A stretch of DNA of 64,000 bases, from IMG/VR virus record IMGVR_UViG_3300020034_000007, positions 16,909 through 80,908 of that record; one strand, written 5' to 3'. Shown here piece after piece: positions 1 through 64,000 of the stretch. The notes beneath the pieces were generated by a model. That model was not told the origin of the DNA. It searched no databases and saw nothing but the letters and a program-made list of their open reading frames with translations. Position 1 is the stretch's first letter; every line of letters begins with the position of its first letter. Source of the DNA: a virus. The position numbers and the translations under genes were made by a program.

Positions 1-2434
1 TGATATTGCGCGTGGTAGCTGCCATCGTAGCGACGGCACTACTGAAGGTCTGGATATCCGCGTACGCCTTCAGGAGCGGGCCTGAGATATTCATAACTGT
101 AGCAAACTGCCTATTAACCTCAGCCATACCAGCTGTAACATTCTCGACCAACGAAGGTGAGTGATGCGCAAACGGGTTAAGATAGCTGAACAACTCGTAT
201 ACAGCCTTTGCCGCATTCTCCACAATATGAACAACTGCCATCATTGCATTCTGAATACCCTGAGGTAGCATGTTGAACACATTGATAACAAACGCGACAG
301 CCTTATCAAAGATAGATGCAATACCACTCATAGCACCAGATAGACCTGATGCCCCCGAATTGAACCATCCGACCACACCCTGCCAAGCTGTAGCAATCTT
401 ATCTCTAAACCCATAAAGCAGGCTAACTACAACTGTGATGGCAATTCCCCACGGTCCGGTAAACACTCGCAAAAGGAGTGTTCCGAACGAAGCCATCATC
501 GGTAGCAAACCACGCAGACCACCGAGAACCAGCGACGGAAGTCTGCCGAACAGGGCACCTAGCTCTGCAAAGAATGTTAAGCCAAGTCTAGGTATACTTC
601 GGAAGAAGTTCAGGAAGGTTGCACCAATGGTGCCGAAGCCTAGCTTGACGATCGTTCCGGCACCACTGAAGGCTGCACCAAAGATACGAGGCAAGAAGGC
701 TAGTGCACCAAATCCAATACTCTTAATACCCGAGAACAATAAGGTAAATGCTCCAAGGAGCGCATTCCCTGCACCGGAAACGATCCCACCTAGGATAGCG
801 AACGTCGTACCGAAGGTACGTACGAGCAACGAACCGGCCGCCCCCGCCGCCGCCGTGAGGGGTGTGAACATCGTCCGGGCTGCAACAGCAACGACTGATC
901 CAGCAGCTCCTAGGCCAACACGCAGGATACCTACGATCGGCGAGAATACGCTACCGAGAACACTTCCTAAAGCACTGATTAATGCAATGCCACCCTTGCC
1001 AAGTGTGCCAAACAGTCCGGTAAACAATCCGACGATCTTACCGAACGGCGCAAACATCAAACTAAAAATTACACCGAGAGATCTAAATCCACCGACGAGC
1101 GCTGACACATACAGCATCAGTGGGCCCATCAAGGCAAGCATGATCGCTAACAGACCCATGAACTTCTGAGTGGTCGGGCTTAGGTTACTGAACCACATCG
1201 CAAGCTTGGCTAAGTAGCCGGCCATGGCAAGAATCACGGGTAGCAACGGCTTGAGTACGTCAACAAGGCTGTTCTGAATCACAACGCCAATTTGCTGCAT
1301 CTGGTGCGGCGACGAATTCATAACAGTCGCGAGTTCCTGCGCTGCTACCTTGGCGTTAACATTTGCATCCTTGGTTGCATCTAGCGCCTTGCCGTAGTAA
1401 CTTAGACCACCGCTACCCTTAATTAGCGAGTTGTAAACATCTCGCATAAGGATATCAAAACGGTTAATCTGGAAGTTAGTAGCAAGGTAACGAGATGCAA
1501 CATTCTTCTGGGCCTGATCGAGGCCGTGAAACTTGGTAGCCAGAAGCTCGATACGCTGTGCACCTGTCGATGACTTCCAGGACATATCCGCAACGGTAAT
1601 GCCCATCTTCTTAAGGATATCTTCGGCATTCTTAGTAGGTGCAAGAATGTTCGAGATGATAGTCTTAAGAGCATTACCAGCTTGAGCTGCTGTACCTGCA
1701 GCGGGAGTCAAGGCAGCAAGCATAGCCGCAAGCTCGCGGTAGTTAATACCAGCTTCAGATGCAGCACCAGCTGCACGCTGGAAGCCATCAATCAGACCGG
1801 CCATGCTGATTCCAGTCTGATTCTCAACAACGTTCAAAGTATTGAGAATCTTGACCAGGTCGGACGAGCTAGCGCCATACTGTGCCTGGATGGCAATCAG
1901 GGCATTAGTCGCTTGGGTAGCCGACAAGCCACCGATGATCATTGCTTTTAGAGTGGTATCTACAGACTGCGCCAGTGCTGCACCCTGAACACCAGCCTGC
2001 GCCCAGGCAGCACCGACGCCAATAACCTCAGCCTGCTGAATGCCATACTCGTTGCTGAGTGCTTCGAAGTTCTTACGAAGAGAATCTAGATCCTTGCCAT
2101 AGTTAGCGAATGGATCAGATCCATAAACCTTCTGTAGTTCAGCGAAAGCTGACTCGTTAGCCTGAGTAAAATCATAGATCTTCTTACCCGCTAAGACTAA
2201 TGGTGCAGTGAATGTTGCCGTCATCGCATAACCAGCTGAACGAAGGCTAGACGTCAGACTGGCAAGTGACCTGGTAGTACCCGCAATACCCGAAGCTGCG
2301 CCAGTACCACCAGAAGAATTTAGAGATGCCTGAACTTGCTTCCAGGTTCCCTGAAATTGCTTGAGCTGTGCTTCGGCAGTAGCTTTAGCAACTCGGATGG
2401 TTATATTCAAGTAAGTTTCGACTTTAAACACCAC
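1..2434 (-). CDS. Tail tape measure protein, C-terminus beyond the window
   Basis: Continuous minus-strand reading frame with no stop from about 2434 to the left edge, so at least 811 residues and incomplete. The first ~40 residues are charged and coiled-coil-like, followed by an Ala/Gly-rich region typical of TP901-type tape measures (membrane-insertion and AALTPAAGTAAQAG-like stretches). The middle holds a long run of hydrophobic, Gly/Phe/Leu-rich segments (about 1190 down to 480). The protein sets tail length and is ejected during infection. It directly follows the frameshifted chaperones, the usual position. Start uncertain: two adjacent GTG codons (2434 and 2431), with an in-frame stop upstream and no strong ribosome-binding site. 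Function is confident from gene order and composition. Confidence 0.9.
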   Translation of the reverse strand, partial: MVFKVETYLNITIRVAKATAEAQLKQFQGTWKQVQASLNSSGGTGAASGIAGTTRSLASLTSSLRSAGYAMTATFTAPLVLAGKKIYDFTQANESAFAELQKVYGSDPFANYGKDLDSLRKNFEALSNEYGIQQAEVIGVGAAWAQAGVQGAALAQSVDTTLKAMIIGGLSATQATNALIAIQAQYGASSSDLVKILNTLNVVENQTGISMAGLIDGFQRAAGAASEAGINYRELAAMLAALTPAAGTAAQAGNALKTIISNILAPTKNAEDILKKMGITVADMSWKSSTGAQRIELLATKFHGLDQAQKNVASRYLATNFQINRFDILMRDVYNSLIKGSGGLSYYGKALDATKDANVNAKVAAQELATVMNSSPHQMQQIGVVIQNSLVDVLKPLLPVILAMAGYLAKLAMWFSNLSPTTQKFMGLLAIMLALMGPLMLYVSALVGGFRSLGVIFSLMFAPFGKIVGLFTGLFGTLGKGGIALISALGSVLGSVFSPIVGILRVGLGAAGSVVAVAARTMFTPLTAAAGAAGSLLVRTFGTTFAILGGIVSGAGNALLGAFTLLFSGIKSIGFGALAFLPRIFGAAFSGAGTIVKLGFGTIGATFLNFFRSIPRLGLTFFAELGALFGRLPSLVLGGLRGLLPMMASFGTLLLRVFTGPWGIAITVVVSLLYGFRDKIATAWQGVVGWFNSGASGLSGAMSGIASIFDKAVAFVINVFNMLPQGIQNAMMAVVHIVENAAKAVYELFSYLNPFAHHSPSLVENVTAGMAEVNRQFATVMNISGPLLKAYADIQTFSSAVATMAATTRNI

Positions 2435-2496
2435 CCACGGGCTTCGAAGAGTCCCACTAAAGGGCCTCTAGTGCCCGACAAGGTATTCTGGAATAT

Positions 2497-2546
2497 ATCA
2501 AATACCCCTCGTCTCCGTCCATAACAACGGTCGAGGGGTATTTGAT
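2497..2546. terminator. 15-bp perfect hairpin between chaperone and tape measure genes
   Basis: Arms 2497-2511 and 2532-2546 are perfectly complementary over 15 bp, with a 20-nt loop. The structure begins immediately after the chaperone stop codon (2547-2549). There is no clear U-tract, so it may attenuate transcription or protect a processed 3' end rather than fully terminate. Confidence 0.6.
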
Positions 2547-3337
2547 CTAGCGCTTCTTTGACTTTATGTTTTCCATCTCGCGGGTATGCTTGTCATTATC
2601 TCGCTTCTCGCGTATCCCACGAAGCTCGAACAGGACTGTCCACTCGTCAATGAGATCAGGATGCTGATCGTACCAGCCGCCTTCTACTGGAAAGTGAGTC
2701 CACTTCGTATTCTCGCAAAGCCAAAACAGAAAGATAGACGAGGGAAGATTCCCGCCAGTTTCGCCACCGTTAATCCAGGCTTCCGCTTTTACGCGGAATC
2801 GTCTTTTCCCGCTTCACGCTTGACGGCCGACTCGAGAAGATCTTCGAGGTTCTTCATCTCTTCGCGAATCGCATCAGCAGTCATCTCGCTCTGCATCCAT
2901 GGATTAGCCTTGCGAATCGCACGCTCGAGACCGTCAAGTAGCTTCGGATCAGCCTGAAGGGACCACTTACCAAACTCGGAACCAAGACTAGCATTCTTGT
3001 CGACCGAAATCGCCTTGAAAGATCCATCAGTCTGCTTCTTGACGATGTGCCAGCTCATCACCGAGCACTCGAAAAGGATCTCACGCTCGACACCTGGATC
3101 AACCCGCACGCGCGCGTCACCAGTATTCTTCTCGAGCTTGATATCCTTGGTGGTCTTGGACTGGTACTTGCGTCGGTCGCCTTCAGTCATCTGCCGGAAT
3201 TCAATCCACTGCAGGCCATCAGGGAAAGTCCAACGCTGCGTCTCGTTAAAGCCGAAGTAATCCTCATAGGCTGGCTCGTCAGGATCTACTCCAGCAGCAA
3301 TCATGTTTTGTCGTGTAAGGTCAGTATCGGTTTCCAT
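2547..3337 (-). CDS. Tail assembly chaperone, long -1 frameshift product (gpGT-like)
   Basis: Produced if ribosomes slip -1 at the heptamer GGGAAAA (2804-2810), which sits in frame as G-GGA-AAA ten codons before the end of the short chaperone. After slipping, the frame stays open for about 85 codons to a TAG at 2547. The extension is Trp/Phe-rich near its start and Lys/Arg/Glu-rich at its end, as in other gpT-like extensions. In lambda-like tails, both short and fusion forms coat the tape measure during tail assembly. The frameshift is inferred from sequence and gene order, not measured. Confidence 0.85.
2789..3337 (-). CDS. Tail assembly chaperone, short form (gpG-like)
   Basis: 182 residues, acidic and Lys-rich, with a C-terminal helical region. 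It lies between the major tail protein and the tape measure, the fixed position of gpG-type chaperones. The slippery heptamer at its end yields the longer fusion. Upstream the start is preceded by AGAAAGGGTCACCA, a good ribosome-binding site. No enzymatic motif is expected or seen. Confidence 0.88.
   Translation of the reverse strand: METDTDLTRQNMIAAGVDPDEPAYEDYFGFNETQRWTFPDGLQWIEFRQMTEGDRRKYQSKTTKDIKLEKNTGDARVRVDPGVEREILFECSVMSWHIVKKQTDGSFKAISVDKNASLGSEFGKWSLQADPKLLDGLERAIRKANPWMQSEMTADAIREEMKNLEDLLESAVKREAGKDDSA
2804..2810 (-). promoter_or_regulatory. Programmed -1 ribosomal frameshift site GGGAAAA
   Basis: The heptamer matches X_XXY_YYZ exactly in the zero frame of the short chaperone, and the -1 frame downstream is open for about 85 codons. 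This is the standard siphovirus tail-chaperone arrangement. A following stimulatory structure was not clearly identified. Confidence 0.88.
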
Positions 3338-3368
3338 TGGTGACCCTTTCTAGGTCTTGTGTGGAATT

Positions 3369-3415
3369 ATTAACCCCAGGCAGGCTAGCCGGTATTTAGC
3401 CTGCCTGGGGTTAAT
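3369..3415. terminator. 19-bp perfect hairpin downstream of the major tail gene
   Basis: Arms 3369-3387 and 3397-3415 pair over 19 bp with a 9-nt loop, in the gap between the major tail gene (ends 3433) and the chaperones (start 3337). It probably reduces read-through from the very highly expressed tail gene into the chaperones. The U-tract is weak. Confidence 0.7.
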
Positions 3416-3432
3416 GCACCCCGGGGGGGTTA

Positions 3433-4461
3433 TTACGCGATGGTCGCGCGACCTGTTTTGGCAACGGAAGTCATGATCGGAGTAGCAGGCACAGGACGAA
3501 TAGCCTGAATATCAATACTCGGCTCGATGATATCGTCACCACTCGGACTGAAGTTATAAGGCTTCAGAATCGACTGAGGGATAGTAAAGGCAATCTGCTG
3601 GGCCGTCAACGGAGTACCTGCGACAATGTTCTCATAAGTAGCAACGTTAATAACCAGAGCTTGCTTTGTCGGAATACCACCAGGCGCAGTAGCAGCAGCC
3701 GTACCATATACGGCCTGGCGCCACAGTGCACTATCCTGCTGGCGAATCGTAACGCTGGCCGTAACTTCACGACGCTTCGGGACAACACTTCCAAGGTAAA
3801 GACTACCCAGACGGAAGTCAGTATCATCGAAGTTATTGTTGATATCTAGGCTGAAAGACTTCGCCGGAAGAGTCACACCGTTGTAAGTCACTGTAACATT
3901 CGTACCGACGATCATCGGCAGGCTGTCAAACAGTGCAGTCGGAGTATTCATGTCGGTTGGGGTAATACCCGCAACCTGCTTCAACGCGATGAGGCCAGCG
4001 GTACCCATAAGGTAACCGTCAGCCGCAGCTTCCAGGTGAAGCGTATTGACGACTGTGTCCGTGTAGTCGAAGCACTCCAGACCGGCACCAATGAGCTCCT
4101 CGACCGAGTAATACGGAAGAGCGGCAGCATCGGAAGGTGTGATCGTATGAGTCGTAATACCCGTCGTGGTAACCTGAGCAGTCGTCCCCATGCAGGCATA
4201 CAACAGAGATAGGAACGACTCTATGCGGGCATAGAAGTCGTAGCTACCAGACCACTTAACGGGCCCCAGGTAGGAGTCCGTAATATCGCGACCGCCACCG
4301 ATCTCGGGGTCTGGGATCATAAGCGTTCGGTCGGTGCCAAGCGATCCACTGCGAAGCTTAATACCAATACCCGCAGTCGCAATGTCAGAAGCAAATGTCC
4401 CAAGGACAGACTGCTTGCGAAGCAGAATGTGGCCTGGCTGTGAAGAATACCCTGCCGCCAT
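3433..4461 (-). CDS. Major tail (tube) protein
   Basis: 342 residues, rich in Thr, Ala, Ile and Asp and predicted mostly beta, typical of siphovirus tail tube proteins. The central part contains the SLDINNNFDDTDFRLGS-type segment seen in tube proteins of actinophages. The position just upstream of the chaperones supports the call. The gene ends close to a 19-bp hairpin, consistent with separate high expression. The family cannot be named beyond tail tube; a decoration function is less likely from gene order. Confidence 0.82.
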   Translation of the reverse strand: MAAGYSSQPGHILLRKQSVLGTFASDIATAGIGIKLRSGSLGTDRTLMIPDPEIGGGRDITDSYLGPVKWSGSYDFYARIESFLSLLYACMGTTAQVTTTGITTHTITPSDAAALPYYSVEELIGAGLECFDYTDTVVNTLHLEAAADGYLMGTAGLIALKQVAGITPTDMNTPTALFDSLPMIVGTNVTVTYNGVTLPAKSFSLDINNNFDDTDFRLGSLYLGSVVPKRREVTASVTIRQQDSALWRQAVYGTAAATAPGGIPTKQALVINVATYENIVAGTPLTAQQIAFTIPQSILKPYNFSPSGDDIIEPSIDIQAIRPVPATPIMTSVAKTGRATIA

Positions 4462-4463
4462 TA

Positions 4464-4796
4464 TTAGCTGCCCTTCTTCTCGTCAGCCTTTACGTCACCG
4501 TTAGGCTTCTGTAGTACCTCGGATGAGGTCGGCACAGGAGGTGCAGACACCTCGGCGGGTACGACAGGCCCGGTGACTGGCGGCTTCTCGGAAGCCTTGA
4601 CACGTTCTTGCATCTCGGCAATTTGCTGGTCCAAGGTCTTACTCTCATTAACCAGCGCAACGCCATCGATCAAGCGCTGACTGCCGTAAAGGTTCTCGGT
4701 CTCTTCTGCTTTTAGAAGAGCAAGCTGTTCACGCTTCTGCTCATTCTCTGAACGAAGGTAATCGAGGTCTTCGTCAGTAGGCAGGTTATCAGGCAT
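4464..4796 (-). CDS. Hypothetical protein, N-terminal coiled coil
   Basis: 110 residues. Residues ~8-70 are Glu/Lys/Gln/Leu-rich with heptad-like spacing, predicting a coiled coil; the C-terminal 40 residues are Pro/Val/Lys-rich and probably disordered. The start overlaps the end of the preceding gene by 8 nt, and it stops 2 nt before the major tail gene, so it belongs to the tail module. No family recognised. Confidence 0.75.
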   Translation of the reverse strand: MPDNLPTDEDLDYLRSENEQKREQLALLKAEETENLYGSQRLIDGVALVNESKTLDQQIAEMQERVKASEKPPVTGPVVPAEVSAPPVPTSSEVLQKPNGDVKADEKKGS

Positions 4797-5292
4797 TTAC
4801 TTTCTCAACCTCCAACATAAGATCGTTAGTGCAAAGGTACAGGTTCTCGCCGTTGACCTGGTTATTCCTATACCTTCCAGCCCTGACCCAGAACCTCTTG
4901 AGTCTCTTGATCGTTCCGTTCAGAGTCGCTGTAAGTCCGCCCAATTGTTGCCGTAGTGGGGGGTCACTGCCAAGGATAGTGCGTAACGTTTCGGCCAGCA
5001 CTGCATGCCAACTCAGACCAATAATCTCATCTGAATGCCGAACAAACCCTTGCACCATGATCGAGTACATTTCAAGCGTAGGACTGCGCGCGAAATCCAC
5101 TCCCATCATCTCCTGTGAATTCGGAGTTGGCAGCCAGTTGTCAGCCCAGACACCAATCGAGAAGTTAAGATCCTGCGTACGTAGTGGACGCTTAAGAACA
5201 ATCAACCTATCATCTTCCATGGCAAACCGAGCAGCGACGAGCTGGACGACGTTGTTAGGAAAGATAGATCCATTGTCAAAGTCAATTGGCAT
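4789..5292 (-). CDS. Probable tail terminator or neck protein
   Basis: 167 residues. It sits between the virion-morphogenesis protein and the tail tube genes, where siphoviruses encode the tail terminator (gpU-like). The sequence has alternating hydrophobic strands and the segment WADNWLPTP, and the start overlaps the stop of the upstream gene by one base. The call rests mainly on gene order; no decisive motif. Confidence 0.6.
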   Translation of the reverse strand: MPIDFDNGSIFPNNVVQLVAARFAMEDDRLIVLKRPLRTQDLNFSIGVWADNWLPTPNSQEMMGVDFARSPTLEMYSIMVQGFVRHSDEIIGLSWHAVLAETLRTILGSDPPLRQQLGGLTATLNGTIKRLKRFWVRAGRYRNNQVNGENLYLCTNDLMLEVEKVNA

Positions 5293-5801
5293 TAGAGGAT
5301 TCCACCTTCAATTGCAGCCTGAATACTCATAGCCAAGCTGTTCAACAATGTTGCGGCATCAGTCTCATTAAGTCCAACAACAGGACGAGCGGGTACGACA
5401 CCACGTGCACCCGACTGAGCTGTATTGAACTTAGCTTGAAGTACTGGATCACCAGTAGGCTCTGGTGTCTGAAACGTCACACCAGAAGGATCCATCGTCA
5501 TAGTACCTGAAGCATTGACGATGTAATCCTCTAATCCACCTGACCGATGAAGAATCGGACCTGATCCATACTGCTGGCGAAGGCGATCTGCAATCGTTAC
5601 CGGTGACAACGGAGCCCAAGGTCCGGATACATCATCACCCTCACCGGAGAACCTTATAGCGGCTCTTTCGGATAGGTGATGCTTAGCTTCACCCTGCATC
5701 CAGAACGCTAGAGAGGCTGAATCAATAGCACGATCAAGAGCAGTAAGTACTTTAGTTACTCCTAGATCTTCAGCTTCCGAGGACCATAGAAAACCTGTCA
5801 T
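5292..5801 (-). CDS. Virion morphogenesis / tail completion protein (Phage_tail_S, gpG-like)
   Basis: 169 residues. The layout matches the phage virion morphogenesis family: a helical N-terminus, then a GPWAPLSPVT-like segment, then a HRSGGLED motif, and near the C-terminus ARPVVGL. These are the hallmark segments of Mu gpG / P2 gpS-like proteins that complete the head-tail interface. The stop overlaps the next gene's start, indicating coupling. Confidence is high for the family and moderate for the precise assembly step. Confidence 0.8.
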   Translation of the reverse strand: MTGFLWSSEAEDLGVTKVLTALDRAIDSASLAFWMQGEAKHHLSERAAIRFSGEGDDVSGPWAPLSPVTIADRLRQQYGSGPILHRSGGLEDYIVNASGTMTMDPSGVTFQTPEPTGDPVLQAKFNTAQSGARGVVPARPVVGLNETDAATLLNSLAMSIQAAIEGGIL

Positions 5802-7408
5802 GACCAGCTAGCCCCCTCTCGGACGTGCCTTGTTGCCGTCACCCAGGCACTGCCATCCCAAACCTTGACAGTATCACTTCCATAAGCTAGAACCAAACTA
5901 TCCACTAAGCCAGTGTTATCAATCAGTATCTTCTGGCTTATTAAAACTTGATTCTGAATATCAGCTAGTCCGGCAAGATCTGTAATAATTCGACTGTACT
6001 CTTTGATAACCAAATCAGTTATACCAGCAGAATCAGTAATCGTAATCTGGTGATTTACAGCCTGGCCAATATTGTCAGTTAATCCAGCATTATCTGTATT
6101 TATTTGCGTACCGGCACCTGATGAAATCTGAGAAACGAGATCACTAGAGCCAGTACTGTCAATAAGCACACGCGCCACAGCTGACGTTTGGGATATCATG
6201 TCGGTTGAACCAGATGTATCAGTAGAAACTCGAGTAGCATTCACAGTCTGACCTGTAATGTCAGCAGCGCCAGCCGAGTCAGTAAACGTTTGCGTATAAG
6301 AATTTACCCCAGACTGAATTATATTATCAGTCAGTCCAGCCGAATCAGTCTCAATATCAGAATAAACAACTGAATAATTAATATCCTGATCTGTAGATCC
6401 AGTATCATCGCTAATAATACGAATTACAGTCTGAGCTACAACAGACAGATCAGTAAGTCCCGTACTATCAACAATCGTTCGAGCTGTAGCATCTACCTGA
6501 GACGTAGTATCAATCAGGCCCGCACTGTCGATGATAGTGCGTGCGTAGTTTGTAGCACTCACAAGTGCATCCGTTATACCAGCTAAATCAATAACAGACC
6601 GCATCGCCGACGACATCCGCGAGGGTACGTCAGTAAGACCGACGCTGTCTATAACTGGGCGAATATAAGCAGAAGTTTGTGAAGATATATCAGTGAGTCC
6701 ACCGCTATCCGTAGCCGGTCGTCCGTAGGAAGCTGTCTGTGCTGATACATCTGTAGTACCACTGCTATCAATGTTAGTCTGAGTATAACCAGTACCGCCG
6801 CCGCTGACGGTGTAGGTGATGACGATGCCGACGACGGCCTGCGAGGTTGACGAACCGGTGCACGACGTGGCCGCGTTCGACGCGAGTGTCTGCGCGCCGA
6901 CCGCGCACGACACCTTCGTGCCCGTGTTCGTCGTGACGGCGTCGGTGCCGAGCTCGGTGTAGCCACCGGACAGCGTCAAGTCCGCGAGCGTCCCCGACGA
7001 CGACGCACCGAACGCAGCGTAGGCCCGGTCCGTCGACGACGCCTGCGTGCCCGTGGGGCCGACCGGGAGGGATGTGGTCGCGCCGCTGCCCGCGGTCGCG
7101 CTCGTGTCGAACGTGAGCGTCCCGGCTTCCTCGGTGATCCACCCGCACGTCGGGCCGGCGATCGGGATGGTGAAGTTAGTCTCGCCGGCACTCGTGCGGC
7201 GGAACACGTAGATCGCCGAGTTGGTGTCCTTCTCAGCGTCCCTCGTCCACCCGGTCAGAGTCCCTGGGGCGGTGCCGCCGAGGAAGTTGTCGGAGTTGAG
7301 GAACAGCAGGATCGTGTTCCCGGTGGTGGTGGCGCCGGCGAACGCCGCCAGGACTGTCGTGGGCGCCGTAGCCGTGCCGGTGGAGAACGACGCCGGCGAC
7401 TGCACCAT
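5798..7408 (-). CDS. Repeat-containing appendage protein with GC-rich N-terminal domain
   Basis: 536 residues in three parts. Residues 1-~205 form a Thr/Gly/Ser-rich beta domain resembling lectin-like domains of phage surface proteins. Residues ~210-510 are about 15 degenerate repeats of ~20 residues, each beginning D-S-(A/T)-G-(L/S)-T-D and ending in a short hydrophobic strand. The C-terminus has paired Trp motifs (VWDGSAW, GASW) seen in actinophage virion decorations. The DNA for the first part (6790-7400) is strikingly GC-rich compared with the AT-richer repeats, pointing to domain acquisition. Likely a head or neck fibre; the exact location is unknown. Confidence 0.7.
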   Translation of the reverse strand: MVQSPASFSTGTATAPTTVLAAFAGATTTGNTILLFLNSDNFLGGTAPGTLTGWTRDAEKDTNSAIYVFRRTSAGETNFTIPIAGPTCGWITEEAGTLTFDTSATAGSGATTSLPVGPTGTQASSTDRAYAAFGASSSGTLADLTLSGGYTELGTDAVTTNTGTKVSCAVGAQTLASNAATSCTGSSTSQAVVGIVITYTVSGGGTGYTQTNIDSSGTTDVSAQTASYGRPATDSGGLTDISSQTSAYIRPVIDSVGLTDVPSRMSSAMRSVIDLAGITDALVSATNYARTIIDSAGLIDTTSQVDATARTIVDSTGLTDLSVVAQTVIRIISDDTGSTDQDINYSVVYSDIETDSAGLTDNIIQSGVNSYTQTFTDSAGAADITGQTVNATRVSTDTSGSTDMISQTSAVARVLIDSTGSSDLVSQISSGAGTQINTDNAGLTDNIGQAVNHQITITDSAGITDLVIKEYSRIITDLAGLADIQNQVLISQKILIDNTGLVDSLVLAYGSDTVKVWDGSAWVTATRHVREGASWS

Positions 7409-7424
7409 CAGAACGTCACCATTC

Positions 7425-8354
7425 TCAAATCAGCGACAGCGGGTTACCAAGATCATCAAAGTTCTCCGACCATGCCACTTGTCCCATCGGAGTAGTATTC
7501 GACGTGCCCCGTCCGAGGTAAGGACGAGAGCGGTTAAGTGATAGGTCAAACACATTCCCTGTTGCCTCATAAGTAATGTTCGAAGTAAGACCACCATCAT
7601 AGCATCGAAGAATCTCGTTGTTATCAGCGCCAGACTTACCAACAAGATAGGAGTCATGTACCGCTGCATGCATCGTAGTGCCTGATGTCATATCGGCAAA
7701 CTGCATTCCAGATGAACCGAGCTGGGCAATATTCATTGTCTCCATGTAAAGCAGAACTCGATCAAACGTAACGTTTCCTGCTCCACCCGACAATTGAACA
7801 CCGTCGTTATGGTCCCCGCCGTCAACCGCCTTAGTCTTGATAATCGACTCAGTTATCATCGTACCAATTACCGTACCGCCATTCGCGCGAGCCCCATCCG
7901 TGTCGCCTTGAAACAGGCATCGCAACGCGTAATAGTCCTCCCACTGCGTGTTCTGCTCTCCATCCGGCACTGGCGGGTCGAACGTTACAAATTCCATGCC
8001 GAGCCCAGGATGATGGGTGCCAGAGAAATCGTTGTAGATCGATGTAGAGAGGCAGCCTTTGAACGTACACCACGGAATATCAAGGCGAATACGATCAGTA
8101 TGGAGTTTTGTGAACACATACGGATCACCCTGAACCCCCGATCCAGTATGCGGGCCAGCTAGAAAATCCGACGCAACATGCGTCGATCCTGTCCAGTCTA
8201 CTAGATCCCCAAGGATTAGTTTCCGACCTAGCCCCGGATCAAGATAAGAAGTGTAACCAACAAGTGTACTCTCGCCGCCAATTAACTGTGACCCATGAGT
8301 AATTACATCAGGTGGCTGCATTAAGCCAATCTGAATAGCAATCGTACGAGCCAT
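7425..8354 (-). CDS. Minor virion protein, probable beta-helix appendage
   Basis: 309 residues from the chosen ATG at 8354, which has AAGGGA seven bases upstream; a longer form from 8405 would overlap the upstream gene. The sequence is rich in Gly, Asn, Asp and Thr, with runs such as GGDHNDGVQLSGGAGNVTFDR and repeated turns with alternating hydrophobics. This suggests a right-handed parallel beta-helix like pectate-lyase-type phage appendages. No catalytic set is evident. It may bind host surface glycans (inference). Confidence 0.68.
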   Translation of the reverse strand: MARTIAIQIGLMQPPDVITHGSQLIGGESTLVGYTSYLDPGLGRKLILGDLVDWTGSTHVASDFLAGPHTGSGVQGDPYVFTKLHTDRIRLDIPWCTFKGCLSTSIYNDFSGTHHPGLGMEFVTFDPPVPDGEQNTQWEDYYALRCLFQGDTDGARANGGTVIGTMITESIIKTKAVDGGDHNDGVQLSGGAGNVTFDRVLLYMETMNIAQLGSSGMQFADMTSGTTMHAAVHDSYLVGKSGADNNEILRCYDGGLTSNITYEATGNVFDLSLNRSRPYLGRGTSNTTPMGQVAWSENFDDLGNPLSLI

Positions 8355-8377
8355 CAGTATTTCCCTTAAAGCCAGGC

Positions 8378-9226
8378 TTAGGTACCAAGGAACTTCTGGT
8401 TCCAAGTTATGCCTAGCGTATCCAATGTACCCTTTAGAACTGTCGGTGAAAGTAGACCCCTTGCAACTGTTCCCTTGGTTGCACCCGAGGTCACGTTCGT
8501 ATCCGTGAAAGGATGCTCGGCAATAATCGCCACCTCGGCAAGAGGAGTCACGGGAGCGTTAGCTTCACCAGCATTCCAGGTAGTTTTGAATACCGTATAA
8601 CAGCCGAGGTTATTACCCAGATTAGAAAACTGTGGATAAGTTGCATCGAACGGCTTATTGGCAGTTACACCAGTCGGATAGGTAACGATATCCATACCGG
8701 CCGGAGTAGCCTTATTAGCTGCAGTAGTCCCTGTACCAAGTTTCATTCCATTTACAACAGGGTAAGTTTGCGCAGCAGCACTGGCAATACCTGTAACAGT
8801 ACCGCCCGACGAGTAAGCGCCGGGCGCTGCACCGACAGGAATCGTAAAAGTGGTGGTCGATCCAACAGTCGAGATTACCCACGTGCCGTTAACTCCGGTT
8901 GCACCAACAACGCCAGCAATAGTAACCTTGTCGCCTACTCCAAGGCCATGTGCACCTGAAGTCGTCACCACAGCTGATGCAGCATTCGTAACACCAGTAA
9001 TCGTCACCGTAAGCAGTGTCATGACGGGGTAGTTCCGGCATGCGTAGTACTGGTCGCCCCAGTTCGTGATAAGATTCTTGAACGGCACAAACATCTTCAG
9101 ATCACCATGCTCATCAAAGAGCTCAGCCCAACCAAACCCCCGAATGCCCACTGCGTCGTCCTGCTCACGGGACGCCTCCAGCGAGGAGATGAACTGGTCG
9201 ATCATCCGCGCCGAGTCGGTTTTCAT
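8378..9226 (-). CDS. Minor structural protein with inserted beta domain
   Basis: 282 residues. The flanks (1-70 and ~150-282) look like one virion domain, with FVPFKNLITNWGDQYYACR near the start. Residues ~72-145 form an inserted domain with the signature GAHGLGVGDKV, GATGVNGTWV and YSSGGTVTG. This pattern recurs in phage and bacterial beta-sandwich modules related to the so-called FCCH domain. CAGGAG lies nine bases before the ATG. Possibly a connector or fibre base; function not known. Confidence 0.68.
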   Translation of the reverse strand: MKTDSARMIDQFISSLEASREQDDAVGIRGFGWAELFDEHGDLKMFVPFKNLITNWGDQYYACRNYPVMTLLTVTITGVTNAASAVVTTSGAHGLGVGDKVTIAGVVGATGVNGTWVISTVGSTTTFTIPVGAAPGAYSSGGTVTGIASAAAQTYPVVNGMKLGTGTTAANKATPAGMDIVTYPTGVTANKPFDATYPQFSNLGNNLGCYTVFKTTWNAGEANAPVTPLAEVAIIAEHPFTDTNVTSGATKGTVARGLLSPTVLKGTLDTLGITWNQKFLGT

Positions 9227-9273
9227 AAGGTCAGGCTCCTGTCGTGGTACTCTAAAGGTTTATGATAGAAAAT

Positions 9274-10026
9274 TTACAGTTCTATCCATTGATCAAAGGA
9301 TCCGACTGTAATTCCAAGAATTGAATCCGGATCAGTTGGCCCGGTGAATACCTTCACTCTAGTGGTAGCAGCTAGGATATCCGATGCTTCCGCTCCGGTA
9401 GGCAATACATAATGATCAGTGTCCCATACAAGAAAAGCAGGAACGCCAAGACCGGCTAAATCACTAGGCTGGATATATGTTGCACCTGGAATGACTGGAA
9501 TCGTTACGATGACATCAAACAAGTCGATGTCACCACCGTTGTAAGGTACCTCCATGGCAAACGACGTAGAGTACCCAGTCAAAGCTACAGCGACGTTGTA
9601 CGTCCAACCTGATGGCGTCAGATCAGGATCATCGGTGGCAATTACGTCAACAGTAAACTCTCCATCAACATCCAGAATGGCCGTAATGCCACCCGGAAGA
9701 ATAAATATCTTACCATCAGCATCCTTGAGCAACTGAGTCATACTGAACGTAACAGTACCAACTGCAGCGTCACCATTATAATCAACATACTTGCCATGAA
9801 CGGTTATACTCGTTACATCAGGAGGAAGCGCAGTTAACGGGAAAGCCAAAGACTCTGGACCAGCACCAAGAAGAATAAAAGGACCAAACGTAGGCCCTAC
9901 ATCTGGAGTATCTGTCTGCTCTTCTGGTCTGTCATAATCATCAGCTACAGGTGGATAAGGAGCTCTATGAGCCGGAAAGACTCGATGCTCAAAAACATCA
10001 ACACCGACCCTGAACGGACCAGTCAT
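9274..10026 (-). CDS. Virion protein with fibronectin-like beta domain
   Basis: About 250 residues, start ATG 10026 (GAGG eight bases upstream, overlapping the preceding stop as ATGA); a GTG at 10035 is possible. After a Pro-rich N-terminus, residues ~65-170 form a beta-sandwich-like domain with Gly-Lys-Tyr-Val-Asp and TPSGWTYNV segments, common in actinophage head or tail fibres. It lies between head-tail connector and appendage genes. The precise role is unknown. Confidence 0.65.
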   Translation of the reverse strand: MTGPFRVGVDVFEHRVFPAHRAPYPPVADDYDRPEEQTDTPDVGPTFGPFILLGAGPESLAFPLTALPPDVTSITVHGKYVDYNGDAAVGTVTFSMTQLLKDADGKIFILPGGITAILDVDGEFTVDVIATDDPDLTPSGWTYNVAVALTGYSTSFAMEVPYNGGDIDLFDVIVTIPVIPGATYIQPSDLAGLGVPAFLVWDTDHYVLPTGAEASDILAATTRVKVFTGPTDPDSILGITVGSFDQWIEL

Positions 10027-10538
10027 CGGATCCACCTCGGATCATAATAGACCGGCTTGGCTGCCCAGCCATAGAAAGCCTCAACCTGTGAATATGGATC
10101 TAGGTTAGCAACTCGTGCACCATGAAGTGCACCAAGTCCGCCGTCATCTCCATCGTCATCGCCAGGTGGATTAAGATCAATATCACCCTTGAGAATCATC
10201 GTCAAGGTAGCTTCAGCCTCGTCAATCAAAGACTGGCCATAGCTTACTACCTTAACAGGGCCGTTCTGATAACCCATGGAGCCAAGCTCACGAGACTGAT
10301 TGATCTCCAGAAGAAGTCTACCTGAAGCAAGATTATTCGCAATACGTTGGATTAGGATCCAAGCGGGGACACTTACAGTAGATGAGGTAAACGGTACAAC
10401 GTACAGAAAACCCAACTTTGAATCAATCTCATTACTGGCATCATCGACATGCTTGTCTTTCAAATCATCTTTGCATGGCAAATCACCAATAAGGAGATCG
10501 TCCTTACTGCTGTAAGTGACCCGAGTCGGACCCGGCAT
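10023..10538 (-). CDS. Head-tail connector protein (gp6/DUF1320-like)
   Basis: 171 residues. The N-terminal half (YSSKDDLLIGDLP, then helices ending NNLASGRLLLE) resembles head-completion adaptors such as HK97 gp6 and DUF1320/Gp36-like proteins that add to the portal ring after packaging. The C-terminus has an Asp-rich linker (GDDDGDDGG) and a short tail. Position is two genes after the capsid gene. The call is by resemblance and order. Confidence 0.62.
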   Translation of the reverse strand: MPGPTRVTYSSKDDLLIGDLPCKDDLKDKHVDDASNEIDSKLGFLYVVPFTSSTVSVPAWILIQRIANNLASGRLLLEINQSRELGSMGYQNGPVKVVSYGQSLIDEAEATLTMILKGDIDLNPPGDDDGDDGGLGALHGARVANLDPYSQVEAFYGWAAKPVYYDPRWIR

Positions 10539-10889
10539 TTAGCTAGCAGACTTCTTCGGAGGCACAGCCGGAGCCGGGGCTGCCTTCTTGGTTGAAGACT
10601 TAGCCTCAACCGGAGCATCAGCCTCTTCAACCGACATACTCTCGGGAAGAAAGTCCGGCACGTCAGCCGCAGTGCCAAGCGGCTTGTTACGAACGTCAGA
10701 ATACGTACGGTACTCTGAACTCACTCCGACATAGTGACTCACGTCGTTGCTGTCGTGGTTAAAAGGAGCGTTTGTGTTGTTATAAGCGTCTGAATCTTCC
10801 GGATTAACAGTACCTGGAAGATCAGCACTACCTGTCGTCTTGTAGGAGGTCTTGGTCTCAGTGACCTTACCACCTCGAACATCGGCCAT
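10539..10889 (-). CDS. Hypothetical head-region protein
   Basis: 116 residues, polar and probably largely disordered. The N-terminal two thirds are rich in Thr, Asn, Asp and Ser; the last 35 residues are Ala/Pro/Lys-rich (KKAAPAPAVPPKK). It follows the capsid gene after a hairpin and has a good GAGAGGAAAC ribosome-binding site. The stop abuts the connector gene. No family recognised; could be a minor head or connector-associated protein. Confidence 0.72.
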   Translation of the reverse strand: MADVRGGKVTETKTSYKTTGSADLPGTVNPEDSDAYNNTNAPFNHDSNDVSHYVGVSSEYRTYSDVRNKPLGTAADVPDFLPESMSVEEADAPVEAKSSTKKAAPAPAVPPKKSAS

Positions 10890-10919
10890 GAGCTGTTTCC
10901 TCTCGGATTCTTTACGTGG

Positions 10920-10961
10920 CCGAAGGACCAGAGGCTGGACCAGAGACCTCCGGCCCTTCGG
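10920..10961 (-). terminator. Hairpin terminator after the capsid gene
   Basis: Arms 10920-10934 and 10947-10961. Read as minus-strand RNA, all 15 positions pair (two are G-U); read as plus-strand RNA the same two positions are mismatches. The structure therefore suits minus-strand transcripts only, as expected for punctuation after the highly expressed capsid gene. Confidence 0.75.
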
Positions 10962-10978
10962 GGCTTAGCTTCTAGTGC

Positions 10979-12178
10979 TTAGTCTGGCAGCACCTTGTAG
11001 GTAAGACTATACTCCATGAACGGAAACACTGGGAACGCCTTAATACCAGCACCCTTGACGTGCATCCAGGGGTCTCGCGTCTCATCTTCCCACTCGTAGT
11101 AACCTGACTGCCAGTTACCCTCCGGATGAGGAGCCGTCAGCGTCTTAGCGAAGCCGATCTGCGTATCATCCACCTGGTTCAACTGCTCCGCATCTGGAAG
11201 CAGAATCACCTTGTTATCCGAGGTGAATCGGTTATTGACAAACGTAGACGAACCCAAGGCACGGGTACGGTAGACGCTGTCATAAACCTTAAACGAGACA
11301 CCGGTTGACTGCTCCAGGATCTGAAGTGCAGCCTGCGGGCCAAAGCCCTGAGCAACGTAGTTCAGGTCAACCGGAGCAACGGACGGAAGAGCGCCAATGA
11401 AAGGCGTAACCGCAGCAGCAAACCTGCTTGACTTCCAGAAGGCATGCAAGATGCGCCGCGAAATGTAACCACGGTTAACCGTGATCTTGTAGCGATCCCA
11501 CATCAGCTGATTGATGGCCAATAGGTCACCAATCGGATCACAGGCCGGCAAGTCCCAGTTAGCAGGACCAGCACCAGTCACACCAGTCAACGCTGGCAGC
11601 TGTGTAGGCGTTACACTGTTCTGGTCATCCGGACGCCCGTACTTGACGTTAAACTTGATCTTACCATCGTTGTACGAGATCATGTTCGTCTCAAGTGCCG
11701 TCATGATCAGCCACTCGAGCCGATTGTCGAGCTTGCGACGACGAAGGGCATCGTGGCGAGCAACTCGAGCCTGGAAATCGGCAACAGTACTGCCGATGAA
11801 TCCCTGCGCAAGACTGAGACTGTTGATGCCATTGAGTTGCGCAGCAATTAGCAGTCCATCACGGAACCGAGTTACATCCGAAGCAGTGTACTTATCCTTA
11901 AGGCTCCAGTCGATCAGACTGGCGCGGCCCTGGACGTACGCTCCCTCGTCCTTCTGGGCGAGTTCAGCTTCGGCGTCCTCGGCGCGAGCCGGAGCAAGAC
12001 CTTCCTGAAGACCACCCTTGATGTAATCAAAGATCACATCGTCGGTAGCAACCTCCATGAAAGGTGCAATCTCAGCAAGACCGATATGGTCCTCTGGAGG
12101 CAGCATCTCTCGAATAGAACCGAGAGACACCTCCTTGCGGACCAGCCGCTCAAACGGCGGGAAGGCAGGCGCGGTCAT
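10979..12178 (-). CDS. Major capsid protein (gpE family)
   Basis: 399 residues, the size of lambda-E-type capsid proteins. It has an N-terminal helical region with an acidic segment, a central NWDLPACDPIGDL stretch and the C-terminal DNKVILLPDA segment, all in the order found in the phage major capsid protein E family (HK97 fold). The neighbours are decoration protein and ClpP-like protease upstream and connectors downstream. AAGGAG precedes the start at 12-nt spacing. A hairpin follows the stop, consistent with very high expression. Confidence 0.88.
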   Translation of the reverse strand: MTAPAFPPFERLVRKEVSLGSIREMLPPEDHIGLAEIAPFMEVATDDVIFDYIKGGLQEGLAPARAEDAEAELAQKDEGAYVQGRASLIDWSLKDKYTASDVTRFRDGLLIAAQLNGINSLSLAQGFIGSTVADFQARVARHDALRRRKLDNRLEWLIMTALETNMISYNDGKIKFNVKYGRPDDQNSVTPTQLPALTGVTGAGPANWDLPACDPIGDLLAINQLMWDRYKITVNRGYISRRILHAFWKSSRFAAAVTPFIGALPSVAPVDLNYVAQGFGPQAALQILEQSTGVSFKVYDSVYRTRALGSSTFVNNRFTSDNKVILLPDAEQLNQVDDTQIGFAKTLTAPHPEGNWQSGYYEWEDETRDPWMHVKGAGIKAFPVFPFMEYSLTYKVLPD

Positions 12179-12218
12179 ATCTTGTCCATTCTCCTTATGT
12201 CAGAATAATCTAATCGGC

Positions 12219-13004
12219 CTAATGCCAGCCGATATCGACCATCTTGCCCGCGGTACCTCCGCGCTGCATGAACGCTGCAGTGGCATTTGAAAGAGGGTGC
12301 TCGACGCCTGCAGCGTCCAGCTCGATGCACCATCCCTGAACCGCTTCGCAGTCATAGACAACTGAAACTTCAACATCTCGATCCATCAACTGCCACGGGA
12401 GGGTGGTCAGGAGAAGGCCGACGATGTTTGCACTCACGCCTCGTCCGTCATCAGATCCAGGCGTACCTGCAGTCGGAGTTGTAACGGCAATGGTGCCGCC
12501 ACCAACCACCGCAGTAACGTCCACAGTTACGGCAGGCTCATCGCCAGCATAATCACCCTGATAGGTAAAGTTTACCGGAGTCGTAGCAACCGGACCACCT
12601 GTAACGACAACCTCGCCAGCACCAAACGCCGCATCAACCAGCGTCTGGATGTCTGCAGCAACCGCTGCAACAGGCACCGTGATCTGAGGCGAACCAGCGA
12701 ACGCAGGGAAGGTCACCTTGTAATTACCGCTGGTAAACGTACCAGTACCAGTAAGGCGCTGAACTTCCGAAACACCAGCAGGCTCAAATGGACCAATCAT
12801 ACCAAGGTTGGGACCTGCGGTAATCTTGGCCATTACCGTACCAGCGCGAAGTTCCTTGTACTGATTGCCATCACGAGTCTTAAACGGCACGCTATCCTTG
12901 GCGCACATGTAGGACTCCGTGCCAAAGTCCTTTGTGCTACGGAGGAACTCGTTAACACCCCAAGGCGAGATTGGAGTCCCCATCGAACTCACGAAATCAG
13001 GCAT
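12219..13004 (-). CDS. Head decoration protein with inserted Ig-like domain
   Basis: 261 residues. The two ends resemble lambda gpD-like stabilisers: MAKITAGPNLGMIGPF near residue 60 and, after residue ~185, the NIVGLLLTTLPWQLMDRDV and VQGWCIELD segments. Between them (about residues 80-180) lies a Thr/Val/Gly-rich beta domain of the kind repeatedly inserted in actinophage surface proteins (VQRLTGTGTF, AVAADIQTLVDAAFG, VTVTGG-like). The insertion would display the domain on the capsid surface. Position between protease/scaffold and capsid fits. Confidence 0.78.
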   Translation of the reverse strand: MPDFVSSMGTPISPWGVNEFLRSTKDFGTESYMCAKDSVPFKTRDGNQYKELRAGTVMAKITAGPNLGMIGPFEPAGVSEVQRLTGTGTFTSGNYKVTFPAFAGSPQITVPVAAVAADIQTLVDAAFGAGEVVVTGGPVATTPVNFTYQGDYAGDEPAVTVDVTAVVGGGTIAVTTPTAGTPGSDDGRGVSANIVGLLLTTLPWQLMDRDVEVSVVYDCEAVQGWCIELDAAGVEHPLSNATAAFMQRGGTAGKMVDIGWH

Positions 13005-13043
13005 GTCACTCTCTCTTTGTCGAAGTCTCGGATCAGGACTCTG

Positions 13044-14366
13044 TTACTTCTTAGCCGCAGCTGCAGCTTCGAGGCGCACCATATCCTGATAGGACTTGGT
13101 CTTGGCCAGATTCTCCTCGCTCATGTTCTGCAGGCGGTGAGTATTAACGATCGCCTTAGCAATAGCGAGCTCGTCGTTCACCTTCTGTACATCAGTGTTA
13201 GCCGGGTCAGTCGGCGCTCCGGTATCCTGGACGCCATGTCCGGCAACAAGTGAAACAGGAACTGCAGAATCATACGAGGCCTTGAAATTGGCAAACTGCT
13301 CATCCGACAACGAGAGCGCTAGCTGCGTCAGGGGATCTACCTGAGTAGCCACGATCTTGGGATGGTCACCCTTGGCCAGTTCTTCCACGAAAGTCTTACG
13401 ACCGGTCTCAAGCTGCTCCTTCTTGAAGGTAGCAAGGACTCGGTTGTTCGATTCGAGCTGTGTAATGTGCGCCTGAACCTCGGCCGCATCCGTCGTCGCC
13501 TTACCGCTCAAAGTGAAGGCAACAGACTGAGCCGCAACAGACTGCGGCACGACTGGCTGAGGAAGAACAGGCGGGGCAGCCGGAGTAGGCGGCTGCACGG
13601 GCGCAGGCTGAGTGTTGTTCGGTGCAGTCACACCAGGCTCCTTTGAGGTATTGAAAATTCTTGGTGCTGGGGCATCCTGGCGACCCGCATGTGCATAAAT
13701 GCTAAGGTCCCAGTTATTCTTCGCTTGCTTACTATCCTTCTTTTTCTGAGGCTTGATTGTCTCGTCTGCAAGCCCTGCAGCAACAGCCTCCGCACCTGTA
13801 TACCAGGTTTCGTCGGACATTGCCTGCTTCCAGTCATCAATCGAACCACCAGCAACATTATGATAAACCTCAGCAATATTTTGATCCATCTTGTCAAGGT
13901 CATCAGCAAACGTTCGCATCTCGTTAGCATTGCCAAGTACAATCCCAGATGCGTTGTGAATCATCATCTGGGATGACTCTTCCATCGAGACCTTATCGCC
14001 CGCCATAGCAACAATTGATGCGGCCGAGGCTGCAAGGGCGTCAACAATGACATGTACATAGGCATCATGCTGACGCAAGGCATTCTTCATAGCGATACCA
14101 TCAAAGGCGGCACCACCAGGAGAGTTAAGATGAAGCTCGATAGTGTCATCATCAATCTCCTGAAGCTGATCGATGAATGACTGAGCAGTCGTCCCTTCGC
14201 CCCAGAAGTTACCACCGATACGGTCGTAAATATAGACCTGGGCAACGGTCCCGCCATTGTTTTCCTGGCGAGCATTCTTGACGACTCGATACCAGTCCGG
14301 CACATCCTGCTGCTGCAGGTTAGCCATCCGCCTGATTCGCTCTTGCGGGTCTCGAAGTCCAGTCAT
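13044..14366 (-). CDS. ClpP-like head maturation protease with scaffold region
   Basis: 440 residues. Residues ~40-210 are a ClpP/S14-type protease: HLNSPGGAAFDG oxyanion segment, LAASAAS with probable nucleophile Ser114, and MMIHN with His137; an Asp of the DDLDKMD region may complete the triad. Residues ~225-300 are a Pro/Gln/Ala-rich linker and ~300-440 are helical, fitting a fused scaffold. The protein trims head precursors during procapsid maturation. An alternative start is Met14. Confidence 0.88.
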   Translation of the reverse strand: MTGLRDPQERIRRMANLQQQDVPDWYRVVKNARQENNGGTVAQVYIYDRIGGNFWGEGTTAQSFIDQLQEIDDDTIELHLNSPGGAAFDGIAMKNALRQHDAYVHVIVDALAASAASIVAMAGDKVSMEESSQMMIHNASGIVLGNANEMRTFADDLDKMDQNIAEVYHNVAGGSIDDWKQAMSDETWYTGAEAVAAGLADETIKPQKKKDSKQAKNNWDLSIYAHAGRQDAPAPRIFNTSKEPGVTAPNNTQPAPVQPPTPAAPPVLPQPVVPQSVAAQSVAFTLSGKATTDAAEVQAHITQLESNNRVLATFKKEQLETGRKTFVEELAKGDHPKIVATQVDPLTQLALSLSDEQFANFKASYDSAVPVSLVAGHGVQDTGAPTDPANTDVQKVNDELAIAKAIVNTHRLQNMSEENLAKTKSYQDMVRLEAAAAAKK

Positions 14367-14413
14367 AGTGTCGCCACTTTAGCCGATACACCGGGCGTGT
14401 TATCAAGGATACC

Positions 14414-14689
14414 CTAGACGCCGGTTACGGTTCTGCCCAGAACAGACTCTGGAGTAGCATCTTCACGAAGGAACGCACCGCTCTGCTTGGTGAAAATAAC
14501 TCTATGCCAGCGAAAACATTCTCGACAACGAATATGAATCTCGCCATCGTAATGCAAAGTCTCTCCGTAAATACGGTGCTGCTTGTATACCTTCACGTGG
14601 ACATAAACGCGCCCTCGTTCGTCAATCCCATAGACTGCAAGCAATGGCTTGCGTGCACAGAAGCAACTCAATGGCTCCTTAGTGGCCAT
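14414..14689 (-). CDS. Small zinc-ribbon protein (Com-like)
   Basis: 91 residues from ATG 14689, whose start overlaps the end of the portal gene. It has SCFC near residue 10 and RCRECF near residue 55, a CxC/CxxC pair spaced like a zinc ribbon, and a basic C-terminal half. It resembles small Mu Com-like zinc-ribbon proteins. It sits between portal and protease; role in packaging or regulation unknown. Confidence 0.65.
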   Translation of the reverse strand: MATKEPLSCFCARKPLLAVYGIDERGRVYVHVKVYKQHRIYGETLHYDGEIHIRCRECFRWHRVIFTKQSGAFLREDATPESVLGRTVTGV

Positions 14690-16382
14690 TTTCCGCCTGC
14701 GCCATCTCGCCCTCAAGTATCTGCGAGAATCGCGCCTTAAACTCCTCAGCATTGGGAAGGTAGTCTGTACCTAGAGCTGTGACATCACGAGCCCATCCGT
14801 CCAACCGTGCGTAAAGCTGATTGGTACGCTGAGCTGCATTCACAATTCCCTGAGAAGCAAAGGCATCTTCCATGCGTCGCTTGAATCCAAAATTAACTCT
14901 CATGTCAGGACCATATCGATCTTCACGATAGGCATTCTCTACCTGGCCATTGACGCGCTTGAGAATCTCATTGCGAATGTCGGTCATCTGCGCGTTGCTA
15001 GCCTTGCCGTTCTTTGACGGCGCTGGCACAGGCTTGGTGGGATCAGCATTTGGATCTGCGTTAGGGTCAGCATTTGGATCAGGCTGAGGAGCCAGCGTCT
15101 GCTGAACTTCACTAATCGTCAGTCCAGCCATCTCGCCTAGCTGCTCGGTATCGAATTTTATCTTATCCTTACCAATAAGCGCCTGTAGAATCATCTGCAG
15201 CATCATAGCGTTAGCATTATCAAGCTTGTTGAACTTGATCCTTATCTTAGGTGGGTTAGCACCAGGGTAGTTAAACTTAGCCATCGGTGCCAGGATATAC
15301 TTGTCGATGTACTGTGCGCGATCTGCATTCAATGCGTTCAACATCCACAGATACATCTGCATATGGCCGACGCCGAGGTTATAAGAACCAACATCAGCTG
15401 TTTTCATCAGCAGAACAGGAGTAAAGATGGCCAATGAAATCTCTTCATCCAGTCGCTGCATATAGCGCTCGAAATCTGCGCCACGCATCTGTGCTTCCAA
15501 ATATTGCATGTCGTAATCAAAGTACCCACGGCCTGCACTATCCTGCTCACGGTCAGCAGGAAGAACCACGACAGAACGATTTCGCAGCTGCATAAGCTGA
15601 GCCAGCATAAACTCCGAGGAGTTCATACTCGAACCGTCTGGCAAGTCTACAGTCTCACCGAAGGGTGCACGCCCTACCGGAGTCGGCTCGCCGAATCGCT
15701 CATAGTACCTGTTGGAATACAGATGCATAAGCATCGAGAAGAAGTAAGAAGTGTAAGCAGACTTGAGCAGCTTCTTGCCATAGTAATTTCCGTTCTCCAT
15801 GAGAATAGAAAACCAGAACGAGTTCTCTGGCGGAATCGGGCGAGGCCAGCCGAACTGAATGATACCATCATACACTGGGATCTTCGGTGGAACATTCCCA
15901 GGAGGCGCCCAACCGTCGACCTCTTTCCAATTAACCGCACAAGTCTCCGGAATGAGGTCCTTAATCTTCGTAAGGACCACAGCCCTGCCGTCGACGTCAT
16001 TCTCCCACTGAAGTACATTCGGAGAATAGCCGGCCCAGTGCGCCTGTGACATTGCGCGATTCAGCTGGGTCCAGATATTTTCAAGCTGCTCAGTACAGAG
16101 GTCACGAAGCTTCTTGTTATCACACTCAATCGTCCAGTTGGACTGATGTAGCATAAAACTCAGAACCGCCAGGGATGAATTCACCTGGTAGTGCTGGGTC
16201 ATCGTGCGGTAATCCGCAAGGGTGAGCTTCTCTAAATCGAACTGAACAATGCCGCCGCCGGGCAGCTGCAGGAAGTGATTGTACCTCTCTCGACCACTCC
16301 AGTTACCGAACTTTTCACCAAGCTTCGGTGGAGCTGTCTTGACGTTCTGTATAGGATTACCATGATGGTCAAGAAGAGGCAC
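14679..16382 (-). CDS. Portal protein
   Basis: About 567 residues from GTG 16382, preferred because AGGAG lies six bases upstream; an upstream TTG at 16427 would add 15 residues and has poor spacing. The body has portal-like alternation of helices and strands, with MTQHYQVNSSLAVLSFML early, GRAPFGETVDLP in the middle, and a C-terminal Pro/Asp-repeat linker (PDPNADPNADPNADP). The protein forms the dodecameric channel at the capsid vertex. It overlaps the terminase stop by 14 nt and is flanked by terminase and protease. Confidence 0.85.
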   Translation of the reverse strand: MPLLDHHGNPIQNVKTAPPKLGEKFGNWSGRERYNHFLQLPGGGIVQFDLEKLTLADYRTMTQHYQVNSSLAVLSFMLHQSNWTIECDNKKLRDLCTEQLENIWTQLNRAMSQAHWAGYSPNVLQWENDVDGRAVVLTKIKDLIPETCAVNWKEVDGWAPPGNVPPKIPVYDGIIQFGWPRPIPPENSFWFSILMENGNYYGKKLLKSAYTSYFFSMLMHLYSNRYYERFGEPTPVGRAPFGETVDLPDGSSMNSSEFMLAQLMQLRNRSVVVLPADREQDSAGRGYFDYDMQYLEAQMRGADFERYMQRLDEEISLAIFTPVLLMKTADVGSYNLGVGHMQMYLWMLNALNADRAQYIDKYILAPMAKFNYPGANPPKIRIKFNKLDNANAMMLQMILQALIGKDKIKFDTEQLGEMAGLTISEVQQTLAPQPDPNADPNADPNADPTKPVPAPSKNGKASNAQMTDIRNEILKRVNGQVENAYREDRYGPDMRVNFGFKRRMEDAFASQGIVNAAQRTNQLYARLDGWARDVTALGTDYLPNAEEFKARFSQILEGEMAQAENGH

Positions 16383-19290
16383 GATTGCTCCTGTCAGTTC
16401 GGAGATGACTCGGGAAGTTAACGCCAAACCTCTCGCCCGCTGACTGCGCTGGAGCCTTCAGTCCACCACTGCCAGCCTTGCGTACCTGTGCGATTAGCTC
16501 TGCGAAACCTTCGCTGACACCTTCGGTATGCTGACTAGTATCACGTCCTCCGTACCCGGAGTCCAGTGATGACCGCAACCCACGCCGGTATGAACGATCT
16601 CCAATCAAGTTAGAAACAACACCTGCTAATGCATCCGCTACGTCCTTTGATCCCTTAAGTGGATGATCTACCTTGCGACCATCAGTAGAAAGTTCCATCA
16701 ACTCCTTGATGACGATCTTGACAGCTGTATCATCACCCTTGTTAATAAACGTCATATACGGAGGAAACTCTAAACGCTCCTCATAGATTGCATCACGCAA
16801 ATCCTCGTAAGCAATCATGTTCTTGTCTACAGATAGATCATCTACCCAGAACTTCTTCTTGCGAAGTTGTTGCTTTGTATCCTGCGACTGGAAACCATCC
16901 ATCGATATCTTCTTGAGACGGAATCCAAACTCATCACGAAGTCTATAAATGACACGTCGCACATCACCAAAGAAGATTTCCGTACCCGGCATTGCTTTCA
17001 GTCTACCGAGGAAATCGATAACAATGAGTGGCTTTAGCTCACCATCAACCTCTGTCAATTCAGCAACGTGACCCATGACAATTCCCAGCGCATCCCCTTC
17101 GGAAGAATACGCATAGTCGATATGCATATTGCGCTTGCGTGGATCATCGTGCCCACGGAACCAATCTTCGAATTCCAACACCGAGGGATTAATGCCTACC
17201 GGAGAAACCTCACCGTGTCGCTCTATCCATCGTTCCTCGCATAGCTCGATCTTGTCCACCAGTGAAATGAACGGATCACTCACCGCTGGTGGAATACCAG
17301 CTAGGTCACGCAGTGCCTTCTCTGGATTATTTTCAAAACTCTTCTGAAACATTGTCGGAATCTCCAACAGTGTCTCAATTTTACCGGGCGCCAACATTGC
17401 CCCAACCATCTTAGGGATAATCTGACGACGCTTGAAATCGTAATAGAATGAATTACGAGTACCATCATCTGCTGTATAACGCGCCCACCCCAACGACTCC
17501 CACAGAGTCATACGGCAAGTATAAGCATTCGGATCGGTAGTAAATTCAGCAAACTTCTTGGACGCAAATCCATTGGCCTTCTTCATCTGACCAATACAAA
17601 TCAGCAATCCTCTATCTTCGAACCGCGAGAAAATCCTTCCATGGATCGTGTCGTAGCCTACCTCAGCATAATCCTTATCCTTTGTTTGCTTGTGAGAATC
17701 CATCTCGTCTAGAATCCCACCAAGGATGTTATAACCTTCGAACGTTGTTTCAGATGAGTCACCAGGAAGAATCCAAATATCCTTCTGGGGAAATCGAATC
17801 TGCTTAGTGAACTTCTCGTCATATGGAGCATTCTCAATAAACCAAACAGAGTGCTTAATACGAGCGAAAATGTCACCGAAGATAACTTCACGAGCATTTG
17901 TCTCGGATGTCGACATCTGCATGAATGCAATACGTGACCCAGGAAGCAGGCTGAAGTAATCCTGCGGATCATTCAAGCAGAGCACCCAGTGCACCATATA
18001 AGGAATAGCGATCGAAGCTAAAGTCGTATTATGCGTAACTATAAAGTCTTTGGTCACATAGAGCTGATCTAATGCATCTACCTTAATACAGCGACCTGGG
18101 CCACGGTCAATCTTTTCAACCTTAACTATCGATCTCGCTGGTCGCTGATTAGTTCTAGGACTCCAATTAGCGACTTTGCGAGGTAGACTAAAGGGGCACT
18201 CCTGATCCATATTCAGATGGACCTGATACTCCATAACTCCTCTACGGTCGAACTTCGTTACAGTGCAATACCCACCGAGAGAACGAACTAACTCTGCTAC
18301 ATCATCAGCAAGTTGTCTAGAACTTGTAGAGTACACTTGAGTATTTTTGCCGAAAGCCGATCCGTCATTATCCATCAAACCACGTAGCAATTCCCAGCGA
18401 TCCTGAATAGAAGCGCGCAAATAAATCTCGGGTATAAACTTCTCGCAAGAAGATTTACCATATAATTCCAGTGCCTCTAGCGTATTCAGAATTGGGTTAG
18501 AATTCAACCTTCGCAGAGTGCCGTCAGCCTTTATCGTAAACTTCAGATACCCTCCATCTGTTAAATGAACAGCATTTTTTCTTAGGAGTTCTTCAAGTCT
18601 ATCAGCATTCCATCTATCCTGCGTGCTAAACGAAATACTTCTCCGTGTCATTCCACCATTAGCCAACAAGGCACCTAGAGCCCAAGGATGAATTGGAAGT
18701 TCACCCTGATACTCATATTCTACAGGAAGTACAATTGGAATTCGATACTTGTAGTTACTACCGGCAAACTGAAGTTGTTGTCGACTTAAGTACTCCGTGG
18801 TTACAACTTGAGACTTAAACTGCCCGTATGAACTCTTGTAACTGACTTTCCAAAGATGATCGGCACCTGCGTCTACCCAAGTACCATCCTTAAAGGAGAG
18901 TCTGTAATATTGAATATCTTCGTTATCAAAAACACCAAGAACTTGTGTTGCCTTTCCATCGCTTCCTATTACAGAATCACCAACTCTGAGTGCTCGATTT
19001 TCTACCCACCCGGTCGGTGTTAAGATTAATTCTTCCGGACGCAAATTCTTGCCGATACCAATAGCACCCGTAAAGATAGCACGCTGTACCTGAGCAATAC
19101 GATAAGTACTTACATCCTTGCCGAAGATTTCAACGAGAGCCTGTCGCACGCCAGGTCGAATCTTGGACGCAATATCCAGGTAACCTACACCGAGAAACTC
19201 TTCGATGGTCGCCGGCCGTTGCCAAAACTCGGGATGATCCTTGAGCCACTGAAGCTCGTAGGCAGTTCTGACTGGATCAAACTCGGTCAT
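16369..19290 (-). CDS. terL: Terminase large subunit precursor containing an intein
   Basis: 973-residue precursor. Residues 75-81 (GAIGIGK) and 422-423 (TT) form the Walker A P-loop of the packaging ATPase, but are separated by a 340-residue intein (82-421). After splicing the mature enzyme would be 633 residues. Downstream segments match TerL: LDEMDS (Walker B-like, GGILDEMDS), DPFISL, and the nuclease-type MHIDYAYSSEGDALG with acidic residues. The enzyme translocates and cuts phage DNA at the portal. Unspliced protein would be inactive, since the P-loop is broken. AAAGGAG is 11 nt before the ATG. Confidence 0.92.
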   Translation of the reverse strand: MTEFDPVRTAYELQWLKDHPEFWQRPATIEEFLGVGYLDIASKIRPGVRQALVEIFGKDVSTYRIAQVQRAIFTGAIGIGKNLRPEELILTPTGWVENRALRVGDSVIGSDGKATQVLGVFDNEDIQYYRLSFKDGTWVDAGADHLWKVSYKSSYGQFKSQVVTTEYLSRQQLQFAGSNYKYRIPIVLPVEYEYQGELPIHPWALGALLANGGMTRRSISFSTQDRWNADRLEELLRKNAVHLTDGGYLKFTIKADGTLRRLNSNPILNTLEALELYGKSSCEKFIPEIYLRASIQDRWELLRGLMDNDGSAFGKNTQVYSTSSRQLADDVAELVRSLGGYCTVTKFDRRGVMEYQVHLNMDQECPFSLPRKVANWSPRTNQRPARSIVKVEKIDRGPGRCIKVDALDQLYVTKDFIVTHNTTLASIAIPYMVHWVLCLNDPQDYFSLLPGSRIAFMQMSTSETNAREVIFGDIFARIKHSVWFIENAPYDEKFTKQIRFPQKDIWILPGDSSETTFEGYNILGGILDEMDSHKQTKDKDYAEVGYDTIHGRIFSRFEDRGLLICIGQMKKANGFASKKFAEFTTDPNAYTCRMTLWESLGWARYTADDGTRNSFYYDFKRRQIIPKMVGAMLAPGKIETLLEIPTMFQKSFENNPEKALRDLAGIPPAVSDPFISLVDKIELCEERWIERHGEVSPVGINPSVLEFEDWFRGHDDPRKRNMHIDYAYSSEGDALGIVMGHVAELTEVDGELKPLIVIDFLGRLKAMPGTEIFFGDVRRVIYRLRDEFGFRLKKISMDGFQSQDTKQQLRKKKFWVDDLSVDKNMIAYEDLRDAIYEERLEFPPYMTFINKGDDTAVKIVIKELMELSTDGRKVDHPLKGSKDVADALAGVVSNLIGDRSYRRGLRSSLDSGYGGRDTSQHTEGVSEGFAELIAQVRKAGSGGLKAPAQSAGERFGVNFPSHLRTDRSNRASS
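18028..19047 (-). other. Class 3-type intein inside TerL P-loop
   Basis: 340 residues. The N-terminal block (NLRPEELILTPTGW, RVGDSVIGSDG) matches intein block A, but residue 1 is Asn instead of the usual Cys or Ser. Trp66 (ADHLWKV), Cys320 (GRCIKVD) and the Thr after Asn340 (VTHN|T) give the W-C-T triplet that defines class 3 inteins, in which the block F Cys is the nucleophile. A LAGLIDADG-type endonuclease domain is present: LGALLANGG (~residue 124) and LLRGLMDNDGS (~220). The first motif has Asn where the catalytic Asp belongs. Confidence 0.88.
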
Positions 19291-19469
19291 ACTAAACCAA
19301 TCTCCTTTAGTATGACTCCGAAATCCTCATCTGACGCCAAGTCTAATAAAGCTTCCTTGGCGTCAGACAAATCACGCGGTGCCAGAACTCGACAGATCAA
19401 GATTATCGCATCTACCAAACCAACCGTAATACCTTCTTCTAATCTACAGTCGATTTGTTTATCACTCAT
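19287..19469 (-). CDS. Small hypothetical protein upstream of terminase
   Basis: 60 residues from ATG 19469, overlapping the preceding stop by 8 nt; the longer upstream start is unlikely. Mostly helical and acidic at the C-terminus (SDAKEALLDLASDEDFG). The stop overlaps the terminase start, so all are co-translated. Size, charge and position would suit a terminase small subunit, but no DNA-binding motif is visible. Confidence 0.6.
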   Translation of the reverse strand: MSDKQIDCRLEEGITVGLVDAIILICRVLAPRDLSDAKEALLDLASDEDFGVILKEIGLV

Positions 19470-19884
19470 TAAGCTCGCCACGAAAAGATGTCCTACGATC
19501 CTTGTCAGTTCCAACCTCGCGGATCATGTAAGGATCATTACCCGGACCATGACTTGGCGCATATGGCTTCTCGCCATAGATCGTAAAGTGCTCGCAATCC
19601 TCATGCCTGGAAACTTCCATACACCTGTCTAGTAACCAGCGCTGCCACGAACGCCGATCATAAGCAGCAGGAGGTACGGGGAAGTAATGCACAACTGAAC
19701 GCATCTTGCTATGGTCATAAGAATCTGGTTCAGTAATATGAACAACTAAAGTCAGACCAGTAGAGCCCTGGCCTCGATCAAGATCCTCCAGAGTGAATGA
19801 CCAGTTTGGTCTATGCTTGAAACCCTGAATCAAGTCACCAAGCTCGTAGGGATATGGAGCAACCTGTCTCATCTTGTCCGACAC
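19462..19884 (-). CDS. Conserved actinophage protein of unknown function
   Basis: 140 residues. It carries a run of conserved features of a family common next to actinophage terminases: VVHYFPVPPAAYDRRSW, RWLLDRCMEVSRHED and PYAPSHGPGNDPY. The strong conservation of Trp, His and Pro suggests a structural or enzymatic core, but the role is not established. It overlaps the next gene by 8 nt and starts 46 nt after the 487-residue gene. Confidence 0.75.
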   Translation of the reverse strand: MSDKMRQVAPYPYELGDLIQGFKHRPNWSFTLEDLDRGQGSTGLTLVVHITEPDSYDHSKMRSVVHYFPVPPAAYDRRSWQRWLLDRCMEVSRHEDCEHFTIYGEKPYAPSHGPGNDPYMIREVGTDKDRRTSFRGELNE

Positions 19885-19929
19885 GACTTCTCCTCTATAT
19901 GAGTATCTCGCACAGACTCTTCGATAAAG

Positions 19930-21378
19930 CTAGAAAGGCAGGTTGGGCATCGGTACCACGTTGGGCGGACTTTGCCTGCTGGTGGTATCGACACTGCTGA
20001 TAACAGTTCCTTCGACTTCTCTCGGTTGAGCCCCACCACGAGTCAGAATCCCTTCAATCATCTGCGGAGAAATTTCATCCCGCTTGTAGCCCTGTTGTTC
20101 CAACTCGCGAATCGCGGCGGCGACAATCTGACGTGGATCACCAAAGGCAATCGAAGCATTACCGCCTGAACCAACATTAACCTGAACCTTCGGCGACCGA
20201 AGAGTCGGATCAATCAGCTTCGCCAGGTGTTCACCCTGATCAGAAATGGTCTTAGCAATACGAGTCACTTCAGGATCAAGACCCATATACTCTTCCATCT
20301 CCAGTCCCTTTTCTAGCCGATTAGACTGGATCTGTACTACCGCAGCCAGGCCATCGATAATCGAATCGACATCACGAGTACGAAAGTAGGATGAAAGTTC
20401 CTTCGGCTCAGACTTAGGCACAGTACATACCGACCCTTCGCGATAGAACTTACAGACTACATTAAATGAACAGGAATTGCAAACGTACTTATCTCCCGGC
20501 TTGGGGTCTAGCTTAATCTTACTCTTAGAATTCCTCATAAACAGATTTAAAGATTCTTCAGGTTCGTAATTCGCATCTGGTGTACTACTGTCAACAGTAC
20601 TAGATTTAAAGGATAACTTGATATCCTTGTTAAAGTATTGAGACCCCCACCGAGCTGCACGGATATTAAACATACATCGATTGCGAGGATCCATAAGATC
20701 GACTGGCTTGAATCCCATAAGGCGAATCCACTCACGGTATGGCTCTACGTTCTGCTTTGTTGGATTCAGCAACTTTCCAGTAGGAAGATGAATCTCACCC
20801 ATCGCAGCACGATTCCTGGCCTCCCAATCAAAGGCCTTGAATCCAATACGATTAAGAAGCACCCACCCTGATGGTCCATGGATGTGCAAAATAGCTTCTG
20901 GGTATTCATCCTGAAGCTCCTTGCAGAACCTCAAAAACATCTTACCTGGACCCATCTTAAGATCAGGAAAGTTCATCACAATAACTCTATGTTCCTGACC
21001 ATAAACTGGACGCTCCAAGACGTCAGTCTCATCGTCTGCGCAAAGTTCAAGATCTTTACCAACATCGTTAGCCATATAGCTTTCAAGTACAGCCTCATCC
21101 TCGCCATATTGCCAGGTTGGATAAACTGCAATGGGATCATGCTGTGTAGGACTGTACTCAGCTGTACCCTGTGTTCCACAGACCATAAGTCTATAAGGAA
21201 CAGTAGAGCCGCCGAAATAAAGGTTAGCCCATCCCTGAACATCTTTAATCTTCTTGCGGACAATCCAGCCGTAATCAAAGATTACATTTCGCTCGTTACA
21301 CTCTAAGAGTTCTTTGATATAATTGGACGGATTCCGCCACCAGAGTTCGCTAGTCACGTAAGCCACCGTAACCGCCAT
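19930..21378 (-). CDS. Conserved protein with Cys cluster and NLPF C-terminus
   Basis: About 482 residues from ATG 21378; a TTG at 21393 is the alternative. Residues ~25-230 resemble a phage family with conserved YGWIVRKKI, WANLYFGGSTVPYRLMVCG and LHIHGPSGWVLLNRIG segments. Residues ~305-325 contain CNSCSFNVVCKFYREGSVC, a likely four-Cys metal site. The C-terminal tip reads PNLPF, similar to SSB-type interaction tails. It starts the leftward late operon next to the divergent region, 16 nt inside a 15-bp hairpin. Function unknown. Confidence 0.75.
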   Translation of the reverse strand: MAVTVAYVTSELWWRNPSNYIKELLECNERNVIFDYGWIVRKKIKDVQGWANLYFGGSTVPYRLMVCGTQGTAEYSPTQHDPIAVYPTWQYGEDEAVLESYMANDVGKDLELCADDETDVLERPVYGQEHRVIVMNFPDLKMGPGKMFLRFCKELQDEYPEAILHIHGPSGWVLLNRIGFKAFDWEARNRAAMGEIHLPTGKLLNPTKQNVEPYREWIRLMGFKPVDLMDPRNRCMFNIRAARWGSQYFNKDIKLSFKSSTVDSSTPDANYEPEESLNLFMRNSKSKIKLDPKPGDKYVCNSCSFNVVCKFYREGSVCTVPKSEPKELSSYFRTRDVDSIIDGLAAVVQIQSNRLEKGLEMEEYMGLDPEVTRIAKTISDQGEHLAKLIDPTLRSPKVQVNVGSGGNASIAFGDPRQIVAAAIRELEQQGYKRDEISPQMIEGILTRGGAQPREVEGTVISSVDTTSRQSPPNVVPMPNLPF

Positions 21379-21691
21379 ATGGACTAGAAGCAAAGTATTG
21401 CCCGGTAAAAAATCCGCGACGCTCGGACCTTACCGGGCAATACTTGTCTAGGAGATGCTAGGCGGGGAGGGTCAGTCTCGACACCTCCCTCCCCGCCTGC
21501 AGGTGGCCTACCCCTGGGGTGGGTCTGCGCATTGCCTACCCTACACGTGCGCACGCGGACCCCGCAACGGCCGACACGCCGGACCCGTGGGCCGCGTGGA
21601 CATGATCACCCACCACCCGATAGGCTAGGGGTCCGCGCTTCGCACGCGCGAATTTAACAACGGGCCAAATGGTCTATCTGGGGAGACAGCC
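21379..21691. promoter_or_regulatory. Divergent regulatory region with two hairpins
   Basis: About 310 bp between divergent operons. Perfect hairpin 21394-21408/21430-21444 (15 bp) overlaps the leader of the leftward gene. A second hairpin 21460-21471/21487-21498 (12 bp, very GC-rich) follows. From 21500 to 21650 the DNA is unusually GC-rich with a 9-bp inverted repeat (21555-21563/21628-21636). No clear -35/-10 pair was found for either direction. Confidence 0.65.
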
Positions 21692-22504
21692 TTGAGCGAA
21701 GAACTGGCTAACGCTATTGCCAAAAGGTTCTTGGCTCGGAGAGATGTAAAAGCCGTTCAGTACAGCAATGGCGCATACTCACCGATCCGCGAACCGTGGA
21801 CACGCGAAGATCTCGATAATCACCTCGCTGGCACAAGGACATTCGGCCACTATCTGATTAATCCAGAAGATCGATGCAAACTACTTTGCTTTGACGTCGA
21901 CCTGGAAAAGGATGGTGTGCTACCATGGGATCCAGAGTGTAGTACCTGGTTCACTGTAGCCGAAGAAAAAGACGCCAATGGTTCTGTTGTTCCCACCTCG
22001 GGTCTTCGTGGTGCCTGGCATGACAGATCTCATCCGGGGCGTATCTGGATGAAGACTCAATTTAAGCTCATGGCGAACATCCTTGCTACCGGAATCAAAG
22101 ACCACTTAGGCATCGATGTAGCTGTCGCCTATTCGGGCAATAAGGGCGTCCACGTCTACGGCTTCTTTGGTAAGGAAATCGATTCTGACGCTGCCCGTGA
22201 AGGGGCGTTAATCGTACTAGACTCAATCGGTGAATTCCACGCCAGTCGCGGTCAGGTCTTCTTCAAGCATAACGATGAAAACTACATCACAGGCTTTCCA
22301 AATCTTAGTATTGAAATATACCCCAAGCAAGATTCCATAGCTAACAAAGATCTCGGCAACCTTCTTAGACTTCCCCTTGGTCGTAATCAGAAGTCCCCAC
22401 AGGACCCTACGTTCTTTGTTGACATGAGCACCGGGGCAGATCAGTTCGGTCCCGTTGATGCCCTCAAGGCGATGTCGCCTGGTTACGATGCTTGGACGGC
22501 CTAG
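21692..22504 (+). CDS. Archaeo-eukaryotic-type (AEP) primase
   Basis: 270 residues, TTG start with CTGGGGAG eight bases upstream. Catalytic-core motifs of AEP primase-polymerases are in order: FDVD (Asp68, Asp70), SGNKGVHV (Ser148 to His154) and a later acidic residue in SIEIYPKQ (Glu208). LLRLPLGRNQ follows, as in LigD-like and phage AEPs. It would make primers for phage replication, and the next gene is a CHC2/helicase protein. It is the first gene of a rightward replication operon. Confidence 0.85.
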   Translation: MSEELANAIAKRFLARRDVKAVQYSNGAYSPIREPWTREDLDNHLAGTRTFGHYLINPEDRCKLLCFDVDLEKDGVLPWDPECSTWFTVAEEKDANGSVVPTSGLRGAWHDRSHPGRIWMKTQFKLMANILATGIKDHLGIDVAVAYSGNKGVHVYGFFGKEIDSDAAREGALIVLDSIGEFHASRGQVFFKHNDENYITGFPNLSIEIYPKQDSIANKDLGNLLRLPLGRNQKSPQDPTFFVDMSTGADQFGPVDALKAMSPGYDAWTA

Positions 22505-22506
22505 GA

Positions 22507-24330
22507 ATGACTGTACCTAATCTTGACAAATTTGAAGCTGCGATCGCTGCACGCCGTGCCGAGAAAGAGGCACGACAGGAGTTTCAAAGAATCAAGAAGG
22601 CTACAGCTGACCCTGACCTTGTTCCACAATTACAGTTTGAACGCAAGCCCGAAGATGACCTGATCGATCAGGCGCTAACCAACCTATCGATAGTTGAGGC
22701 GTACAATCGCTGGTGCGGCAAGATGAAGCCAGCTAAGCGCTCAGGTCAAACTGAAGGTGTCATGATCTCGTGCCCTATTCCGGGGCACAGAGACTCTAAT
22801 CCCAGTGCATGGGCCAATACCGAGAAGAATACCTGGTTCTGTGGAGCCTGTAATACCGGCGGTGACATCTACGATATTGCTGCTTACCACTTGAATCTGC
22901 CTGTACCTGGTTACAAAGAAGGTAAGCAGTTCCACGATCTTCGTAGGTCAATGGTTCAAGATCTTGGCTACGTCGTCCAGAGATCAGATGATATCAAGAT
23001 TCCGGATAACATCTACAAGCCAGCACCAGTAACAGAGATTATTGACAACTCGCCATCGATTGAAGAACTAGAAGCAGAGATTTTCCCTAGCCTTAACTGG
23101 CGTGATATTGTTCCAGAAGATAGCTTCATCTATCAGTATGTGAATGCCTGTTCGATAGATGATGCCGCAGAAGAATACCACTTCTGGAACGCTATGGTGG
23201 CAGTTGGTTTAGCTGTAGGTCGAGATGTAAGTCTCATGGACTTCAAGCCGGTCTATGGCAACCTGCTACTATGCCTACTTGGTAAGTCAGGTGACCGAAA
23301 GTCTCGATCTCAAGGACACCTTAAGACTTTACTGGAAATGGCTATACCATACGATTATTCTAGTGACGTCTCTAAAGGTATCAAACCAATTCAGGGTACA
23401 GCATCTGGTGAAGCCTTGATTCGTGGATTCTACCGCCCAATCTTTGACAGTATGAATCCAAAGATGGTTCTTGATTATTCAAGAATCCGTGGTCTGGTAG
23501 AGTTTCCAGAACTCTCTAGCCTTATTCATAGAACCGAAAGAATGGGCTCTACTCTTAAAGATATACTTCTTCAGTTCTCTGACGGAGATGATCGCATCTC
23601 GAATCACTCCATTACCAATGGAGAGAGTTTTGCCAAGCATTCGTTCGCATCAGTAATTACTACCACCCAGCCCGATTCACTGAAACATCTCATTAGCGAA
23701 GAAGATACTGGTAATGGTTTTCTGAATCGCTGGCTGTTTGCATCTGGTACACCAAAGAAAAAGATTGCAGTAGGTGGAGCAACTATCGATCTACTAGACG
23801 CAGGAGTCTCACTGCAGAATATCCACGGTCAACTGCCGCGCTCTGTGGGATGGAGCGAAAATGGACTCAAGGCTTTCTCGGACCACTTCTATACAGAGCT
23901 AGACGACATTGCTGACAAGAGTCCAATCCTTACGAGGTTGGATCTTCTCGAAAAGAAACTACTTTTATTGCTAGCAATAAACGAAAACCTTAATGAAATC
24001 GATGAGTCTACAGTAGAGTCAATGCTCAAGATGCACAGTTATCTGCTGAGTACATACGAGACAACAGCACGTAACACAGTACGACAGAGTATCAATGGCG
24101 AGATTTACAACGAACTCATCAGGCACATTCAGAGACTAACGCCAAAGATGCCCTTCGGGCCCACTAAGAAAAATATCAAAGACCGTCTAGCTCGTAAGAA
24201 TTATGATCCAGCAGTAGTTCAAAAGATGTTCGAATTACTTTCCAAAAATGATGATATACAAATTTCTAAGGGTGACGACAACAAGCCTGGTCCAAAAACC
24301 GATCACTTCAAGTGGATCGGAACTAGCTAA
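22507..24330 (+). CDS. Primase zinc-finger / helicase (DUF3987-like) protein
   Basis: 607 residues. Residues 89-115 form a CHC2-type zinc finger (Cys89, His94, Cys112, Cys115; FCGACNTGGD). Residues 259-266 (GKSGDRKS) are a P-loop, with helicase-like flanks of the DUF3987 type. It probably works with the AEP primase encoded just upstream to load on single-stranded DNA, unwind and prime. ATG 22507 has AGGA immediately before it; a TTG at 22492 overlapping the previous gene is an alternative. It ends a few bases into the convergent minus-strand gene. Confidence 0.8.
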   Translation: MTVPNLDKFEAAIAARRAEKEARQEFQRIKKATADPDLVPQLQFERKPEDDLIDQALTNLSIVEAYNRWCGKMKPAKRSGQTEGVMISCPIPGHRDSNPSAWANTEKNTWFCGACNTGGDIYDIAAYHLNLPVPGYKEGKQFHDLRRSMVQDLGYVVQRSDDIKIPDNIYKPAPVTEIIDNSPSIEELEAEIFPSLNWRDIVPEDSFIYQYVNACSIDDAAEEYHFWNAMVAVGLAVGRDVSLMDFKPVYGNLLLCLLGKSGDRKSRSQGHLKTLLEMAIPYDYSSDVSKGIKPIQGTASGEALIRGFYRPIFDSMNPKMVLDYSRIRGLVEFPELSSLIHRTERMGSTLKDILLQFSDGDDRISNHSITNGESFAKHSFASVITTTQPDSLKHLISEEDTGNGFLNRWLFASGTPKKKIAVGGATIDLLDAGVSLQNIHGQLPRSVGWSENGLKAFSDHFYTELDDIADKSPILTRLDLLEKKLLLLLAINENLNEIDESTVESMLKMHSYLLSTYETTARNTVRQSINGEIYNELIRHIQRLTPKMPFGPTKKNIKDRLARKNYDPAVVQKMFELLSKNDDIQISKGDDNKPGPKTDHFKWIGTS

Positions 24331-24530
24331 TCCCACACTATTCTGGTCCGGCCTGAATGGCCATGGACAGCTTCAACTGACTTAATGCCACGCCAATGAA
24401 TAGTGAGCGTCGGCCATTCGCCTATCCACCTTAGGAACGCCAGGCCAAAGAAGGCGTATCCTCGGGCGATGTATCCAGTCCCAGAGACGCCGGATACATC
24501 TTCGTCTCGAATCAAGCGAAACGTACGCAC
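24327..24530 (-). CDS. Small hypothetical protein
   Basis: 67 residues, GTG start with AGGGG six bases upstream. It contains aromatic and Arg-rich stretches and a hydrophobic centre (GYAFFGLAFLRWIGEWPTLTI). Last gene of the 24327-28739 minus cluster, ending 4 nt inside the convergent primase gene. No family recognised. Confidence 0.6.
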   Translation of the reverse strand: MRTFRLIRDEDVSGVSGTGYIARGYAFFGLAFLRWIGEWPTLTIHWRGIKSVEAVHGHSGRTRIVWD

Positions 24531-24533
24531 AGG

Positions 24534-24728
24534 TTACCCCTCAAGGTGGATTGACCCACTCGTGAGAATATAACCCGCTAACCAGAGGCTTTCAAGCCTA
24601 GTGAATCCTGCCGTTTGAAACGACAGAAACGCCTCATGAACAGCTGCTACGCTATCGCCTAGAGGACTCTCGCCAAACTGCTGGCTCATCTCTTCAGCCT
24701 TGGCTCGGATCTCTTCCTCACTTGCCAT
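24534..24728 (-). CDS. Small hypothetical protein, helical
   Basis: 64 residues. The N-terminal half is Glu/Ala-rich and helical (EEEIRAKAEEMSQQFGE), the rest mixed hydrophobic (SLWLAGYILTSG). It overlaps the end of the preceding small gene by 11 nt and is followed by a 3-nt gap to the next. Probably expressed with the cluster. Unknown function. Confidence 0.62.
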   Translation of the reverse strand: MASEEEIRAKAEEMSQQFGESPLGDSVAAVHEAFLSFQTAGFTRLESLWLAGYILTSGSIHLEG

Positions 24729-24858
24729 TCTTCTTGTCCTCTCTTGCGGCCTTCTTCTCGTATCTATTCAGCCTTCTCTGTGCCTTTTTTAACTTTCTGT
24801 ACGAGTCTTTGGCAGCTTCTGCCTGTGGATCAGGATCAGGACCCCAGATTTGTGCCAT
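24718..24858 (-). CDS. Small Lys-rich hypothetical protein
   Basis: 46 residues from ATG 24858 with AGGAGGG seven bases upstream. A WGPDPDPQAEAAKDS start is followed by a very basic helical region (KLKKAQRRLNRYEKKAAR). Such tiny basic proteins are common in early phage regions; it may bind nucleic acid. Function unknown. Confidence 0.65.
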   Translation of the reverse strand: MAQIWGPDPDPQAEAAKDSYRKLKKAQRRLNRYEKKAAREDKKNGK

Positions 24859-24872
24859 CTGTGCATTCCCTC

Positions 24873-25121
24873 CTAGGTATGGATAGGTTTGGGCGCCGGT
24901 AGCTCCGCAGTGATCACCGTTCGGCCGGATAGGACGGCACCACGGCGTGCCGGATCGATCCATGAATGCCATTCCGTGCCGTCATTGCACTCATGCCAGT
25001 TCAGTGGGTGAGTCTTGCGCTTCATGCACCGAAGCCAGGCATGCTCTTGGTCGAAAGAGGTACAACGAACCTCATCCTTAAGCGGGGGGAGGCTTCTTTT
25101 CACTGATCCTACGCTTGACAC
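24873..25121 (-). CDS. Small hypothetical protein with Cys/His pattern
   Basis: 82 residues from GTG 25121, or 76 from GTG 25103, which has AGGA closely upstream. Cysteines and histidines in CTSFDQEHAWLRCMKRKTHPLNWHEC could bind zinc. It lies 6 nt downstream of the preceding gene. No recognised family; part of the small-gene minus cluster. Confidence 0.6.
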   Translation of the reverse strand: MSSVGSVKRSLPPLKDEVRCTSFDQEHAWLRCMKRKTHPLNWHECNDGTEWHSWIDPARRGAVLSGRTVITAELPAPKPIHT

Positions 25122-25126
25122 AGGTT

Positions 25127-25390
25127 TTACTTTCTTTTTGGTCCATAGGCAGCCGGGGGCGGACTCATCTTACCTCGGCACATCTGTTTAGCCATGGCTG
25201 GCTTGAAAATCATACCACATCTCATGCAAGCTACGTTAATCTTGGCCAGATGATCTGTGTTAATTGGAAGATCTTGATTCAATAGCTGCTCAACAGTCTC
25301 TCTGTTGAAGGCAAATAGCATCTCAGCTATCCACAGATGAGCGAAGTTAGACTCTGCTTCTTTGGCCATTTCGGCGATGTCTACCGGCAT
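25127..25390 (-). CDS. Small protein with CxxC motif
   Basis: 87 residues from ATG 25390, preceded by AAAGGACAGTA. The N-terminal part is helical (NFAHLWIAEMLFAFNRETVEQLLNQDLP) and the C-terminal part has CMRCGMIFKP and MCRGKM, suggesting a zinc ribbon with a third Cys nearby. Unknown function; part of the small-gene minus cluster. Confidence 0.65.
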   Translation of the reverse strand: MPVDIAEMAKEAESNFAHLWIAEMLFAFNRETVEQLLNQDLPINTDHLAKINVACMRCGMIFKPAMAKQMCRGKMSPPPAAYGPKRK

Positions 25391-25504
25391 TACTGTCCTT
25401 TCTTTTAGAGATATAGAGCTGGATGGATCGGTAAAGACAGAGTAGTAACACGGCAGCGTTAGCACCCCAGATGGACCAGATAACTACCCACTGCCAGGCT
25501 AACA

Positions 25505-25699
25505 TCAGGAAAAACCCACTCCTCTTCTTATCATCTCAATTATAGATTTCTGCTGCTCTAAAGTTAACTTAGGCGGTAATGATTCATGGGGGCAGATAGT
25601 AAAATTCTCTTCGTCGTCATAAGTCTTACCGCACGGTGCACCCTCGGGCATTAACTTCTGCATGAATTGCCAGTACTCAACGTTACAGGTTACTATCAC
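25505..25699 (-). CDS. Small hypothetical protein
   Basis: 64 residues. It starts at a GTG immediately after the previous stop (TAGTGA), so translation is likely coupled. Two Cys separated by about 12 residues plus CPHES suggest possible metal binding. C-terminus helical (LEQQKSIIEMIRRG). The 104 nt to its left (25391-25504) hold no recognisable gene. Confidence 0.58.
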   Translation of the reverse strand: MIVTCNVEYWQFMQKLMPEGAPCGKTYDDEENFTICPHESLPPKLTLEQQKSIIEMIRRGVGFS

Positions 25700-25902
25700 T
25701 ACGAAACCATTCTGTACTGAATCTCAACTTTCCAGAGACTCACAGCACCACTGAAATCCTTTTCCTGTGCACTTGCATCAATGCGTACAATATCAATGCC
25801 CGACATACTCCCGAAGTATTCCTTAGCCTGCTTATGACAAGCATCCTTCGCTCTCAGTCGTGTGCCACCGAAAGCTTCTATTGATAAAAATTCAGGTATC
25901 AT
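25699..25902 (-). CDS. Small hypothetical protein
   Basis: 67 residues from ATG 25902. Two-layer alternation with GGTRLRAKDACHKQ and a C-terminal strand (GAVSLWKVEIQYRMV). It overlaps the preceding stop (TAATG) and the next start (TAGTGA), so is embedded in the cluster. No known family. Confidence 0.6.
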   Translation of the reverse strand: MIPEFLSIEAFGGTRLRAKDACHKQAKEYFGSMSGIDIVRIDASAQEKDFSGAVSLWKVEIQYRMVS

Positions 25903-26093
25903 TACAAGTATTCCACCTTTCCTCGACCGATCGCATGAAAAGCACACAGATACATTTTACGAGTGTGCTTAACTTGGCCAGTTGTTGAATCAGTCTGCAA
26001 TAGAGTTAAGTATCCTACAATTGAACCTTTACACTTATCTTGCTCTCCAGTTCGGTGCCATCTACTGCGATGATAACACTGAAGATCACTCAT
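25902..26093 (-). CDS. Small Cys/His-containing protein
   Basis: 63 residues. Contains CYHRSRWHRTG and later CAFHAIGRG with spaced Cys and His that could form a zinc site. AAAAGG precedes the ATG, which overlaps the previous stop. It resembles small phage proteins that bind host transcription or translation factors only in general character; no function assigned. Confidence 0.62.
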   Translation of the reverse strand: MSDLQCYHRSRWHRTGEQDKCKGSIVGYLTLLQTDSTTGQVKHTRKMYLCAFHAIGRGKVEYL

Positions 26094-26527
26094 TACCTTT
26101 TCTTTCCGTGCATGAAGGCGCGCGTGTAGTTGTAATCCATCTTGCGAGCAACCAGGTCATCAGCATCGTGCCCTAGTGTCTTAATCGTTTCTAATAGCCT
26201 GATGATACAGTCGGCTAGCTCATAAGGCGCACCCTCAGGCTTAAGCGCGCCTGCCAGGATCTTATCTAGTGAGATAAGATACACATAGGTCGCATGACGA
26301 ACAGTCTCGCCCTTGATATACTTCTTTCCACCTGAGGTAAAGTCTTCCTTCACCTCATACCAAATTGAGGTTTCATCCTTGTCGAGCAACCGAGTCGCCT
26401 CGTAAGCCTCAGTGAGCTCCGTATGAGCCAATGCAATAGTGTCACCAAACGTTCTCGGGTTGTCATAGAAGCCCTGCTTACGAACGTAGTCGTAGAATTC
26501 GGTTGCTAGAGCGTCAAGTGGGCCCAT
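26093..26527 (-). CDS. MazG-like NTP pyrophosphohydrolase
   Basis: 144 residues from ATG 26527 with AGGAG ten bases upstream. It is all-helical, with the acidic signature of the family: HTELTEAYEATR early, then ELADCIIRLLETIKTLGHDADDL, where Glu and Asp residues bind Mg2+ for hydrolysis of nucleoside triphosphates. Phage MazG-like proteins tune (p)ppGpp or nucleotide pools during infection (known for the family, inferred here). Ends against the next small gene. Confidence 0.72.
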   Translation of the reverse strand: MGPLDALATEFYDYVRKQGFYDNPRTFGDTIALAHTELTEAYEATRLLDKDETSIWYEVKEDFTSGGKKYIKGETVRHATYVYLISLDKILAGALKPEGAPYELADCIIRLLETIKTLGHDADDLVARKMDYNYTRAFMHGKKR

Positions 26528-26532
26528 GAGAA

Positions 26533-26898
26533 TCATTCTCCTGCCTCGGGGTGTATGTACAGCCAGTCGGGATTCAGCAGCCACCTGTCACCAACGAAGT
26601 CAATATCACCAGCTGATAGGTACCTACCGAAGTTCTTGTTGCGAGTACCTCCCCATATGATATAGAATCCCGGACAGTTCCGAGTCCAGTGACGATAAGA
26701 AACATTACAGATAGAGCACTTAATTTGAGGACTCTCGGCCCGTAGTGAAACGGTATGATAGTAGACTGAACACTTAGAAACAGATCCTATGCCGGCGTCT
26801 AGAAAGTCTTTGTAGATGCTCTTGGGTACCTTTGGTGAGTCTAGAGTGATCCAGTTATCAGTACCGCGTTGTAGGTAACTCACGGTAGATTCTCCCAA
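26533..26898 (-). CDS. Tandem zinc-finger-like paralog 3
   Basis: 121 residues. Shares with the two genes to its right the order VP-x(n)-H-x(n)-CxxC-x(n)-W-T-x2-C-x-G: here Cys61, Cys64, Cys75 with NVSYRHWTRNCPG, then ID-F with a trailing Trp. The Cys set resembles a zinc knuckle. It overlaps the middle copy by 19 nt. Most diverged of the three; function unknown. Confidence 0.75.
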   Translation of the reverse strand: MGESTVSYLQRGTDNWITLDSPKVPKSIYKDFLDAGIGSVSKCSVYYHTVSLRAESPQIKCSICNVSYRHWTRNCPGFYIIWGGTRNKNFGRYLSAGDIDFVGDRWLLNPDWLYIHPEAGE

Positions 26899-27404
26899 AC
26901 GATATGAGTGCCATCCTCGTTAACACTTTCGTGATAGGTAGCTGCTCCTACTACAGTGAACGCCTCTTTTTGATTAGCTGCGATGGTATCTGCAACACAT
27001 TTCTCGATCCACGGCTTATCGAACCACCAGTCGCCATCCTTGAAATCCAGTCTCGAACCCTGAACCCATGTCTGGGTTGTATCATTTATCCAAGAATAAT
27101 AACCAGAGCAGTGAGTTGTCCAGCTGTCATAATACAATCCACACAGTAAACACTGATCGGTACCGATCTCCATAAAGTGATAGTGAGTCCAGACCAAATT
27201 CTCACTGCCGAACTCAGTATGAAGCAGAACATCAGCCGGCACTAGCGGGTCGTTAGAACGTATCCAGCTGTGGTGATCTAAGTCTTCATCAGTGTTGACC
27301 TTGTCGCCTAACGCTGCATTCATCTGCTCGATTACACTGGTAGTTTGGGCGGTCGCTGAATCTAATACTTCGAAAGATACCTTCAAATCTTTATAGTCGA
27401 CCAT
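26880..27404 (-). CDS. Tandem zinc-finger-like paralog 2
   Basis: 174 residues. Cys85, Cys88 and Cys99 (CLLCGLYYDSWTTHC) are preceded by WTHYHF and followed by a LDFKDGDWW segment. The same architecture is present in its two neighbours, so the three are probable tandem duplicates. Strong GAGAGGTTAGGG-type ribosome-binding site. Likely a small zinc protein acting on host proteins or nucleic acid (inference). Confidence 0.8.
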   Translation of the reverse strand: MVDYKDLKVSFEVLDSATAQTTSVIEQMNAALGDKVNTDEDLDHHSWIRSNDPLVPADVLLHTEFGSENLVWTHYHFMEIGTDQCLLCGLYYDSWTTHCSGYYSWINDTTQTWVQGSRLDFKDGDWWFDKPWIEKCVADTIAANQKEAFTVVGAATYHESVNEDGTHIVWENLP

Positions 27405-27987
27405 GACGCCCTAACCTCTCCTTGGCACTCAAGTACTGCTCGAGCGATATACCCGTACCTCTTGGTGAACTGTTAGCCAGGTGACTATTGGCGAGATTCT
27501 TCTCGGCGGCGACTAGTCTAGCCGCTTCTCTCCAGGCATCCTTGTTAGCCTTGATATACCTATCTAGGAACTGCGGCTCGACAAACCACTCGCCCGCGTG
27601 AAAGTCCACCTGATTATGCATGACGCAGTCGTTAACAGTTCTACCTGAAATCCAGTCACCACTACCTGGACAGCTGGTAGTCCAGGTATTCTTAAGCATG
27701 CCACACCAAAGACAGCCCGCCCCGCCTCTTTTAAGAAAGTGCCAGTGAGACCAGAGGTTCGGACTGTGAGAGCCAACCAGCTCATCACGGAGAGGCGCTG
27801 GAACCTTGTCACTAGCACAGTTAACCCAGCCAGCGTTAGCCTTTTGTCTGCCGTAGTGCTCCATAGCCCTGTTCAGTACACTGTAACCTGGATGCGTGTA
27901 GCGCGAGCCTGCCACGTCACTCCCCCAGAAGTAAGTTAACCTGCTTGCTATCGCGCGAATCATATCACGATAAACGCGCTCATGCAA
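27391..27987 (-). CDS. Tandem zinc-finger-like paralog 1
   Basis: 198 residues. Contains WSHWHF, then CLWCG (Cys92, Cys95), NTWTTSC (Cys106) and VDFHAGEW, the same ordered set as the next two genes. The C-terminal 50 residues are helical and basic. No clear ribosome-binding site before ATG 27987; the region is part of a 13-bp inverted repeat overlapping the first codons. Longest paralog. Unknown function. Confidence 0.78.
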   Translation of the reverse strand: MHERVYRDMIRAIASRLTYFWGSDVAGSRYTHPGYSVLNRAMEHYGRQKANAGWVNCASDKVPAPLRDELVGSHSPNLWSHWHFLKRGGAGCLWCGMLKNTWTTSCPGSGDWISGRTVNDCVMHNQVDFHAGEWFVEPQFLDRYIKANKDAWREAARLVAAEKNLANSHLANSSPRGTGISLEQYLSAKERLGRHGRL

Positions 27988-28013
27988 GCAGGTTAATCTT
28001 GTAACACCTTAGA

Positions 28014-28739
28014 CTATTCCGGCGCTACTACTCCACCCGAAGGATCAGGATCCACCCGACCCGAAACTCCGAGATTCACAAACGGATTTACCTTGGCGAA
28101 CACCGCACACTCGCCCTCTTCTTTCAACAGCCGCTCGATACTTTCACCCTTAATCCAACCACTACCGTCCACACCCCAGCCTTTCCCCCAAGTATTATCC
28201 AACCGGATTAACTCCCCCTTGTGCTGATACGCCCCAGCTCCGATCGCATGGCCGCCAGAAAGCCCACCCGAGAGCGTAACGATCCCGTCGACACAGTCGA
28301 ACATCCCGGCGTACCAGTTGATCCCGAAGTTCACTGCACTGTGAGAACTAATCGCCAGACAGATCTCTTCTACAGTCGTCGCCCAGTAATACGACCCGAT
28401 CACACCCTTGTCTTTCAAGCCCTGAGCACTCCCTAGTACTGACGAGCCCTCGTAATCCCGACCTGGGTATTCGTCGTAATCCTTAGCAAGACTATACAAC
28501 CACTCCGCATTCTCCTGGCTCAGTTCTGGCTGAGGATCGTCCGGAAAACTGAGAACGGTCGTCCCCGAAAACCCTACACAGCCACCTTCACTCCCCTGAT
28601 TAAGCCAGGTAACTCGCTCTCGAGTAAAGTTCTCCGGAATAACTACCGGCAGCCCAAGCGCTCTAACTCGGTGATTCTCATTACGAGTATCCCACCGAGG
28701 AACGCGATCCAACGTCCTACCATTAACAAAGTCGGCCAT
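28014..28739 (-). CDS. Papain-like cysteine peptidase
   Basis: 241 residues. Papain-type order of catalytic residues: Gln48 and Cys54 in QGSEGGCVGFSG, His164 in SGGHAIGAG, Asn182 in LDNTWGKGWG, followed by the typical DGSGWI strand. Families C1/C39-type peptidases occur in phages and may modify host or phage proteins. A promoter lies just upstream on the same strand. The target is unknown, and it may be linked functionally to the zinc-finger paralogs encoded downstream (inference). Confidence 0.82.
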   Translation of the reverse strand: MADFVNGRTLDRVPRWDTRNENHRVRALGLPVVIPENFTRERVTWLNQGSEGGCVGFSGTTVLSFPDDPQPELSQENAEWLYSLAKDYDEYPGRDYEGSSVLGSAQGLKDKGVIGSYYWATTVEEICLAISSHSAVNFGINWYAGMFDCVDGIVTLSGGLSGGHAIGAGAYQHKGELIRLDNTWGKGWGVDGSGWIKGESIERLLKEEGECAVFAKVNPFVNLGVSGRVDPDPSGGVVAPE

Positions 28740-28778
28740 GCAACAACCCCTAAAAGAGTGATAAGCGCCCTACCTGGG

Positions 28779-28807
28779 CACATACTACCAGTCTATCAGC
28801 CTGTCAA
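28779..28807 (-). promoter_or_regulatory. Sigma70-like promoter for the peptidase gene
   Basis: On the minus strand, TTGACA (28802-28807) is followed by a 17-nt spacer and TATGTG (28779-28784). The promoter reads left into the peptidase gene at 28739, giving a leader of about 35 nt. The -35 overlaps the end of the upstream HTH gene. Confidence 0.7.
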
Positions 28808-29313
28808 GGATATTCTAATACGACGTCAGGAGTGCTAATTACCACAACAGATACCTCCTGGGCGACAATATATTCCCTACCTGGTGACCAAAAACCATGA
28901 ATTCTAACTGGCATACCCAAGTCTAGCCATTGTTTAATCGGCTCAGTGTCCATAGATTCATACTTAAAATAACACTTAAAACAGATATTTTTACTATCGA
29001 TAACAGTAAAGAAGCACGAAAGAAATGACGATCGTTCTATATTTCCAGGAAAGATTCTATACACTTCATCAACCTTGTTGTCACCGTTTGGCTCTCGTGC
29101 AATTTTATCGCACTCGTACTTATAAAAGACTCTTATAGGTGCTCCTCTAGGTCTAATCATGCGTTTACCAGCTACGTGAATCCTACCCGCAGCTACCATC
29201 CTATTAAGCCGTCCTAGCGTGATGTTTAAATAATCTGTGACCTCCTTTCCTGTTAGTAAATTCTCATCTCCGACTGCTTGGAAATCCAAAAACTTCGATT
29301 TATGTTCGTTCAT
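28804..29313 (-). CDS. Helix-turn-helix DNA-binding protein
   Basis: 169 residues from ATG 29313 (longer ORF starts lack support). Residues ~20-60 read as a MerR/excisionase-type HTH: LLTGKEVTDYLNITLGRLNRMVAAGRIHVAG, with a wing-like stretch after it. The rest is unlike other known domains and has two Cys (CFKCYFKY). An overlapping TACAAT box ends seven bases before the ATG, so the mRNA may be leaderless. Probably a regulator of the leftward early operon or of the adjacent repeat region. Confidence 0.75.
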   Translation of the reverse strand: MNEHKSKFLDFQAVGDENLLTGKEVTDYLNITLGRLNRMVAAGRIHVAGKRMIRPRGAPIRVFYKYECDKIAREPNGDNKVDEVYRIFPGNIERSSFLSCFFTVIDSKNICFKCYFKYESMDTEPIKQWLDLGMPVRIHGFWSPGREYIVAQEVSVVVISTPDVVLEYP

Positions 29314-29320
29314 AGTTTTT

Positions 29321-29348
29321 ATTGTACCCCTGTTTGCAAATCGGGCAA
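29321..29348 (-). promoter_or_regulatory. Promoter placing the HTH gene as leaderless
   Basis: Minus-strand TTGCCC (29343-29348), a 16-nt spacer, and TACAAT (29321-29326). The expected start site falls on or next to the ATG at 29313, implying a leaderless transcript, common in actinobacteria. Confidence 0.62.
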
Positions 29349-29487
29349 GTTTTTTTCGCATATGGTAGGTTACGTATTAATGTGTATGGCTTGCTAATTC
29401 GCCGGTCTGCTAGTAGGCATCCAGCAGACGACCTCTAGGTGCCTCTAGGCCCCGGAATCATTGGGCTAGAGGTATCTCGCTGACAAG

Positions 29488-29643
29488 CAAACAGCAGACG
29501 GTAAAAGAGAGGAGGAGGAAGAGCTGAATTTAAATCCTGTATTATTAAAATAGAATACCTATCAAGTATGACTATCATTATCTCCGCCAATGATGCCCTA
29601 TCACCTCGTCCTTGGGATGGGGTTCCTTAGTCTGCTGTTTGCT
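29488..29643. repeat. Inverted GTCTGCTGTTTGC elements
   Basis: The 13-mer GCAAACAGCAGAC near 29487 and its exact reverse complement GTCTGCTGTTTGC near 29631 face each other across an AT-rich stretch. A shorter GTCTGCT/AGCAGAC pair lies at about 29406-29431. Could be operators or origin-binding sites. Confidence 0.55.
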
Positions 29644-29844
29644 GATTCCCAATCAGACCTATCATATCCCCCTCTACTTATATATTAGTAGTAGTAGTAT
29701 AGTAGTAGGTTATATATACTCTATATAGAGAAGACAATTAGACAACATATCGCTGAAAGCTGCTTCTACTAGTATTGCATGGATGCCACCAATGATAGAT
29801 GCGGTGTCGGCTCATACGCTAGGTCCAAATGCTACTACCTTCTG

Positions 29845-29931
29845 GGAATTTTTCTGCGCACCGTTCGGTGGTTTAAGTCCTTAGTTATCCAGTCTGACCT
29901 CTCGGAATTTTTCTGCGCACCGAATGGTGGC
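29845..29931 (+). repeat. Direct repeat with embedded covarying hairpins
   Basis: A 19-bp core (GGAATTTTTCTGCGCACCG) occurs at 29845 and 29904, 59 nt apart. Each copy runs into a small palindrome (CACCGTTCGGTG, CACCGAATGGTG), whose stem is kept while the loop differs. This looks like repeated binding sites or RNA structures rather than chance. Confidence 0.65.
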
Positions 29932-30922
29932 TATAGCCTGCCACACCACCCCCCACCCAGAATTTAGACATACCCCTCCAGTCGTACATACCCCCCCCTA
30001 CACCTTGAATTCCATCTGTCCGATTTATTACGAATTTCGTTTATTATCGGTTCAGAACGATGTCATACCACCCAGAACTACCCACATAGGATGCCGATAG
30101 GGTGGCCTACGGGTACATACACCATCAGTCACCACATCAGTCATGCCACTACCCACCACATGCACCCCATTCAGAACGAATCACACTGAACTAGACATCA
30201 CCTATCACCACCACATACATGCATCAGAACGGGTGTGAATAGGCAAAGGTTACGAAGACCATGTTCCACACACACCCTAGACATCACATGCACACCCAGT
30301 CATATCCGTTCTTTGAATCATTCAAGAATCGATCAAATAGTATATTTAACGACTTAGTCAACGAGGTATCATTCTTTCAATTAACTAGACATACCTGCCT
30401 ACTAACACGGACAAACGACTTATACGTTCGTCTATATATCACGCCTAGATAACGGTCCAGTTTTCAATGGTAGATGTATACAGTCTAGCTCAAACACGGA
30501 CAAAACTACACATACTAACTACCACATATCCACCTATACCTACCCAATAGGCCTAGGCGCTAGCACTACACGCTAGGGTAGATTAGGCATCGCACCAATC
30601 GGAACGGGTTAGGCCACAACACACTAGGCCTAGCTACTAGGGCCGAATGCGTGTACGTTCATTGCATACCTACATAGCGACACGGGATACGGCCATCACG
30701 CTAGGTGGCACGTACCTATCCCATCCGCACACATAGGTGCGACCACGACTGATATGTCTGGCAATCCACCTATAGGCATGGCCGCCTAGCGATACGTAGA
30801 TTCGGACTCGATCGCACCTACGGGCTACCTACGCCACGCAATAGGAATAGGGATAGGCACACACACCCAGAAATTAGGGGTTGCCGAATTCTGGATCGCA
30901 TGATAGGGTTGCACTAGCAACA

Positions 30923-31080
30923 CGGACACCGACTCGGTCCTAGAAATCATAGGACTGGCCGTCCGGTAACACGGGCACCGACTCAAACCCAGTACATATG
31001 GGTGCGACTTGCCCGGCACGCTAGACCGGCCCATCCCGGGCACCGACTCAAACCCAGTACATATGGGTGCGACTTGCCCG
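30923..31080 (+). repeat. Three tandem structured 43-44 nt units
   Basis: Units at 30923-30965, 30972-31015 and 31037-31080. The last two are identical over 44 nt. Each has an outer helix (CGGGCA/TGCCCG in units 2 and 3, CGGAC/GTCCG in unit 1), the same internal CACCGACTC, and an inner hairpin whose stem sequence differs between unit 1 and the others but stays paired. Pairing maintained over changed bases supports functional RNA or a structured DNA site. Confidence 0.68.
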
Positions 31081-31563
31081 GGATGGTGCCGAAAACTAAA
31101 TACGCCTCACAATGGACTTACCCGGGGCGCAAAATGGGGTGAGTAGCGGCTGGAATCCACCATGGATGACTGCCCGAGTATTGCCAGAGTCCGGTATGCC
31201 GGACCGGTAGACGCTCGGAAAAGATCTGTGCAATGGCGCGCCGAAGACTGCGGAGAGTAACCAGACAGTGCGAACGTCCGATGTTATGTCCAGGCATACC
31301 TGGGAATTGGGCTACTAGGCGAATGGCTAGGGGATGCAGGCTCACATGATCGGAAAGGCCGAAAAGCTAGAAACAAAGCGATTCGAACCCTCACCCCGGT
31401 CATATGAGCCTGATACGCAGTCGAATGATCCACATCCAGCCTCATCAGGCCGTCATTCCAGGTATGTCCCTGGATAGCGTGATAGTGACTGGATGGGCAA
31501 TTCAGGTGTTAATTACCTGGGTCGCGCTCATTTGGACCAGACTTAGACGAGTTAGCTAGACCA

Positions 31564-31590
31564 GAACATCCCATAAGTTTGGGGATGTTC
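31564..31590. terminator. Hairpin before the rightward early operon
   Basis: Arms 31564-31572 and 31582-31590 pair over 9 bp around a 9-nt loop, 30 nt before a strong rightward promoter. It could isolate the early operon from upstream transcription. No T-run. Confidence 0.5.
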
Positions 31591-31620
31591 CTGTGATGCT
31601 AACTGACGGACAAACTAAGA

Positions 31621-31649
31621 TTGACAAGTCCGTAGACAGCTGGTAAAAT
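31621..31649 (+). promoter_or_regulatory. Strong sigma70-like promoter
   Basis: TTGACA (31621-31626), 17-nt spacer, TAAAAT (31644-31649). The leader runs about 40 nt to a CTGGGGAG ribosome-binding site and the first small gene. Near-consensus early promoter. Confidence 0.85.
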
Positions 31650-31693
31650 GAGCGCGTGCCCTGGTCATTCTCAAACCTGGGGAGATGATGGCA

Positions 31694-31792
31694 ATGACCT
31701 ACACCCTACCCCACCAGACTCCGGTGAGTCGTCCTGTGGTTTCGGGCACACCCGACAAGCCAGCCGAGATTCGAAAGCTGGCCGCACGATGA
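31694..31792 (+). CDS. Very small early protein
   Basis: 32 residues from ATG 31694, nine bases after GGGGAG; upstream in-frame ATGs at 31685 and 31688 are too close to the binding site. Pro/Thr/Arg-rich with no domain. First gene after a strong promoter and overlaps the next gene (ATGA). Small but well supported by promoter and ribosome-binding site. Confidence 0.55.
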   Translation: MTYTLPHQTPVSRPVVSGTPDKPAEIRKLAAR

Positions 31793-31905
31793 ACCAGTCG
31801 TGGCGAATCCACATGTTCTCAACCAACTACCACATGCTTCGCCGCCAAGGTGTATCAGCCTTTCTAGCCTTCGTGATCGCCCGAAGAGCCGTTCACCACT
31901 CCTGA
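31789..31905 (+). CDS. Very small early protein 2
   Basis: 38 residues, with start overlapping the previous stop (ATGA). Basic and hydrophobic: HMLRRQGVSAFLAFVIARR. May be membrane-associated. A second promoter begins immediately after its stop. Confidence 0.55.
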   Translation: MNQSWRIHMFSTNYHMLRRQGVSAFLAFVIARRAVHHS

Positions 31906-31909
31906 CCTG

Positions 31910-31938
31910 TTGTACAGGACTCATTATACTGGTATAGT
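31910..31938 (+). promoter_or_regulatory. Sigma70-like promoter
   Basis: TTGTAC (31910-31915), 17-nt spacer, TATAGT (31933-31938). Drives the gene set from 32060, with a leader of about 115 nt that contains short inverted repeats. Confidence 0.75.
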
Positions 31939-32059
31939 GGATCCTGTTCGGAGATCAGGTAGCAAGTAGCTGCGAGCACTAACGCTCTGTTGCGCTATGG
32001 TAGCCGGTCAAAACTACCTGACTCCGACTTACCAAGTGCCTACTAACTGGGGAGTAACC

Positions 32060-32296
32060 ATGGCACAGTCCGCACCTCGCACCCCTGGATCGCCCAGGCT
32101 GCGCTCCCGATCGTTCATCCAGTCACGCAACCCCGGCGTCAAGAGCTGGGCGCGCAACTCCGTTCCAGCCCGAACGCTCGCTGGTCCGGTGACTGTGCGC
32201 ATGGTTCAGCCTGTCGCAATTCAGCCCGGCACCGACCAGGCCGTCATGCGTGATTCATTCGAGTGGTACCGCCCGTACCGAAGGGGCGCACTGTGA
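32060..32296 (+). CDS. Small basic early protein
   Basis: 78 residues from ATG 32060 with GGGGAG five bases upstream. Arg/Ser/Pro-rich (RLRSRSFIQSRNPGVKSWAR), probably disordered or nucleic-acid binding. The stop overlaps the next start (TGATG). No family recognised. Confidence 0.65.
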   Translation: MAQSAPRTPGSPRLRSRSFIQSRNPGVKSWARNSVPARTLAGPVTVRMVQPVAIQPGTDQAVMRDSFEWYRPYRRGAL

Positions 32297-32484
32297 TGGC
32301 CGAGGAGCTGACGGTTCAAGACCTTCGTGTCATTCGTCGTGCCCTGAATGAGTATACCAGAGAGCCTCGCGAAGTGCTCGAAACGCGTACTCGTGTCGTC
32401 GCTCAACTCGAGGAAAAACTCGCGACTAGGCACATGGTCGAGACGGGCCACTACCCAACCTGGTATAAGGATGGAGCACACTGA
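32296..32484 (+). CDS. Small helical protein
   Basis: 62 residues, start overlapping the previous stop. Helical and charged (ELTVQDLRVIRRALNEYTREPREVLETRTRVVAQLEEKL), possibly a small dimeric helical hairpin. Coupled to the next gene by a one-base overlap. Function unknown. Confidence 0.68.
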   Translation: MAEELTVQDLRVIRRALNEYTREPREVLETRTRVVAQLEEKLATRHMVETGHYPTWYKDGAH

Positions 32485-32744
32485 TGCGCATCCAGGCAAT
32501 GGGTCGCGAACCGTTCGCACTCACCACTGACGGGTGTCTGATCATCGATCCGATCGGTACTGATTGGCATGACATCGGCCAGAAACTGCCTCACATCTGC
32601 AAGCACGAAGGTGAGGTCTGTGTCGGTTGCCTACCCGACTGGCGGCGCGAATTCTACCTGCGAATCGTCCAGGAGAATGGCGCAATCGATCGGATCGGAA
32701 CCGACAGACTCCCGCTCGAAACCCCGACTGGCATCTCCCTTTGA
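32484..32744 (+). CDS. Small protein with Cys/His pattern
   Basis: 86 residues. HICKHEGEVCVGCLPDW gives three Cys and two His within about 12 residues, a plausible zinc finger. Coupled to the upstream gene by overlap. Followed by hairpins and then another small gene. Function unknown. Confidence 0.68.
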   Translation: MRIQAMGREPFALTTDGCLIIDPIGTDWHDIGQKLPHICKHEGEVCVGCLPDWRREFYLRIVQENGAIDRIGTDRLPLETPTGISL

Positions 32745-32764
32745 GATGAGGGTGGGTTCGGTGT

Positions 32765-32792
32765 CGCACGATAGGTGCAGACCTATCGTGCG
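32765..32792 (+). terminator. 12-bp perfect hairpin
   Basis: Arms 32765-32776 and 32781-32792 with a 4-nt loop, about 20 nt after a stop codon. A second smaller hairpin (GTGCCG-type) follows to 32820. Likely attenuates between two small genes; no T-run. Confidence 0.6.
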
Positions 32793-32855
32793 TGCGCCGT
32801 GGCTACCAGCACGGCACCACCTAGCAACCGCCCATCCCACCGAGAGGAGCCCCGC

Positions 32856-33083
32856 ATGTCCACGCAAAACGGACAGTCCGTTGTGATGCGCAAAGTGCGC
32901 GACCTACGAACGGGTGACGTATTCCTCGAGACGAATAACCAGATTTACACTGTCATTCAGTACTACCTATTTGAGGGCAAAGAGGTCTGGGCCGAATCAC
33001 ATCCCGAGCTTCACGTCCGCGAATACACTGGCCGCGATCTAGACCGAGAGGTACTGGTGACGAAATGTTCAGACGGATTCTAG
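32856..33083 (+). CDS. Small hypothetical protein
   Basis: 75 residues from ATG 32856 with GAGAGGAG upstream. Alternating strands and acidic loops (RDLRTGDVFLETNNQIYTVIQYYLFEGKEV) suggest a small beta-barrel-like domain. Last codons overlap the next gene in another frame. No family assigned. Confidence 0.72.
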   Translation: MSTQNGQSVVMRKVRDLRTGDVFLETNNQIYTVIQYYLFEGKEVWAESHPELHVREYTGRDLDREVLVTKCSDGF

Positions 33084-33190
33084 ACTGGTTGCTTCCGCGT
33101 GGCTCCTATGCTACGGTGTACTGGACCGACCCGGTGAGCCTGATAACCGTGAAGCGTCAGGCGCTGGTCATCCTAGGCACACAGGACTGA
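33065..33190 (+). CDS. Very small protein overlapping upstream gene
   Basis: 41 residues, starting 18 nt inside the preceding gene. Basic N-terminus, then Trp/Pro and a hydrophobic tail (LITVKRQALVIL). Plausible but short; the ribosome-binding site (GAGGT...) is modest. Function unknown. Confidence 0.45.
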   Translation: MFRRILDWLLPRGSYATVYWTDPVSLITVKRQALVILGTQD

Positions 33191-33191
33191 C

Positions 33192-33287
33192 ATGCACTCG
33201 GTCCTTCTGGGTGTGGTAGGGTTTGGCCTGTTTGGCTTCTTGGCTGCCTACTTGGTGGACTGTGCTAGGGTGAGCCGAAAGAAGTAA
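33192..33287 (+). CDS. Small membrane protein
   Basis: 31 residues: hydrophobic stretch LLGVVGFGLFGFLAAYLV followed by a basic tail (RVSRKK). A single transmembrane helix. One nt separates it from the previous gene. Similar micro-membrane proteins occur at 37299, 46467, 58695 and 61322. Confidence 0.58.
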   Translation: MHSVLLGVVGFGLFGFLAAYLVDCARVSRKK

Positions 33288-33397
33288 GACAGTGCCGTCT
33301 CGTCTAGTCCGGCCGCTACCCCGACTCAGTACTCATCCGTAGCAACTAGTGTGATGCGTGAGACGCATCCTCTGGGTGACAAGCTGGGTCGGGGTAG

Positions 33398-33426
33398 TTG
33401 ACCAGACTAGATGATAGTGGTAGACT
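33398..33426 (+). promoter_or_regulatory. Sigma70-like promoter preceded by structured DNA
   Basis: TTGACC (33398-33403), 17-nt spacer, TAGACT (33421-33426). Immediately upstream, arms CTACCCCGACTCA and TGGGTCGGGGTAG (about 33325-33345 and 33385-33397) flank GATGCGT/ACGCATC, a nested hairpin that could shield or regulate the promoter. Confidence 0.75.
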
Positions 33427-33448
33427 CGAACCAACCTAGGAGGCCTGA

Positions 33449-33625
33449 ATGCCTGACGAAATCACGACACTCTGTCACTACCATTCCGACGCTCAACCGT
33501 GGGTACTGACACACGGTGACCTACTGCAGGCCGTGGATTACGTGCGCGCACAGATCAATTACCCTGTGGTGCGCATGATCGAAATCGTCTGGAATGGTCA
33601 CATCATTCATACCCAGAGAGGCTGA
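33449..33625 (+). CDS. Small hypothetical protein
   Basis: 58 residues, ATG with AGGAGG five bases upstream. Contains LCHYHSDAQPWVLTHGD and a helical VDYVRAQINYPVV segment. First gene after a promoter. Alternating His/Tyr could bind metal. No known family. Confidence 0.7.
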   Translation: MPDEITTLCHYHSDAQPWVLTHGDLLQAVDYVRAQINYPVVRMIEIVWNGHIIHTQRG

Positions 33626-33627
33626 AC

Positions 33628-33810
33628 ATGACCCGACAGGAGTGTGCGACGTTTGGCTGTGACAACCTTGCCATGTGGCACCCGATCGAGGTTGCTAACC
33701 GAGTGGCCGGATCAGCCCGACGCTGTACTCACTGCACGGATGCCATCACCGAGGCAGTCGCCGAACTAGAAAGGGCAGGCTATGAAATTGCTCGCAAGAC
33801 TGATCGCTAG
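33628..33810 (+). CDS. Small four-Cys zinc protein
   Basis: 60 residues. CATFGC and CTHCTDA give four Cys spaced like a zinc ribbon (ECATFGC...RRCTHC). Helical C-terminus. Starts three bases after the previous stop and overlaps the secreted-peptide gene. Function unknown. Confidence 0.68.
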   Translation: MTRQECATFGCDNLAMWHPIEVANRVAGSARRCTHCTDAITEAVAELERAGYEIARKTDR

Positions 33811-33925
33811 TGCGCTGCTGATCTTTGGGTTGGTTGCCGCTAGCTCGGTGCACACCAACCCGGCTGATTGCCACGGTCCGCATGACTGTGGGTACTCAGA
33901 CAACGGACACAACGGAGACAAGTAG
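33782..33925 (+). CDS. Small secreted Cys-containing peptide
   Basis: 47 residues: a signal peptide (MKLLARLIASALLIFGLVAAS) with cleavage expected near residue 22-25, then a short mature part with CHGPHDC and GYSDNGHNGDK. It overlaps the zinc gene by 29 nt in another frame, with AAGGGCAGGCT upstream. Possibly acts at the cell envelope, e.g. superinfection exclusion (inference). Confidence 0.58.
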   Translation: MKLLARLIASALLIFGLVAASSVHTNPADCHGPHDCGYSDNGHNGDK

Positions 33926-33958
33926 TACCCACGCACTGTACTAGAAGGATGAGCTACC

Positions 33959-34132
33959 ATGCCCACCATGACGCGCACACGTGCACCTAGGTACAAGGTG
34001 AAGAAGACTCACAGTACCGGGACGATGAAGAAGCTCATGCGACAGGGCTGGACTCTTGAATCATCCATACCTGTGACCTTCCTGGGTATGACGACAGGCT
34101 ACAATTACATCCTCAAGAAGGAGAAGCTGTGA
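33959..34132 (+). CDS. Small basic protein
   Basis: 57 residues, ATG with AAGGATGAG upstream. Thr/Arg/Lys-rich (TMTRTRAPRYKVKKTHSTGTMKKL), with a folded C-terminal half (SIPVTFLGMTTGYNYI). Positive charge suggests nucleic-acid contact. Overlaps the next gene's GTG start. Confidence 0.62.
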   Translation: MPTMTRTRAPRYKVKKTHSTGTMKKLMRQGWTLESSIPVTFLGMTTGYNYILKKEKL

Positions 34133-34542
34133 CCGGCACCCCGTCTCGTAAGTCCCGACGCTTGGCCCGCCAGAAGTACAAAATCCGCAAGCAGTGCCAG
34201 GGTCAAACCCGTGGACAGGTAGCGAAAGCGCTCAGGATGGTGACGCCACGCAAGCACCGGGCTGGTGCTGCCAGGCTATCAGCAGGAAACCAAATGCGCG
34301 GGCCACAGGATGCGGCCGAGCAGCTGCTGGCCGAGATCTTTGATCCGGCGTACCCGACAGGTCAGGCTGTACAACGCGGACCTCTAACGCCTGCGTACGA
34401 GATTGTCACAGTCACGCCTTCGCGCCACGAGGTGCGACTCGGTGATCAGACGCTCAGCTGGCACCGTACCTTCGCCAAGGCCGACGAGGTGCGCGAGCGT
34501 AACGAGGAGCTCGATGTCGAGGCGATGAGCCGGCGTGCCTGA
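34129..34542 (+). CDS. Basic protein of unknown function
   Basis: 137 residues, GTG with AGGAGAAGC upstream. The first 50 residues are very basic (SRKSRRLARQKYKIRKQCQGQTR), the C-terminal 70 residues form a strand-rich domain (EIVTVTPSRHEVRLGDQTLSWH). Probable nucleic-acid-binding protein. Overlaps the next gene by 8 nt. Confidence 0.68.
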   Translation: MTGTPSRKSRRLARQKYKIRKQCQGQTRGQVAKALRMVTPRKHRAGAARLSAGNQMRGPQDAAEQLLAEIFDPAYPTGQAVQRGPLTPAYEIVTVTPSRHEVRLGDQTLSWHRTFAKADEVRERNEELDVEAMSRRA

Positions 34543-34792
34543 GCTGCCAGAACCGCCAGCCTGTCCATACGGCTATACCAAAGAGCAGATCGAGCGTATC
34601 GTCGGCAGTGCACGGCTGGAGGAATTCAATCTCTGGATGACCGGCCAGACCATGACACTGTGCGAAGGCCGCTCGTATAACCACGAGAAGCGCGAGTACG
34701 TGGAAAATGCCTGTGCTAATGACCCTCATGGTGCGGTCGTCTACACGCACGATCTCAGACGCTTCGTGGCAGGACTTCCTGTCATCGACTAG
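34535..34792 (+). CDS. Small acidic/helical protein
   Basis: 85 residues, GTG start overlapping the previous gene. Contains CPYGYTKEQIERIVG and the polar segment HEKREYVENACAND; two Cys and a His could form a partial metal site. Last gene before the promoter of the GC-rich gene. Function unknown. Confidence 0.68.
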   Translation: MPELPEPPACPYGYTKEQIERIVGSARLEEFNLWMTGQTMTLCEGRSYNHEKREYVENACANDPHGAVVYTHDLRRFVAGLPVID

Positions 34793-34855
34793 CGTACATC
34801 ACACACGTTCACCTCACAAGATCAACCGGTAAACACAATTCATACAAGTGCCGAG

Positions 34856-34885
34856 TTGCGCTGTGCAGGTGAGCCATGGTAGTCT
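34856..34885 (+). promoter_or_regulatory. Promoter candidate for the GC-rich gene
   Basis: TTGCGC (34856-34861), an 18-nt spacer, TAGTCT (34880-34885), followed by a ~70-nt leader and the ribosome-binding site GGGAGGAC. Weaker than its neighbours but well placed for the monocistronic gene at 34956. Confidence 0.5.
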
Positions 34886-34955
34886 GGTGCTACCGAAAAC
34901 GAACGGCCATCCGGCAATTCGTCTGCAACGCCTAACAATGTCTGGGAGGACAATC

Positions 34956-35861
34956 ATGGCGACGCGTTCAAAGGCCCCGGCTGCCAAGCCCGAGGCCACC
35001 CCGGCTCCCTCGACGGAGTCGAGCACCACCGAGACCAAGGCTCCGGCCGAGGCCCCGAACATCACAGCCCTGGTCGCTCTCGCGGAGGGTGTCGTCGCTC
35101 AGGACGAGACCAACCGTGACTTCACCGAGCTGACGAAGGCCTACCAGGATGCCGACCGGCGCCAGAAGGCGGCCTTCACCAAGCACATCAACGACGCAAT
35201 GGTCGTTGCCCTGCAGGAGAAGCAGGATCGCAACCTGGCGCTGGCGTACGTGGCCATCGGTGGGGCTGTCAAGACGAAGCCAGCCACCGAGCGCAAGGCC
35301 CGCGAGCCTCGTCCCCCGGCGAATCCCACCGAGACTCTGGTGGATCGCCTGGCCGGTCTGTTCCTGGCCTACGAGACGGCGGCCGCGACCGACCTTCCCG
35401 AGAACCTCGACGCTGACTGGGCTGACAAGCTCCAGGCGAAGCTCACCGAGGTGCGCAACAGCGGGGACATCGCGAAGCTGGTTGCCTACCGCAACAACGA
35501 GGCCGGAGACAAGGGCGAAGCGCCCGAGGTGTCCGAGGTCGCTGGTCGCGCGGTTCGCCTCGCGTTCCAGGGTGGCAAGACCAGGACCTCCAGTGGCGGC
35601 GGCGGGGGTGGACGTTCAGGTGCAGTCTACGACGGCCCGCGTCGGTCTGTCACGGTCCACATCCTGAACGCCTTCGAGGGCAAGCCGTCCGGTACGTTCC
35701 TGTCGGTCAGCGAGATTCGCAACCACAAGAGCGCCGAGTACGGCGAGGATGCCCCCTCGGCCGGTGCAGTCAGCGCCGCGCTGAACGGGAAGTCGGTTCC
35801 GGATGCCCTGGTCGTCGGCAAGGGTGGAGAGAAGCAGACGTTCGGCGCCACACTCAAGTAA
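34956..35861 (+). CDS. GC-rich Ala/Lys-rich abundant protein
   Basis: 301 residues from ATG 34956 (GGGAGG upstream). The first 45 residues are Ala/Pro/Lys/Thr-rich (AAKPEATPAPS), like a histone-type tail; then helices rich in charged residues; near 220-230 there is GGGGGGRSG, and a C-terminal domain with HILNAFEGKPSGTF and FLSVSEIRNH. Codons are strongly GC-ending, unlike its neighbours, and it has its own promoter and hairpin, so it is probably highly expressed. May bind DNA; no known family. Confidence 0.75.
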   Translation: MATRSKAPAAKPEATPAPSTESSTTETKAPAEAPNITALVALAEGVVAQDETNRDFTELTKAYQDADRRQKAAFTKHINDAMVVALQEKQDRNLALAYVAIGGAVKTKPATERKAREPRPPANPTETLVDRLAGLFLAYETAAATDLPENLDADWADKLQAKLTEVRNSGDIAKLVAYRNNEAGDKGEAPEVSEVAGRAVRLAFQGGKTRTSSGGGGGGRSGAVYDGPRRSVTVHILNAFEGKPSGTFLSVSEIRNHKSAEYGEDAPSAGAVSAALNGKSVPDALVVGKGGEKQTFGATLK

Positions 35862-35879
35862 CCAGTAAGGTCTGAGTTG

Positions 35880-35917
35880 ACAACGTCGGTTATTCGTGAT
35901 TGGATGACCGACGTTGT
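35880..35917 (+). terminator. 11-bp hairpin terminator
   Basis: Arms 35880-35890 and 35907-35917 pair perfectly (ACAACGTCGGT/ACCGACGTTGT) and follow the GC-rich gene by 19 nt. Together with its promoter this makes that gene monocistronic. Confidence 0.72.
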
Positions 35918-36027
35918 TAGCTTCGGCTGGCAACCAAGAGCGGACCTTGACAACTTCATGTGTGAGCGTCGTGGCTAGTCACCCTTATCTCCCCCGAGTG
36001 AGAGTGACTAGCCTCAATGTTACACAG

Positions 36028-36115
36028 ACTGGCTCAGTCGCCGATAAGTCCTAGGCTTGCTCGCCGGGATACGTACAGTCCTTTCCGTATCTGTGTCGCG
36101 AACATAGGCGGCTGA
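36028..36115 (+). ncRNA. Possible multibranch structured RNA
   Basis: CTCAGTCGCC (near 36031) can pair with GGCGGCTGAG (near 36107), with an internal AAGTCCTAGGCTT hairpin and GATACG/CGTATC hairpin (near 36067-36091). The layout is cloverleaf-like, but it lacks tRNA consensus. Hypothesis only. Confidence 0.35.
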
Positions 36116-36124
36116 GTTAGAAAC

Positions 36125-36198
36125 TTACCCAGGTACTCACATCCTATTGCCTAATATGCAGTCGGTCCAGCCGGTCCAGCCGGTGAGTACCTGGGTAA
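36125..36198. repeat. 16-bp perfect inverted repeat with 42-nt loop
   Basis: Arms 36125-36140 (TTACCCAGGTACTCAC) and 36183-36198 are exact complements. The loop contains the tandem GGTCCAGCC repeats. Probably a transcribed stem-loop or a recombination/binding site. Confidence 0.65.
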
Positions 36199-36454
36199 CT
36201 AACGGCTCAGGACTCGATATACTGCAGGCCTCAAAACCTACAGGCATGCGAGATAGAGTACTACTACTAGGGCTAGGGCCTGAACGTAGAACGAAAACGT
36301 CCCCTAGGGCGCCTGGGCGTTACACTCGATCGAGGAGCCTGGCCGTTCTGTCCGATCGAGAGACGTGCACATTCTGATAACGGCGAAGGTGTCTAATACA
36401 CCCGTTGCGTACGGCGCCTAGAGAACAGCTGGTGCGAGTCCAGCGTGCACCTAA

Positions 36455-36527
36455 TCCCGGTTAGCTCAATAGGCAGAGCAGATGATTGTTAATCATCAGG
36501 TTCCTGGTTCGAGTCCAGGGCTGGGAG
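36455..36527 (+). tRNA. tRNA-Asn (anticodon GTT)
   Basis: 73 nt folding as a cloverleaf: acceptor TCCCGGT/GCTGGGA (two G-U pairs), D arm GCTC/GAGC, anticodon stem GATGA/TCATC with loop TTGTTAA (anticodon GTT), T arm CCTGG-TTCGAGT-CCAGG, discriminator G. CCA is not encoded. Large phages of this kind carry tRNAs that may supplement host decoding. Confidence 0.93.
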
Positions 36528-36758
36528 CGCTACACATCCAGGCATGCTAGCTAAGTCCTGGTGAGGCCGGTGGGAAATGAGGGTAGGCATACCGACTCCC
36601 CCGCTGAGCCTGCAGAGTAATCGGGCTGCAGGAGGGTTGACCCGCAAGGGCAGCCGCCCCGGTCAAGGTCGGGGATGCAATACGACGAGGCAGTCACAAT
36701 AGGTCCACATCCTGAATTGTGCCGTCGTTACTGATCCTAAGATGTGGTATAAAGTTGC

Positions 36759-36818
36759 GTAGGGCTGGTCTGAATCAGTAAGCCTTGTATCAGTACAAGG
36801 AATTCAGACCAGCCCTAC
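36759..36818. terminator. 17-bp perfect hairpin
   Basis: Arms 36759-36775 and 36802-36818 are exact complements over 17 bp; the loop carries a smaller CCTTG/CAAGG hairpin. Located in the structured intergenic region after the tRNA. Likely a terminator or a processed RNA element. Confidence 0.65.
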
Positions 36819-36834
36819 CAATTCCAGCTACTAG

Positions 36835-36912
36835 CTGAAGCTGGATACCTGCGTTCTAACCCTATTTCCTCTGGAGTAGGCTTGGTCCGCTCGCGCGGGT
36901 ATCCAGCTTCAG
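36835..36912. repeat. 15-bp inverted repeat with long loop
   Basis: CTGAAGCTGGATACC (36835-36849) and its complement (36898-36912) flank a 48-nt loop; outer AGCTAC/GTAGCT extends the stem with gaps. Unexplained; possibly a transcript structure or a protein-binding site. Confidence 0.55.
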
Positions 36913-37298
36913 GTGGTAGCTGTTCTGCTTCCATCGAAATAACCACTGCATGTGCGAGGGTGTAACCTCGCTGGGTAGGTGGGTGGGCAGTCGTCCGTTG
37001 GGCTGGGAGCTTTTCCTGTAATGGGAACCAGTACCAGCTGCCCTGTGAAATGGCACGACGGGAGGTACAAATGCGCCTGCTCTGGAGGAGAAACAGAAAC
37101 CGTAATGCTCGACAGCCGTGAGGCCTTGGGAGTGCTACGGTGGACCGGGTAAGCCCTGCGGGGAATCCCCTCTTTCTGGCGTAGGATCAAAAGCTCACGG
37201 ACAGTGTAATCGCAAGTGCCGGTACCATGCCCGGCTGGCTTCCCGTCGTGTTCCCACGAATCAGTCCGCTACAACAAGGAGAGAGTTAAGGAGCTATC

Positions 37299-37367
37299 AT
37301 GCCGAACCTGCTATACGTTCTGGTATGCGTCTTGGTTATCGTTGTTATCCTAGTGATAGTCTTCTAA
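37299..37367 (+). CDS. Micro membrane protein
   Basis: 22 residues, almost entirely hydrophobic (LLYVLVCVLVIVVILVIVF), with AAGGAG five bases before the ATG. One transmembrane segment. Strong ribosome-binding site makes it likely real despite the length. Confidence 0.6.
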   Translation: MPNLLYVLVCVLVIVVILVIVF

Positions 37368-37436
37368 GGTAAGCAGCAGAATCACAAATGCGCGCGTCAC
37401 CCCGTGCGTCCAGATGCTTGAAAGGATGGAGACACG

Positions 37437-37754
37437 GTGGCGTACGCACTACTCTGGTTCATTCCTCTATGTGAGATCTGGCTGGTTAAGCGTTATAAGC
37501 AATACCGCAAGGCTCGCCTGTTGCATGAGCTCGCTCGCGACAGACTCGAAGCTCTAGCCTGGTATAACTGGAAGTGCCGCTTCAGGCACGGCACAACAGT
37601 CTTTGAACAAGAGCAGACCGTAGACCTCAAGACTCGTGGCTATCTTCGTGCCCTGGATGGCCTACGCCGCAAACTCACTGCTGGTGAAATCACATCGCGT
37701 GAGTATAAGTTCCTGCGGCTGGATATCCTGAAGAGCCGGTCTGCCGCACGCTAA
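37437..37754 (+). CDS. Membrane-anchored basic protein
   Basis: 105 residues, GTG start with GGAG five bases before. An N-terminal hydrophobic segment (YALLWFIPLCEIWLV) is followed by a highly basic helical domain (RYKQYRKARLLHELARDRLEAL). Probably anchored in the membrane with a cytoplasmic helical region. Function unknown. Confidence 0.72.
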   Translation: MAYALLWFIPLCEIWLVKRYKQYRKARLLHELARDRLEALAWYNWKCRFRHGTTVFEQEQTVDLKTRGYLRALDGLRRKLTAGEITSREYKFLRLDILKSRSAAR

Positions 37755-37775
37755 GTCACCCATTAGGACATCTGT

Positions 37776-37804
37776 TTGACATGTAACTACTATGGTGCTA
37801 TACT
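37776..37804 (+). promoter_or_regulatory. Consensus sigma70-like promoter
   Basis: TTGACA (37776-37781), 17-nt spacer, TATACT (37799-37804), then a short leader with CTGGGGAG (37821-37828) and ATG 37833. One of the best promoters in the window. Confidence 0.88.
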
Positions 37805-37832
37805 AGCGCCTAAGCCTACTCTGGGGAGAGTA

Positions 37833-38294
37833 ATGACAGTCATGACATACCCTCGACGCGAATTACAACAGCTAGACGAGGCAATGCTGCTCTCTATACC
37901 TGAGGGTAGGTATGCCTGGCAGCCCGATTCGGAAACACCTCTGACGTTCATCTGGATCAGGGATTACACCTTCGGCAAGCGTCTCGGCTCGCGTCGCATA
38001 CGCACCCAGCACGGGCCCTGGTTTGAGGATGCGCTCACTCGTCAGGTTAGCGGCAAAATCACTATCTGGGACAGCGAGATCGAGAACGTCCTAGTAGGTG
38101 TGTTCTGCGGTCGCAACGAGGCTGCAATGAGATACGCCACCGAGCTAGGCAACTGTTGCCGCTGCAATGCCGACCTCACCCTGGAGCGTTCTAGATTCTA
38201 CGGCATCGGCCCAGAGTGTGAGGAGCTCCGTCCTGACTACATGGACGATGTGATCCTCCTGAAGGGTACCTACGAGGAGAGTCTACAGTCATGA
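37833..38294 (+). CDS. DUF6011-like zinc-finger protein
   Basis: 153 residues from ATG 37833, downstream of a consensus promoter and CTGGGGAG; an upstream frame start at 37776 would lie inside the promoter. The C-terminal half has NCCRCNADLTLERSRFYGIGPEC, matching the short zinc-binding signature seen in DUF6011 proteins; the N-terminal half has WQPDSETPLTFIWIRDY. First gene of a rightward operon; overlaps the next gene by 4 nt. Probable nucleic-acid or protein-binding adaptor; exact role unknown. Confidence 0.74.
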   Translation: MTVMTYPRRELQQLDEAMLLSIPEGRYAWQPDSETPLTFIWIRDYTFGKRLGSRRIRTQHGPWFEDALTRQVSGKITIWDSEIENVLVGVFCGRNEAAMRYATELGNCCRCNADLTLERSRFYGIGPECEELRPDYMDDVILLKGTYEESLQS

Positions 38295-38569
38295 CGGGGG
38301 ACGTGCGTAAGGTTACAACCATCGCTCTTAAAGAGCTCATCCGCAAGGACCCCTTGTGCGCACTTTACAGGAAACAAGACTCACTCGACCCAGCAGGTAT
38401 CCATCTGATAATGATGGCACTACCGATGGTCAACGTCGAGAACGTACGACAGATAGTAGTGGATCGAGTCGAAGTATTCGCCAAGATGACCAATACAGAG
38501 GCACCCTCAACGTTCATGATGGAGATTCCTCACCACTCGTACGAAAGTCTCCCCCGCGCCGTCACGTAA
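38291..38569 (+). CDS. Hypothetical protein
   Basis: 92 residues, ATGA overlap with the previous gene. Mixed helix and strand (ALKELIRKDPLCALYRKQDSL, VENVRQIVVDRVEVF). No motif recognised; coupled in the operon. Confidence 0.68.
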   Translation: MTGDVRKVTTIALKELIRKDPLCALYRKQDSLDPAGIHLIMMALPMVNVENVRQIVVDRVEVFAKMTNTEAPSTFMMEIPHHSYESLPRAVT

Positions 38570-38613
38570 GATGTAGAGCAACGGTCACACTCGGGAGTGC
38601 TATCTATACCTGT

Positions 38614-38733
38614 GTGGCATACAACCGACACAGCAAGCACAAGATCTTCGTACCTACTCAGGCTACTGATCGCGCTGGTCATCACCTTTCGGTTAAGGCC
38701 TGGGTGTATTGGCAGACACACAAGGAGCTGTAA
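38614..38733 (+). CDS. Small hypothetical protein, start uncertain
   Basis: 39 residues from GTG 38614; the frame is open further upstream but no better start is visible there. His/Lys/Trp-rich (YNRHSKHKIFVPTQATDRAGHH), ending in KAWVYWQTHKEL. The stop overlaps the next ATG (TAATG), which argues that it is translated. Start and length are uncertain. Confidence 0.4.
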   Translation: MAYNRHSKHKIFVPTQATDRAGHHLSVKAWVYWQTHKEL

Positions 38734-39134
38734 TGGTCCAATTCGTTAACGAGCCACCGAAACGCGCTCGTATGGCCGGCGAACCTGCCTACGCGGAGGT
38801 TGCCGAAGAGCTCGTCGAGCGTCCCGGTGAATGGGCCTTAGCTATCCCTGATGCCAGCCAAGCTACGGGTGGGCAGATCAGGCGTGGAGACTATCGAGCT
38901 TTCAGGCCTGTAAAGGATTGGGAGATTACTCAACGCAAGAATATGTCTGGGCTCTATGATATCTACATCCGGTACGTAGGTCACGAGATGGCCAGATTAG
39001 GATTTGGGAATGACAAGCCACCAGTCGCTCCGAGCTCAACTTTCCCACCAGATGTCATCCCCGAGCCGATCAAACCCCTCATCGCACCGGATCTCATTCC
39101 CGAGGCGCAGGAAGATGGGCCCGTCGAGGAATAA
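38733..39134 (+). CDS. Hypothetical protein with Pro-rich tail
   Basis: 133 residues from ATG 38733 (AAGGAG upstream). The first ~85 residues form a compact domain (RPGEWALAIPDASQATGGQIRRGDYRAF), and the last 45 residues are Pro/Glu/Ile-rich repeats (PPVAPSSTFPPDVIPEPIKPLIAP). Overlaps the following membrane-protein gene by 20 nt. Function unknown. Confidence 0.7.
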   Translation: MVQFVNEPPKRARMAGEPAYAEVAEELVERPGEWALAIPDASQATGGQIRRGDYRAFRPVKDWEITQRKNMSGLYDIYIRYVGHEMARLGFGNDKPPVAPSSTFPPDVIPEPIKPLIAPDLIPEAQEDGPVEE

Positions 39135-39570
39135 CTGGTACCTGTTACTAGGGGCCTTTGTTTTGGGTATCATCGCTGCAGCTGTAATGGGATCAGCCTT
39201 CAAGGGTACCCGTACAGTAACAAAGACGGTAACACTGCATGATAAGACGACCACTGTACAGCAGGTGCCCGGACCTACTCAGACTGTGCAAACGACTCGA
39301 CCACTACCAACGGAGTGTGTAGATTACGCAACGATACTGAATCGGATGTTCGATCAGTTCACGGCGTTTGTGCACGCCTATGGTGGCGTACCCGATGAGC
39401 TTAAGGCTGCGGTAGTAGCCATCGGCGAGGGTAATGTGACAGCAATTAATGCAGTCACAGGTAACCTCAAGCCGATGAACGAGGCTGCAGTGCAAGCTGA
39501 GATCTTACTGCAGCAATACATGCTGACAGCACAGAAGGATAAGAAGCAGTGTGATTCAGCACTGAAGTAA
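39115..39570 (+). CDS. Membrane-anchored protein with extracytoplasmic domain
   Basis: 151 residues from ATG 39115. One transmembrane segment at 8-30 (LLLGAFVLGIIAAAVMG), then a Thr/Val-rich stalk (TRTVTKTVTLHDKTTTVQ) and an external helical domain with two Cys that could pair. Might be part of superinfection exclusion or envelope modification (inference); no known family. Confidence 0.65.
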   Translation: MGPSRNNWYLLLGAFVLGIIAAAVMGSAFKGTRTVTKTVTLHDKTTTVQQVPGPTQTVQTTRPLPTECVDYATILNRMFDQFTAFVHAYGGVPDELKAAVVAIGEGNVTAINAVTGNLKPMNEAAVQAEILLQQYMLTAQKDKKQCDSALK

Positions 39571-39591
39571 CTACTACCCTGGGGAGAAGAA

Positions 39592-39921
39592 ATGGGAGCA
39601 TCGTCCACAAGACCAGCCGTTCTCGAATGGCTTCAGCGCCATGCCAACGAGCCACACTTCGTATCTGACATGGCGAAAGAACTTGAACTCACGGAGGATC
39701 AGGTTCGCTCGGCAGTGACGAACTCAATCCGTGAGAATACCGCTGGCGCTGGCAAGCAGCTAGAGGTTATGATTCGCGGACGTCAGTACATCTGGCACTC
39801 GAACAATGGAGCGGACAGCAAGACGCTGTTCGAGCTGGTTCGCGAGCTCAAGAATGGCACCCTCCTTCTCGAGAGCGATACAGGCGAGCTTTACCAGGCA
39901 TACCAGATCGTTACGGAGTGA
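39592..39921 (+). CDS. Winged-helix-type DNA-binding protein
   Basis: 109 residues, ATG five bases after CTGGGGAG. The N-terminal half fits a winged HTH (VLEWLQRHANEPHFVSDMAKELELTEDQVRSAV), the rest strand-forming. Likely a small regulator. Followed 3 nt later by a small basic gene. Confidence 0.68.
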   Translation: MGASSTRPAVLEWLQRHANEPHFVSDMAKELELTEDQVRSAVTNSIRENTAGAGKQLEVMIRGRQYIWHSNNGADSKTLFELVRELKNGTLLLESDTGELYQAYQIVTE

Positions 39922-39924
39922 GCC

Positions 39925-40086
39925 ATGGGCCGTAACCCGTTCAACGAGATGGAAGAGTATCTCGAGCGACAACGGCGGATAGCTGAACAGAATCGCATAG
40001 CCCGCGAGAAGAATGCGGAAGCTGGCAAACGATTCAGGGCAGGACAAAAGAAGAAGCAGAGGCAGCAGCCTAGAAAGAAAGGTTAG
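39925..40086 (+). CDS. Small highly basic protein
   Basis: 53 residues, starting 3 nt after the previous stop. Helical, Arg/Lys/Glu-rich, ending in KKKQRQQPRKKG. Could bind RNA or DNA. Leads directly into the MoxR gene. Confidence 0.62.
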   Translation: MGRNPFNEMEEYLERQRRIAEQNRIAREKNAEAGKRFRAGQKKKQRQQPRKKG

Positions 40087-40088
40087 AA

Positions 40089-41672
40089 GTGGAGACCACC
40101 GAGAAGAAGTCTTGTGCGAATTGCCCCTCGCGCCTGACTGCTGTTCAGACCGTACGATTCTTCGGCAAGACGATCGGGGCAGATATGTGTGCCCAGTTTG
40201 GTACCGTCTTGTCACGGCCAGGGTTGAACCGTAAGGCGCTCGATGGACTCCAAGAGCGTATCGCCCGCGACTGTAATAGTTATGGTCAGCCTGCCCCGAC
40301 ACTAGTAGCTCACACCAAGGCCTTTGTTCCCAAGGTAGCCGAGCCCAGTGATGCCTACCCACCTTCCATTCAGGGTGACGGTACCCCCGGTGATATTCGT
40401 GTACGTGCTTGTACTCAGTGCAAGTGGTTTCTCACGCAGGAGAAGGTTGGCGAGAAATTCGGTTGGCAGTCTGGTCTATGTCAGGCTAAGGGCCAACTCG
40501 TCATGCCCCACCTCACTGCCGAGACAGCACGCGGCTGTCAGCTGTCAACGCTGGGATCACCATCTGATCTTCACGTAGACCTTATCGACTTCTATACGCC
40601 TGACTACTACCACGTAGACATCTTCAAGAGCTACGGCGCTGGTGTTGATCATCCCCTGACCTACGTTACTGATGTTCCCGTGTCAGAAGAGGATACCGCC
40701 GAGGGTATCATGGCCTGGCGACGCATCGAAGATCCCAAGTCATCTAAGTTTGTCATGCTGCCGATCTACGAGCCCAGCCAGTTCAACGAGGCCGACAAGG
40801 GCAAGATCCCTCAGCCTGGCGATGACGAGCACCCTGAACTCTATCTGGATTACGGTAACAACGTGTACAAGGTGGCCGTTCTCTGGCGCGCACTCGACGA
40901 AACTCCCATGGCGTTCGGTCCGGCAGGAGTAGGTAAGACTGAATTAGCCCGCCACATGGCTTATTTGATGCAACTACCGTTCGAGCGGTTCAGCATCACA
41001 GAGTCAACCGAGGTTGACGACCTCATCGGCTACACTCGATACACACCCGAGAAGGGTACCTTCTTTCAGCGCGGTCGCTTGCCCCTCGCTTGGGAACGCA
41101 AGTGCGTCATGCTCATTGACGAACCAAACACAGGACAGCCTGCAGTTTGGCAGGCACTCAGGCCACTGACAGATAATAGCAAGCAGTTAGTGCTAGATAG
41201 TTCCTCCGGGGAAAGGGTTGAGCGGTCTAGTCATACCTACCTGATGATGGCTGCTAACCCTGCCTGGGATCCTCGTAACGTTGGAGCCAATCAGATTGGG
41301 GATGCTGATAGCTCGCGACTGATGCATATTAGATTCAGTCTACCACCAGAGCTTCTCGAGAAGAAGATCATCGCCGCTCGAGTGGCACTGGATAACGATA
41401 GCTACAAACCGCCACTCGATCAGATCATGGCGGTTGCTCGCGAATTGCGAGCACTGTCAGAACAAGGTACACTGCCGATCTCGTGGGGTATTCGTGTCCA
41501 GATCAAGGTTGCACGTGCCATGGCTTGGTTCTCTCCGGTCCAGGCGTACAAGCTCGCAACCGATGACCTGGAGCCGAGTGTCCAGTCGACAGTGCTTGAC
41601 TCAGTCAAGGGACACTTCGCCGACGATCGAGACGAGGATGATGATGACGACGTCAGAAAGCTTGACTACTAA
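40089..41672 (+). CDS. MoxR-like AAA+ ATPase with zinc-binding N-terminus
   Basis: 527 residues, GTG start. Two Cys clusters lie in the N-terminal third (CANC at 9-12; CTQC at 108-111 with later Cys131 and Cys150). The AAA+ core has Walker A GPAGVGKT (277-284), Walker B MLIDEP (341-346), and sensor Asn390, in the MoxR/CobS subfamily. MoxR ATPases act as chaperones with a VWA partner, and one is encoded two genes downstream. Acidic C-terminus (DEDDDDD). Probably remodels a host or phage complex (inference). Confidence 0.85.
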   Translation: METTEKKSCANCPSRLTAVQTVRFFGKTIGADMCAQFGTVLSRPGLNRKALDGLQERIARDCNSYGQPAPTLVAHTKAFVPKVAEPSDAYPPSIQGDGTPGDIRVRACTQCKWFLTQEKVGEKFGWQSGLCQAKGQLVMPHLTAETARGCQLSTLGSPSDLHVDLIDFYTPDYYHVDIFKSYGAGVDHPLTYVTDVPVSEEDTAEGIMAWRRIEDPKSSKFVMLPIYEPSQFNEADKGKIPQPGDDEHPELYLDYGNNVYKVAVLWRALDETPMAFGPAGVGKTELARHMAYLMQLPFERFSITESTEVDDLIGYTRYTPEKGTFFQRGRLPLAWERKCVMLIDEPNTGQPAVWQALRPLTDNSKQLVLDSSSGERVERSSHTYLMMAANPAWDPRNVGANQIGDADSSRLMHIRFSLPPELLEKKIIAARVALDNDSYKPPLDQIMAVARELRALSEQGTLPISWGIRVQIKVARAMAWFSPVQAYKLATDDLEPSVQSTVLDSVKGHFADDRDEDDDDDVRKLDY

Positions 41673-41931
41673 TCGTAACCTGAATCCCAGTCAAGTAAAG
41701 GCTATTGAGTTCCTCAAGGCTATGTGGGGTGCAACGACAGAAGCTCTTCTAAGGAAGGAATACGCAGATCTACGTAACGTATATCCAGATGCACCCTATC
41801 GCTGGGTCTGTCCGTTCTGTGTCTATATTGGAAGAGACTGCTCGGTTATCGCCAGGACGGAAAGTTCACTTGAACTTCTGATTATCGTACACGAGTATCA
41901 CGTCCATGGCATCAAAGACAAAGGAGTATAA
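41644..41931 (+). CDS. C2H2-like zinc-finger protein
   Basis: 95 residues from ATG 41644, overlapping the MoxR stop. RWVCPFCVYIG and, ~25 residues later, HEYHVHG give a Cys2-His2 arrangement. Nested between MoxR and the VWA gene, so probably part of the same system. The stop overlaps the next start (TAATG). Confidence 0.7.
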   Translation: MTTSESLTTNRNLNPSQVKAIEFLKAMWGATTEALLRKEYADLRNVYPDAPYRWVCPFCVYIGRDCSVIARTESSLELLIIVHEYHVHGIKDKGV

Positions 41932-42113
41932 TGCAGATCGCAATCTTCACCCGCATCAAGGTCGACGGAGAATTCCATGACTGGAGGTTTGGTGACTTCG
42001 TGGACTCTGACACCCGAGCCTACGACATCAAGTTGACCTGCGAGAAGGAGAACGGAACTGGATCATTCTTTATGACGTACATGCCGGAAGATATCATCGG
42101 ACAGATGGGCTAG
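41931..42113 (+). CDS. Small hypothetical protein in the MoxR-VWA cluster
   Basis: 60 residues, TAATG overlap with the zinc-finger gene. Strand-rich (QIAIFTRIKVDGEFHDWRFGDFVDSD). Lies directly before the VWA gene and is likely co-translated with it. No family. Confidence 0.66.
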   Translation: MQIAIFTRIKVDGEFHDWRFGDFVDSDTRAYDIKLTCEKENGTGSFFMTYMPEDIIGQMG

Positions 42114-42121
42114 GAGGAACA

Positions 42122-44245
42122 GTGAGTTTCGGCAGCAGAATCCCAAATGCGCCCAAGACAACGCTCGATGATCGGGCACGCAAAGCAGTGCGTAAGTTCT
42201 ACACCATGCTGCCAACTCTCAATGCCTATGTCCGTACGATCAGTGGTAACCCAAAGGTATGTATCGAGGTCACTGCAGACAACGGAAGCTCGACTCGTGA
42301 TCGAATTTACTTCCGACCGCCGCTAGCCTTAGGTGACGATCTGGTTCACACTGAAATGCTATGTGACGAGCGTGATTCAGATGGCATTCAGATGTGCGAC
42401 GCATGCAGAACTCATGAGCACATCATGGCCGTCATGTATCACGAGATTGGTCACATCGCCTTTGGTACGCACTCCAAGCCAGCACTCAAGCATGTCCAGG
42501 AGGTTCGCACCAAGGCTAATTGGTTCTCGCCCAAGGACTGGGATGACGTCAGAACGTACAATGAATTCAACAAACGCCTGAAGGCGTTACCTGACGCTGA
42601 CCATTCGTACATGTTTCTTGCGAATGTGACACACCCTCACCTTGGCCTTTTGTACAACGCGACCGAGGACGCCCGTGTTAATGAAGCGGTGTTCAACGCG
42701 CGGCGTGGCGTGCGCGCCATGTACGACGCGCTAACGGCCGAAGTGGTCCGGGATGGTGTACCCAACCCAGATAACCCTGAAGAGTACACACAGTGGCGCG
42801 ACATGTCTCTCGAGTTTCAGATGATGCTTGCAATCAGCTATCAGCTGCAGGGACAGAACGAGAAGTACTCAGGCCTGTTTGCTGAGAAGATCTATGAAGA
42901 CCTGGAAAACGAAACACTTCAGAGGCACCTCGGGACATGGACAGCCGATACGTCAGCAATGGGTAACCTGAATTTCACTCTCGAGTTGATGAAGATTCTC
43001 AACGATATGGGTTACCTTATCAAGGACAACAAGGAGGAACCAGAAAATGACGGCGGAGATTCTTCCGGGGAAGACAGTCCTGGCGACGGGAATGGTGAGC
43101 CATCATCAGGGAAAGGATCACCTCCCGTATCAGACTCTGAAGATGAAGGTGAGGATTCCGGGGGGAAGGATGGAGACGATCAACCTGACTCTTCTGGAGA
43201 TCAGGACGCAGATGCTTCTTCTGACGGGGACGATAGCGATGATTCGCCGAGTCCCGGCTCACCTGAGGACAAAGCGCGACCAGGAGGCAATTTCGATAAT
43301 GTCAAGGTCTGTGTCGCCGAACAGCTAGAGCCGGACATGAAGGATGCTGATCTTAACTCCGAAGATCCCGCTGAACGCAAAGAAGCCCAGCGCCTCATGA
43401 AGGCGATTGAGTCTGCAATCAGTCAGGTAATTCACTTCGAGAAGGCTTCAAGGCATATCTACGGTGTTGAATTCATCGAGCATGGTACTCACTACTGGCC
43501 CGAAGATGAGACACAGACTCCTGAAGTTGACAGTGCTGCACTGAATCTTTCCATCCTACAGGCACGTGTAACGTTTGATAACAACAAGCGTAAGCGCAAG
43601 ATGCCTAACCTTAAGGCTGGCAAGGTTACGCCTTCAACACTAGGCAAGCGTGCCGCGCTAGAGGATGATCGGCTATTCCACAAGACCATCATTCCTGGTC
43701 GTCGAGATTACGATGTCGTCATAGGCATGGATATCTCAGGTTCAACAGCTGGTCGCAATATCGTCCTAGAGAAGAATGCAGTCTACGCTCAGGCAATGCT
43801 GCTAAGTAGACTGGGCATCACGTTCTCAATTTACGGTCACAGTGGATCATCTAACCTGATGATCTGGAAGATCAAGGAACGTCATGACCAGTGGGACACC
43901 AAGACCATGAAGCGCCTCATGGACGCGGACGCCTGTGCGGCAAACCTCGACGGCCATGCACTGGAATTTCTTCGTAAGCGTTCTAGTGAGGGTCAGGCTA
44001 CAGATAAGATCATCATGTATTACTCTGACGGCGCAATGCCGATGGAGAATTACAAGGAAGAATTGGAGATTCTTCAGCGCGAGATTCGTACCTGTGCCCA
44101 GCAGAGGATTACCCTGGTAGGTGTAGGCATCCGGACAGACAGTCCTACGAAGCATGGACTGGATACCGTACGGGTCGATTCACCGGATGATCTTAAGTTG
44201 GTCCTGCTACACCTGAAGAAGTACCTACTCAAGAAGAGGGCATGA
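42122..44245 (+). CDS. VWA-domain protein with HExxH-type motif (CobT-like)
   Basis: 707 residues, GTG start with AGGAGG. N-terminal part includes Cys92/Cys95 and YHEIGH (His107-Glu108-His111), a zinc-metallopeptidase motif. Residues ~310-390 are an acidic Ser/Asp/Gly-rich linker. The C-terminal third is a von Willebrand A domain with MIDAS DISGS (Asp537) and later conserved acidic residues. It resembles CobT/VWA partners of MoxR ATPases; the metal-binding MIDAS would contact the ATPase. Whether the HExxH is catalytic is unproven. Confidence 0.82.
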   Translation: MSFGSRIPNAPKTTLDDRARKAVRKFYTMLPTLNAYVRTISGNPKVCIEVTADNGSSTRDRIYFRPPLALGDDLVHTEMLCDERDSDGIQMCDACRTHEHIMAVMYHEIGHIAFGTHSKPALKHVQEVRTKANWFSPKDWDDVRTYNEFNKRLKALPDADHSYMFLANVTHPHLGLLYNATEDARVNEAVFNARRGVRAMYDALTAEVVRDGVPNPDNPEEYTQWRDMSLEFQMMLAISYQLQGQNEKYSGLFAEKIYEDLENETLQRHLGTWTADTSAMGNLNFTLELMKILNDMGYLIKDNKEEPENDGGDSSGEDSPGDGNGEPSSGKGSPPVSDSEDEGEDSGGKDGDDQPDSSGDQDADASSDGDDSDDSPSPGSPEDKARPGGNFDNVKVCVAEQLEPDMKDADLNSEDPAERKEAQRLMKAIESAISQVIHFEKASRHIYGVEFIEHGTHYWPEDETQTPEVDSAALNLSILQARVTFDNNKRKRKMPNLKAGKVTPSTLGKRAALEDDRLFHKTIIPGRRDYDVVIGMDISGSTAGRNIVLEKNAVYAQAMLLSRLGITFSIYGHSGSSNLMIWKIKERHDQWDTKTMKRLMDADACAANLDGHALEFLRKRSSEGQATDKIIMYYSDGAMPMENYKEELEILQREIRTCAQQRITLVGVGIRTDSPTKHGLDTVRVDSPDDLKLVLLHLKKYLLKKRA

Positions 44246-44460
44246 TGTCCAAGGTAAAGGTTACCCGGATAGCTACATTCGAGTACATGATTGATCGTGA
44301 AGGTGGTTATCAGGATGCACCTGATCATCAGGTAATCGAATTTGAAAAGTCAGAGGAAGCTCAGTACTACGGTATTGTTGAGGGTTTCGAGACGAATTTC
44401 AAGAGTGAAGTCGTTACAGTGGAGTTTGTCGAGGATGACGGAAGACCTCGGAGGACCTGA
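44242..44460 (+). CDS. Small hypothetical protein
   Basis: 72 residues (71 from the second ATG, 44245), overlapping the VWA stop. Strand-rich with acidic loops (ATFEYMIDREGGYQDAPDHQVIEFEKSEEA). Probably co-translated with the VWA gene. Unknown function. Confidence 0.66.
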   Translation: MMSKVKVTRIATFEYMIDREGGYQDAPDHQVIEFEKSEEAQYYGIVEGFETNFKSEVVTVEFVEDDGRPRRT

Positions 44461-44633
44461 TGTACCTGTGCCTCCACTGGATTCAGCCCGAAGGACAAAC
44501 GAAGCGTTATCGTTGCAGGGCTCGGCATCCTCGTCATCAGATTCACAAGGCAACAATTAGTGCGTTTACATCAGACATGGGTAAACCTTTTCCAGCTTCA
44601 CAATCAGTTGAGGTGTCTTGGAGGGAAGTATGA
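44460..44633 (+). CDS. Small basic protein
   Basis: 57 residues, start overlapping the previous stop (TGATG). Two Cys near the start (LCLHW) and Arg/His-rich (KRYRCRARHPRHQIHK); may bind nucleic acid. The stop overlaps the next start. Confidence 0.5.
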   Translation: MYLCLHWIQPEGQTKRYRCRARHPRHQIHKATISAFTSDMGKPFPASQSVEVSWREV

Positions 44634-44791
44634 CCTGTCATCACTGTGGATTCAGTAGCTCAGCTATGTATGTAGCCATAAGCAAGGTAACCAAGAAGGG
44701 GCTGTGTACTCACCATAAGGCCTGCACTCGGAGGCGTACCAGGATGACAGGTTCAATCCCGTTCTACAGGTCAAGGTTCACAAGACGCTAG
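44630..44791 (+). CDS. Small zinc-ribbon protein
   Basis: 53 residues: CHHCGF near the N-terminus, then CTHHKAC, giving a four-ligand zinc site, and an Arg-rich tail (RRRTRMTGSIPFYRSR). GGAGGGAAG is a strong ribosome-binding site. Function unknown. Confidence 0.64.
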   Translation: MTCHHCGFSSSAMYVAISKVTKKGLCTHHKACTRRRTRMTGSIPFYRSRFTRR

Positions 44792-44799
44792 GGGGTTAG

Positions 44800-45354
44800 A
44801 TGGAAATCGAGACTCCTCAGCCCTTGCCTTTAGCTGAGCGTAATCAAGTCTTTCCATACCAAAGATTCTTTTCGAAGGTAGATAAACTAGACGTTATCCG
44901 TCCCGGCTTGACAACGCCATGCTGGGAATGGAATTCTGCCCGCCACCCGAAGGACAATTACGGGGTCTTCTGGATGGAAGGCAGGAGTCATCAAGCTCAT
45001 CGTGTTGCCTGGGAATACAAGTATGGAAAGATCCCACCAGGATTGATTCTGCTGCATAGGTGTGACAATCCTCCATGTGCCCATGTAGACCCGGATGGAC
45101 CACCTTTAGCCGACCACTTTCTACTAGGTACAACAGCGGAGAACAACACTGACCGTAACCTTAAGGGTCATACGAAGATTCACCGTGGTACTCACAACGG
45201 ACTGTCTCGACTAACCTCAGACCATGTGCGTGAGATACGCGCACTTTGCGAGGGAGGAGAATTGAGCTACGAGCAGATCGCGAACAGGTTTGCAGTCACT
45301 GCATCTACTGTATCGCGTATCAAACGTGGCCTTACCTACAAACTTGTAGATTAG
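44800..45354 (+). CDS. HNH endonuclease with HTH C-terminus
   Basis: 184 residues. HNH core: HRVAWEYKYGKIPPG, then LLHRCDNPPCAHVDP with GTTAENNTD. The C-terminal part has a HTH (YEQIANRFAVTASTVSRIKRG). It resembles free-standing phage homing endonucleases. Could be a mobile element inserted in the early region; there is no obvious broken gene next to it. Confidence 0.85.
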   Translation: MEIETPQPLPLAERNQVFPYQRFFSKVDKLDVIRPGLTTPCWEWNSARHPKDNYGVFWMEGRSHQAHRVAWEYKYGKIPPGLILLHRCDNPPCAHVDPDGPPLADHFLLGTTAENNTDRNLKGHTKIHRGTHNGLSRLTSDHVREIRALCEGGELSYEQIANRFAVTASTVSRIKRGLTYKLVD

Positions 45355-45398
45355 TACCACCCGGTAATATATCAGTATCCTCAACAAGAAAGGTACAC

Positions 45399-46466
45399 AT
45401 GAAGATCAAGAAGTGGGGAGCTATCCTTCTGGGAGTTTTCATGCTCCTAGGACTGGCTGCCCTGGTATCAGCTAGCACTGCACAGGCGGCACCCCCAGCT
45501 ACTCAAGTGGTTGGACAGTGTGGCGATGTCTCTGTCTCAACTACACGTCCGGACAGTGGGCATCATGGAGACTGGGCTACCCTGGCTCTGATGCGTTCGA
45601 CGCAAATCTGTCGAACCGCCGAGAATACTTACACTGCTGTTATCACTGACGATGGCACGCTGACGACACTTGCCAGTTTGTCGCCGCGACAGGGCCTGCC
45701 TCTCGCTGCCGGGATTACAGGTACGGTTCATGGTACGTATAACTGGACTCTCGTTGCCGAGAATCTTAACCTGGATAATCTCATCTCTCCTGCAGCTGAC
45801 ACAAAGACCGGTGCTTGGCTTGAGACGCTGGTCACTGCTTCGGGTGGCAAGTTCTGTAGTGATGTCGCTCATGAGTACAACTGGACGTATGTCACCTGCT
45901 CCGAGCAGTGGATAGACGCGTCCAGTAACGACGACGGTCAGGCTGATACGGCTGGTGACATTACCGGCAAGGCATGTGTGCCCTCAGCTGGCTCGGTTAC
46001 GTTCATCGATCGAGTGTGTCACACTGGTGGTATTGCTAACCTACCGGCTTTCGTGATTAAGGCAGCTAAGGGAGTTACCTGGCGGGCTACGATCGGCAAG
46101 TCTGGCAATGCTAGCTACCCCGGTACTCATGTCATCGGCCAGAACGGCAAGTCGGTTACGCTAGTAGTTGAGGCTGTCGACACACTAACCAAAAAGGTTA
46201 TCAAGTCCTGGACCCATACCTTCCCTTGGAACGTGTGCGCTAAGCCGGTAGTGAGTAAGCCAGCACCGAAGCTACCCGTCAAGGCTGTCGTGGTTCCGGC
46301 CAAGAAGATTGCCAGTCCTGTGGCCAACGAGAGTGCACTAGCTAACACTGGCAGTTCATCTACGCCGTGGGCTATCCTCATCGCCCTAGGTACCCTGCTG
46401 TTCGGTATCGGTGCCCTTTGGCTTGGTCGCGTACAGACCAGCACGCGCGGGAGGCATCACCACTAA
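45399..46466 (+). CDS. Secreted surface protein with LAxTG sorting signal
   Basis: 355 residues from ATG 45399 (a longer frame starting at 45246 lies inside the HNH gene). Signal peptide at 1-~31 (hydrophobic core LLGVFMLLGLAALVSAS, then AQA-A). The body is a Thr/Val-rich beta domain with paired Cys. The end has LANTG (314-318), a hydrophobic helix and a basic tail (RGRHHH): a full cell-wall anchoring signal. LAxTG is used by class E sortases of Streptomyces and relatives. Likely anchored on infected cells; may block superinfection (inference). Confidence 0.82.
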   Translation: MKIKKWGAILLGVFMLLGLAALVSASTAQAAPPATQVVGQCGDVSVSTTRPDSGHHGDWATLALMRSTQICRTAENTYTAVITDDGTLTTLASLSPRQGLPLAAGITGTVHGTYNWTLVAENLNLDNLISPAADTKTGAWLETLVTASGGKFCSDVAHEYNWTYVTCSEQWIDASSNDDGQADTAGDITGKACVPSAGSVTFIDRVCHTGGIANLPAFVIKAAKGVTWRATIGKSGNASYPGTHVIGQNGKSVTLVVEAVDTLTKKVIKSWTHTFPWNVCAKPVVSKPAPKLPVKAVVVPAKKIASPVANESALANTGSSSTPWAILIALGTLLFGIGALWLGRVQTSTRGRHHH

Positions 46467-46565
46467 GTGTTCTGGCTCGTCTTGGGGTGTAGCGGTCTGG
46501 GTTATGTTATTCTGTTGACTTACGTACGTTGTTGGTGCAAGAGACACCAGGATGACCCGTTGTAA
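46467..46565 (+). CDS. Micro membrane protein
   Basis: 32 residues from GTG 46467, directly after the LAxTG gene stop. Hydrophobic N-terminus (FWLVLGCSGLGYVILLTYV) with a Cys-rich basic tail (RCWCKRHQ). Possibly co-translated with the surface protein. Short, so uncertain. Confidence 0.45.
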   Translation: MFWLVLGCSGLGYVILLTYVRCWCKRHQDDPL

Positions 46566-46601
46566 CATCGGCAATAATGAACACAACGGCTGAGCGCTCG
46601 C

Positions 46602-46644
46602 GCCGGTCGGCACGGATGTGTTAGGCTAGTCCGTGCCGACCGGC
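46602..46644 (+). terminator. 15-bp hairpin terminator
   Basis: Arms 46602-46616 (GCCGGTCGGCACGGA) and 46630-46644 are exact complements with a 13-nt loop. Ends the unit containing the LAxTG gene. Followed by a GC-rich stretch, no T-run. Confidence 0.75.
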
Positions 46645-46693
46645 CACACCTCAGAGGGCCATAACAGATCTCCACAAGAGAGGCGATCATTAC

Positions 46694-47155
46694 ATGAGCG
46701 TGAACCTTGCAGAGTACAGCGTACTACAGAAGAAGAAGGTAACGATTCAGTACAACTCAAAGCCAGACAGCCAGGGTGCTGTTGAGCTTGTCGAGCTAGA
46801 GGGTACGCTCATGGCTGCCCAGCCTGGTATCGGAGTCATGTTCCGTCCGGCCCGCCACAACCAGGGCCAGCTCATTGACGAGGCTGACATTGTCGATATC
46901 ATCTCGGCTCCGACCAAGCCTCGTGTTCTCAAGCAGAAGAATTTGCGCGTGATTGGCGCGGAGGACGTGCGCCATCATCTCGCGGATCGCCATGCGTACC
47001 CGTTGACCTGGGTTAACCAGGCTACTCCGGAACAGGCGCTCGAGGCTCACTCTGGTATCGATCACACCGACCTTGGCCATAAGCACTCGGCTACCGAGAC
47101 TGAAGCTGAGGTAGAGGTCGAGAACACCGAGACTGAGGTTACTGAAAGCGAGTAG
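46694..47155 (+). CDS. Hypothetical protein
   Basis: 153 residues with GAGAGG upstream of the ATG. Mixed strand and helix (RPARHNQGQLIDEADIVDIISAPTKPR) and an acidic C-terminal tail (ETEAEVEVENTETEVTESE). Flanked by hairpins on both sides, so probably its own transcription unit. No family recognised. Confidence 0.7.
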   Translation: MSVNLAEYSVLQKKKVTIQYNSKPDSQGAVELVELEGTLMAAQPGIGVMFRPARHNQGQLIDEADIVDIISAPTKPRVLKQKNLRVIGAEDVRHHLADRHAYPLTWVNQATPEQALEAHSGIDHTDLGHKHSATETEAEVEVENTETEVTESE

Positions 47156-47167
47156 CCACTGAAGCGT

Positions 47168-47212
47168 CGGACCAGCTACTAGCTCGCGATGGGTCTGGGA
47201 GTAGCTGGTCCG
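47168..47212 (+). terminator. 13-bp hairpin terminator
   Basis: Arms 47168-47180 (CGGACCAGCTACT) and 47200-47212 are exact complements, 12 nt after a stop codon. Separates two small units; the next gene begins with CTGGGGAG. Confidence 0.7.
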
Positions 47213-47246
47213 GCCTTGATGGGCTAATCAAACTCTGGGGAGCAAG

Positions 47247-47855
47247 ATGCCTGTAGGATATCGAGAAAAGGACGGTCGCTACACAGTCACCTGCGACAAA
47301 CCTTTTTGTTATTTGAGTATAGCAGTACATACATTACCGGCCGCAACCGAGCTGGATCAACATCATGTATGTCCTTTCATTAACGGAACAACCAAGTACG
47401 CCGGGAGTATTACAATGCAGCTGGTTGAACAAATGTGGGCCAAGGCTGATGAAGCCTTCGCTAAACTTCTGGAGTACAACGATACAGATAACCGCGATAA
47501 GTCCTACCATCAGGGTGAGTGTCGTATGGCAGCCGAGCTGATTGCAATCTTCATGACGCCCCACTTCAAGACTGGTGATGAGATTGTTCGTGAGATCGTC
47601 AAGCGTCAACAGATGAAAGCTGCAGGTGAACCTTACGAAACTCCAGGACTGGGTTACCGTATCTACGAGCTACCAAAAGATGCTGATAAACCTCGTGAGG
47701 TCAAAACAGCCGAGGCGCGCATTGCTGTTCCTGGTAAACTCTCCGCGGAAGACATCTCGATGATTAAGTTCATGAAGGATACCCAGCCACTCAAGACGAT
47801 TGCCGACCTGTTCGATATCACCATGGCCGAGGTTGGAGCAGTCTTTAGGAGTTGA
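47247..47855 (+). CDS. Hypothetical protein with C-terminal HTH-like region
   Basis: 202 residues, CTGGGGAG six bases before the ATG. The N-terminus has Cys residues (TCDKPFC, later HHVCPF) that may bind zinc; the C-terminus reads LKTIADLFDITMAEVGAVF, like a short HTH. Part of a run of regulators and small proteins. Function unknown. Confidence 0.68.
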   Translation: MPVGYREKDGRYTVTCDKPFCYLSIAVHTLPAATELDQHHVCPFINGTTKYAGSITMQLVEQMWAKADEAFAKLLEYNDTDNRDKSYHQGECRMAAELIAIFMTPHFKTGDEIVREIVKRQQMKAAGEPYETPGLGYRIYELPKDADKPREVKTAEARIAVPGKLSAEDISMIKFMKDTQPLKTIADLFDITMAEVGAVFRS

Positions 47856-47898
47856 ATTACTAACGCAATCATGGTACTATGAAGCTAGAAAGGCAAAG

Positions 47899-48255
47899 AT
47901 GGCAAAAGCTTCCGGTCTATGTATGCTGTGTAGCGAGTACCCGTGCATATGTGAACGCACTCCACGTAAGACAACTAGAAAACCTCTAATACGTCCGGTA
48001 GAGATAGTTACTTTACCAGATCCATCCGCAGAAACCTCAATGCCGGCTGCACGTAGGCAAGATTTCGATCTAGAGGAAGCACTCGAGATAACTGCAATCA
48101 AGAATCTGGAGCCTCTACTAGATGCCGAAGAGAAAAGCAAGTGGTCCGAACAACTCGGGGTCACGCTTCGACCACACGAGCGTGCAGCGGTCTGGCGTGC
48201 CCAAGATTATTCGGAACGAAGCAGTATTACCAGCTTATCGAGCCAAGATAAGTGA
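47899..48255 (+). CDS. Hypothetical protein with Cys cluster
   Basis: 118 residues from ATG 47899. CMLCSEYPCICE gives four Cys closely spaced near the N-terminus, probably zinc. The rest is helical and acidic. The next gene begins inside it (134-nt overlap in another frame). Function unknown. Confidence 0.65.
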   Translation: MAKASGLCMLCSEYPCICERTPRKTTRKPLIRPVEIVTLPDPSAETSMPAARRQDFDLEEALEITAIKNLEPLLDAEEKSKWSEQLGVTLRPHERAAVWRAQDYSERSSITSLSSQDK

Positions 48256-49105
48256 TCCTGAAATTCCTCCTGCTACTTCCGCTCAGATTAGCGAAATGCT
48301 CAGGGGCTATGCAGACGCTCAACGTGCAGTAGCTGAGCCATTTGCTCAGATAAGTAAATCCCTTATTGAGTTATCTAAAGCTTTTACAAAGGTATATTCT
48401 GATGTTATGCATCAGCTTACAGAGAGGCTTGCGGTTGTGCCTACACCAGAACAGCTATATCTGAACGACCAGAAGTACTTCGTGCACAGTTCTAACTGGG
48501 AATTTCCAACAGATGGCAAGGCTCCCTTCTTGCGTCCGGACTCGAGTCATCGTATCGCTCTCTTTGAGTCAGGATATCTTGCCTGTGTTCCGTGCCAGCG
48601 AGTCTGGTGCTCACATCTTGATGCACTTCTATCCGATCCAGAATCGGATGCAAACTTCTTCCAGAATGCATTTGAATCTTGCAATAAGACTGGTACGGTC
48701 TTCTTTATTCCATTCGAGGCTGCGAGCATGTGGCTGCCTGTAACTGTTTCGCAACTGGATTCAGAGCAGCCAGTCTGCAAGGTGGTTTACAAGCTCGTAA
48801 CCAAAATAGGCAAACGAACAGAAGCAGAGGAAATCAATCTCGGTACCATTACCTTGGGCATCGAAGGCTACTACTCGATTGCTCTTCTTGCTCAGAACTT
48901 TCTAGACGAACGAGTAGTCGGTATCGAAGAATGCAAAGCTTCCTCGCACTGGAAGACAGGAAAGGACAAGCAGATTTCAACAGCTGTCGACGCAATCGGA
49001 TTCATTCTCGGACGTAAATGTGCAACCTGTACATCTATCGCCGAGAATTCAGCCGGTGATGATCTTATCCCTTCCAAGGAAGCTAACTGGGGAGCGCGGC
49101 GATAA
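48122..49105 (+). CDS. Hypothetical protein with long overlap
   Basis: 327 residues from ATG 48122, with GGAG ten bases before it; it overlaps the preceding gene by 134 nt. Middle helices (ISEMLRGYADAQRAVAEPF, LIELSKAFTKVYSDVMHQL) are followed by a domain with CVPCQRVWC and, near the end, CATC. Could be a zinc protein with a coiled-coil region. Start partly uncertain. Confidence 0.66.
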   Translation: MPKRKASGPNNSGSRFDHTSVQRSGVPKIIRNEAVLPAYRAKISDPEIPPATSAQISEMLRGYADAQRAVAEPFAQISKSLIELSKAFTKVYSDVMHQLTERLAVVPTPEQLYLNDQKYFVHSSNWEFPTDGKAPFLRPDSSHRIALFESGYLACVPCQRVWCSHLDALLSDPESDANFFQNAFESCNKTGTVFFIPFEAASMWLPVTVSQLDSEQPVCKVVYKLVTKIGKRTEAEEINLGTITLGIEGYYSIALLAQNFLDERVVGIEECKASSHWKTGKDKQISTAVDAIGFILGRKCATCTSIAENSAGDDLIPSKEANWGARR

Positions 49106-49108
49106 GTC

Positions 49109-49345
49109 ATGGCCCGTAGTTTTAAGTACGTTTGCACACGGTGTGGTGCTAGACCTCACCCCAACGACAACGAGGCACGGGCCAGCCTTACAGCAGTTGT
49201 CGTCCAGTTCAAAGAGGTTGGTTTCCGAGGGCACGTCTTGAGGTCTAGGGTAGTTGACTGGTTATGCAAGTCTTGCCTGGAAGCTGATCCGACTTATAAT
49301 CAAGTCGATCGATCATTCATCAACAAGGTGGCAAACGATGGCTGA
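49109..49345 (+). CDS. Small zinc-ribbon protein
   Basis: 78 residues. YVCTRCGARPH at the start and DWLCKSCLEA in the second half give a standard four-Cys ribbon. CTGGGGAG lies 14 nt before the ATG. Overlaps the next start. Probable nucleic-acid-binding adaptor. Confidence 0.72.
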   Translation: MARSFKYVCTRCGARPHPNDNEARASLTAVVVQFKEVGFRGHVLRSRVVDWLCKSCLEADPTYNQVDRSFINKVANDG

Positions 49346-49574
49346 ATTTAACTTCCATGAGCAATTAGAAACACTAGCCAAGAAGCTTCACCTCATAGCA
49401 GCTAAATATTCTGTACAGATTGAGATGTATCAGCATCGACTCAAGGCAGCAGATGAACTCTTGACAACTTACGGGTGGGTTCAGTTTGGTACGCATGCCA
49501 ATGATCCTTGTAAGCTAGAGTTTTCTACAGTCTTTGATATTGACGGACTTCCGCTGTACGAAAGGGTTATCTGA
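49338..49574 (+). CDS. Small helical protein
   Basis: 78 residues from ATG 49338, overlapping the previous gene. N-terminal helix (FHEQLETLAKKLHLIAAKY), then a strand region. The one-base overlap with the next gene implies coupling. Function unknown. Confidence 0.68.
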   Translation: MAEFNFHEQLETLAKKLHLIAAKYSVQIEMYQHRLKAADELLTTYGWVQFGTHANDPCKLEFSTVFDIDGLPLYERVI

Positions 49575-50128
49575 TGGCGAGACGTGACAATGTAAATCCA
49601 CATACTCGCCACGTTCGCCCGAAGTGGCAGTTCCCTGCAGACTGGGCTGAGTTTATTGATCTGTTCGATCAGAGGATTGTCAAGATCCTGGGGTACGAAA
49701 GCGAAGATAAGACACTCGGTCCGGATGTTATCATGTACATCCTTTACAAAACAGCATACAAGAGTCAGATGGCGATTAACCTAACTCGTCTAACTGAACC
49801 AGAACTAGATGCGCTCAAGAACATTCTCGACAGCACTATTGAGCTTGCGCGTCCGATCGTACAACTAAGAGATAAGGTGGCCCGTGACAATCTCGATCAC
49901 GGAGAAGACTCTGACCCAAGAGTCTATCGACCAGTTCCGAACATCATTAAGCGTCCGTGGGCTGTCGGAATCGACGCTGCAAGCGTACTCGACAGATCTG
50001 AAGATCTTCCTACGCGACCTAGAAGTGTCGTCCCTCGCAATCAAGGACTTGGAAGCAAGGGCGGCCCAGTGGCTGAACCAGACGCGCGAGATAGCCAAGC
50101 CGAAGACAACGCAACGGAGACTAACTAG
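49574..50128 (+). CDS. Hypothetical protein overlapping the recombinase
   Basis: 184 residues. N-terminal 110 residues appear folded (WQFPADWAEFIDLFDQRIVKIL, TRLTEPELDALKNILD). The last 80 residues are Pro/Arg/Asp-rich and coded in an alternative frame over the start of the tyrosine recombinase (245-nt overlap). Whether this tail is translated as a functional part is unknown. Confidence 0.62.
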   Translation: MARRDNVNPHTRHVRPKWQFPADWAEFIDLFDQRIVKILGYESEDKTLGPDVIMYILYKTAYKSQMAINLTRLTEPELDALKNILDSTIELARPIVQLRDKVARDNLDHGEDSDPRVYRPVPNIIKRPWAVGIDAASVLDRSEDLPTRPRSVVPRNQGLGSKGGPVAEPDARDSQAEDNATETN

Positions 50129-50702
50129 CATTCGCGCGTATGCGTCGTGGGTAGGCGTTGACATCCTCTCGAACTACAAGACACCGCGTGCATCTAAACC
50201 TATCGCGCACCCCTTGCGTGGCGGTATGGACGACGTACGAGAGTTGATTACGCACGCCAAGCACGCACATCAGCGTGCCCTCATTGCTATGTGTGGCATG
50301 CTAGGTCTACGCATTAGTGAAGCGTTGTCGGTTAAGCCTGAACACTTCGAAATACTAGAGATGCTCCTAACCGTGCGCGGTAAGGGTAACGTTGATCGCA
50401 CTATCCCTATCTCGGGTGAAGCGATGAGCGTGCTACTTCCAATCATTGTTAGCACTCCTGAAGGACGACGACTCGTCCCGACAAAGAATCGTGGCGCGCG
50501 GGCCTACCTGACTCGCCTTGGTCAGCGTGTACTTGGCTACGATATTGCCAGTCATGACTTTAGGATGACCTTCGGTACGGCAGTCAACGATAAGTATGGG
50601 CTTCGTGCTGCACAGGAGCTTCTCGGTCACGCTCGCAGTACGACGACTGAGATCTATACTCTCGTGACAATGAACACACTGCGACAGGCGGTCGAGCTCT
50701 AA
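49884..50702 (+). CDS. Tyrosine recombinase (XerC/integrase type)
   Basis: 272 residues, GTG start with AAGGTGG just upstream. N-terminal SAM-like core-binding domain, then the catalytic set: Arg143 (GLRISEALS), Lys167, His224-Arg227 (SHDFRMTFG), His249 (LLGHA) and Tyr258 (TEIYT). Could act on the phage genome (dimer resolution, integration) or elsewhere. No att site or excisionase neighbour was recognised, so a lysogeny role is not demonstrated. Confidence 0.85.
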   Translation: MTISITEKTLTQESIDQFRTSLSVRGLSESTLQAYSTDLKIFLRDLEVSSLAIKDLEARAAQWLNQTREIAKPKTTQRRLTSIRAYASWVGVDILSNYKTPRASKPIAHPLRGGMDDVRELITHAKHAHQRALIAMCGMLGLRISEALSVKPEHFEILEMLLTVRGKGNVDRTIPISGEAMSVLLPIIVSTPEGRRLVPTKNRGARAYLTRLGQRVLGYDIASHDFRMTFGTAVNDKYGLRAAQELLGHARSTTTEIYTLVTMNTLRQAVEL

Positions 50703-50962
50703 TGGCAGAACGTCAGAGACTTCTTAATCTTCTCATCCGTAATAAACTGATAATCGAGGAAGAAGATCTCGGCCCGCAAGTGGAGAAACTTGTACAGATG
50801 GAATGGTGGGAGTTAATGGACCTGCGAAACTTCAGCTATTCTGCTGCTCGCGAGTTGTGTGAATATCTACACGAATTTGGACTCACACATACAGAACTGG
50901 AATATCATCTCACTCACTGGCAGTATGGAAAATACAGAGTACGAGTGGAGAGTTCATCATGA
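50702..50962 (+). CDS. Small helical protein
   Basis: 86 residues, overlapping the recombinase stop by one base. Helical and aromatic (LNLLIRNKLIIEEEDLGPQVEKLVQMEWWEL). The stop overlaps the next ATG (ATGA). No family recognised. Confidence 0.68.
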   Translation: MAERQRLLNLLIRNKLIIEEEDLGPQVEKLVQMEWWELMDLRNFSYSAARELCEYLHEFGLTHTELEYHLTHWQYGKYRVRVESSS

Positions 50963-51180
50963 AGGAAACGGTTACCATGGATCGGTTTACTTGCGATGGA
51001 TGTAATAGAGTAGTACTTGTAGAGCCAGATAGCGAACCACCAAATGGCTACCACATGAAGGTTGCTTATATCAGCGATAGAGGCGGTGATGCTGCTGATG
51101 ATATCTATGCCTGTAGTGACAGGTGTATTAGTAGAGCTGTTATTCGAGGGTTAGCGAGGGATGATCGTGCCGATCAGTAA
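50959..51180 (+). CDS. Small zinc-ribbon protein
   Basis: 73 residues. CDGCNRVV near residue 12 and later CSDRC make a four-Cys site. ATGA overlap with the previous gene and a 20-nt overlap with the next. Function unknown. Confidence 0.7.
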   Translation: MKETVTMDRFTCDGCNRVVLVEPDSEPPNGYHMKVAYISDRGGDAADDIYACSDRCISRAVIRGLARDDRADQ

Positions 51181-51409
51181 AGTAGAAATCCAGCAATATA
51201 TCTGCGATAACCCAGCGTGTCGTCGCATTTTTCAGCCCATCGGTGGTGTACCTCAACCTGGACTGTCTGGCAGTATCGTGGTACAATTCTATCACGGGTT
51301 ACCCTTGCACGTCGGATTCTGGGCACATACATTTCGATGTGTAGGACCAGCCGTCAAGGCTAATTACGAAAGATTACTAGCCGAGGAGAGTAAGGATGCC
51401 AGCTCTTAA
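51161..51409 (+). CDS. Small Cys-containing protein
   Basis: 82 residues. ICDNPACRRIF in the first 25 residues and a later Cys (FRCVGP) suggest a metal-binding fold. Overlaps both neighbours. Belongs to the run of small zinc proteins in this operon. Confidence 0.66.
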   Translation: MIVPISKVEIQQYICDNPACRRIFQPIGGVPQPGLSGSIVVQFYHGLPLHVGFWAHTFRCVGPAVKANYERLLAEESKDASS

Positions 51410-51998
51410 GACAGGCCAGTGTACAGCAGGCTGGCATGAGGGAACCAAGCCTAAGACACGGTTCGGAGATCCGATCCAGGTCTGTCGTATGTGGCAGCAG
51501 TGTCCCTGTGACTGCCATGCGAGCATTACCGAGATGTTCACCATGGCCCAGTCGGAGCGAGAGCTCCTCGATAATCCTGACTATATGCCTAAACCCCCGC
51601 CGTATTACATGCCAGTCTTTGGAGTTGACTACGGCATACCAAAGCCTGCGCCAGCACGGGTGTCATTAGACGGGTCCACGTCGGAGGGAACGTCCCCGTA
51701 CGGATCGGACACCAGCACGGGTAGCCGTGGTGCCCTAGAAGCTGCCGTGCTAGATATCTGCCAATCTCTTGAGCCATCCTTGGATGAAATCTACACGACA
51801 AAGTGGATCGCAGAGCAGGTTGCTGATAAGTTCTCGTGCAATCCTCCCTCCACGGGTGCCATCCAGGCCGTGCTAGAGCGCTGGACTAAGATCGATTTCG
51901 CCATCATGGGCAAGAAGCCGGTACGCTTTATAGCCATCACACCTGAGGGCGAAAAGGATGGATTGGAACTCATGAAAGCACGGGCGAAGCGAGCATGA
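51396..51998 (+). CDS. Winged-helix-type protein with Cys-rich N-terminus
   Basis: 200 residues. Cys-rich start (CTAGWHEG, CRMWQQCPCDCH), a Pro-rich linker, and a C-terminal domain (AAVLDICQSLEPSLDEIYTTKWIAEQVADKFSCNPPSTGAIQAVLERW) with winged-helix spacing. Probably DNA-binding. Overlaps the next gene's start. Confidence 0.7.
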   Translation: MPALKTGQCTAGWHEGTKPKTRFGDPIQVCRMWQQCPCDCHASITEMFTMAQSERELLDNPDYMPKPPPYYMPVFGVDYGIPKPAPARVSLDGSTSEGTSPYGSDTSTGSRGALEAAVLDICQSLEPSLDEIYTTKWIAEQVADKFSCNPPSTGAIQAVLERWTKIDFAIMGKKPVRFIAITPEGEKDGLELMKARAKRA

Positions 51999-52318
51999 GC
52001 TTACTTGTAATTATTGTATTCTTTGTGGGCTGTTTTGTTCTTGGCTGGCTGGGTCCGGTTTGGTTTGGTAATAAGTTTTATCTCGGCCAGGCTTGTATAT
52101 GGAGTATGATTGTTATTTACAGTACAGTTACAGGAGGTAACCTCGGGTGGCGAGCTGTAAATCTCGGTCTGGTTATTATTTTCTTTGCTATCTGGTGGAA
52201 CGGTCGTCCTCCGAAAGATCATGGTAAGCTTCGTCGTGCTATAGGAGCTCGCATGCAGGCCATCATTGATCGCATGACCGAGATAGCCAGACCTGCACAT
52301 GGGAATTTTCATGCCTGA
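51995..52318 (+). CDS. Membrane protein
   Basis: 107 residues. Three hydrophobic segments: LLVIIVFFVGCFVLGWLG, LGQACIWSMIVIYSTV and LGLVIIFFAIWW, then a basic cytoplasmic tail. Could be a small channel- or holin-like protein (inference), though it is far from any lysis gene here. Ends 8 nt after the next ATG. Confidence 0.7.
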   Translation: MSLLVIIVFFVGCFVLGWLGPVWFGNKFYLGQACIWSMIVIYSTVTGGNLGWRAVNLGLVIIFFAIWWNGRPPKDHGKLRRAIGARMQAIIDRMTEIARPAHGNFHA

Positions 52319-52742
52319 GGTCTGGATCATCACAGGTGGGCGGAACTATAAAAACAGGTCGAAGGTAGAGTCATTTCTTCTGGATGTCGACCCAGAGACC
52401 ATTATCCGTCATGGTGCCTGCAAAACAGGTGTAGATAGCTTCGCAGAGAACTTCTGGCATGACGTGCTTAAACGCGAGACTGATCCCCATCCTGCAGACT
52501 GGAATGGCAAATGCATAGTAGGCTTTTGCAAGCCTGGTCACAGGCGTCGCAGAGGTGGTGGCTCAACTTACTGTCTAGCTGCAGGTAACTGGCGCAATAA
52601 GCTCATGGCCGAGATGGAGCCTAAAGCCAGTAGGTGTGTCGCATTCAGGGGTGGATCAGGTACTCATGACATGATGCAGTGCGCGAGGAATAATCACATC
52701 GGGCTTCAAACTATCGGCTTCGACGACCTGACCATCTTCTGA
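52311..52742 (+). CDS. SLOG-superfamily (DUF2493/YspA-like) protein
   Basis: 143 residues from ATG 52311, with GGGAA six bases before. Rossmann-type features of the SLOG superfamily: WIITGGRNYKN near residue 5, HGACKTGVDSFAEN with Gly residues for nucleotide contact, and near the end AGNWRNKLMAEM and RGGSGTHDMMQCA. Such proteins bind nucleotide-type ligands (e.g. ADP-ribose signals). In phages they may bind or cleave defence signals (hypothesis). Confidence 0.78.
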   Translation: MPEVWIITGGRNYKNRSKVESFLLDVDPETIIRHGACKTGVDSFAENFWHDVLKRETDPHPADWNGKCIVGFCKPGHRRRRGGGSTYCLAAGNWRNKLMAEMEPKASRCVAFRGGSGTHDMMQCARNNHIGLQTIGFDDLTIF

Positions 52743-53032
52743 TGACCATTTCTGAACGCAACCAGAAGCAAACCGGTATACCTCTCAGGGTATTCTTGTA
52801 TACCCTAGATCAGATCAGTCTCATGGTAGAGATTCCAGTAGCAACTCTCGAGAAAACTTACATCCACTTCGAAGGCAGAACTATTGCCACATACAGACCT
52901 GAAAAAATGAGGGCTCGCAATATATCTGCACGTGAGGACATTCCAGAATGGAGGGTAGCCGATAAAGAAGTAATTCGTTGGCTTAAGAATCGTGGGTTCA
53001 AGGTTATCGAACGAGGATGGGTGCAAAACTAA
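52742..53032 (+). CDS. Small DNA-binding-like protein
   Basis: 96 residues overlapping the previous stop. Segments FLYTLDQISLMVEIPVATLEKTYIHFEGR and NISAREDIPEWRVADKEVIRWL match a short HTH-like family common in actinophages. Probably a regulator or excisionase-like protein. TAATG overlap with the next gene. Confidence 0.72.
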   Translation: MTISERNQKQTGIPLRVFLYTLDQISLMVEIPVATLEKTYIHFEGRTIATYRPEKMRARNISAREDIPEWRVADKEVIRWLKNRGFKVIERGWVQN

Positions 53033-53187
53033 TGATCGTCAGTATTATAATTCAGGTTGATGACGAGGACAACGTAGATATGATTCGGTCTCACGTAGAG
53101 GAGCAGGCCAATCAGATCGCTCGTACTGTCGAGCCAAAGACTTACGAAGAAGAAGAAACCGTCAGCTGGACCGTGGAAGATAACTGA
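53032..53187 (+). CDS. Small acidic protein
   Basis: 51 residues, TAATG overlap. Strand-type start (MIVSIIIQVDDED) and an acidic C-terminus (YEEEETVSWTVEDN). Last gene of the rightward operon before a bidirectional terminator. Unknown. Confidence 0.62.
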   Translation: MIVSIIIQVDDEDNVDMIRSHVEEQANQIARTVEPKTYEEEETVSWTVEDN

Positions 53188-53192
53188 GAGAA

Positions 53193-53232
53193 AACCCCCG
53201 ACAGTAGCCCTGGTAACTAACTGTCGGGGGTT
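53193..53232. terminator. Bidirectional terminator between convergent units
   Basis: Arms 53193-53205 and 53220-53232 pair over 13 bp (AACCCCCGACAGT/ACTGTCGGGGGTT), followed by TTACTTGG on the plus and TTTTCTCT on the minus strand. Terminates the rightward operon and the leftward Ig-domain gene. Confidence 0.85.
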
Positions 53233-53249
53233 ACTTGGTTCTCTAGAAG

Positions 53250-53762
53250 TTAGACCTGCTCGCGAACGTCACCAGCCGTGACCGAGATGGTAGCCACTCC
53301 ACCAGCCACCACATCGATCGCCTCGGTAACAGACAGGCCACTAGCGGCCTCACTGAAGGTAACGACGGCCGATCCCGGGTTGCCAGCAACCGCAGTGAAG
53401 GTGTCACCGGCCTGGGTAACCGTCACTACCGTCTCGTCAGACGACGTAGCGCTGAACGCTTCGCCGTCGACATCGAAACCCTTGGCATCCTTGCCAGCGA
53501 GGGTGTAGTCGACTTCCTGGGTGTCAGAGAGCTGCATTTCCGTTCCTTCCGGTTGGCGAGGTGATACTGAGTGATCACTCTGTTCGCGGACAAGCCCGGC
53601 GCGTAGACGAACATAGGCGCTTGATGTTCCCTCGAGAAATGTTGCCACCAGGTCGGCATCTACGAGGATCATTGCGATTGATTCGTTACGCTTCCAGAAC
53701 TCGTTCTGCTCTATAACGAATCGCAGAGCATCTTCACGAATACTTGTCACGCCTGGTAGCAT
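53250..53762 (-). CDS. Isolated Ig-like domain (BIG2-type) protein
   Basis: 170 residues if started at ATG 53762. An internal ATG at 53537 with GGAAGGAACGGAA would give a 95-residue form that is almost entirely one Ig-like domain (VDVDGEAFSATSSDETVVTV, GNPGSAVVTFSE). The N-terminal part of the long form is helical (ALRFVIEQNEFWKRNESIAMIL). It lies alone on the minus strand between rightward operons. Perhaps a surface decoration or moron gene; which start is used is unclear. Confidence 0.6.
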   Translation of the reverse strand: MLPGVTSIREDALRFVIEQNEFWKRNESIAMILVDADLVATFLEGTSSAYVRLRAGLVREQSDHSVSPRQPEGTEMQLSDTQEVDYTLAGKDAKGFDVDGEAFSATSSDETVVTVTQAGDTFTAVAGNPGSAVVTFSEAASGLSVTEAIDVVAGGVATISVTAGDVREQV

Positions 53763-54082
53763 AGCATGACTTGATGATCATGGGTCTCCTGTCCGAAATC
53801 GCCCGAATTTGCCGATGGGCTTGCATCGTTACATATAGGTGCGGTAGGTTGACCGACAACACGAAGGGGGGTGCATCATGACTGGCTTTGATTAAACGCC
53901 CTTAATGGGCACGCGTGATAGCTTCAGTGAGGTATCTGCTATCCGCACTTTAATGAGATTGTTTATTAGATTTGAACGGAGTCGGATCAGGTGGAGAACA
54001 TCCGAAGAGGGTGTTTCTGCGAAGCCCCGACCAGTAGGTCCGATAGGTCTAAGATAACCGCACAAGTCCAAGGAGTATAAAG
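53763..54082 (+). promoter_or_regulatory. Promoter and leader of the SSB-like gene
   Basis: TTGCAT (53821-53826), 18-nt spacer, TAGGTT (53845-53850) could start transcription about 230 nt before the gene at 54083. The leader contains the 5-codon ORF MTGFD, small hairpins (e.g. GCCCTTAATGGGC at 53898-53910) and other inverted repeats. Possible leader-peptide attenuation. Confidence 0.5.
53878..53895 (+). CDS. Candidate leader peptide MTGFD
   Basis: Five codons with AAGGGGGG immediately upstream, followed by a short GC hairpin. Could attenuate the downstream SSB-like gene. Very short; hypothesis. Confidence 0.25.
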   Translation: MTGFD

Positions 54083-55294
54083 ATGACTGTTGCTGTACCA
54101 GATTCATCAGGCGCCCTCGAACGGTACGGAGAGTACGAGGGACTGGGCCTGGAGGACGTTAAGGTCAGTGACCTTTCCGTCCCGCGCCTGAGCATCGTCA
54201 GTAAGACAGCCAAGATCCAACATTCCGTTACCAAGGCTGAGTACGATTACCTCTACGTGATCATGCTGGCTCAGGTCAAGCAGCGGATCATGTGGCACAA
54301 GGATGTCGATGATAACTACAAGTCTCCGCAGTGTAAGTCTACAGACTTCGATCATGGCTTTCCGAACGTTGATCCCAAGGCTCCTCCGAGTCGTCTCTTT
54401 CCGTGGGCTGAATCGAATTTCGATCCCGCCGCTGGGCCTCAGGGTCTCTACTTGCCTGAACTTTCCGAAGAGGCTGGTACACCTGCCCTTCCATGCGAGT
54501 CCTGCAAGTTTAAGGAGTGGAAGGACGGAAAGACTCAGTGCAAGGAGCAGCACTCGTATCCGCTACTCTGGGTTGATCCCGAGGATAACTCGTACAACCC
54601 TGCAATCCTCACGATTCAGGGCTCGGGTATCAAGAATAGTCGGCAGTACGTGCAGACGTTTGCGACCAAGCGTAAGCCACTGTTTACTGCACTCACGCTG
54701 ATTCAGTTGACTGCAGCTCGAAAGGGTAGCAACGACTACGCTATCCCAAACTTCACAAACGCTCAGGATACTGATCCCGCGTTGTTCGATGAGTACGCCG
54801 CTCAGACACGATCCATGCGTGAATTCCTGCGCAAGCCTCCGCGTCGTCGGGAGGATGACTCAAACGATAGTGCTATCACTCCGGCACCTGCGGGCAACGT
54901 TAACGTTGCTCCCGTGGTGGTAGAGGTACCGGTTGCGTCTCAGGTTATTGCGCCTGTAGCACCCGTGGTACCCACTCCTGCTCCTCCGGTAGCTCCAGCT
55001 CCACCAGCTCCGCCAGTCGCTCCTGTTCCGGTGGCTACTTCCCCGGCTCCCGGCCCAGTAGCCCCTCCGGTTCCGCCGTCTGCACCTCCAGTTGCGGCAC
55101 CAGCGCCCGCTCCTGTTCCTGCGGTCGCGCCTGTTCCACCGCCTCCCCCGGCACCGGTAGCTGCACCTGCTGTTGCACCTGCAGCTACCGTGCCGGTACC
55201 CCCGCCGCCGCCCGTGCCTCAGTCTGCAGTGCCTGCTGCGACTGTGCAACCAGCACCCCCGGCGGCACCTGGCAGTAACGACCTTCCGTTCTAG
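54083..55294 (+). CDS. SSB-like protein with Pro/Ala-rich linker and DLPF tail
   Basis: 403 residues. N-terminal ~250 residues form a domain with DVKVSDLSVPRLSI and a Cys pair near residue 140 (CESCKFKEWKDGKTQC). Residues ~275-395 are Pro/Ala/Val-rich and unstructured, and the C-terminus reads GSNDLPF, like the DDIPF tip of SSB proteins that recruits partners. Its own promoter and terminator flank it. Probably a ssDNA-binding or replication hub protein; the fold is not proven. Confidence 0.7.
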   Translation: MTVAVPDSSGALERYGEYEGLGLEDVKVSDLSVPRLSIVSKTAKIQHSVTKAEYDYLYVIMLAQVKQRIMWHKDVDDNYKSPQCKSTDFDHGFPNVDPKAPPSRLFPWAESNFDPAAGPQGLYLPELSEEAGTPALPCESCKFKEWKDGKTQCKEQHSYPLLWVDPEDNSYNPAILTIQGSGIKNSRQYVQTFATKRKPLFTALTLIQLTAARKGSNDYAIPNFTNAQDTDPALFDEYAAQTRSMREFLRKPPRRREDDSNDSAITPAPAGNVNVAPVVVEVPVASQVIAPVAPVVPTPAPPVAPAPPAPPVAPVPVATSPAPGPVAPPVPPSAPPVAAPAPAPVPAVAPVPPPPPAPVAAPAVAPAATVPVPPPPPVPQSAVPAATVQPAPPAAPGSNDLPF

Positions 55295-55313
55295 GTCTAA
55301 CGCCAGGATACAC

Positions 55314-55360
55314 GACAAGGCCCAGAGTTCGCATGGTGAGGGTGGACTCTGGGCCTTGTC
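55314..55360 (+). terminator. 15-bp hairpin terminator
   Basis: Arms 55314-55328 and 55346-55360 pair exactly (GACAAGGCCCAGAGT) and are followed by TTCTC. Ends the SSB-like transcript or limits read-through to the helicase operon. Confidence 0.82.
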
Positions 55361-55386
55361 TTCTCGACTCAATTCTAAGGATAACA

Positions 55387-55944
55387 ATGCTCTTCGGATT
55401 CAGCGATCCAGAGGAAATGCAAGCCGCTATGGATCGCGCTGAAATGGAAAAGGACGAATTTCATCATAGCCTTGAGAGTATCTGGCTTGGTCTAACTGAT
55501 GATCAGCTACTTGTTCTCAGCTCTTACTTCCACTCGATCAGCCACAGTCATGATGGCATACTTCACCTGGCTATGTTGTCTGGTCGGCTCATGCAACGCC
55601 GTGCCGAGCGGATGAAGATCTGTGCACTCGATGGCAAGGATCACGAGGCCGAGCTAAAAGAGATGTCAGGCCAAGCCGGCAAACCAGATCTTCAGAAGAA
55701 GAAGCCTACACCTGAAGCTAGCCACCTTGATGATTGGGCTGAACCAGAGCAACAAAGTGGCGACCCAAGAGTCCTTAAGGCTCTTGAGCATGCAGATAAT
55801 ATGCGCAAGTGGAATCTGGAATACACTAACAGTGGTCTACTTGTTTGCTCTAAGTGTAATATGGAATACGCGAGTCTAGAAGATCGAATGGTTAAATCCC
55901 CTGACAACTGCCAGGGCTGTCATCATAAGGCCAAGTTCGGCTGA
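55387..55944 (+). CDS. Hypothetical zinc-ribbon protein
   Basis: 185 residues from ATG 55387 (AAGGATAAC upstream). The helical N-terminal two thirds include FHHSLESIWLGLTDDQLLVLSSYF; the C-terminus has VCSKCNMEY and CQGCHHK, a typical CxxC-x(n)-CxxC zinc ribbon. Start of the helicase operon; overlaps the next gene. Confidence 0.72.
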   Translation: MLFGFSDPEEMQAAMDRAEMEKDEFHHSLESIWLGLTDDQLLVLSSYFHSISHSHDGILHLAMLSGRLMQRRAERMKICALDGKDHEAELKEMSGQAGKPDLQKKKPTPEASHLDDWAEPEQQSGDPRVLKALEHADNMRKWNLEYTNSGLLVCSKCNMEYASLEDRMVKSPDNCQGCHHKAKFG

Positions 55945-56117
55945 TGGCTAGGCATGACCAAAGGTTACTACCCAAGAGGTCTAGCTACGTCTGTGAAACT
56001 TGTAAGGTTAAGAAATGTAATGTCTGCGTAGATACACTGAGGACTGTTTATCTCGGGACAATTCCAGAGTCGCAGCGCCTGTGTAAATGTAAACACAAGT
56101 CACTGGAGGTAAAATGA
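55944..56117 (+). CDS. Small Cys-rich protein
   Basis: 57 residues, overlapping the previous stop. CETCKVKKCNVC and, ~25 residues later, CKCKHK give six Cys, probably one or two zinc sites. Directly precedes the next gene by overlap. Function unknown. Confidence 0.62.
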   Translation: MARHDQRLLPKRSSYVCETCKVKKCNVCVDTLRTVYLGTIPESQRLCKCKHKSLEVK

Positions 56118-56446
56118 TCATTGACTGTGGTTACGAGGAGACGCATATCTATCCAGACGACTGGATCTTCGGTGGTGCTAACGGTCTAGATCCTAGAGCT
56201 GATCCACGTTGGCAGCCCACGACATACGAGTACCTGGATCAATTTGCTCAGTCAGTACATGTAACTCAGACACCACTATGCGACGAGGAGGCCCTTGATG
56301 AATTTACAAAGGTATCCTCCTTCGGAAATCTGCGCCCCATATACCTCCAAGTTAAACGACCTGGCGAGGAGGAACAACTCCTTCCTTTCTCGTATGAAGA
56401 GTCTACGGATACGGTATACCCTATGGAGCAATCCAGTAATGACTGA
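56114..56446 (+). CDS. Hypothetical protein
   Basis: 110 residues. Acidic and aromatic (DDWIFGGANGLDPRADPRWQ). Overlaps the SNF2 helicase start by 8 nt, suggesting that the two proteins are made together. No family recognised. Confidence 0.68.
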   Translation: MIIDCGYEETHIYPDDWIFGGANGLDPRADPRWQPTTYEYLDQFAQSVHVTQTPLCDEEALDEFTKVSSFGNLRPIYLQVKRPGEEEQLLPFSYEESTDTVYPMEQSSND

Positions 56447-57887
56447 GCTTGCCGCCCGTAAATCTATGGCGTATATCAAAGATGAAACCGAGTACTTCGC
56501 TCATCAAGTCGAGGGTATACGCAAGATGGCTGGCATGCGATCGTTCATCCTGGCCGACGAGATGGGTCTAGGAAAGTCGATTCAAGCCTTAACGGTGTTC
56601 GCAATCGATGTCGTATTGGGCTGGAGTAAGACCTGTATTATCGTCTGTCCAGCATCACTCAAGGAGAACTGGGCAGACGAGATTATCAAGTTCATGAACG
56701 ATATTCCTTATGTCATCATGCAAGGTACACCAGGTGTACGTACTGCACAGCTCATGGATTACCTACGAATCGATGGTCCAAAGGTTTTAATCTGCAACTA
56801 CGAGCAAATTAAGACACATCTTCCTGAACTGAATACTATCGGCTTTGACGTTGCGATCTATGACGAAGCTCACTACATCAAGTCACCTAAATCACAACGG
56901 ACCAAGGCTATCCATAACTTGGCTGCTCGGCGTAACTTCCTACTGACCGGCACACCTCTTCTTAATCACGTCAATGAGATCTGGTCACTGCTACACCGTA
57001 TCGACCCGAATAGATTCCCAAAGTACTGGCAATTCGTCAATAGATTTTGCGTCTATGGTGGCTTTGAAGGACGCCAAATTATCGGCGTCAAGAATGAAAA
57101 AGAGCTCAAGGAGATTCTCGGCGAGTATATGATCAGACGTCTCAAGAAAGACGTGCTTGATCTTCCCGAAGTTCAGATCATCGAACGACGAGTCACCCTT
57201 ACGGAAACACAGCGCAAACTTTATACCAAGATCGAAGATGAACTCGAGATTGGTATGGCCGACGGGTCAACATCAGACTTCAACTGGCCGATCGTTCGAG
57301 CCACACGCCTTCGGCAGGCAGTTGGAACTACCTTCCCGTTTACAGGTGAAGATCACTCAGGCAAGCTAGACCTTGCATCCGAAGATGACATGGAGCTCCT
57401 GTCTAACGGTGAGAAAACAGTAACCTTCACTCAGATGCTACCAGTTCAGGAATGCTATATCAGGCGTCTTCAGAAGCTAGACTCTAGCATTCCTATCTGG
57501 ATCCTTAATGGTGAGGTTCCTATCCCGCAGCGTATATCTACGGTCAACGCCTGGCGAGACCACAAGGGTCCAGCTGCACTTGTATGCATGCTTCAGGTCG
57601 CAGGTGTTGGTCTCAATATGACTGCCGCTCGTCACGGAGCGTTCTTAGATAAACTTTTCGTACCTGGGCTTAACAATCAAGCCATCGATCGCATGCATAG
57701 GATTGGAGCGTCAGCCACACAACCAGTTCAGATCAGAGATTACCTTGCGCGCAACACTGTTGATACTCGACTTCAAAGCATCCTCAATCTTAAGACGAAA
57801 TTGAGTGATGATATTATCGAGGTCGATAGTAGCTGGACGCGTAAGATCATTGCCGCTCTTGCAGTTGAAGATGACGACGCGGCGTAA
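56439..57887 (+). CDS. SNF2-family ATPase / DNA translocase
   Basis: 482 residues from ATG 56439 (GGAG eleven bases upstream). RecA-like lobes with DEMGLGKS (40-47), YDEAH (141-145), TGTPLLNH and, in the second lobe, QVAGVGLNMTAA and the QAIDRMHRIGA segment typical of SNF2/RAD54-like motors. Likely remodels or translocates on DNA during replication or recombination. Confidence 0.88.
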   Translation: MTELAARKSMAYIKDETEYFAHQVEGIRKMAGMRSFILADEMGLGKSIQALTVFAIDVVLGWSKTCIIVCPASLKENWADEIIKFMNDIPYVIMQGTPGVRTAQLMDYLRIDGPKVLICNYEQIKTHLPELNTIGFDVAIYDEAHYIKSPKSQRTKAIHNLAARRNFLLTGTPLLNHVNEIWSLLHRIDPNRFPKYWQFVNRFCVYGGFEGRQIIGVKNEKELKEILGEYMIRRLKKDVLDLPEVQIIERRVTLTETQRKLYTKIEDELEIGMADGSTSDFNWPIVRATRLRQAVGTTFPFTGEDHSGKLDLASEDDMELLSNGEKTVTFTQMLPVQECYIRRLQKLDSSIPIWILNGEVPIPQRISTVNAWRDHKGPAALVCMLQVAGVGLNMTAARHGAFLDKLFVPGLNNQAIDRMHRIGASATQPVQIRDYLARNTVDTRLQSILNLKTKLSDDIIEVDSSWTRKIIAALAVEDDDAA

Positions 57888-57902
57888 CAGAAGGATGATA
57901 TA

Positions 57903-58118
57903 ATGACATCAAGTCTAATCCCTACACTGGAGGATAGGTATTACACCGTCAAAGAAGTAGCAGGTATTTTCGGTGTTACTGATCTAACCGTGCGTCTCTG
58001 GATCACTCAGGGTATCGGAAGTCCCAACAAAAGATTGTCCGCAGTTAAAATTGGCAAGTCCTGGAAGATCACTCTCCAGGCTATGGTGGAATGGGCTGGT
58101 GCGACTTATGGCGGCTAA
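57903..58118 (+). CDS. Small HTH (excisionase-like) protein
   Basis: 71 residues. YYTVKEVAGIFGVTDLTVRLWITQG is a MerR/excisionase-type HTH, followed by KIGKSWKIT wing-like residues. AAGGATGATATA upstream. Could be a regulator or recombination directionality factor for the recombinase at 49884 (speculative). Confidence 0.75.
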   Translation: MTSSLIPTLEDRYYTVKEVAGIFGVTDLTVRLWITQGIGSPNKRLSAVKIGKSWKITLQAMVEWAGATYGG

Positions 58119-58698
58119 CGATCGCCTGATTTGGATTGACACCGAGACTACTGGACTCGAGCCAGCTGAAGGCTTGATCCTCGAAATCGGTATTGTTGTC
58201 ACTGACCTCGACCTCAGATACCAGGATAGCTTTCACCGGGTGCTCTGGTCATCGCCAGGCTACGATAAGTACGTCACCGAGGCTACGCTAGGTGAGCTAG
58301 TATGGACGATGCATACCAGTTCAGGTCTAATTACCGAGGCCGTCGAGGGTGGAGTTGACCCTACCTCGGTACAGGAAGATCTCTCGGAGTGGCTGAATGA
58401 TCTTATGGTGGATCGAACTGAACCGATGTGTGGCAGCTCGATTCAGTTCGATCGCAACTGGCTTGAATATCATATGACAGATATTGCAGATCTGTTCAGT
58501 TATCGGAACATTGATATCAGTACCATCAAGGAACTGTGCCGCCGATACAATCCTGTCATCTACGGTCGTCTTGACGAGGTGACTCAGCCTCAAAAGCTTC
58601 ACCGCGTAATTCCTGACATTGATGACACCATTAACGAGTTTCGGTTTTACCGGGATAACTTCCTGTTTGACGCAGTCTCGGGGGAGTGGGCGGAATGA
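58108..58698 (+). CDS. orn: Oligoribonuclease (DEDDh exonuclease)
   Basis: 196 residues from ATG 58108. DEDDh signature: WIDTETTGL (Asp11, Glu13), then SIQFDRNWL (Asp), and near the C-terminus HRVIPDIDDTI (His, Asp). Size equals bacterial Orn. Degrades short RNA oligomers to nucleotides, recycling RNA for phage synthesis. Overlaps both neighbours. Confidence 0.88.
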   Translation: MAANDRLIWIDTETTGLEPAEGLILEIGIVVTDLDLRYQDSFHRVLWSSPGYDKYVTEATLGELVWTMHTSSGLITEAVEGGVDPTSVQEDLSEWLNDLMVDRTEPMCGSSIQFDRNWLEYHMTDIADLFSYRNIDISTIKELCRRYNPVIYGRLDEVTQPQKLHRVIPDIDDTINEFRFYRDNFLFDAVSGEWAE

Positions 58699-58790
58699 TA
58701 ATTCTTCTGTTACTCGGCTTCGCTACTCTCGGAACGGTCGTAGGTTGGGAACTGTGTAGTCTTGTAAAAAAAGAGCGAGATAGGCCATGA
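58695..58790 (+). CDS. Small membrane protein
   Basis: 31 residues: hydrophobic LLLLGFATLGTVVGWEL followed by a basic tail (KKERDRP). Starts at ATGA over the Orn stop. One transmembrane segment. Function unknown. Confidence 0.52.
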   Translation: MIILLLLGFATLGTVVGWELCSLVKKERDRP

Positions 58791-59201
58791 ATGGACAAAG
58801 AATGGAACCGTCTGTTCCACGCATTATTAGAGACGGGATTATCACGGGAGTACATCAAACAGATACAAGACTTCTACAGGACGAATGCATTATCTGCAGA
58901 ACAGATATCCGAACTATGGCTTTCAAAGGAACCGGAGTCTGCTGCGAAAATTGTCGCAAGCTCCGAGACAGAGAGTCCAGTAGTCCAGGCGGACCTAGAA
59001 ACTGAGGGCATGAAAAGCTTGATTTCTGAGCATGGCAACAGTAACGAGCTCCAATCCATTATCATTGCCATGCTCAGAAATATGCCCGGGATGGAGATTA
59101 TCATTGGAGTAGATGATCTTCATATTTTTGGTAATGAAATTTTAGAGGTTAACGAAAGTAAGGTACCGGGCACCATGACGATTCGATTGGTACTGGGATG
59201 A
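58791..59201 (+). CDS. Hypothetical protein
   Basis: 136 residues from ATG 58791; the start at 58787 in another frame is less well spaced. Helical N-terminus (RLFHALLETGLSREYIKQIQDF) and a strand-rich C-terminus (MEIIIGVDDLHIFG). Overlaps the sliding-clamp gene by 4 nt. Unknown. Confidence 0.68.
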   Translation: MDKEWNRLFHALLETGLSREYIKQIQDFYRTNALSAEQISELWLSKEPESAAKIVASSETESPVVQADLETEGMKSLISEHGNSNELQSIIIAMLRNMPGMEIIIGVDDLHIFGNEILEVNESKVPGTMTIRLVLG

Positions 59202-60316
59202 CCACTGAGGTAACCTTTGAAACAGCAACACTTGCAGATAGTATCCGCAAGGCTGCGGCGATTGCACCTGCTCGGGCCGGGGACTCTTTTGATAAAGCAG
59301 CTGGAATCATCATCGAAGTTTACCCAGGTTACGATCAGATCATCATCCGTGCTACCGACCTCTTATTGTTCTACATGGAATGGATTGATTCGCTAGAGGC
59401 TAGCGGGGACGCGGTACGGTGGCGCGTGCCGGCCAAGGTATTTGAGGCCATCATATCCGCGCTACCTATCGGCTCAGGTAGGACTGTAACTCTCAAGCAG
59501 GAGGGTGGCACACTCAAGATTACATCCGGTCGAGCTGGTGCTAGCCTTCGTCTTATTCGTATCGATGACTATCCAGAGTGGTATCCGTTCGAGACTGACA
59601 ATCTCAAGACTGTAGCTGAACTAGGTGCGCGTATCGCACAGGCGGAATGGGCGGCAGCGAAAGATGTCCCAGCTCTTGGTATTCGATTTACTGGCAATCA
59701 CATACTCGCTACTGATCGCTACCGTCTGGTTCAAGTACCCCTCGATCTGGATACGTCTGAAGCAATCACGATTCCTCCGAGTGTACTTTCTACCTTCCTC
59801 AAGAAGGTTGGCGAGACTCGTATCGGAATTGATAGCACTCACTTCCTTGTTATGCCTGACGATCACACGCAAGTCAAAGCAATACGTATCGGCGATAAGT
59901 TCCCGCCTATTGAGAAAGTAATGCGAAGCGACTATCCTCAGCAGATTAAGTTTCGCAAACAAGAAATCATGGACATCGTCAACCGAGCTACCAAGATTGG
60001 TGCAGATCGGTTTCCTGTCTGTCAGCTGATTCTTGGCCTAGAAGAGATCGCAGCCTTCATGTCCGAGGATGAGCTTGGATATATTGGCGACGTTGTCGAG
60101 CTACCTGGCCAGGCCATCCATGACCGATGCAGTATTCGGATTCATCCTCAGAACTTTATTGATGCTCTGTCTTACGCTCCTAGCGAGGAGGTGATTCTAT
60201 ATTACGATAAAGATGAACCGAGAAAGACTCTACTGAAGATCGATGGTGGTTCTGGCTATTTGGCATGGCTGGCTCCACGTGGCGACGTACCAAAGGGAGA
60301 AGAAATCTCAAAATGA
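59198..60316 (+). CDS. dnaN: DNA polymerase III beta subunit (sliding clamp)
   Basis: 372 residues, matching bacterial DnaN length with three repeats of similar beta-alpha pattern (e.g. DSIRKAAAIA, RVPAKVFEAIIS, FIDALSYAPSEEVILYYD). Tethers a polymerase to DNA. In this phage it lies after Orn and before MazG-type and RusA genes, forming a replication module. No polymerase is visible in the window. Confidence 0.8.
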   Translation: MTTEVTFETATLADSIRKAAAIAPARAGDSFDKAAGIIIEVYPGYDQIIIRATDLLLFYMEWIDSLEASGDAVRWRVPAKVFEAIISALPIGSGRTVTLKQEGGTLKITSGRAGASLRLIRIDDYPEWYPFETDNLKTVAELGARIAQAEWAAAKDVPALGIRFTGNHILATDRYRLVQVPLDLDTSEAITIPPSVLSTFLKKVGETRIGIDSTHFLVMPDDHTQVKAIRIGDKFPPIEKVMRSDYPQQIKFRKQEIMDIVNRATKIGADRFPVCQLILGLEEIAAFMSEDELGYIGDVVELPGQAIHDRCSIRIHPQNFIDALSYAPSEEVILYYDKDEPRKTLLKIDGGSGYLAWLAPRGDVPKGEEISK

Positions 60317-60642
60317 GTACCTTCGCCACGGTGTTTAGTCTCTATCGAGAACGAAAGAGACAGTTACACGAGGAAGGTTGGACAGTCGAGCATGACGATC
60401 TTCACACTCGTGATCAGTTAGCTCGCGCTGCAGCTGCCTACACTCTACCGCCAAGTAATCAAGGTCGAATGCAATTGTGGCCTTGGTCGATCAGGTTCTA
60501 TAAAGTAGTACCTGATAACCGTATCCGAGAGCTCGAGAAAGCTGGAGCACTCTTAATCGCCGAGATAGAACGACTCAAGAGGGAGCGCAAAAATAATGGC
60601 TACAGCGCAAGACATTACTTTGGATCCGACCGATCCGTTTGA
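60313..60642 (+). CDS. Hypothetical protein
   Basis: 109 residues, ATGA overlap with the clamp gene. Segments QLWPWSIRFYK and RELEKAGALLIAEIERLKRE resemble short actinophage proteins (a small domain with C-terminal helix). The C-terminus overlaps the next gene by 47 nt. Function unknown. Confidence 0.66.
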   Translation: MSTFATVFSLYRERKRQLHEEGWTVEHDDLHTRDQLARAAAAYTLPPSNQGRMQLWPWSIRFYKVVPDNRIRELEKAGALLIAEIERLKRERKNNGYSARHYFGSDRSV

Positions 60643-60940
60643 GGCAGTAGTAATGGAGATGGTCAGGCTCAACAGAAAGAAGCGATCTGACTACGCCGGC
60701 GACGGACACATCTTCCAGAACTTCTACGACTCGGCATATCAGCTCGGCCTCACTCCAGGACACTCCGTTGAGACGCTTGTTGCCACCAAGCAAGCTCGCC
60801 TTCGTGTTCTCGGAGTTGAGGATAAGCGAATCGTTGAGAATGAAACAAAGCGTGATACGATTCTCGATCGAGCTGTTTACTCAGCTATCGCTGTTGCTCT
60901 TTATGACGAGGGTTCCTACGCGCAGACGTGGCAGGATTGA
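60596..60940 (+). CDS. Nucleotide-metabolism-associated protein (DUF1599-like)
   Basis: 114 residues. KKRSDYAGDGHIFQNFYDSA and DTILDRAVYSAIAVALYDEG resemble the helical DUF1599/nucleotide-modification family in phages. Acidic residues could bind metal. Overlaps both neighbours. The assignment is by resemblance only. Confidence 0.55.
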   Translation: MATAQDITLDPTDPFEAVVMEMVRLNRKKRSDYAGDGHIFQNFYDSAYQLGLTPGHSVETLVATKQARLRVLGVEDKRIVENETKRDTILDRAVYSAIAVALYDEGSYAQTWQD

Positions 60941-61335
60941 TGGTCGCCCGTAACTATCAAGTGTACATCTGTGGACCAATTGCTGGGTACCCCAATCTCA
61001 ATGAAAAAGCTTTCCAGGAAGCTGAAGACTTTATCATCGAGATGGGTCACTATCCAGTTAATCCACATTCAATTCCACCTTTCGATCATATCGGACCTTG
61101 TCCAGGTGGAGACAAGTTCTATGGCCATAAGCAGGAGGGACTCCATAGCTCGACCTGCTATATGCGTACTGACATTCAGAGGCTAGTTCAGTGTGATGCT
61201 ATTTACGTATTGCACGGCTGGGTAGCCTCTGTCGGAGGTCGACTAGAGCTTATTATCGCTGCACAGTGTGGTTTAGATGTTTACTTCCAGGATCAAAAAG
61301 TTATGCCACTAAGGATTGACCATGGCGAATCATAA
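60940..61335 (+). CDS. Nucleoside 2-deoxyribosyltransferase-like (DUF4406)
   Basis: 131 residues from ATG 60940. YICGPIAGYPNLNEKAF, DIQRLVQCDAIYVLHGW and GGRLELIIAAQCGL match the fold used by nucleoside 2-deoxyribosyltransferases and DUF4406. May act on nucleosides or nucleotide signals. Overlaps the next start. Enzyme specificity is unknown. Confidence 0.72.
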   Translation: MVARNYQVYICGPIAGYPNLNEKAFQEAEDFIIEMGHYPVNPHSIPPFDHIGPCPGGDKFYGHKQEGLHSSTCYMRTDIQRLVQCDAIYVLHGWVASVGGRLELIIAAQCGLDVYFQDQKVMPLRIDHGES

Positions 61336-61480
61336 CGAGAATGGACCACCTAAGGAAAAGGATGATGACTTCGATAAGGCTGCTAAGGTATTCGCTAAGG
61401 TAGCCGTAACGGTCATCGCAACATGTGCCCTGGTTATTTTCATTGCGCTCACAATCAAAGTACTCTTTATAATCTGGTAG
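61322..61480 (+). CDS. Small membrane protein
   Basis: 52 residues: an acidic N-terminus (NGPPKEKDDDF), then a transmembrane segment (VAVTVIATCALVIFIALTIKVLFIIW). Overlaps the previous gene. Precedes the RusA gene by 8 nt. Function unknown. Confidence 0.6.
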   Translation: MANHNENGPPKEKDDDFDKAAKVFAKVAVTVIATCALVIFIALTIKVLFIIW

Positions 61481-61488
61481 GAGAATCA

Positions 61489-62013
61489 ATGGAGTACTGG
61501 AAGATTTTAAATCTGAACCCTGAACCTTGGGTAGTGCCGCAATTCTCTGTTGGAAAGAACAGAAAAACTGGCAAGGCAATTGCTATCGCCGGCAAGAATC
61601 TCCAACTAGCTGCATTCCAAGATGCAGTAAAGGAAGCAGTTGGCTACCTACCAGAGTTGATCACTGGCGATTTGAGACTGACGTTCTATTTCTGGCGTAG
61701 GCTTGATACCTATCAGGGTATCGGACGCAAGATCACAAAAAACGCTGTCGATGCCACTAATATGCAGAAGTCTACCGAGGATGCACTGCAGGGAGTTTAC
61801 TTTGGTAATGACAGACAGGTGCGTGATGTTCGTTCAGTTATCGTAGAGCAAGCTGTAGATATCACGGCACGCATTGTTCTGCATGTAGAGAACTGGTACC
61901 TCTTTAATCCTGATGAAATCCCAAGTCATATATGGGCTGAGATCGAAAAGCAGGATACCATCTTCGATATAACTGCTCTACAAGAAAAGAACCGCTGGCC
62001 ACCTCGTGTCTGA
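61489..62013 (+). CDS. RusA-like Holliday junction resolvase
   Basis: 174 residues from ATG 61489 (TAGGAGAATCA upstream). NAVDATNMQKSTEDALQG and GNDRQVRDV supply the acidic residues (Asp88, Asp98, Asp108) typical of RusA. It would cut recombination or replication junctions before packaging. Lies in the replication module before a methyltransferase. Confidence 0.78.
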   Translation: MEYWKILNLNPEPWVVPQFSVGKNRKTGKAIAIAGKNLQLAAFQDAVKEAVGYLPELITGDLRLTFYFWRRLDTYQGIGRKITKNAVDATNMQKSTEDALQGVYFGNDRQVRDVRSVIVEQAVDITARIVLHVENWYLFNPDEIPSHIWAEIEKQDTIFDITALQEKNRWPPRV

Positions 62014-62137
62014 TAATAAGCCCAAGCCCAAGCCCAAGCCACTTTCTAAGCCTGCTCCAGTCAACAAAGCAGCAAACACTAACGCCAAGTCAGGTTATCG
62101 ATTCCTAACTCCGAATGCAAGTAAGAAGAAGAAGTAA
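62006..62137 (+). CDS. Small Lys/Pro-rich protein
   Basis: 43 residues, GTG start inside the RusA stop. PKPKPKP repeats, then KAANTNAKSGYRFLTPNASKKKK. Highly basic, probably nucleic-acid binding. Overlaps the next short ORF (TAATG). Confidence 0.48.
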   Translation: MSDNKPKPKPKPLSKPAPVNKAANTNAKSGYRFLTPNASKKKK

Positions 62138-62202
62138 TGCAGACTGTAAAGAAGCATGGGATGAATATGCATCCCAGAACATTATCGAAAGAAAGGAGGT
62201 AG
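62137..62202 (+). CDS. Short upstream ORF before the methyltransferase
   Basis: 21 codons, ending with the ribosome-binding site of the methyltransferase (AGGAGGT overlaps its stop). It contains a small hairpin (TGGGATG/CATCCCA). Could be a leader ORF controlling the methyltransferase. Uncertain. Confidence 0.35.
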   Translation: MQTVKKHGMNMHPRTLSKERR

Positions 62203-62209
62203 GTCAACA

Positions 62210-62941
62210 ATGATTCAAGATGGTAATCTCGTCTGGGATATCTGGCACGGCGACTCTGTAGAACTTTGTCAGAAATTTCAGGCAAAACGACAGGTCAGTT
62301 GCGTTATTACTGATCCTCCGTTCGGCAGTAATAACCTATCTAACTCATCTGTCACACCCGAAGGGAAGGAATATGCCAGAAAAATCGCCAACGATGAGTC
62401 TCCAGAAGTTGCCATCGCAACGTTTCAAGCGGTCATGCAGTCGCTACTTCCAGCTACTAAGGACGAGGCAGATATGTATGTCTTTACATCGTATCAGGTA
62501 CTTAAAGAGTGGCTGGTTATGACTGATAATTTCCTTGGGGATTTTGGATTTACCCGTAAAGCTGTTTTAGTTTGGGAAAAAGAAGGTCCTGGAATGGGTG
62601 ATCTTAATTCCTGGGGGATGGGCTGTGAGTTTATACTCTTCTTTAAGAAGGGTAAACGTGAACGTTCAGATGATAGGCGCAATGCTGTCCTTCATACACC
62701 CCAGCTGCGACCTAAGGATTTAAGGCATCCTCATCAAAAGCCAGTTGCACTACTGGAGATACTCATAAAGCACTCAACATCAAGGGGTGACTTTATAGTC
62801 GACCCATTTGCTGGGTCCGGTTCGTCAGTAGTGGCGGCTAAAGGACTAGGTAGGTCTGCTGTAGGGATTGAGTATGACGAATTCAACGCAAAGATCGCAC
62901 AGAATTATCTTGCAGAAAGCGATGGAGGGTCTATCTTTTAA
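62210..62941 (+). CDS. DNA methyltransferase (DPPF/FAGSGS type)
   Basis: 243 residues. Catalytic motif IV DPPF (35-38) comes first and S-adenosylmethionine motif I FAGSGSS (200-206) last, a beta-class order; the target could be adenine N6 or cytosine N4. RHPHQKPVALLE lies just before motif I. Likely protects phage DNA against host restriction or marks replicated DNA. Strong AGGAGG site upstream. The frame stays open beyond the stop (see findings). Confidence 0.86.
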   Translation: MIQDGNLVWDIWHGDSVELCQKFQAKRQVSCVITDPPFGSNNLSNSSVTPEGKEYARKIANDESPEVAIATFQAVMQSLLPATKDEADMYVFTSYQVLKEWLVMTDNFLGDFGFTRKAVLVWEKEGPGMGDLNSWGMGCEFILFFKKGKRERSDDRRNAVLHTPQLRPKDLRHPHQKPVALLEILIKHSTSRGDFIVDPFAGSGSSVVAAKGLGRSAVGIEYDEFNAKIAQNYLAESDGGSIF

Positions 62942-63024
62942 GTCACAGGATCAGGAGTTATCATTGAAGAGGATGGCCAGCCTGAAGATCCCGAACGTAC
63001 TGTCAAACTTGAAAGAGATAAGCA

Positions 63025-63363
63025 ATGAAGAATCCCTTTAGATGTAAAAAGCGTCACGAAGTCTTTATCCCAGTAGACAAGCCGGTCTACTTTCCGGTCG
63101 CCAAGGATGACCTCGACAAGATGCTTGGCGAGCAAATCAAAGAAGATCCGTACTTCGCGGCAGTCTACAAGGCTGCTAAGGATAGCTACGATCGCAACGA
63201 AGGCTGGAATGCACTTACTGAAGCTGCAGAGGATGCCGAGAAAGCAACCGTCATAGGAGATGAAGGTCTACTGCCTCAGTGGGCACCATATGTAGCACGA
63301 TGGCTCCGCAACCGCGCCGACAGCCTATACGGCATGTCGCCTAGCATGCCCGATGAAGGATAA
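63025..63363 (+). CDS. Hypothetical protein
   Basis: 112 residues. Basic N-terminus (NPFRCKKRHEVFIPV), helical body with acidic segments (AKDSYDRNEGWNALTEAAEDAEK). The region before it (62942-63024) holds an in-frame continuation of the methyltransferase. No family recognised. Confidence 0.66.
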   Translation: MKNPFRCKKRHEVFIPVDKPVYFPVAKDDLDKMLGEQIKEDPYFAAVYKAAKDSYDRNEGWNALTEAAEDAEKATVIGDEGLLPQWAPYVARWLRNRADSLYGMSPSMPDEG

Positions 63364-63413
63364 GCTAGGCTAGCACTATAGCAGCATAACAACTAGACTA
63401 CTGGAGTACGGCC

Positions 63414-63626
63414 ATGGTACAGAATGTGAATCCTTTCCAGATGATCGAGCCGTACGGCGACAGGCAAGAAGGCGACTTCGGTATCTATTCGGTACCTGCC
63501 GATACCCCGGAGCCAGATGACCCAAAAGAAATTGCGCCGCCTGCGGAGGTGTCCGAGGGCCTGGCGCCACCAGTCGAAACTTCGTCTGTGCCTGTCCCGG
63601 TAACACCTCCCCCACCTCCTCTGTAA
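63414..63626 (+). CDS. Small Pro/Glu-rich protein
   Basis: 70 residues. Asp/Glu/Pro-rich (GDRQEGDFGIYSVPADTPEPDD) ending in a Pro run (VTPPPPPL). GGAG upstream of the ATG. Probably disordered. Function unknown. Confidence 0.58.
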   Translation: MVQNVNPFQMIEPYGDRQEGDFGIYSVPADTPEPDDPKEIAPPAEVSEGLAPPVETSSVPVPVTPPPPPL

Positions 63627-63652
63627 CCTTCCTGTTTGAACGACAGATCTGG

Positions 63653-63946
63653 ATGGATAGTGCTGCATGCAGGTCCGTTCCTCCAGGGGCATGGTGGAGT
63701 GAGCATGACCCTGATGTATTCTTTCCTGAGCGTGGTCGGCTAGACGACGTAGATAAAGCTCGTTGGAGTTGCTACGTCTGTCCAGTTAAGATACAATGTA
63801 AAGATTACCAAGAATCAACCAAATCAGAATACGGCATGTGGGCTGGAAACTTCCCAGTTAAGAAGCCTACCGATGATGGATCAGAGACTTGGAGTGAGAC
63901 ATGGTGGATGTATCTCGATCTCATTCCAGAACGGATAGTTAGATGA
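63653..63946 (+). CDS. whiB: WhiB-family iron-sulfur transcription regulator
   Basis: 97 residues. Four Cys (6, 40, 43, 49) with the WhiB pattern C-x(n)-C-x2-C-x5-C, and the YGMWAGNF segment matching the G[VI]WGG-like turn. WhiB-like proteins carry a 4Fe-4S cluster and bind sigma factors in actinobacteria; phage copies can rewire host transcription. Weak ribosome-binding site. Overlaps the next start (ATGA). Confidence 0.9.
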   Translation: MDSAACRSVPPGAWWSEHDPDVFFPERGRLDDVDKARWSCYVCPVKIQCKDYQESTKSEYGMWAGNFPVKKPTDDGSETWSETWWMYLDLIPERIVR

Positions 63947-64000
63947 TACCTAAGAGTCTGTCGGCTACCGCGTGCCACGTTGCTAACCACTGCCTTCGCC
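63943..64000 (+). CDS. Start of a gene continuing past the window
   Basis: Begins at ATG 63943 overlapping the WhiB stop, 19 codons visible (KSLSATACHVANHCL). A conserved Ser-Ala-Thr-Ala start with a His/Cys pattern is seen in some phage RecB/Cas4-type exonucleases, but too little is present to name it. Confidence 0.45.
   Translation, partial: MIPKSLSATACHVANHCLR

Follow-up and report, generated by a model that had tools for sequence, protein, structure and literature searches.

Inteins that interrupt the P-loop of a large terminase subunit (TerL) have been described in phages. The published insertion site TerL1-a lies between the Lys and the Thr of the motif (PMC5050341), and five representative TerL inteins from other phages, including the P-loop intein of BAKA at the TerL1-b site, were all readily spliced in E. 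coli; the BAKA intein also cuts DNA (PMC5050341). Class 3 inteins are known to splice via the Cys at position F:4, as demonstrated experimentally (PMC5222942), along an established pathway (PMC5222942, PMC7664689), and the T of their WCT triplet is the residue at block G:5 (PMC5222942). The DnaB inteins of Mycobacterium smegmatis (DnaBi1) and M. chimaera (DnaB1) (6bs8, 6rix/6riy) share with the intein described below the WCT triplet and the splicing fold predicted for it, and DnaBi1 is likewise inserted in a P-loop, at GK-S (hyphens within motifs mark insertion points). They differ in that their host protein is the replicative helicase and that DnaBi1 has no endonuclease domain, starts with Ala1 and carries the redox partner Cys48. 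The yeast VMA1 intein, PI-SceI, has the same architecture of HINT and LAGLIDADG domains, but belongs to class 1 (Cys1).

The window analysed here is a stretch of 64,000 nucleotides (positions 16,909 to 80,908) of the virus record IMGVR_UViG_3300020034_000007 from IMG/VR, which comprises 80,908 bases. Its terL precursor ORF (16369..19290, minus strand, with an ATG start and the stop codon included) encodes 973 aa and is composed of an N-extein, an intein and a C-extein. The N-extein (19048..19290, minus strand) corresponds to TerL residues 1-81 and ends with ...TGAIGIGK, which is Walker A through its Lys, while the C-extein (16369..18027, minus strand, stop included) begins with Thr+1-Thr, the remainder of Walker A, followed by the remaining ATPase and the nuclease domain. 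Between them lies a class 3 intein of 340 aa (18028..19047, minus strand; NLRPEELILTP...DFIVTHN), comprised of ORF residues 82-421 and inserted in frame between GAIGIGK and TTLASI, so that the insertion point is GAIGIGK-TT, between the Lys and the Thr of Walker A. Removal of this block leaves a TerL of 633 residues. Comparison by tblastn with L002-L007, six homologues that lack the intein (extein identity 56-70%), showed the alignments breaking at residues 81-82/422, and all six homologues display GxIGIGKTT without a gap at the insertion point; many class 3 inteins of phages align with 98-100% of the length of the 340-residue block. On these alignments the insertion is far beyond chance. An initial annotation of the window, made from the sequence alone, had given exactly these coordinates, lengths of intein and spliced protein, and insertion point, as well as Asn1 and Cys320.

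A group I intron was rejected as an explanation, the insertion being in frame, free of stops and of intein fold, and an assembly artefact was rejected on account of same-site homologues in independent contigs and in one sequenced isolate. The Pfam family Intein_splicing (PF14890) gave no match in the record, and LAGLIDADG_3 alone scored above the Pfam cut-off; the missing match is taken to mean that Pfam covers the splicing domains of class 3 inteins poorly, and not as counter-evidence to an intein. No further inteins like this one were found in the same 80.9 kb record.

The host protein is identified as TerL because intein-free homologues of the ORF match phrog_2, the PHROG terminase large subunit (approximately 1e-20), and because the predicted structure of L002, whose extein is 70% identical, has the large terminases of HK97, T4 and D6E as its best PDB matches in Foldseek. 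This confirms the initial annotation, in which the intein interrupts Walker A of a genuine TerL. The identity was tested on intein-free homologues and on structure since the precursor's own PHROG terminase matches are mostly intein-driven; sequence searches with the extein against Pfam and the PDB gave no useful match. The neighbours of terL on the same (minus) strand are a small-terminase-like gene (19930-21393), the portal gene (14679-16427), a head protease gene (13044-14366) and the major capsid protein gene (10979-12178), an arrangement typical of packaging modules that likewise points to TerL. A pseudogene was rejected: the ORF is intact, and the extein is under purifying selection when compared with L002 (dN 0.24, dS about 2). 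A scan of genomes with the TerL alignment detected one relative, in a Thioalkalivibrio MAG, and megablast found nothing matching this region among GenBank phages. Elsewhere in the window, two neighbouring genes on the plus strand (40089-41672 and 42122-44245) form a CobS/CobT-like pair, with the PHROG names ATPase/porphyrin biosynthesis and cobalamin biosynthesis protein.

The splicing domain of the intein is divided over an N-terminal (HINT) part with blocks A and B (intein residues about 1-99; 18751..19047, minus strand), delimited by alignment to the class 3 inteins 6rix/6bs8, and a C-terminal part with blocks F and G (residues about 301-340; 18028..18147, minus strand), delimited by class 3 alignments. 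Residue 1 is Asn and provides no Cys/Ser/Thr nucleophile, and the same-site relatives have Gln1 or Asn1. The WCT triplet consists of Trp66 (B:12; 18850-18852), Cys320 (F:4; 18088-18090) and Thr338 (G:5), and is accompanied by His64 (B:10; 18856-18858), His339 (G:6), Asn340 (G:7) and a Thr at +1; Thr338-His339-Asn340 (VTHN, block G) occupy 18028-18036, all on the minus strand. Together with the alignment to class 3 inteins over nearly their whole length, these residues uphold the class 3 assignment proposed at first. The Trp, Cys and Thr+1 that had been named as its triplet are all present, but the T of WCT is Thr338 rather than the +1 residue. In an alignment of 10 diverse class 3 inteins, that of the window included, His64, Trp66, Cys320, His339 and Asn340 are invariant. 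Among 80 further viral relatives, which were sampled for an intact second LAGLIDADG motif, all 80 have the equivalents of His64, Cys320, Thr338, His339 and Asn340, 79 that of Trp66, and 76 a T or S at +1. Furthermore, His64, Trp66, Cys320 and Thr338 align with His65, Trp67, Cys118/124 and Thr137/143 of the M. smegmatis / M. chimaera DnaB inteins, and the final His and Asn align likewise. Departures from the WCT triplet were observed in Vibrio phages 12VC501 (L187) and D456 g1 (L194): the class 3-like inteins that interrupt a terminase and a gene labelled DarB-like antirestriction have Asn-Ile or Ile for Trp at B:12 (HINIV).

An AlphaFold2 model of the intein with its endonuclease domain had a mean pLDDT of 92.3 and a pTM of 0.92. 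Its best PDB matches in Foldseek were the intein-endonucleases TliVMA and PI-SceI (TMq up to 0.74), followed by the class 3 DnaB inteins 6riy (TMt 0.83) and 6bs8 (TMt 0.81, both over the smaller chain), in agreement with a HINT fold. By analogy with the class 3 pathway, Cys320, activated by His64 and Thr338, would attack the Lys81-Asn82 peptide bond, and the N-extein acyl group would pass on to Thr+1; cyclisation of Asn340, aided by His339, and an O-N shift would then release the 340-aa intein and leave a complete TerL of 633 aa. In the precursor the Lys and the Thr of Walker A are 340 residues apart, and therefore neither ATP hydrolysis nor DNA packaging is expected before splicing; the precursor, having no working P-loop, should be inactive.

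With GIGK-TT in a large terminase, the insertion is of the TerL1-a type. Class 3 inteins at GK-S/T of TerL were also found in Clavibacter phages CN1A and CMP1, Salmonella phage 65FD, Klebsiella phage K64-1 and mycobacteriophage Rakim, and the TerL inteins of BAKA and Minerva are class 3 as well, located one residue beyond this site. Judged by its site, Rakim probably represents a TerL1-a case. The mycobacteriophage TerL1-a and TerL1-b inteins resemble that of the window in interrupting the P-loop of TerL and, for Rakim and BAKA, in their class 3 residues as read here; they differ in belonging to another TerL branch, in an intein identity of only ~28-34%, in an intact GDG in motif 1 and, for TerL1-b, in lying one residue past the Lys-Thr site. 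Gordonia phage Gmala1 (KP790009) possesses a homologous TerL (~50% identical), named only TerL in its record and interrupted at the same GK-S/T site by an intein with the class 3 Trp and Cys, which is 48% identical to that of the window and also lacks the motif 1 Asp, but has Gln in place of Asn1 and Ser in place of both Thr338 (G:5) and Thr+1. The published TerL1-a site and the recurrence in GenBank phages refute any novelty of a class 3 intein at the TerL P-loop.

Class 1 inteins (Cys1) were observed elsewhere in the same TerL of related Gordonia phages: near Walker B in GMA3 (L097) and GordDuk1 (L098), and a little downstream, at N-TIHGR, in GordTnk2 (L099). Inteins at two further sites thus make this family of TerLs a hot spot for inteins. 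A class 3 intein is also present in GX15bay (L010, Caudovirales, MK557849), in a PhoH-annotated gene directly before a portal-annotated gene; its flanks do not look PhoH-like, and the PhoH label may stem from similarity to the intein.

The distribution of the element was examined with a tree of the exteins of 79 distinct TerLs of this family, 75 of which have an uninterrupted P-loop. The four P-loop intein carriers, namely the window, L001, L092 and Gmala1, are found at four separate places, which are forced by well-supported branches. When 96 class 3 inteins were placed in a tree, those of the four carriers constituted one clade (97/89), within which the window and L001 are joined with 100/100 support; the L092 intein forms a long branch and its placement is the least sure. 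This L092 element (4211-5227) is a same-site class 3 intein with Asn1, in which both LAGLIDADG motifs are degenerate and the splicing residues intact. Used by itself as query against viral contigs, the intein detected no relative, and a three-member alignment used as query found only L001 and Gmala1.

The LAGLIDADG homing-endonuclease domain (intein residues about 100-300; 18148..18750, minus strand) was delimited with Pfam LAGLIDADG_3 and an HMM alignment to PI-SceI. In motif 1 (ALLANGG) the catalytic Asp is replaced by Asn130 (18658-18660, minus strand), which aligns with Asp218 of PI-SceI, whereas Asp228 of motif 2 (GLMDNDG; 18364-18366, minus strand) is retained and aligns with Asp326; of the catalytic acidic residues in the two dodecapeptide motifs only Asp228 is thus kept. 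Replacement of the motif 1 Asp by Asn should abolish or cripple double-strand cleavage; a literature search for the effects of this replacement provided no usable data. An Asp is present at this position in 78 of the 80 sampled relatives, a sample picked for its intact second motif. The Asn recurs in two of the three same-site relatives (L001 and Gmala1) and further in GX15bay and the P-loop inteins L134 and L156. Overall, the substitution was observed in the window, L001, L008, L010, L134 and L156, mostly P-loop inteins, with the domain conserved.

Taken as a whole, the locus is very probably explained best by a mobile, selfish class 3 intein that interrupts a phage TerL at its P-loop. The distribution fits such an element, and movement of one site-specific lineage would be its simplest reading: inteins specific to the P-loop site would have passed from one TerL gene to another among related phages, with homing and gene conversion as the presumed route, and at a site in an essential motif they would be hard to lose save by precise deletion. 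That the intein was instead present in the ancestor of the TerL family and lost many times, with inteins evolving more slowly than exteins, is highly improbable; the shared site, the single intein clade and the possibility of precise losses are compatible with it, but it requires many independent precise losses, and slow intein evolution does not explain why the inteins of the window and L001 (74% identical) are far closer than their exteins (54-57%) while window and Gmala1 show ~50% identity in both. The sequence is conserved, and synonymous sites are saturated between the compared sequences, for which reason the transfers cannot be dated. Since the endonuclease lacks its first catalytic Asp, it is doubtful that the element homes through a double-strand break of its own making, and the transfers could have occurred by ordinary recombination. 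Compatible with splicing and with past mobility, the intein might also be decaying, its endonuclease dead and awaiting loss or shrinkage to a mini-intein. This is possible though doubtful: the Asn that the window shares with L001 and Gmala1, and the loss of both motifs in L092, point to decay, but between the window and L001 the endonuclease domain is 76% identical (86% in its second half, dN 0.15, dS saturated or >2), which is conservation at least matching that of the N-terminal splicing part (67%). The recurrence of the motif 1 Asn across inteins may rather reflect a functional variant, and it is conceivable, if unlikely, that a LAGLIDADG active site altered in this way still supports homing, for instance by nicking or by drawing its metal ligand from a different residue. 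Alternatively, the enzyme may be dead but retained on other grounds.

Apart from its mobility, the intein had been suggested, from its position and class together, to exert conditional control on packaging, with redox state, metal or host physiology restraining splicing until conditions are right. We consider this very unlikely. The one well-characterised precedent is the P-loop class 3 intein DnaBi1, in which a Cys48-Cys118 disulfide mediates inhibition by H2O2 (PMC6195587); the nucleophile is likewise a Cys here, and the interrupted P-loop should be inactive. The intein of the window, however, has Cys at 201, 261, 284 and 320 only, and Cys320 is the sole Cys of its splicing domain; with Tyr47 at the position of Cys48, a disulfide of the DnaBi1 type is impossible. 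Moreover, 75 of the 79 TerLs are intein-free at the site, which argues that packaging needs no switch, and the TerL inteins from other phages cited above spliced readily in E. coli. The combination of position and class is not rare, insertion between Lys and Thr of TerL having been published, and packaging control is not supported by any positive evidence.

The locus is hence a well-supported but ordinary example, of which both the splicing class and the site were already known, and which does not reveal a packaging switch. It represents a clean case of one class 3 lineage spreading through the TerL genes of phages that are related to one another and for the most part uncultured. With inteins in one clade, exteins scattered and many empty sites, homing and endonuclease selection can be studied at a single site, and Asn130, in an endonuclease that is conserved and transferred, is an oddity that can be tested.

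Follow-up and report, generated by a model that had tools for sequence, protein, structure and literature searches.

The three tandem genes at positions 26533 to 27987 of the window are a triplicated, altered form of an existing, unnamed family of phage proteins. The window is the whole 64,000-nucleotide stretch that we analyzed, and comes from an IMG/VR virus record of 80.9 kb (IMGVR_UViG_3300020034_000007) whose virus we refer to as the source phage. We predict, with a probability of about 0.5, that the genes, triplicated in tandem in the source phage, encode small proteins that bind zinc and have an accessory role in phage DNA metabolism. A role in DNA metabolism is proposed because the neighbors of single-copy relatives lean to recombination and replication.

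The source phage

The portal protein of the source phage is 38-50% identical to those of Rhodococcus, Gordonia, and Tsukamurella siphophages of the ReqiDocB7/TIN2/Chelms/Trogglehumper type, and its helicase and primase are 24-39% identical to those of the same siphophages. Trogglehumper, Reynauld, DocB7, and Mbo2 form one group of Rhodococcus phages that are predicted to be lytic (PMC13313380). The source phage has a WhiB-like gene, so an actinobacterial host fits. The replicative helicase/primase gene (22492..24330, plus strand), which has tblastn matches to the helicase/primase of ReqiDocB7, Trogglehumper, Orchid, and others, is convergent with the run that holds the trio and is a landmark common to the Rhodococcus and Gordonia phages of this type.

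Other parts of the window have features of their own. The large terminase (16369-19290, minus strand) is 973 amino acids long, about 300 more than its relatives (664 amino acids in Trogglehumper). The excess is due to an insert that resembles an intein, carries a LAGLIDADG homing endonuclease domain (PF14528, E 1.1e-5), and splits the ATP-binding motif between GIGKN and TT. About 3 kb between leftward and rightward genes (29400-32200) has no long ORF; within it, a 45-nt sequence is directly repeated without mismatch (30972-31016 and 31037-31081), and a 31-nt sequence occurs at 29841 and again at 29900. ReqiDocB7 and GordTnk2 have similar gaps near the helicase. A putative structural protein of 536 amino acids (5798-7408, minus strand) consists mostly of degenerate DSAGLTDITSQ-type repeats and has no Pfam match. 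We also found that many right-arm genes of ReqiDocB7 (L041:7300-12540) are preceded by a near-identical sequence, visible as a repeated antisense frame (e.g., MPRMLPFWTRQTRS); the genes that follow this repeated intergenic element begin MRLDM or MRLEM, and the element is perhaps a promoter.

The three genes and their run

The run starts with a papain-like cysteine peptidase gene (28014..28739, minus strand), a neighbor that the first-pass annotation had identified correctly: it matches PHROG 16701 “peptidase” (E 4.8e-34), and its tblastn matches include phage records named papain family cysteine protease. Copy 1 (P0003; 27391..27987, minus strand; 198 amino acids) follows 26 bases downstream and has its core domain at about residues 53-142; its TTG start is uncertain, with an alternative ATG at 27963. 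Copy 2 (P0002; 26880..27404, minus strand; 174 amino acids) was identified from the ORF list, BLASTP, and the family profile described below, and AGGAGAGG stands before its ATG start. Copy 3 (P0001; 26533..26898, minus strand; 121 amino acids as listed) was identified from the ORF list, BLASTP, and a leave-one-out profile, and is the most diverged of the three. As listed, copies 1 and 2 overlap by 14 bases and copies 2 and 3 by 19 bases.

Next downstream of copy 3 is a gene for a MazG-type pyrophosphatase (26093..26527, minus strand; PHROG 3301 pyrophosphatase, E 4.4e-24). Ribosome-binding sites suggest where these last two genes start. For copy 3 the more likely start is the GTG at 26883 (116 amino acids), which has GGGAG 8 bases upstream and forms a GTGA overlap with the stop of copy 2; the MazG-type gene appears to start at the ATG at 26527, 6 bases inside the end of copy 3. 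The peptidase, the three copies, and the pyrophosphatase form one coupled run of five genes. Two short ORFs that contain cysteine and histidine (24873-25121 and 24718-24972, minus strand; region 24534-25121) belong to the same leftward run; they are unrelated to the trio and have no PHROG match of note.

The three genes share common descent, as had been proposed. BLASTP E values for the three pairs are 1e-14, 9e-9, and 9e-5, and each copy scored against a profile of the other two gives 29.2, 53.5, or 44.6 bits, where the best of 1000 shuffles reaches 8.1 bits, or 22.8 bits with every cysteine and histidine fixed. Together these values rule out chance. Rather than falling into three unrelated known families, all three belong together.

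The copies are 22-28% identical in pairs, yet all of them retain the motif residues. The shared motif is W-x(7)-VP, a histidine (in HF, HF, and YH), C-x2-C-x6-W-T-x2-C-x-G, and DF...W, and the three-way alignment has 17 invariant columns. In copy 1 the residues are W54, VP62-63, H81/H83, C92-x2-C95-x6-W102-T103-x2-C106-P-G108, DF128-129, and W134; in copy 2 they are W47, VP55-56, H74/H76, C85-x2-C88-x6-W95-T96-x2-C99-x-G101, DF120-121, and W126. When the window is scanned in six frames with a loose regular expression, these three genes are the only open coding frames that contain the complete motif. The elements described earlier (VP, HF or YH, CxxC, WT-x2-C-x-G, and DF...W) are present in each copy, but the gap given as about seven residues is exactly six. 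We agree that this cysteine motif, present in all three, is probably metal-binding.

Searches with the trio

At family thresholds the three proteins have no match in Pfam, PHROGs, NCBIfam, PADLOC, or the PDB. A profile of the trio found no relative in viral and genome contig collections, and the 9 isolate relatives and 35 IMG/VR portal relatives searched with it, several of whose contigs are fragments, have no counterpart. Several candidates were rejected. ReqiDocB7 gp092, a weak match among the relatives, lacks the cysteine motif; when copies 1 and 2 were run against phages by tblastn, the sole match, in a Vibrio phage, looked like chance; and DNA patterns for CxxC-x6-WTxxC picked out nothing in viral contigs but an unrelated protein of marine phages and ORFs that are non-coding or unrelated. 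Within the window, a fourth weak family match (55792-55878, E 0.004) is a CxxC in an unrelated ORF in which the other features are absent. The description of the trio as an undescribed family thus stands insofar as no curated library contains it, but the trio belongs, as a remote branch, to a phage family whose members are deposited as hypothetical proteins.

A wider phage family

This family came to light through tblastn with the core of copy 2 (E<=10), which gave MalagasyRose gp60 and a protein of Burkholderia phage Bm1 at E 4-5. The two are homologs of each other and have the same C-x2-C-x10-C-P-G spacing and D[FY]...W tail as the trio. From them we assembled members from the Gordonia phages SCentae (gp23), Pupper (gp23), and Skog (gp41), the Mycobacterium phages Phrappuccino (gp98), Settecandela, and MalagasyRose, the Rhodococcus phage Trogglehumper (gp84), Brevundimonas phages (e.g., Gurke), phage Bm1, and 25 IMG/VR loci. 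The family motif is C-x2-C-x10-C-P-G...Y-x-G-x-L-D-[FY]...W. All annotated members are called “hypothetical protein,” and a search of the literature turned up no paper that describes them. Pseudomonas phage KPP25 was left out, as it has only a C-terminal tail in common with Bm1.

Among 84,980 bacterial and archaeal genomes we found no member, in a narrow test with one 9-residue pattern; this absence suggests that the family's phages may be non-integrating. One canonical family gene (L113:1490-3321, in a 10.9 kb record) lies beside a gene that by eye encodes a Zot/pI-like filamentous-phage assembly ATPase, a setting far from the usual tailed-phage context of these genes.

Only the first family members were chosen for their similarity to the trio, which was insignificant; these in turn brought in the later members, which makes a profile test of the link largely independent. 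An HMM built from 30 members, with window sequences left out, was searched against the 667 ORFs of the window and ranked copy 2 (E 5.8e-7) and copy 1 (E 1.2e-6) first; the next unrelated ORF scored 0.08 and copy 3 scored 0.087. For copies 1 and 2, 0 of 2000 shuffles reached the real score even when every C, H, G, P, and W stayed in place. For copy 3 the real score was reached by 6 of 2000 shuffles that preserved C and H, from which this copy alone does not stand apart. Comparison of the trio with the family in hhalign gave a probability of 95.9% (E 6e-9). Three cysteines, one aspartate, and one tryptophan are invariant in a joint alignment of 22 rows that includes all three copies. The spacing of the core cysteines is the same in every copy (copy 3 has R for the second T and keeps the T after W), and the trio has the [LIV]-D-[FY]-x(2-5)-W segment that lies about 20-30 residues past the third cysteine.

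To judge from these profile comparisons, copies 1 and 2, at least, belong to the wider phage family, and copy 3 is joined to it through them. We consider it very unlikely that the link is convergence on a short CxxC-CPG motif, with the trio an orphan family of the source phage. The domain is short, the closest pairwise matches (25-34% identical) were insignificant in the first search, and an unrelated phage protein with CxxCGLLHFCWTPxCAG illustrates that such motifs do arise. Convergence is at odds with E values near 1e-6 for two copies against an independently built profile, with the failure of shuffles that keep every C, H, G, P, and W of those copies to reach the real score, with the hhalign result, and with a DF/DY...W tail that aligns as well.

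Copy number and history

The family is present once in each of 34 other records (two of them duplicates and one more nearly identical) and three times in the source phage. Trogglehumper, which is related to the source phage, carries a single canonical copy at another genomic position; in the other tested relatives, several of them fragmentary contigs, no family copy was found. In the tree the trio forms one clade (92/87) with long branches, so the simplest history is duplication in the source lineage followed by fast divergence. The earlier idea of tandem expansion was right in spirit: it is specific to one lineage, and the copies diverge quickly.

Most canonical members (26 of 30) carry a first CxxC just upstream of the core; it is absent from all three copies. 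Since 4 of the 30 undoubted members also lack it, this pair is usual for the family and not defining. Comparison with the canonical members places its absence in the trio as a loss. The pair may be accessory, with the constant site formed by the three core cysteines and the conserved histidine.

High divergence, loss of the first CxxC, and absence from relatives might also be seen if the genes were decaying, functionless duplicates carried along in an accessory gene run. We regard this as highly improbable: the three reading frames are open and tightly overlapping, two of the three copies have plausible ribosome-binding sites, and the motif is intact in all three despite their low identity.

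Predicted function

We infer from the cysteine pattern that the three core cysteines and the upstream histidine form a zinc site. Two AlphaFold2 models had pLDDT of 46 and 58 and were not used; Foldseek found no fold match in the PDB.

Canonical family genes adjoin genes for a UvsX-like recombinase, RecT, an SbcC-like subunit, Sak4, an exonuclease, SNF2-type helicases, and a clamp loader, and the MalagasyRose gene adjoins DNA polymerase III and Cas4 exonuclease genes. Five recombination or replication families (UvsX, RecT, Sak4, exonuclease, and helicase) were located across 20 records; they occur within 2 kb of the family gene in 8 of these, where 2.0 are expected by chance (P 0.00035), but the families were picked after the neighbors had been seen and the true significance is lower. 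With two related records removed the count is 7 of 18 (P 0.00085). Phage early genes cluster anyway. No recombination gene adjoins the trio in the source phage. The peptidase next to it is not a regular partner of the family, since a PHROG 16701 peptidase is near the family gene in only 1 of 31 other records (L110).

In the mechanism that we favor, a small single-domain protein from the unnamed family was tandemly triplicated within one phage lineage. The invariant C-x2-C-x10-C and the conserved upstream histidine would bind one zinc ion and so hold the short domain together, and the trailing [LIV]-D-[FY]-x(2-5)-W segment would pack on it. The family would most likely act as a zinc-stabilized adaptor for UvsX, RecT, Sak4, an exonuclease, an SNF2-type helicase, or single-stranded DNA. 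In the source phage the copies would be made from one tightly coupled run with the papain-like peptidase and the MazG-type pyrophosphatase, and their divergence is as expected if each had taken on a separate partner.

The first-pass annotation had favored host interaction, a role that the analysis does not support: the only functional pointer, the neighbors of single-copy relatives, leans to DNA recombination and replication. The main rival reading, possible though clearly less probable, is still that the diverged copies bind host factors: each would be a zinc-stabilized binder of a different host factor in host takeover or counter-defense, retained and diversified because hosts vary. Such a role would suit the lineage-specific tandem triplication and long branches, the place of the short accessory run (with its peptidase and MazG-type enzyme) between replication genes and a gene-poor stretch, and the lack of a counterpart to the trio profile in the isolate and IMG/VR relatives searched. 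It fits poorly with the recombination and replication genes that adjoin family relatives in many phages, and PADLOC gives no match. A more specific and doubtful proposal is that a phage-specific zinc-domain family normally single beside recombination enzymes was triplicated in one actinophage lineage into three binders of different partners and, with the peptidase and the MazG-type enzyme, forms a new host-interaction or counter-defense cassette.

The Cys3-His pattern and the size of the proteins would also be compatible with zinc-finger-like, nucleic-acid-binding regulators that modulate transcription or translation of phage genes in cis or trans. One canonical member has a weak match to DUF4428 (PF14471, E 0.00095), which would agree with this. 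We think such a function unlikely: DUF4428 is matched neither by the trio nor by the remaining 22 of the 23 members, and the single match was not counted as membership; there is no HTH or known finger signature; and D and W, not basic residues, are abundant in the core.

The family context points to a role beside recombination enzymes that can be tested, and the three diverged copies provide a ready-made panel for finding the domain's binding partners. The analysis defines, with a sequence signature, a widespread unnamed family in phages of actinobacteria and proteobacteria that curated libraries have missed. Its interest is moderate, as small cysteine-rich phage proteins of no assigned function are common.

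Comparison with known families

Two PHROGs of unassigned function have weak matches to canonical members, PHROG 19813 to 5 of 23 (best E 0.00028) and PHROG 13483 to 1 of 23 (best E 0.0043); neither matches any of the trio's proteins in the window. A family that ends in CxxCGLLHFCWTPxCAGCGxxMDYN is apparently common in marine phages (L005, L012, L022, and about 15 other IMG/VR loci). Its CxxCG...WT-x2-C-x-G is spaced as in the trio, but unlike the trio it has DIQNIxxGTR before and CGxxMDYN after this core and lacks the histidine and the DF...W; we judged the likeness convergent and rejected these proteins as relatives.

The closest known system is the unnamed phage family itself, with the consensus H...CxxCxGGLxxCxxCGxxEGS[LP]TTDCPG...VYxGxLDFxxGxGW. 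Like it, the trio has C-x2-C-x10-C-[PS]-G spacing, T before the third cysteine, an upstream histidine, and [LIV]-D-[FY]-x(2-5)-W. Unlike it, the trio has neither the first CxxC nor the EGSLTTD consensus, in place of which it has W-T, and it adds a W...VP segment, longer N-terminal ends, and three tandem copies where the family has one.
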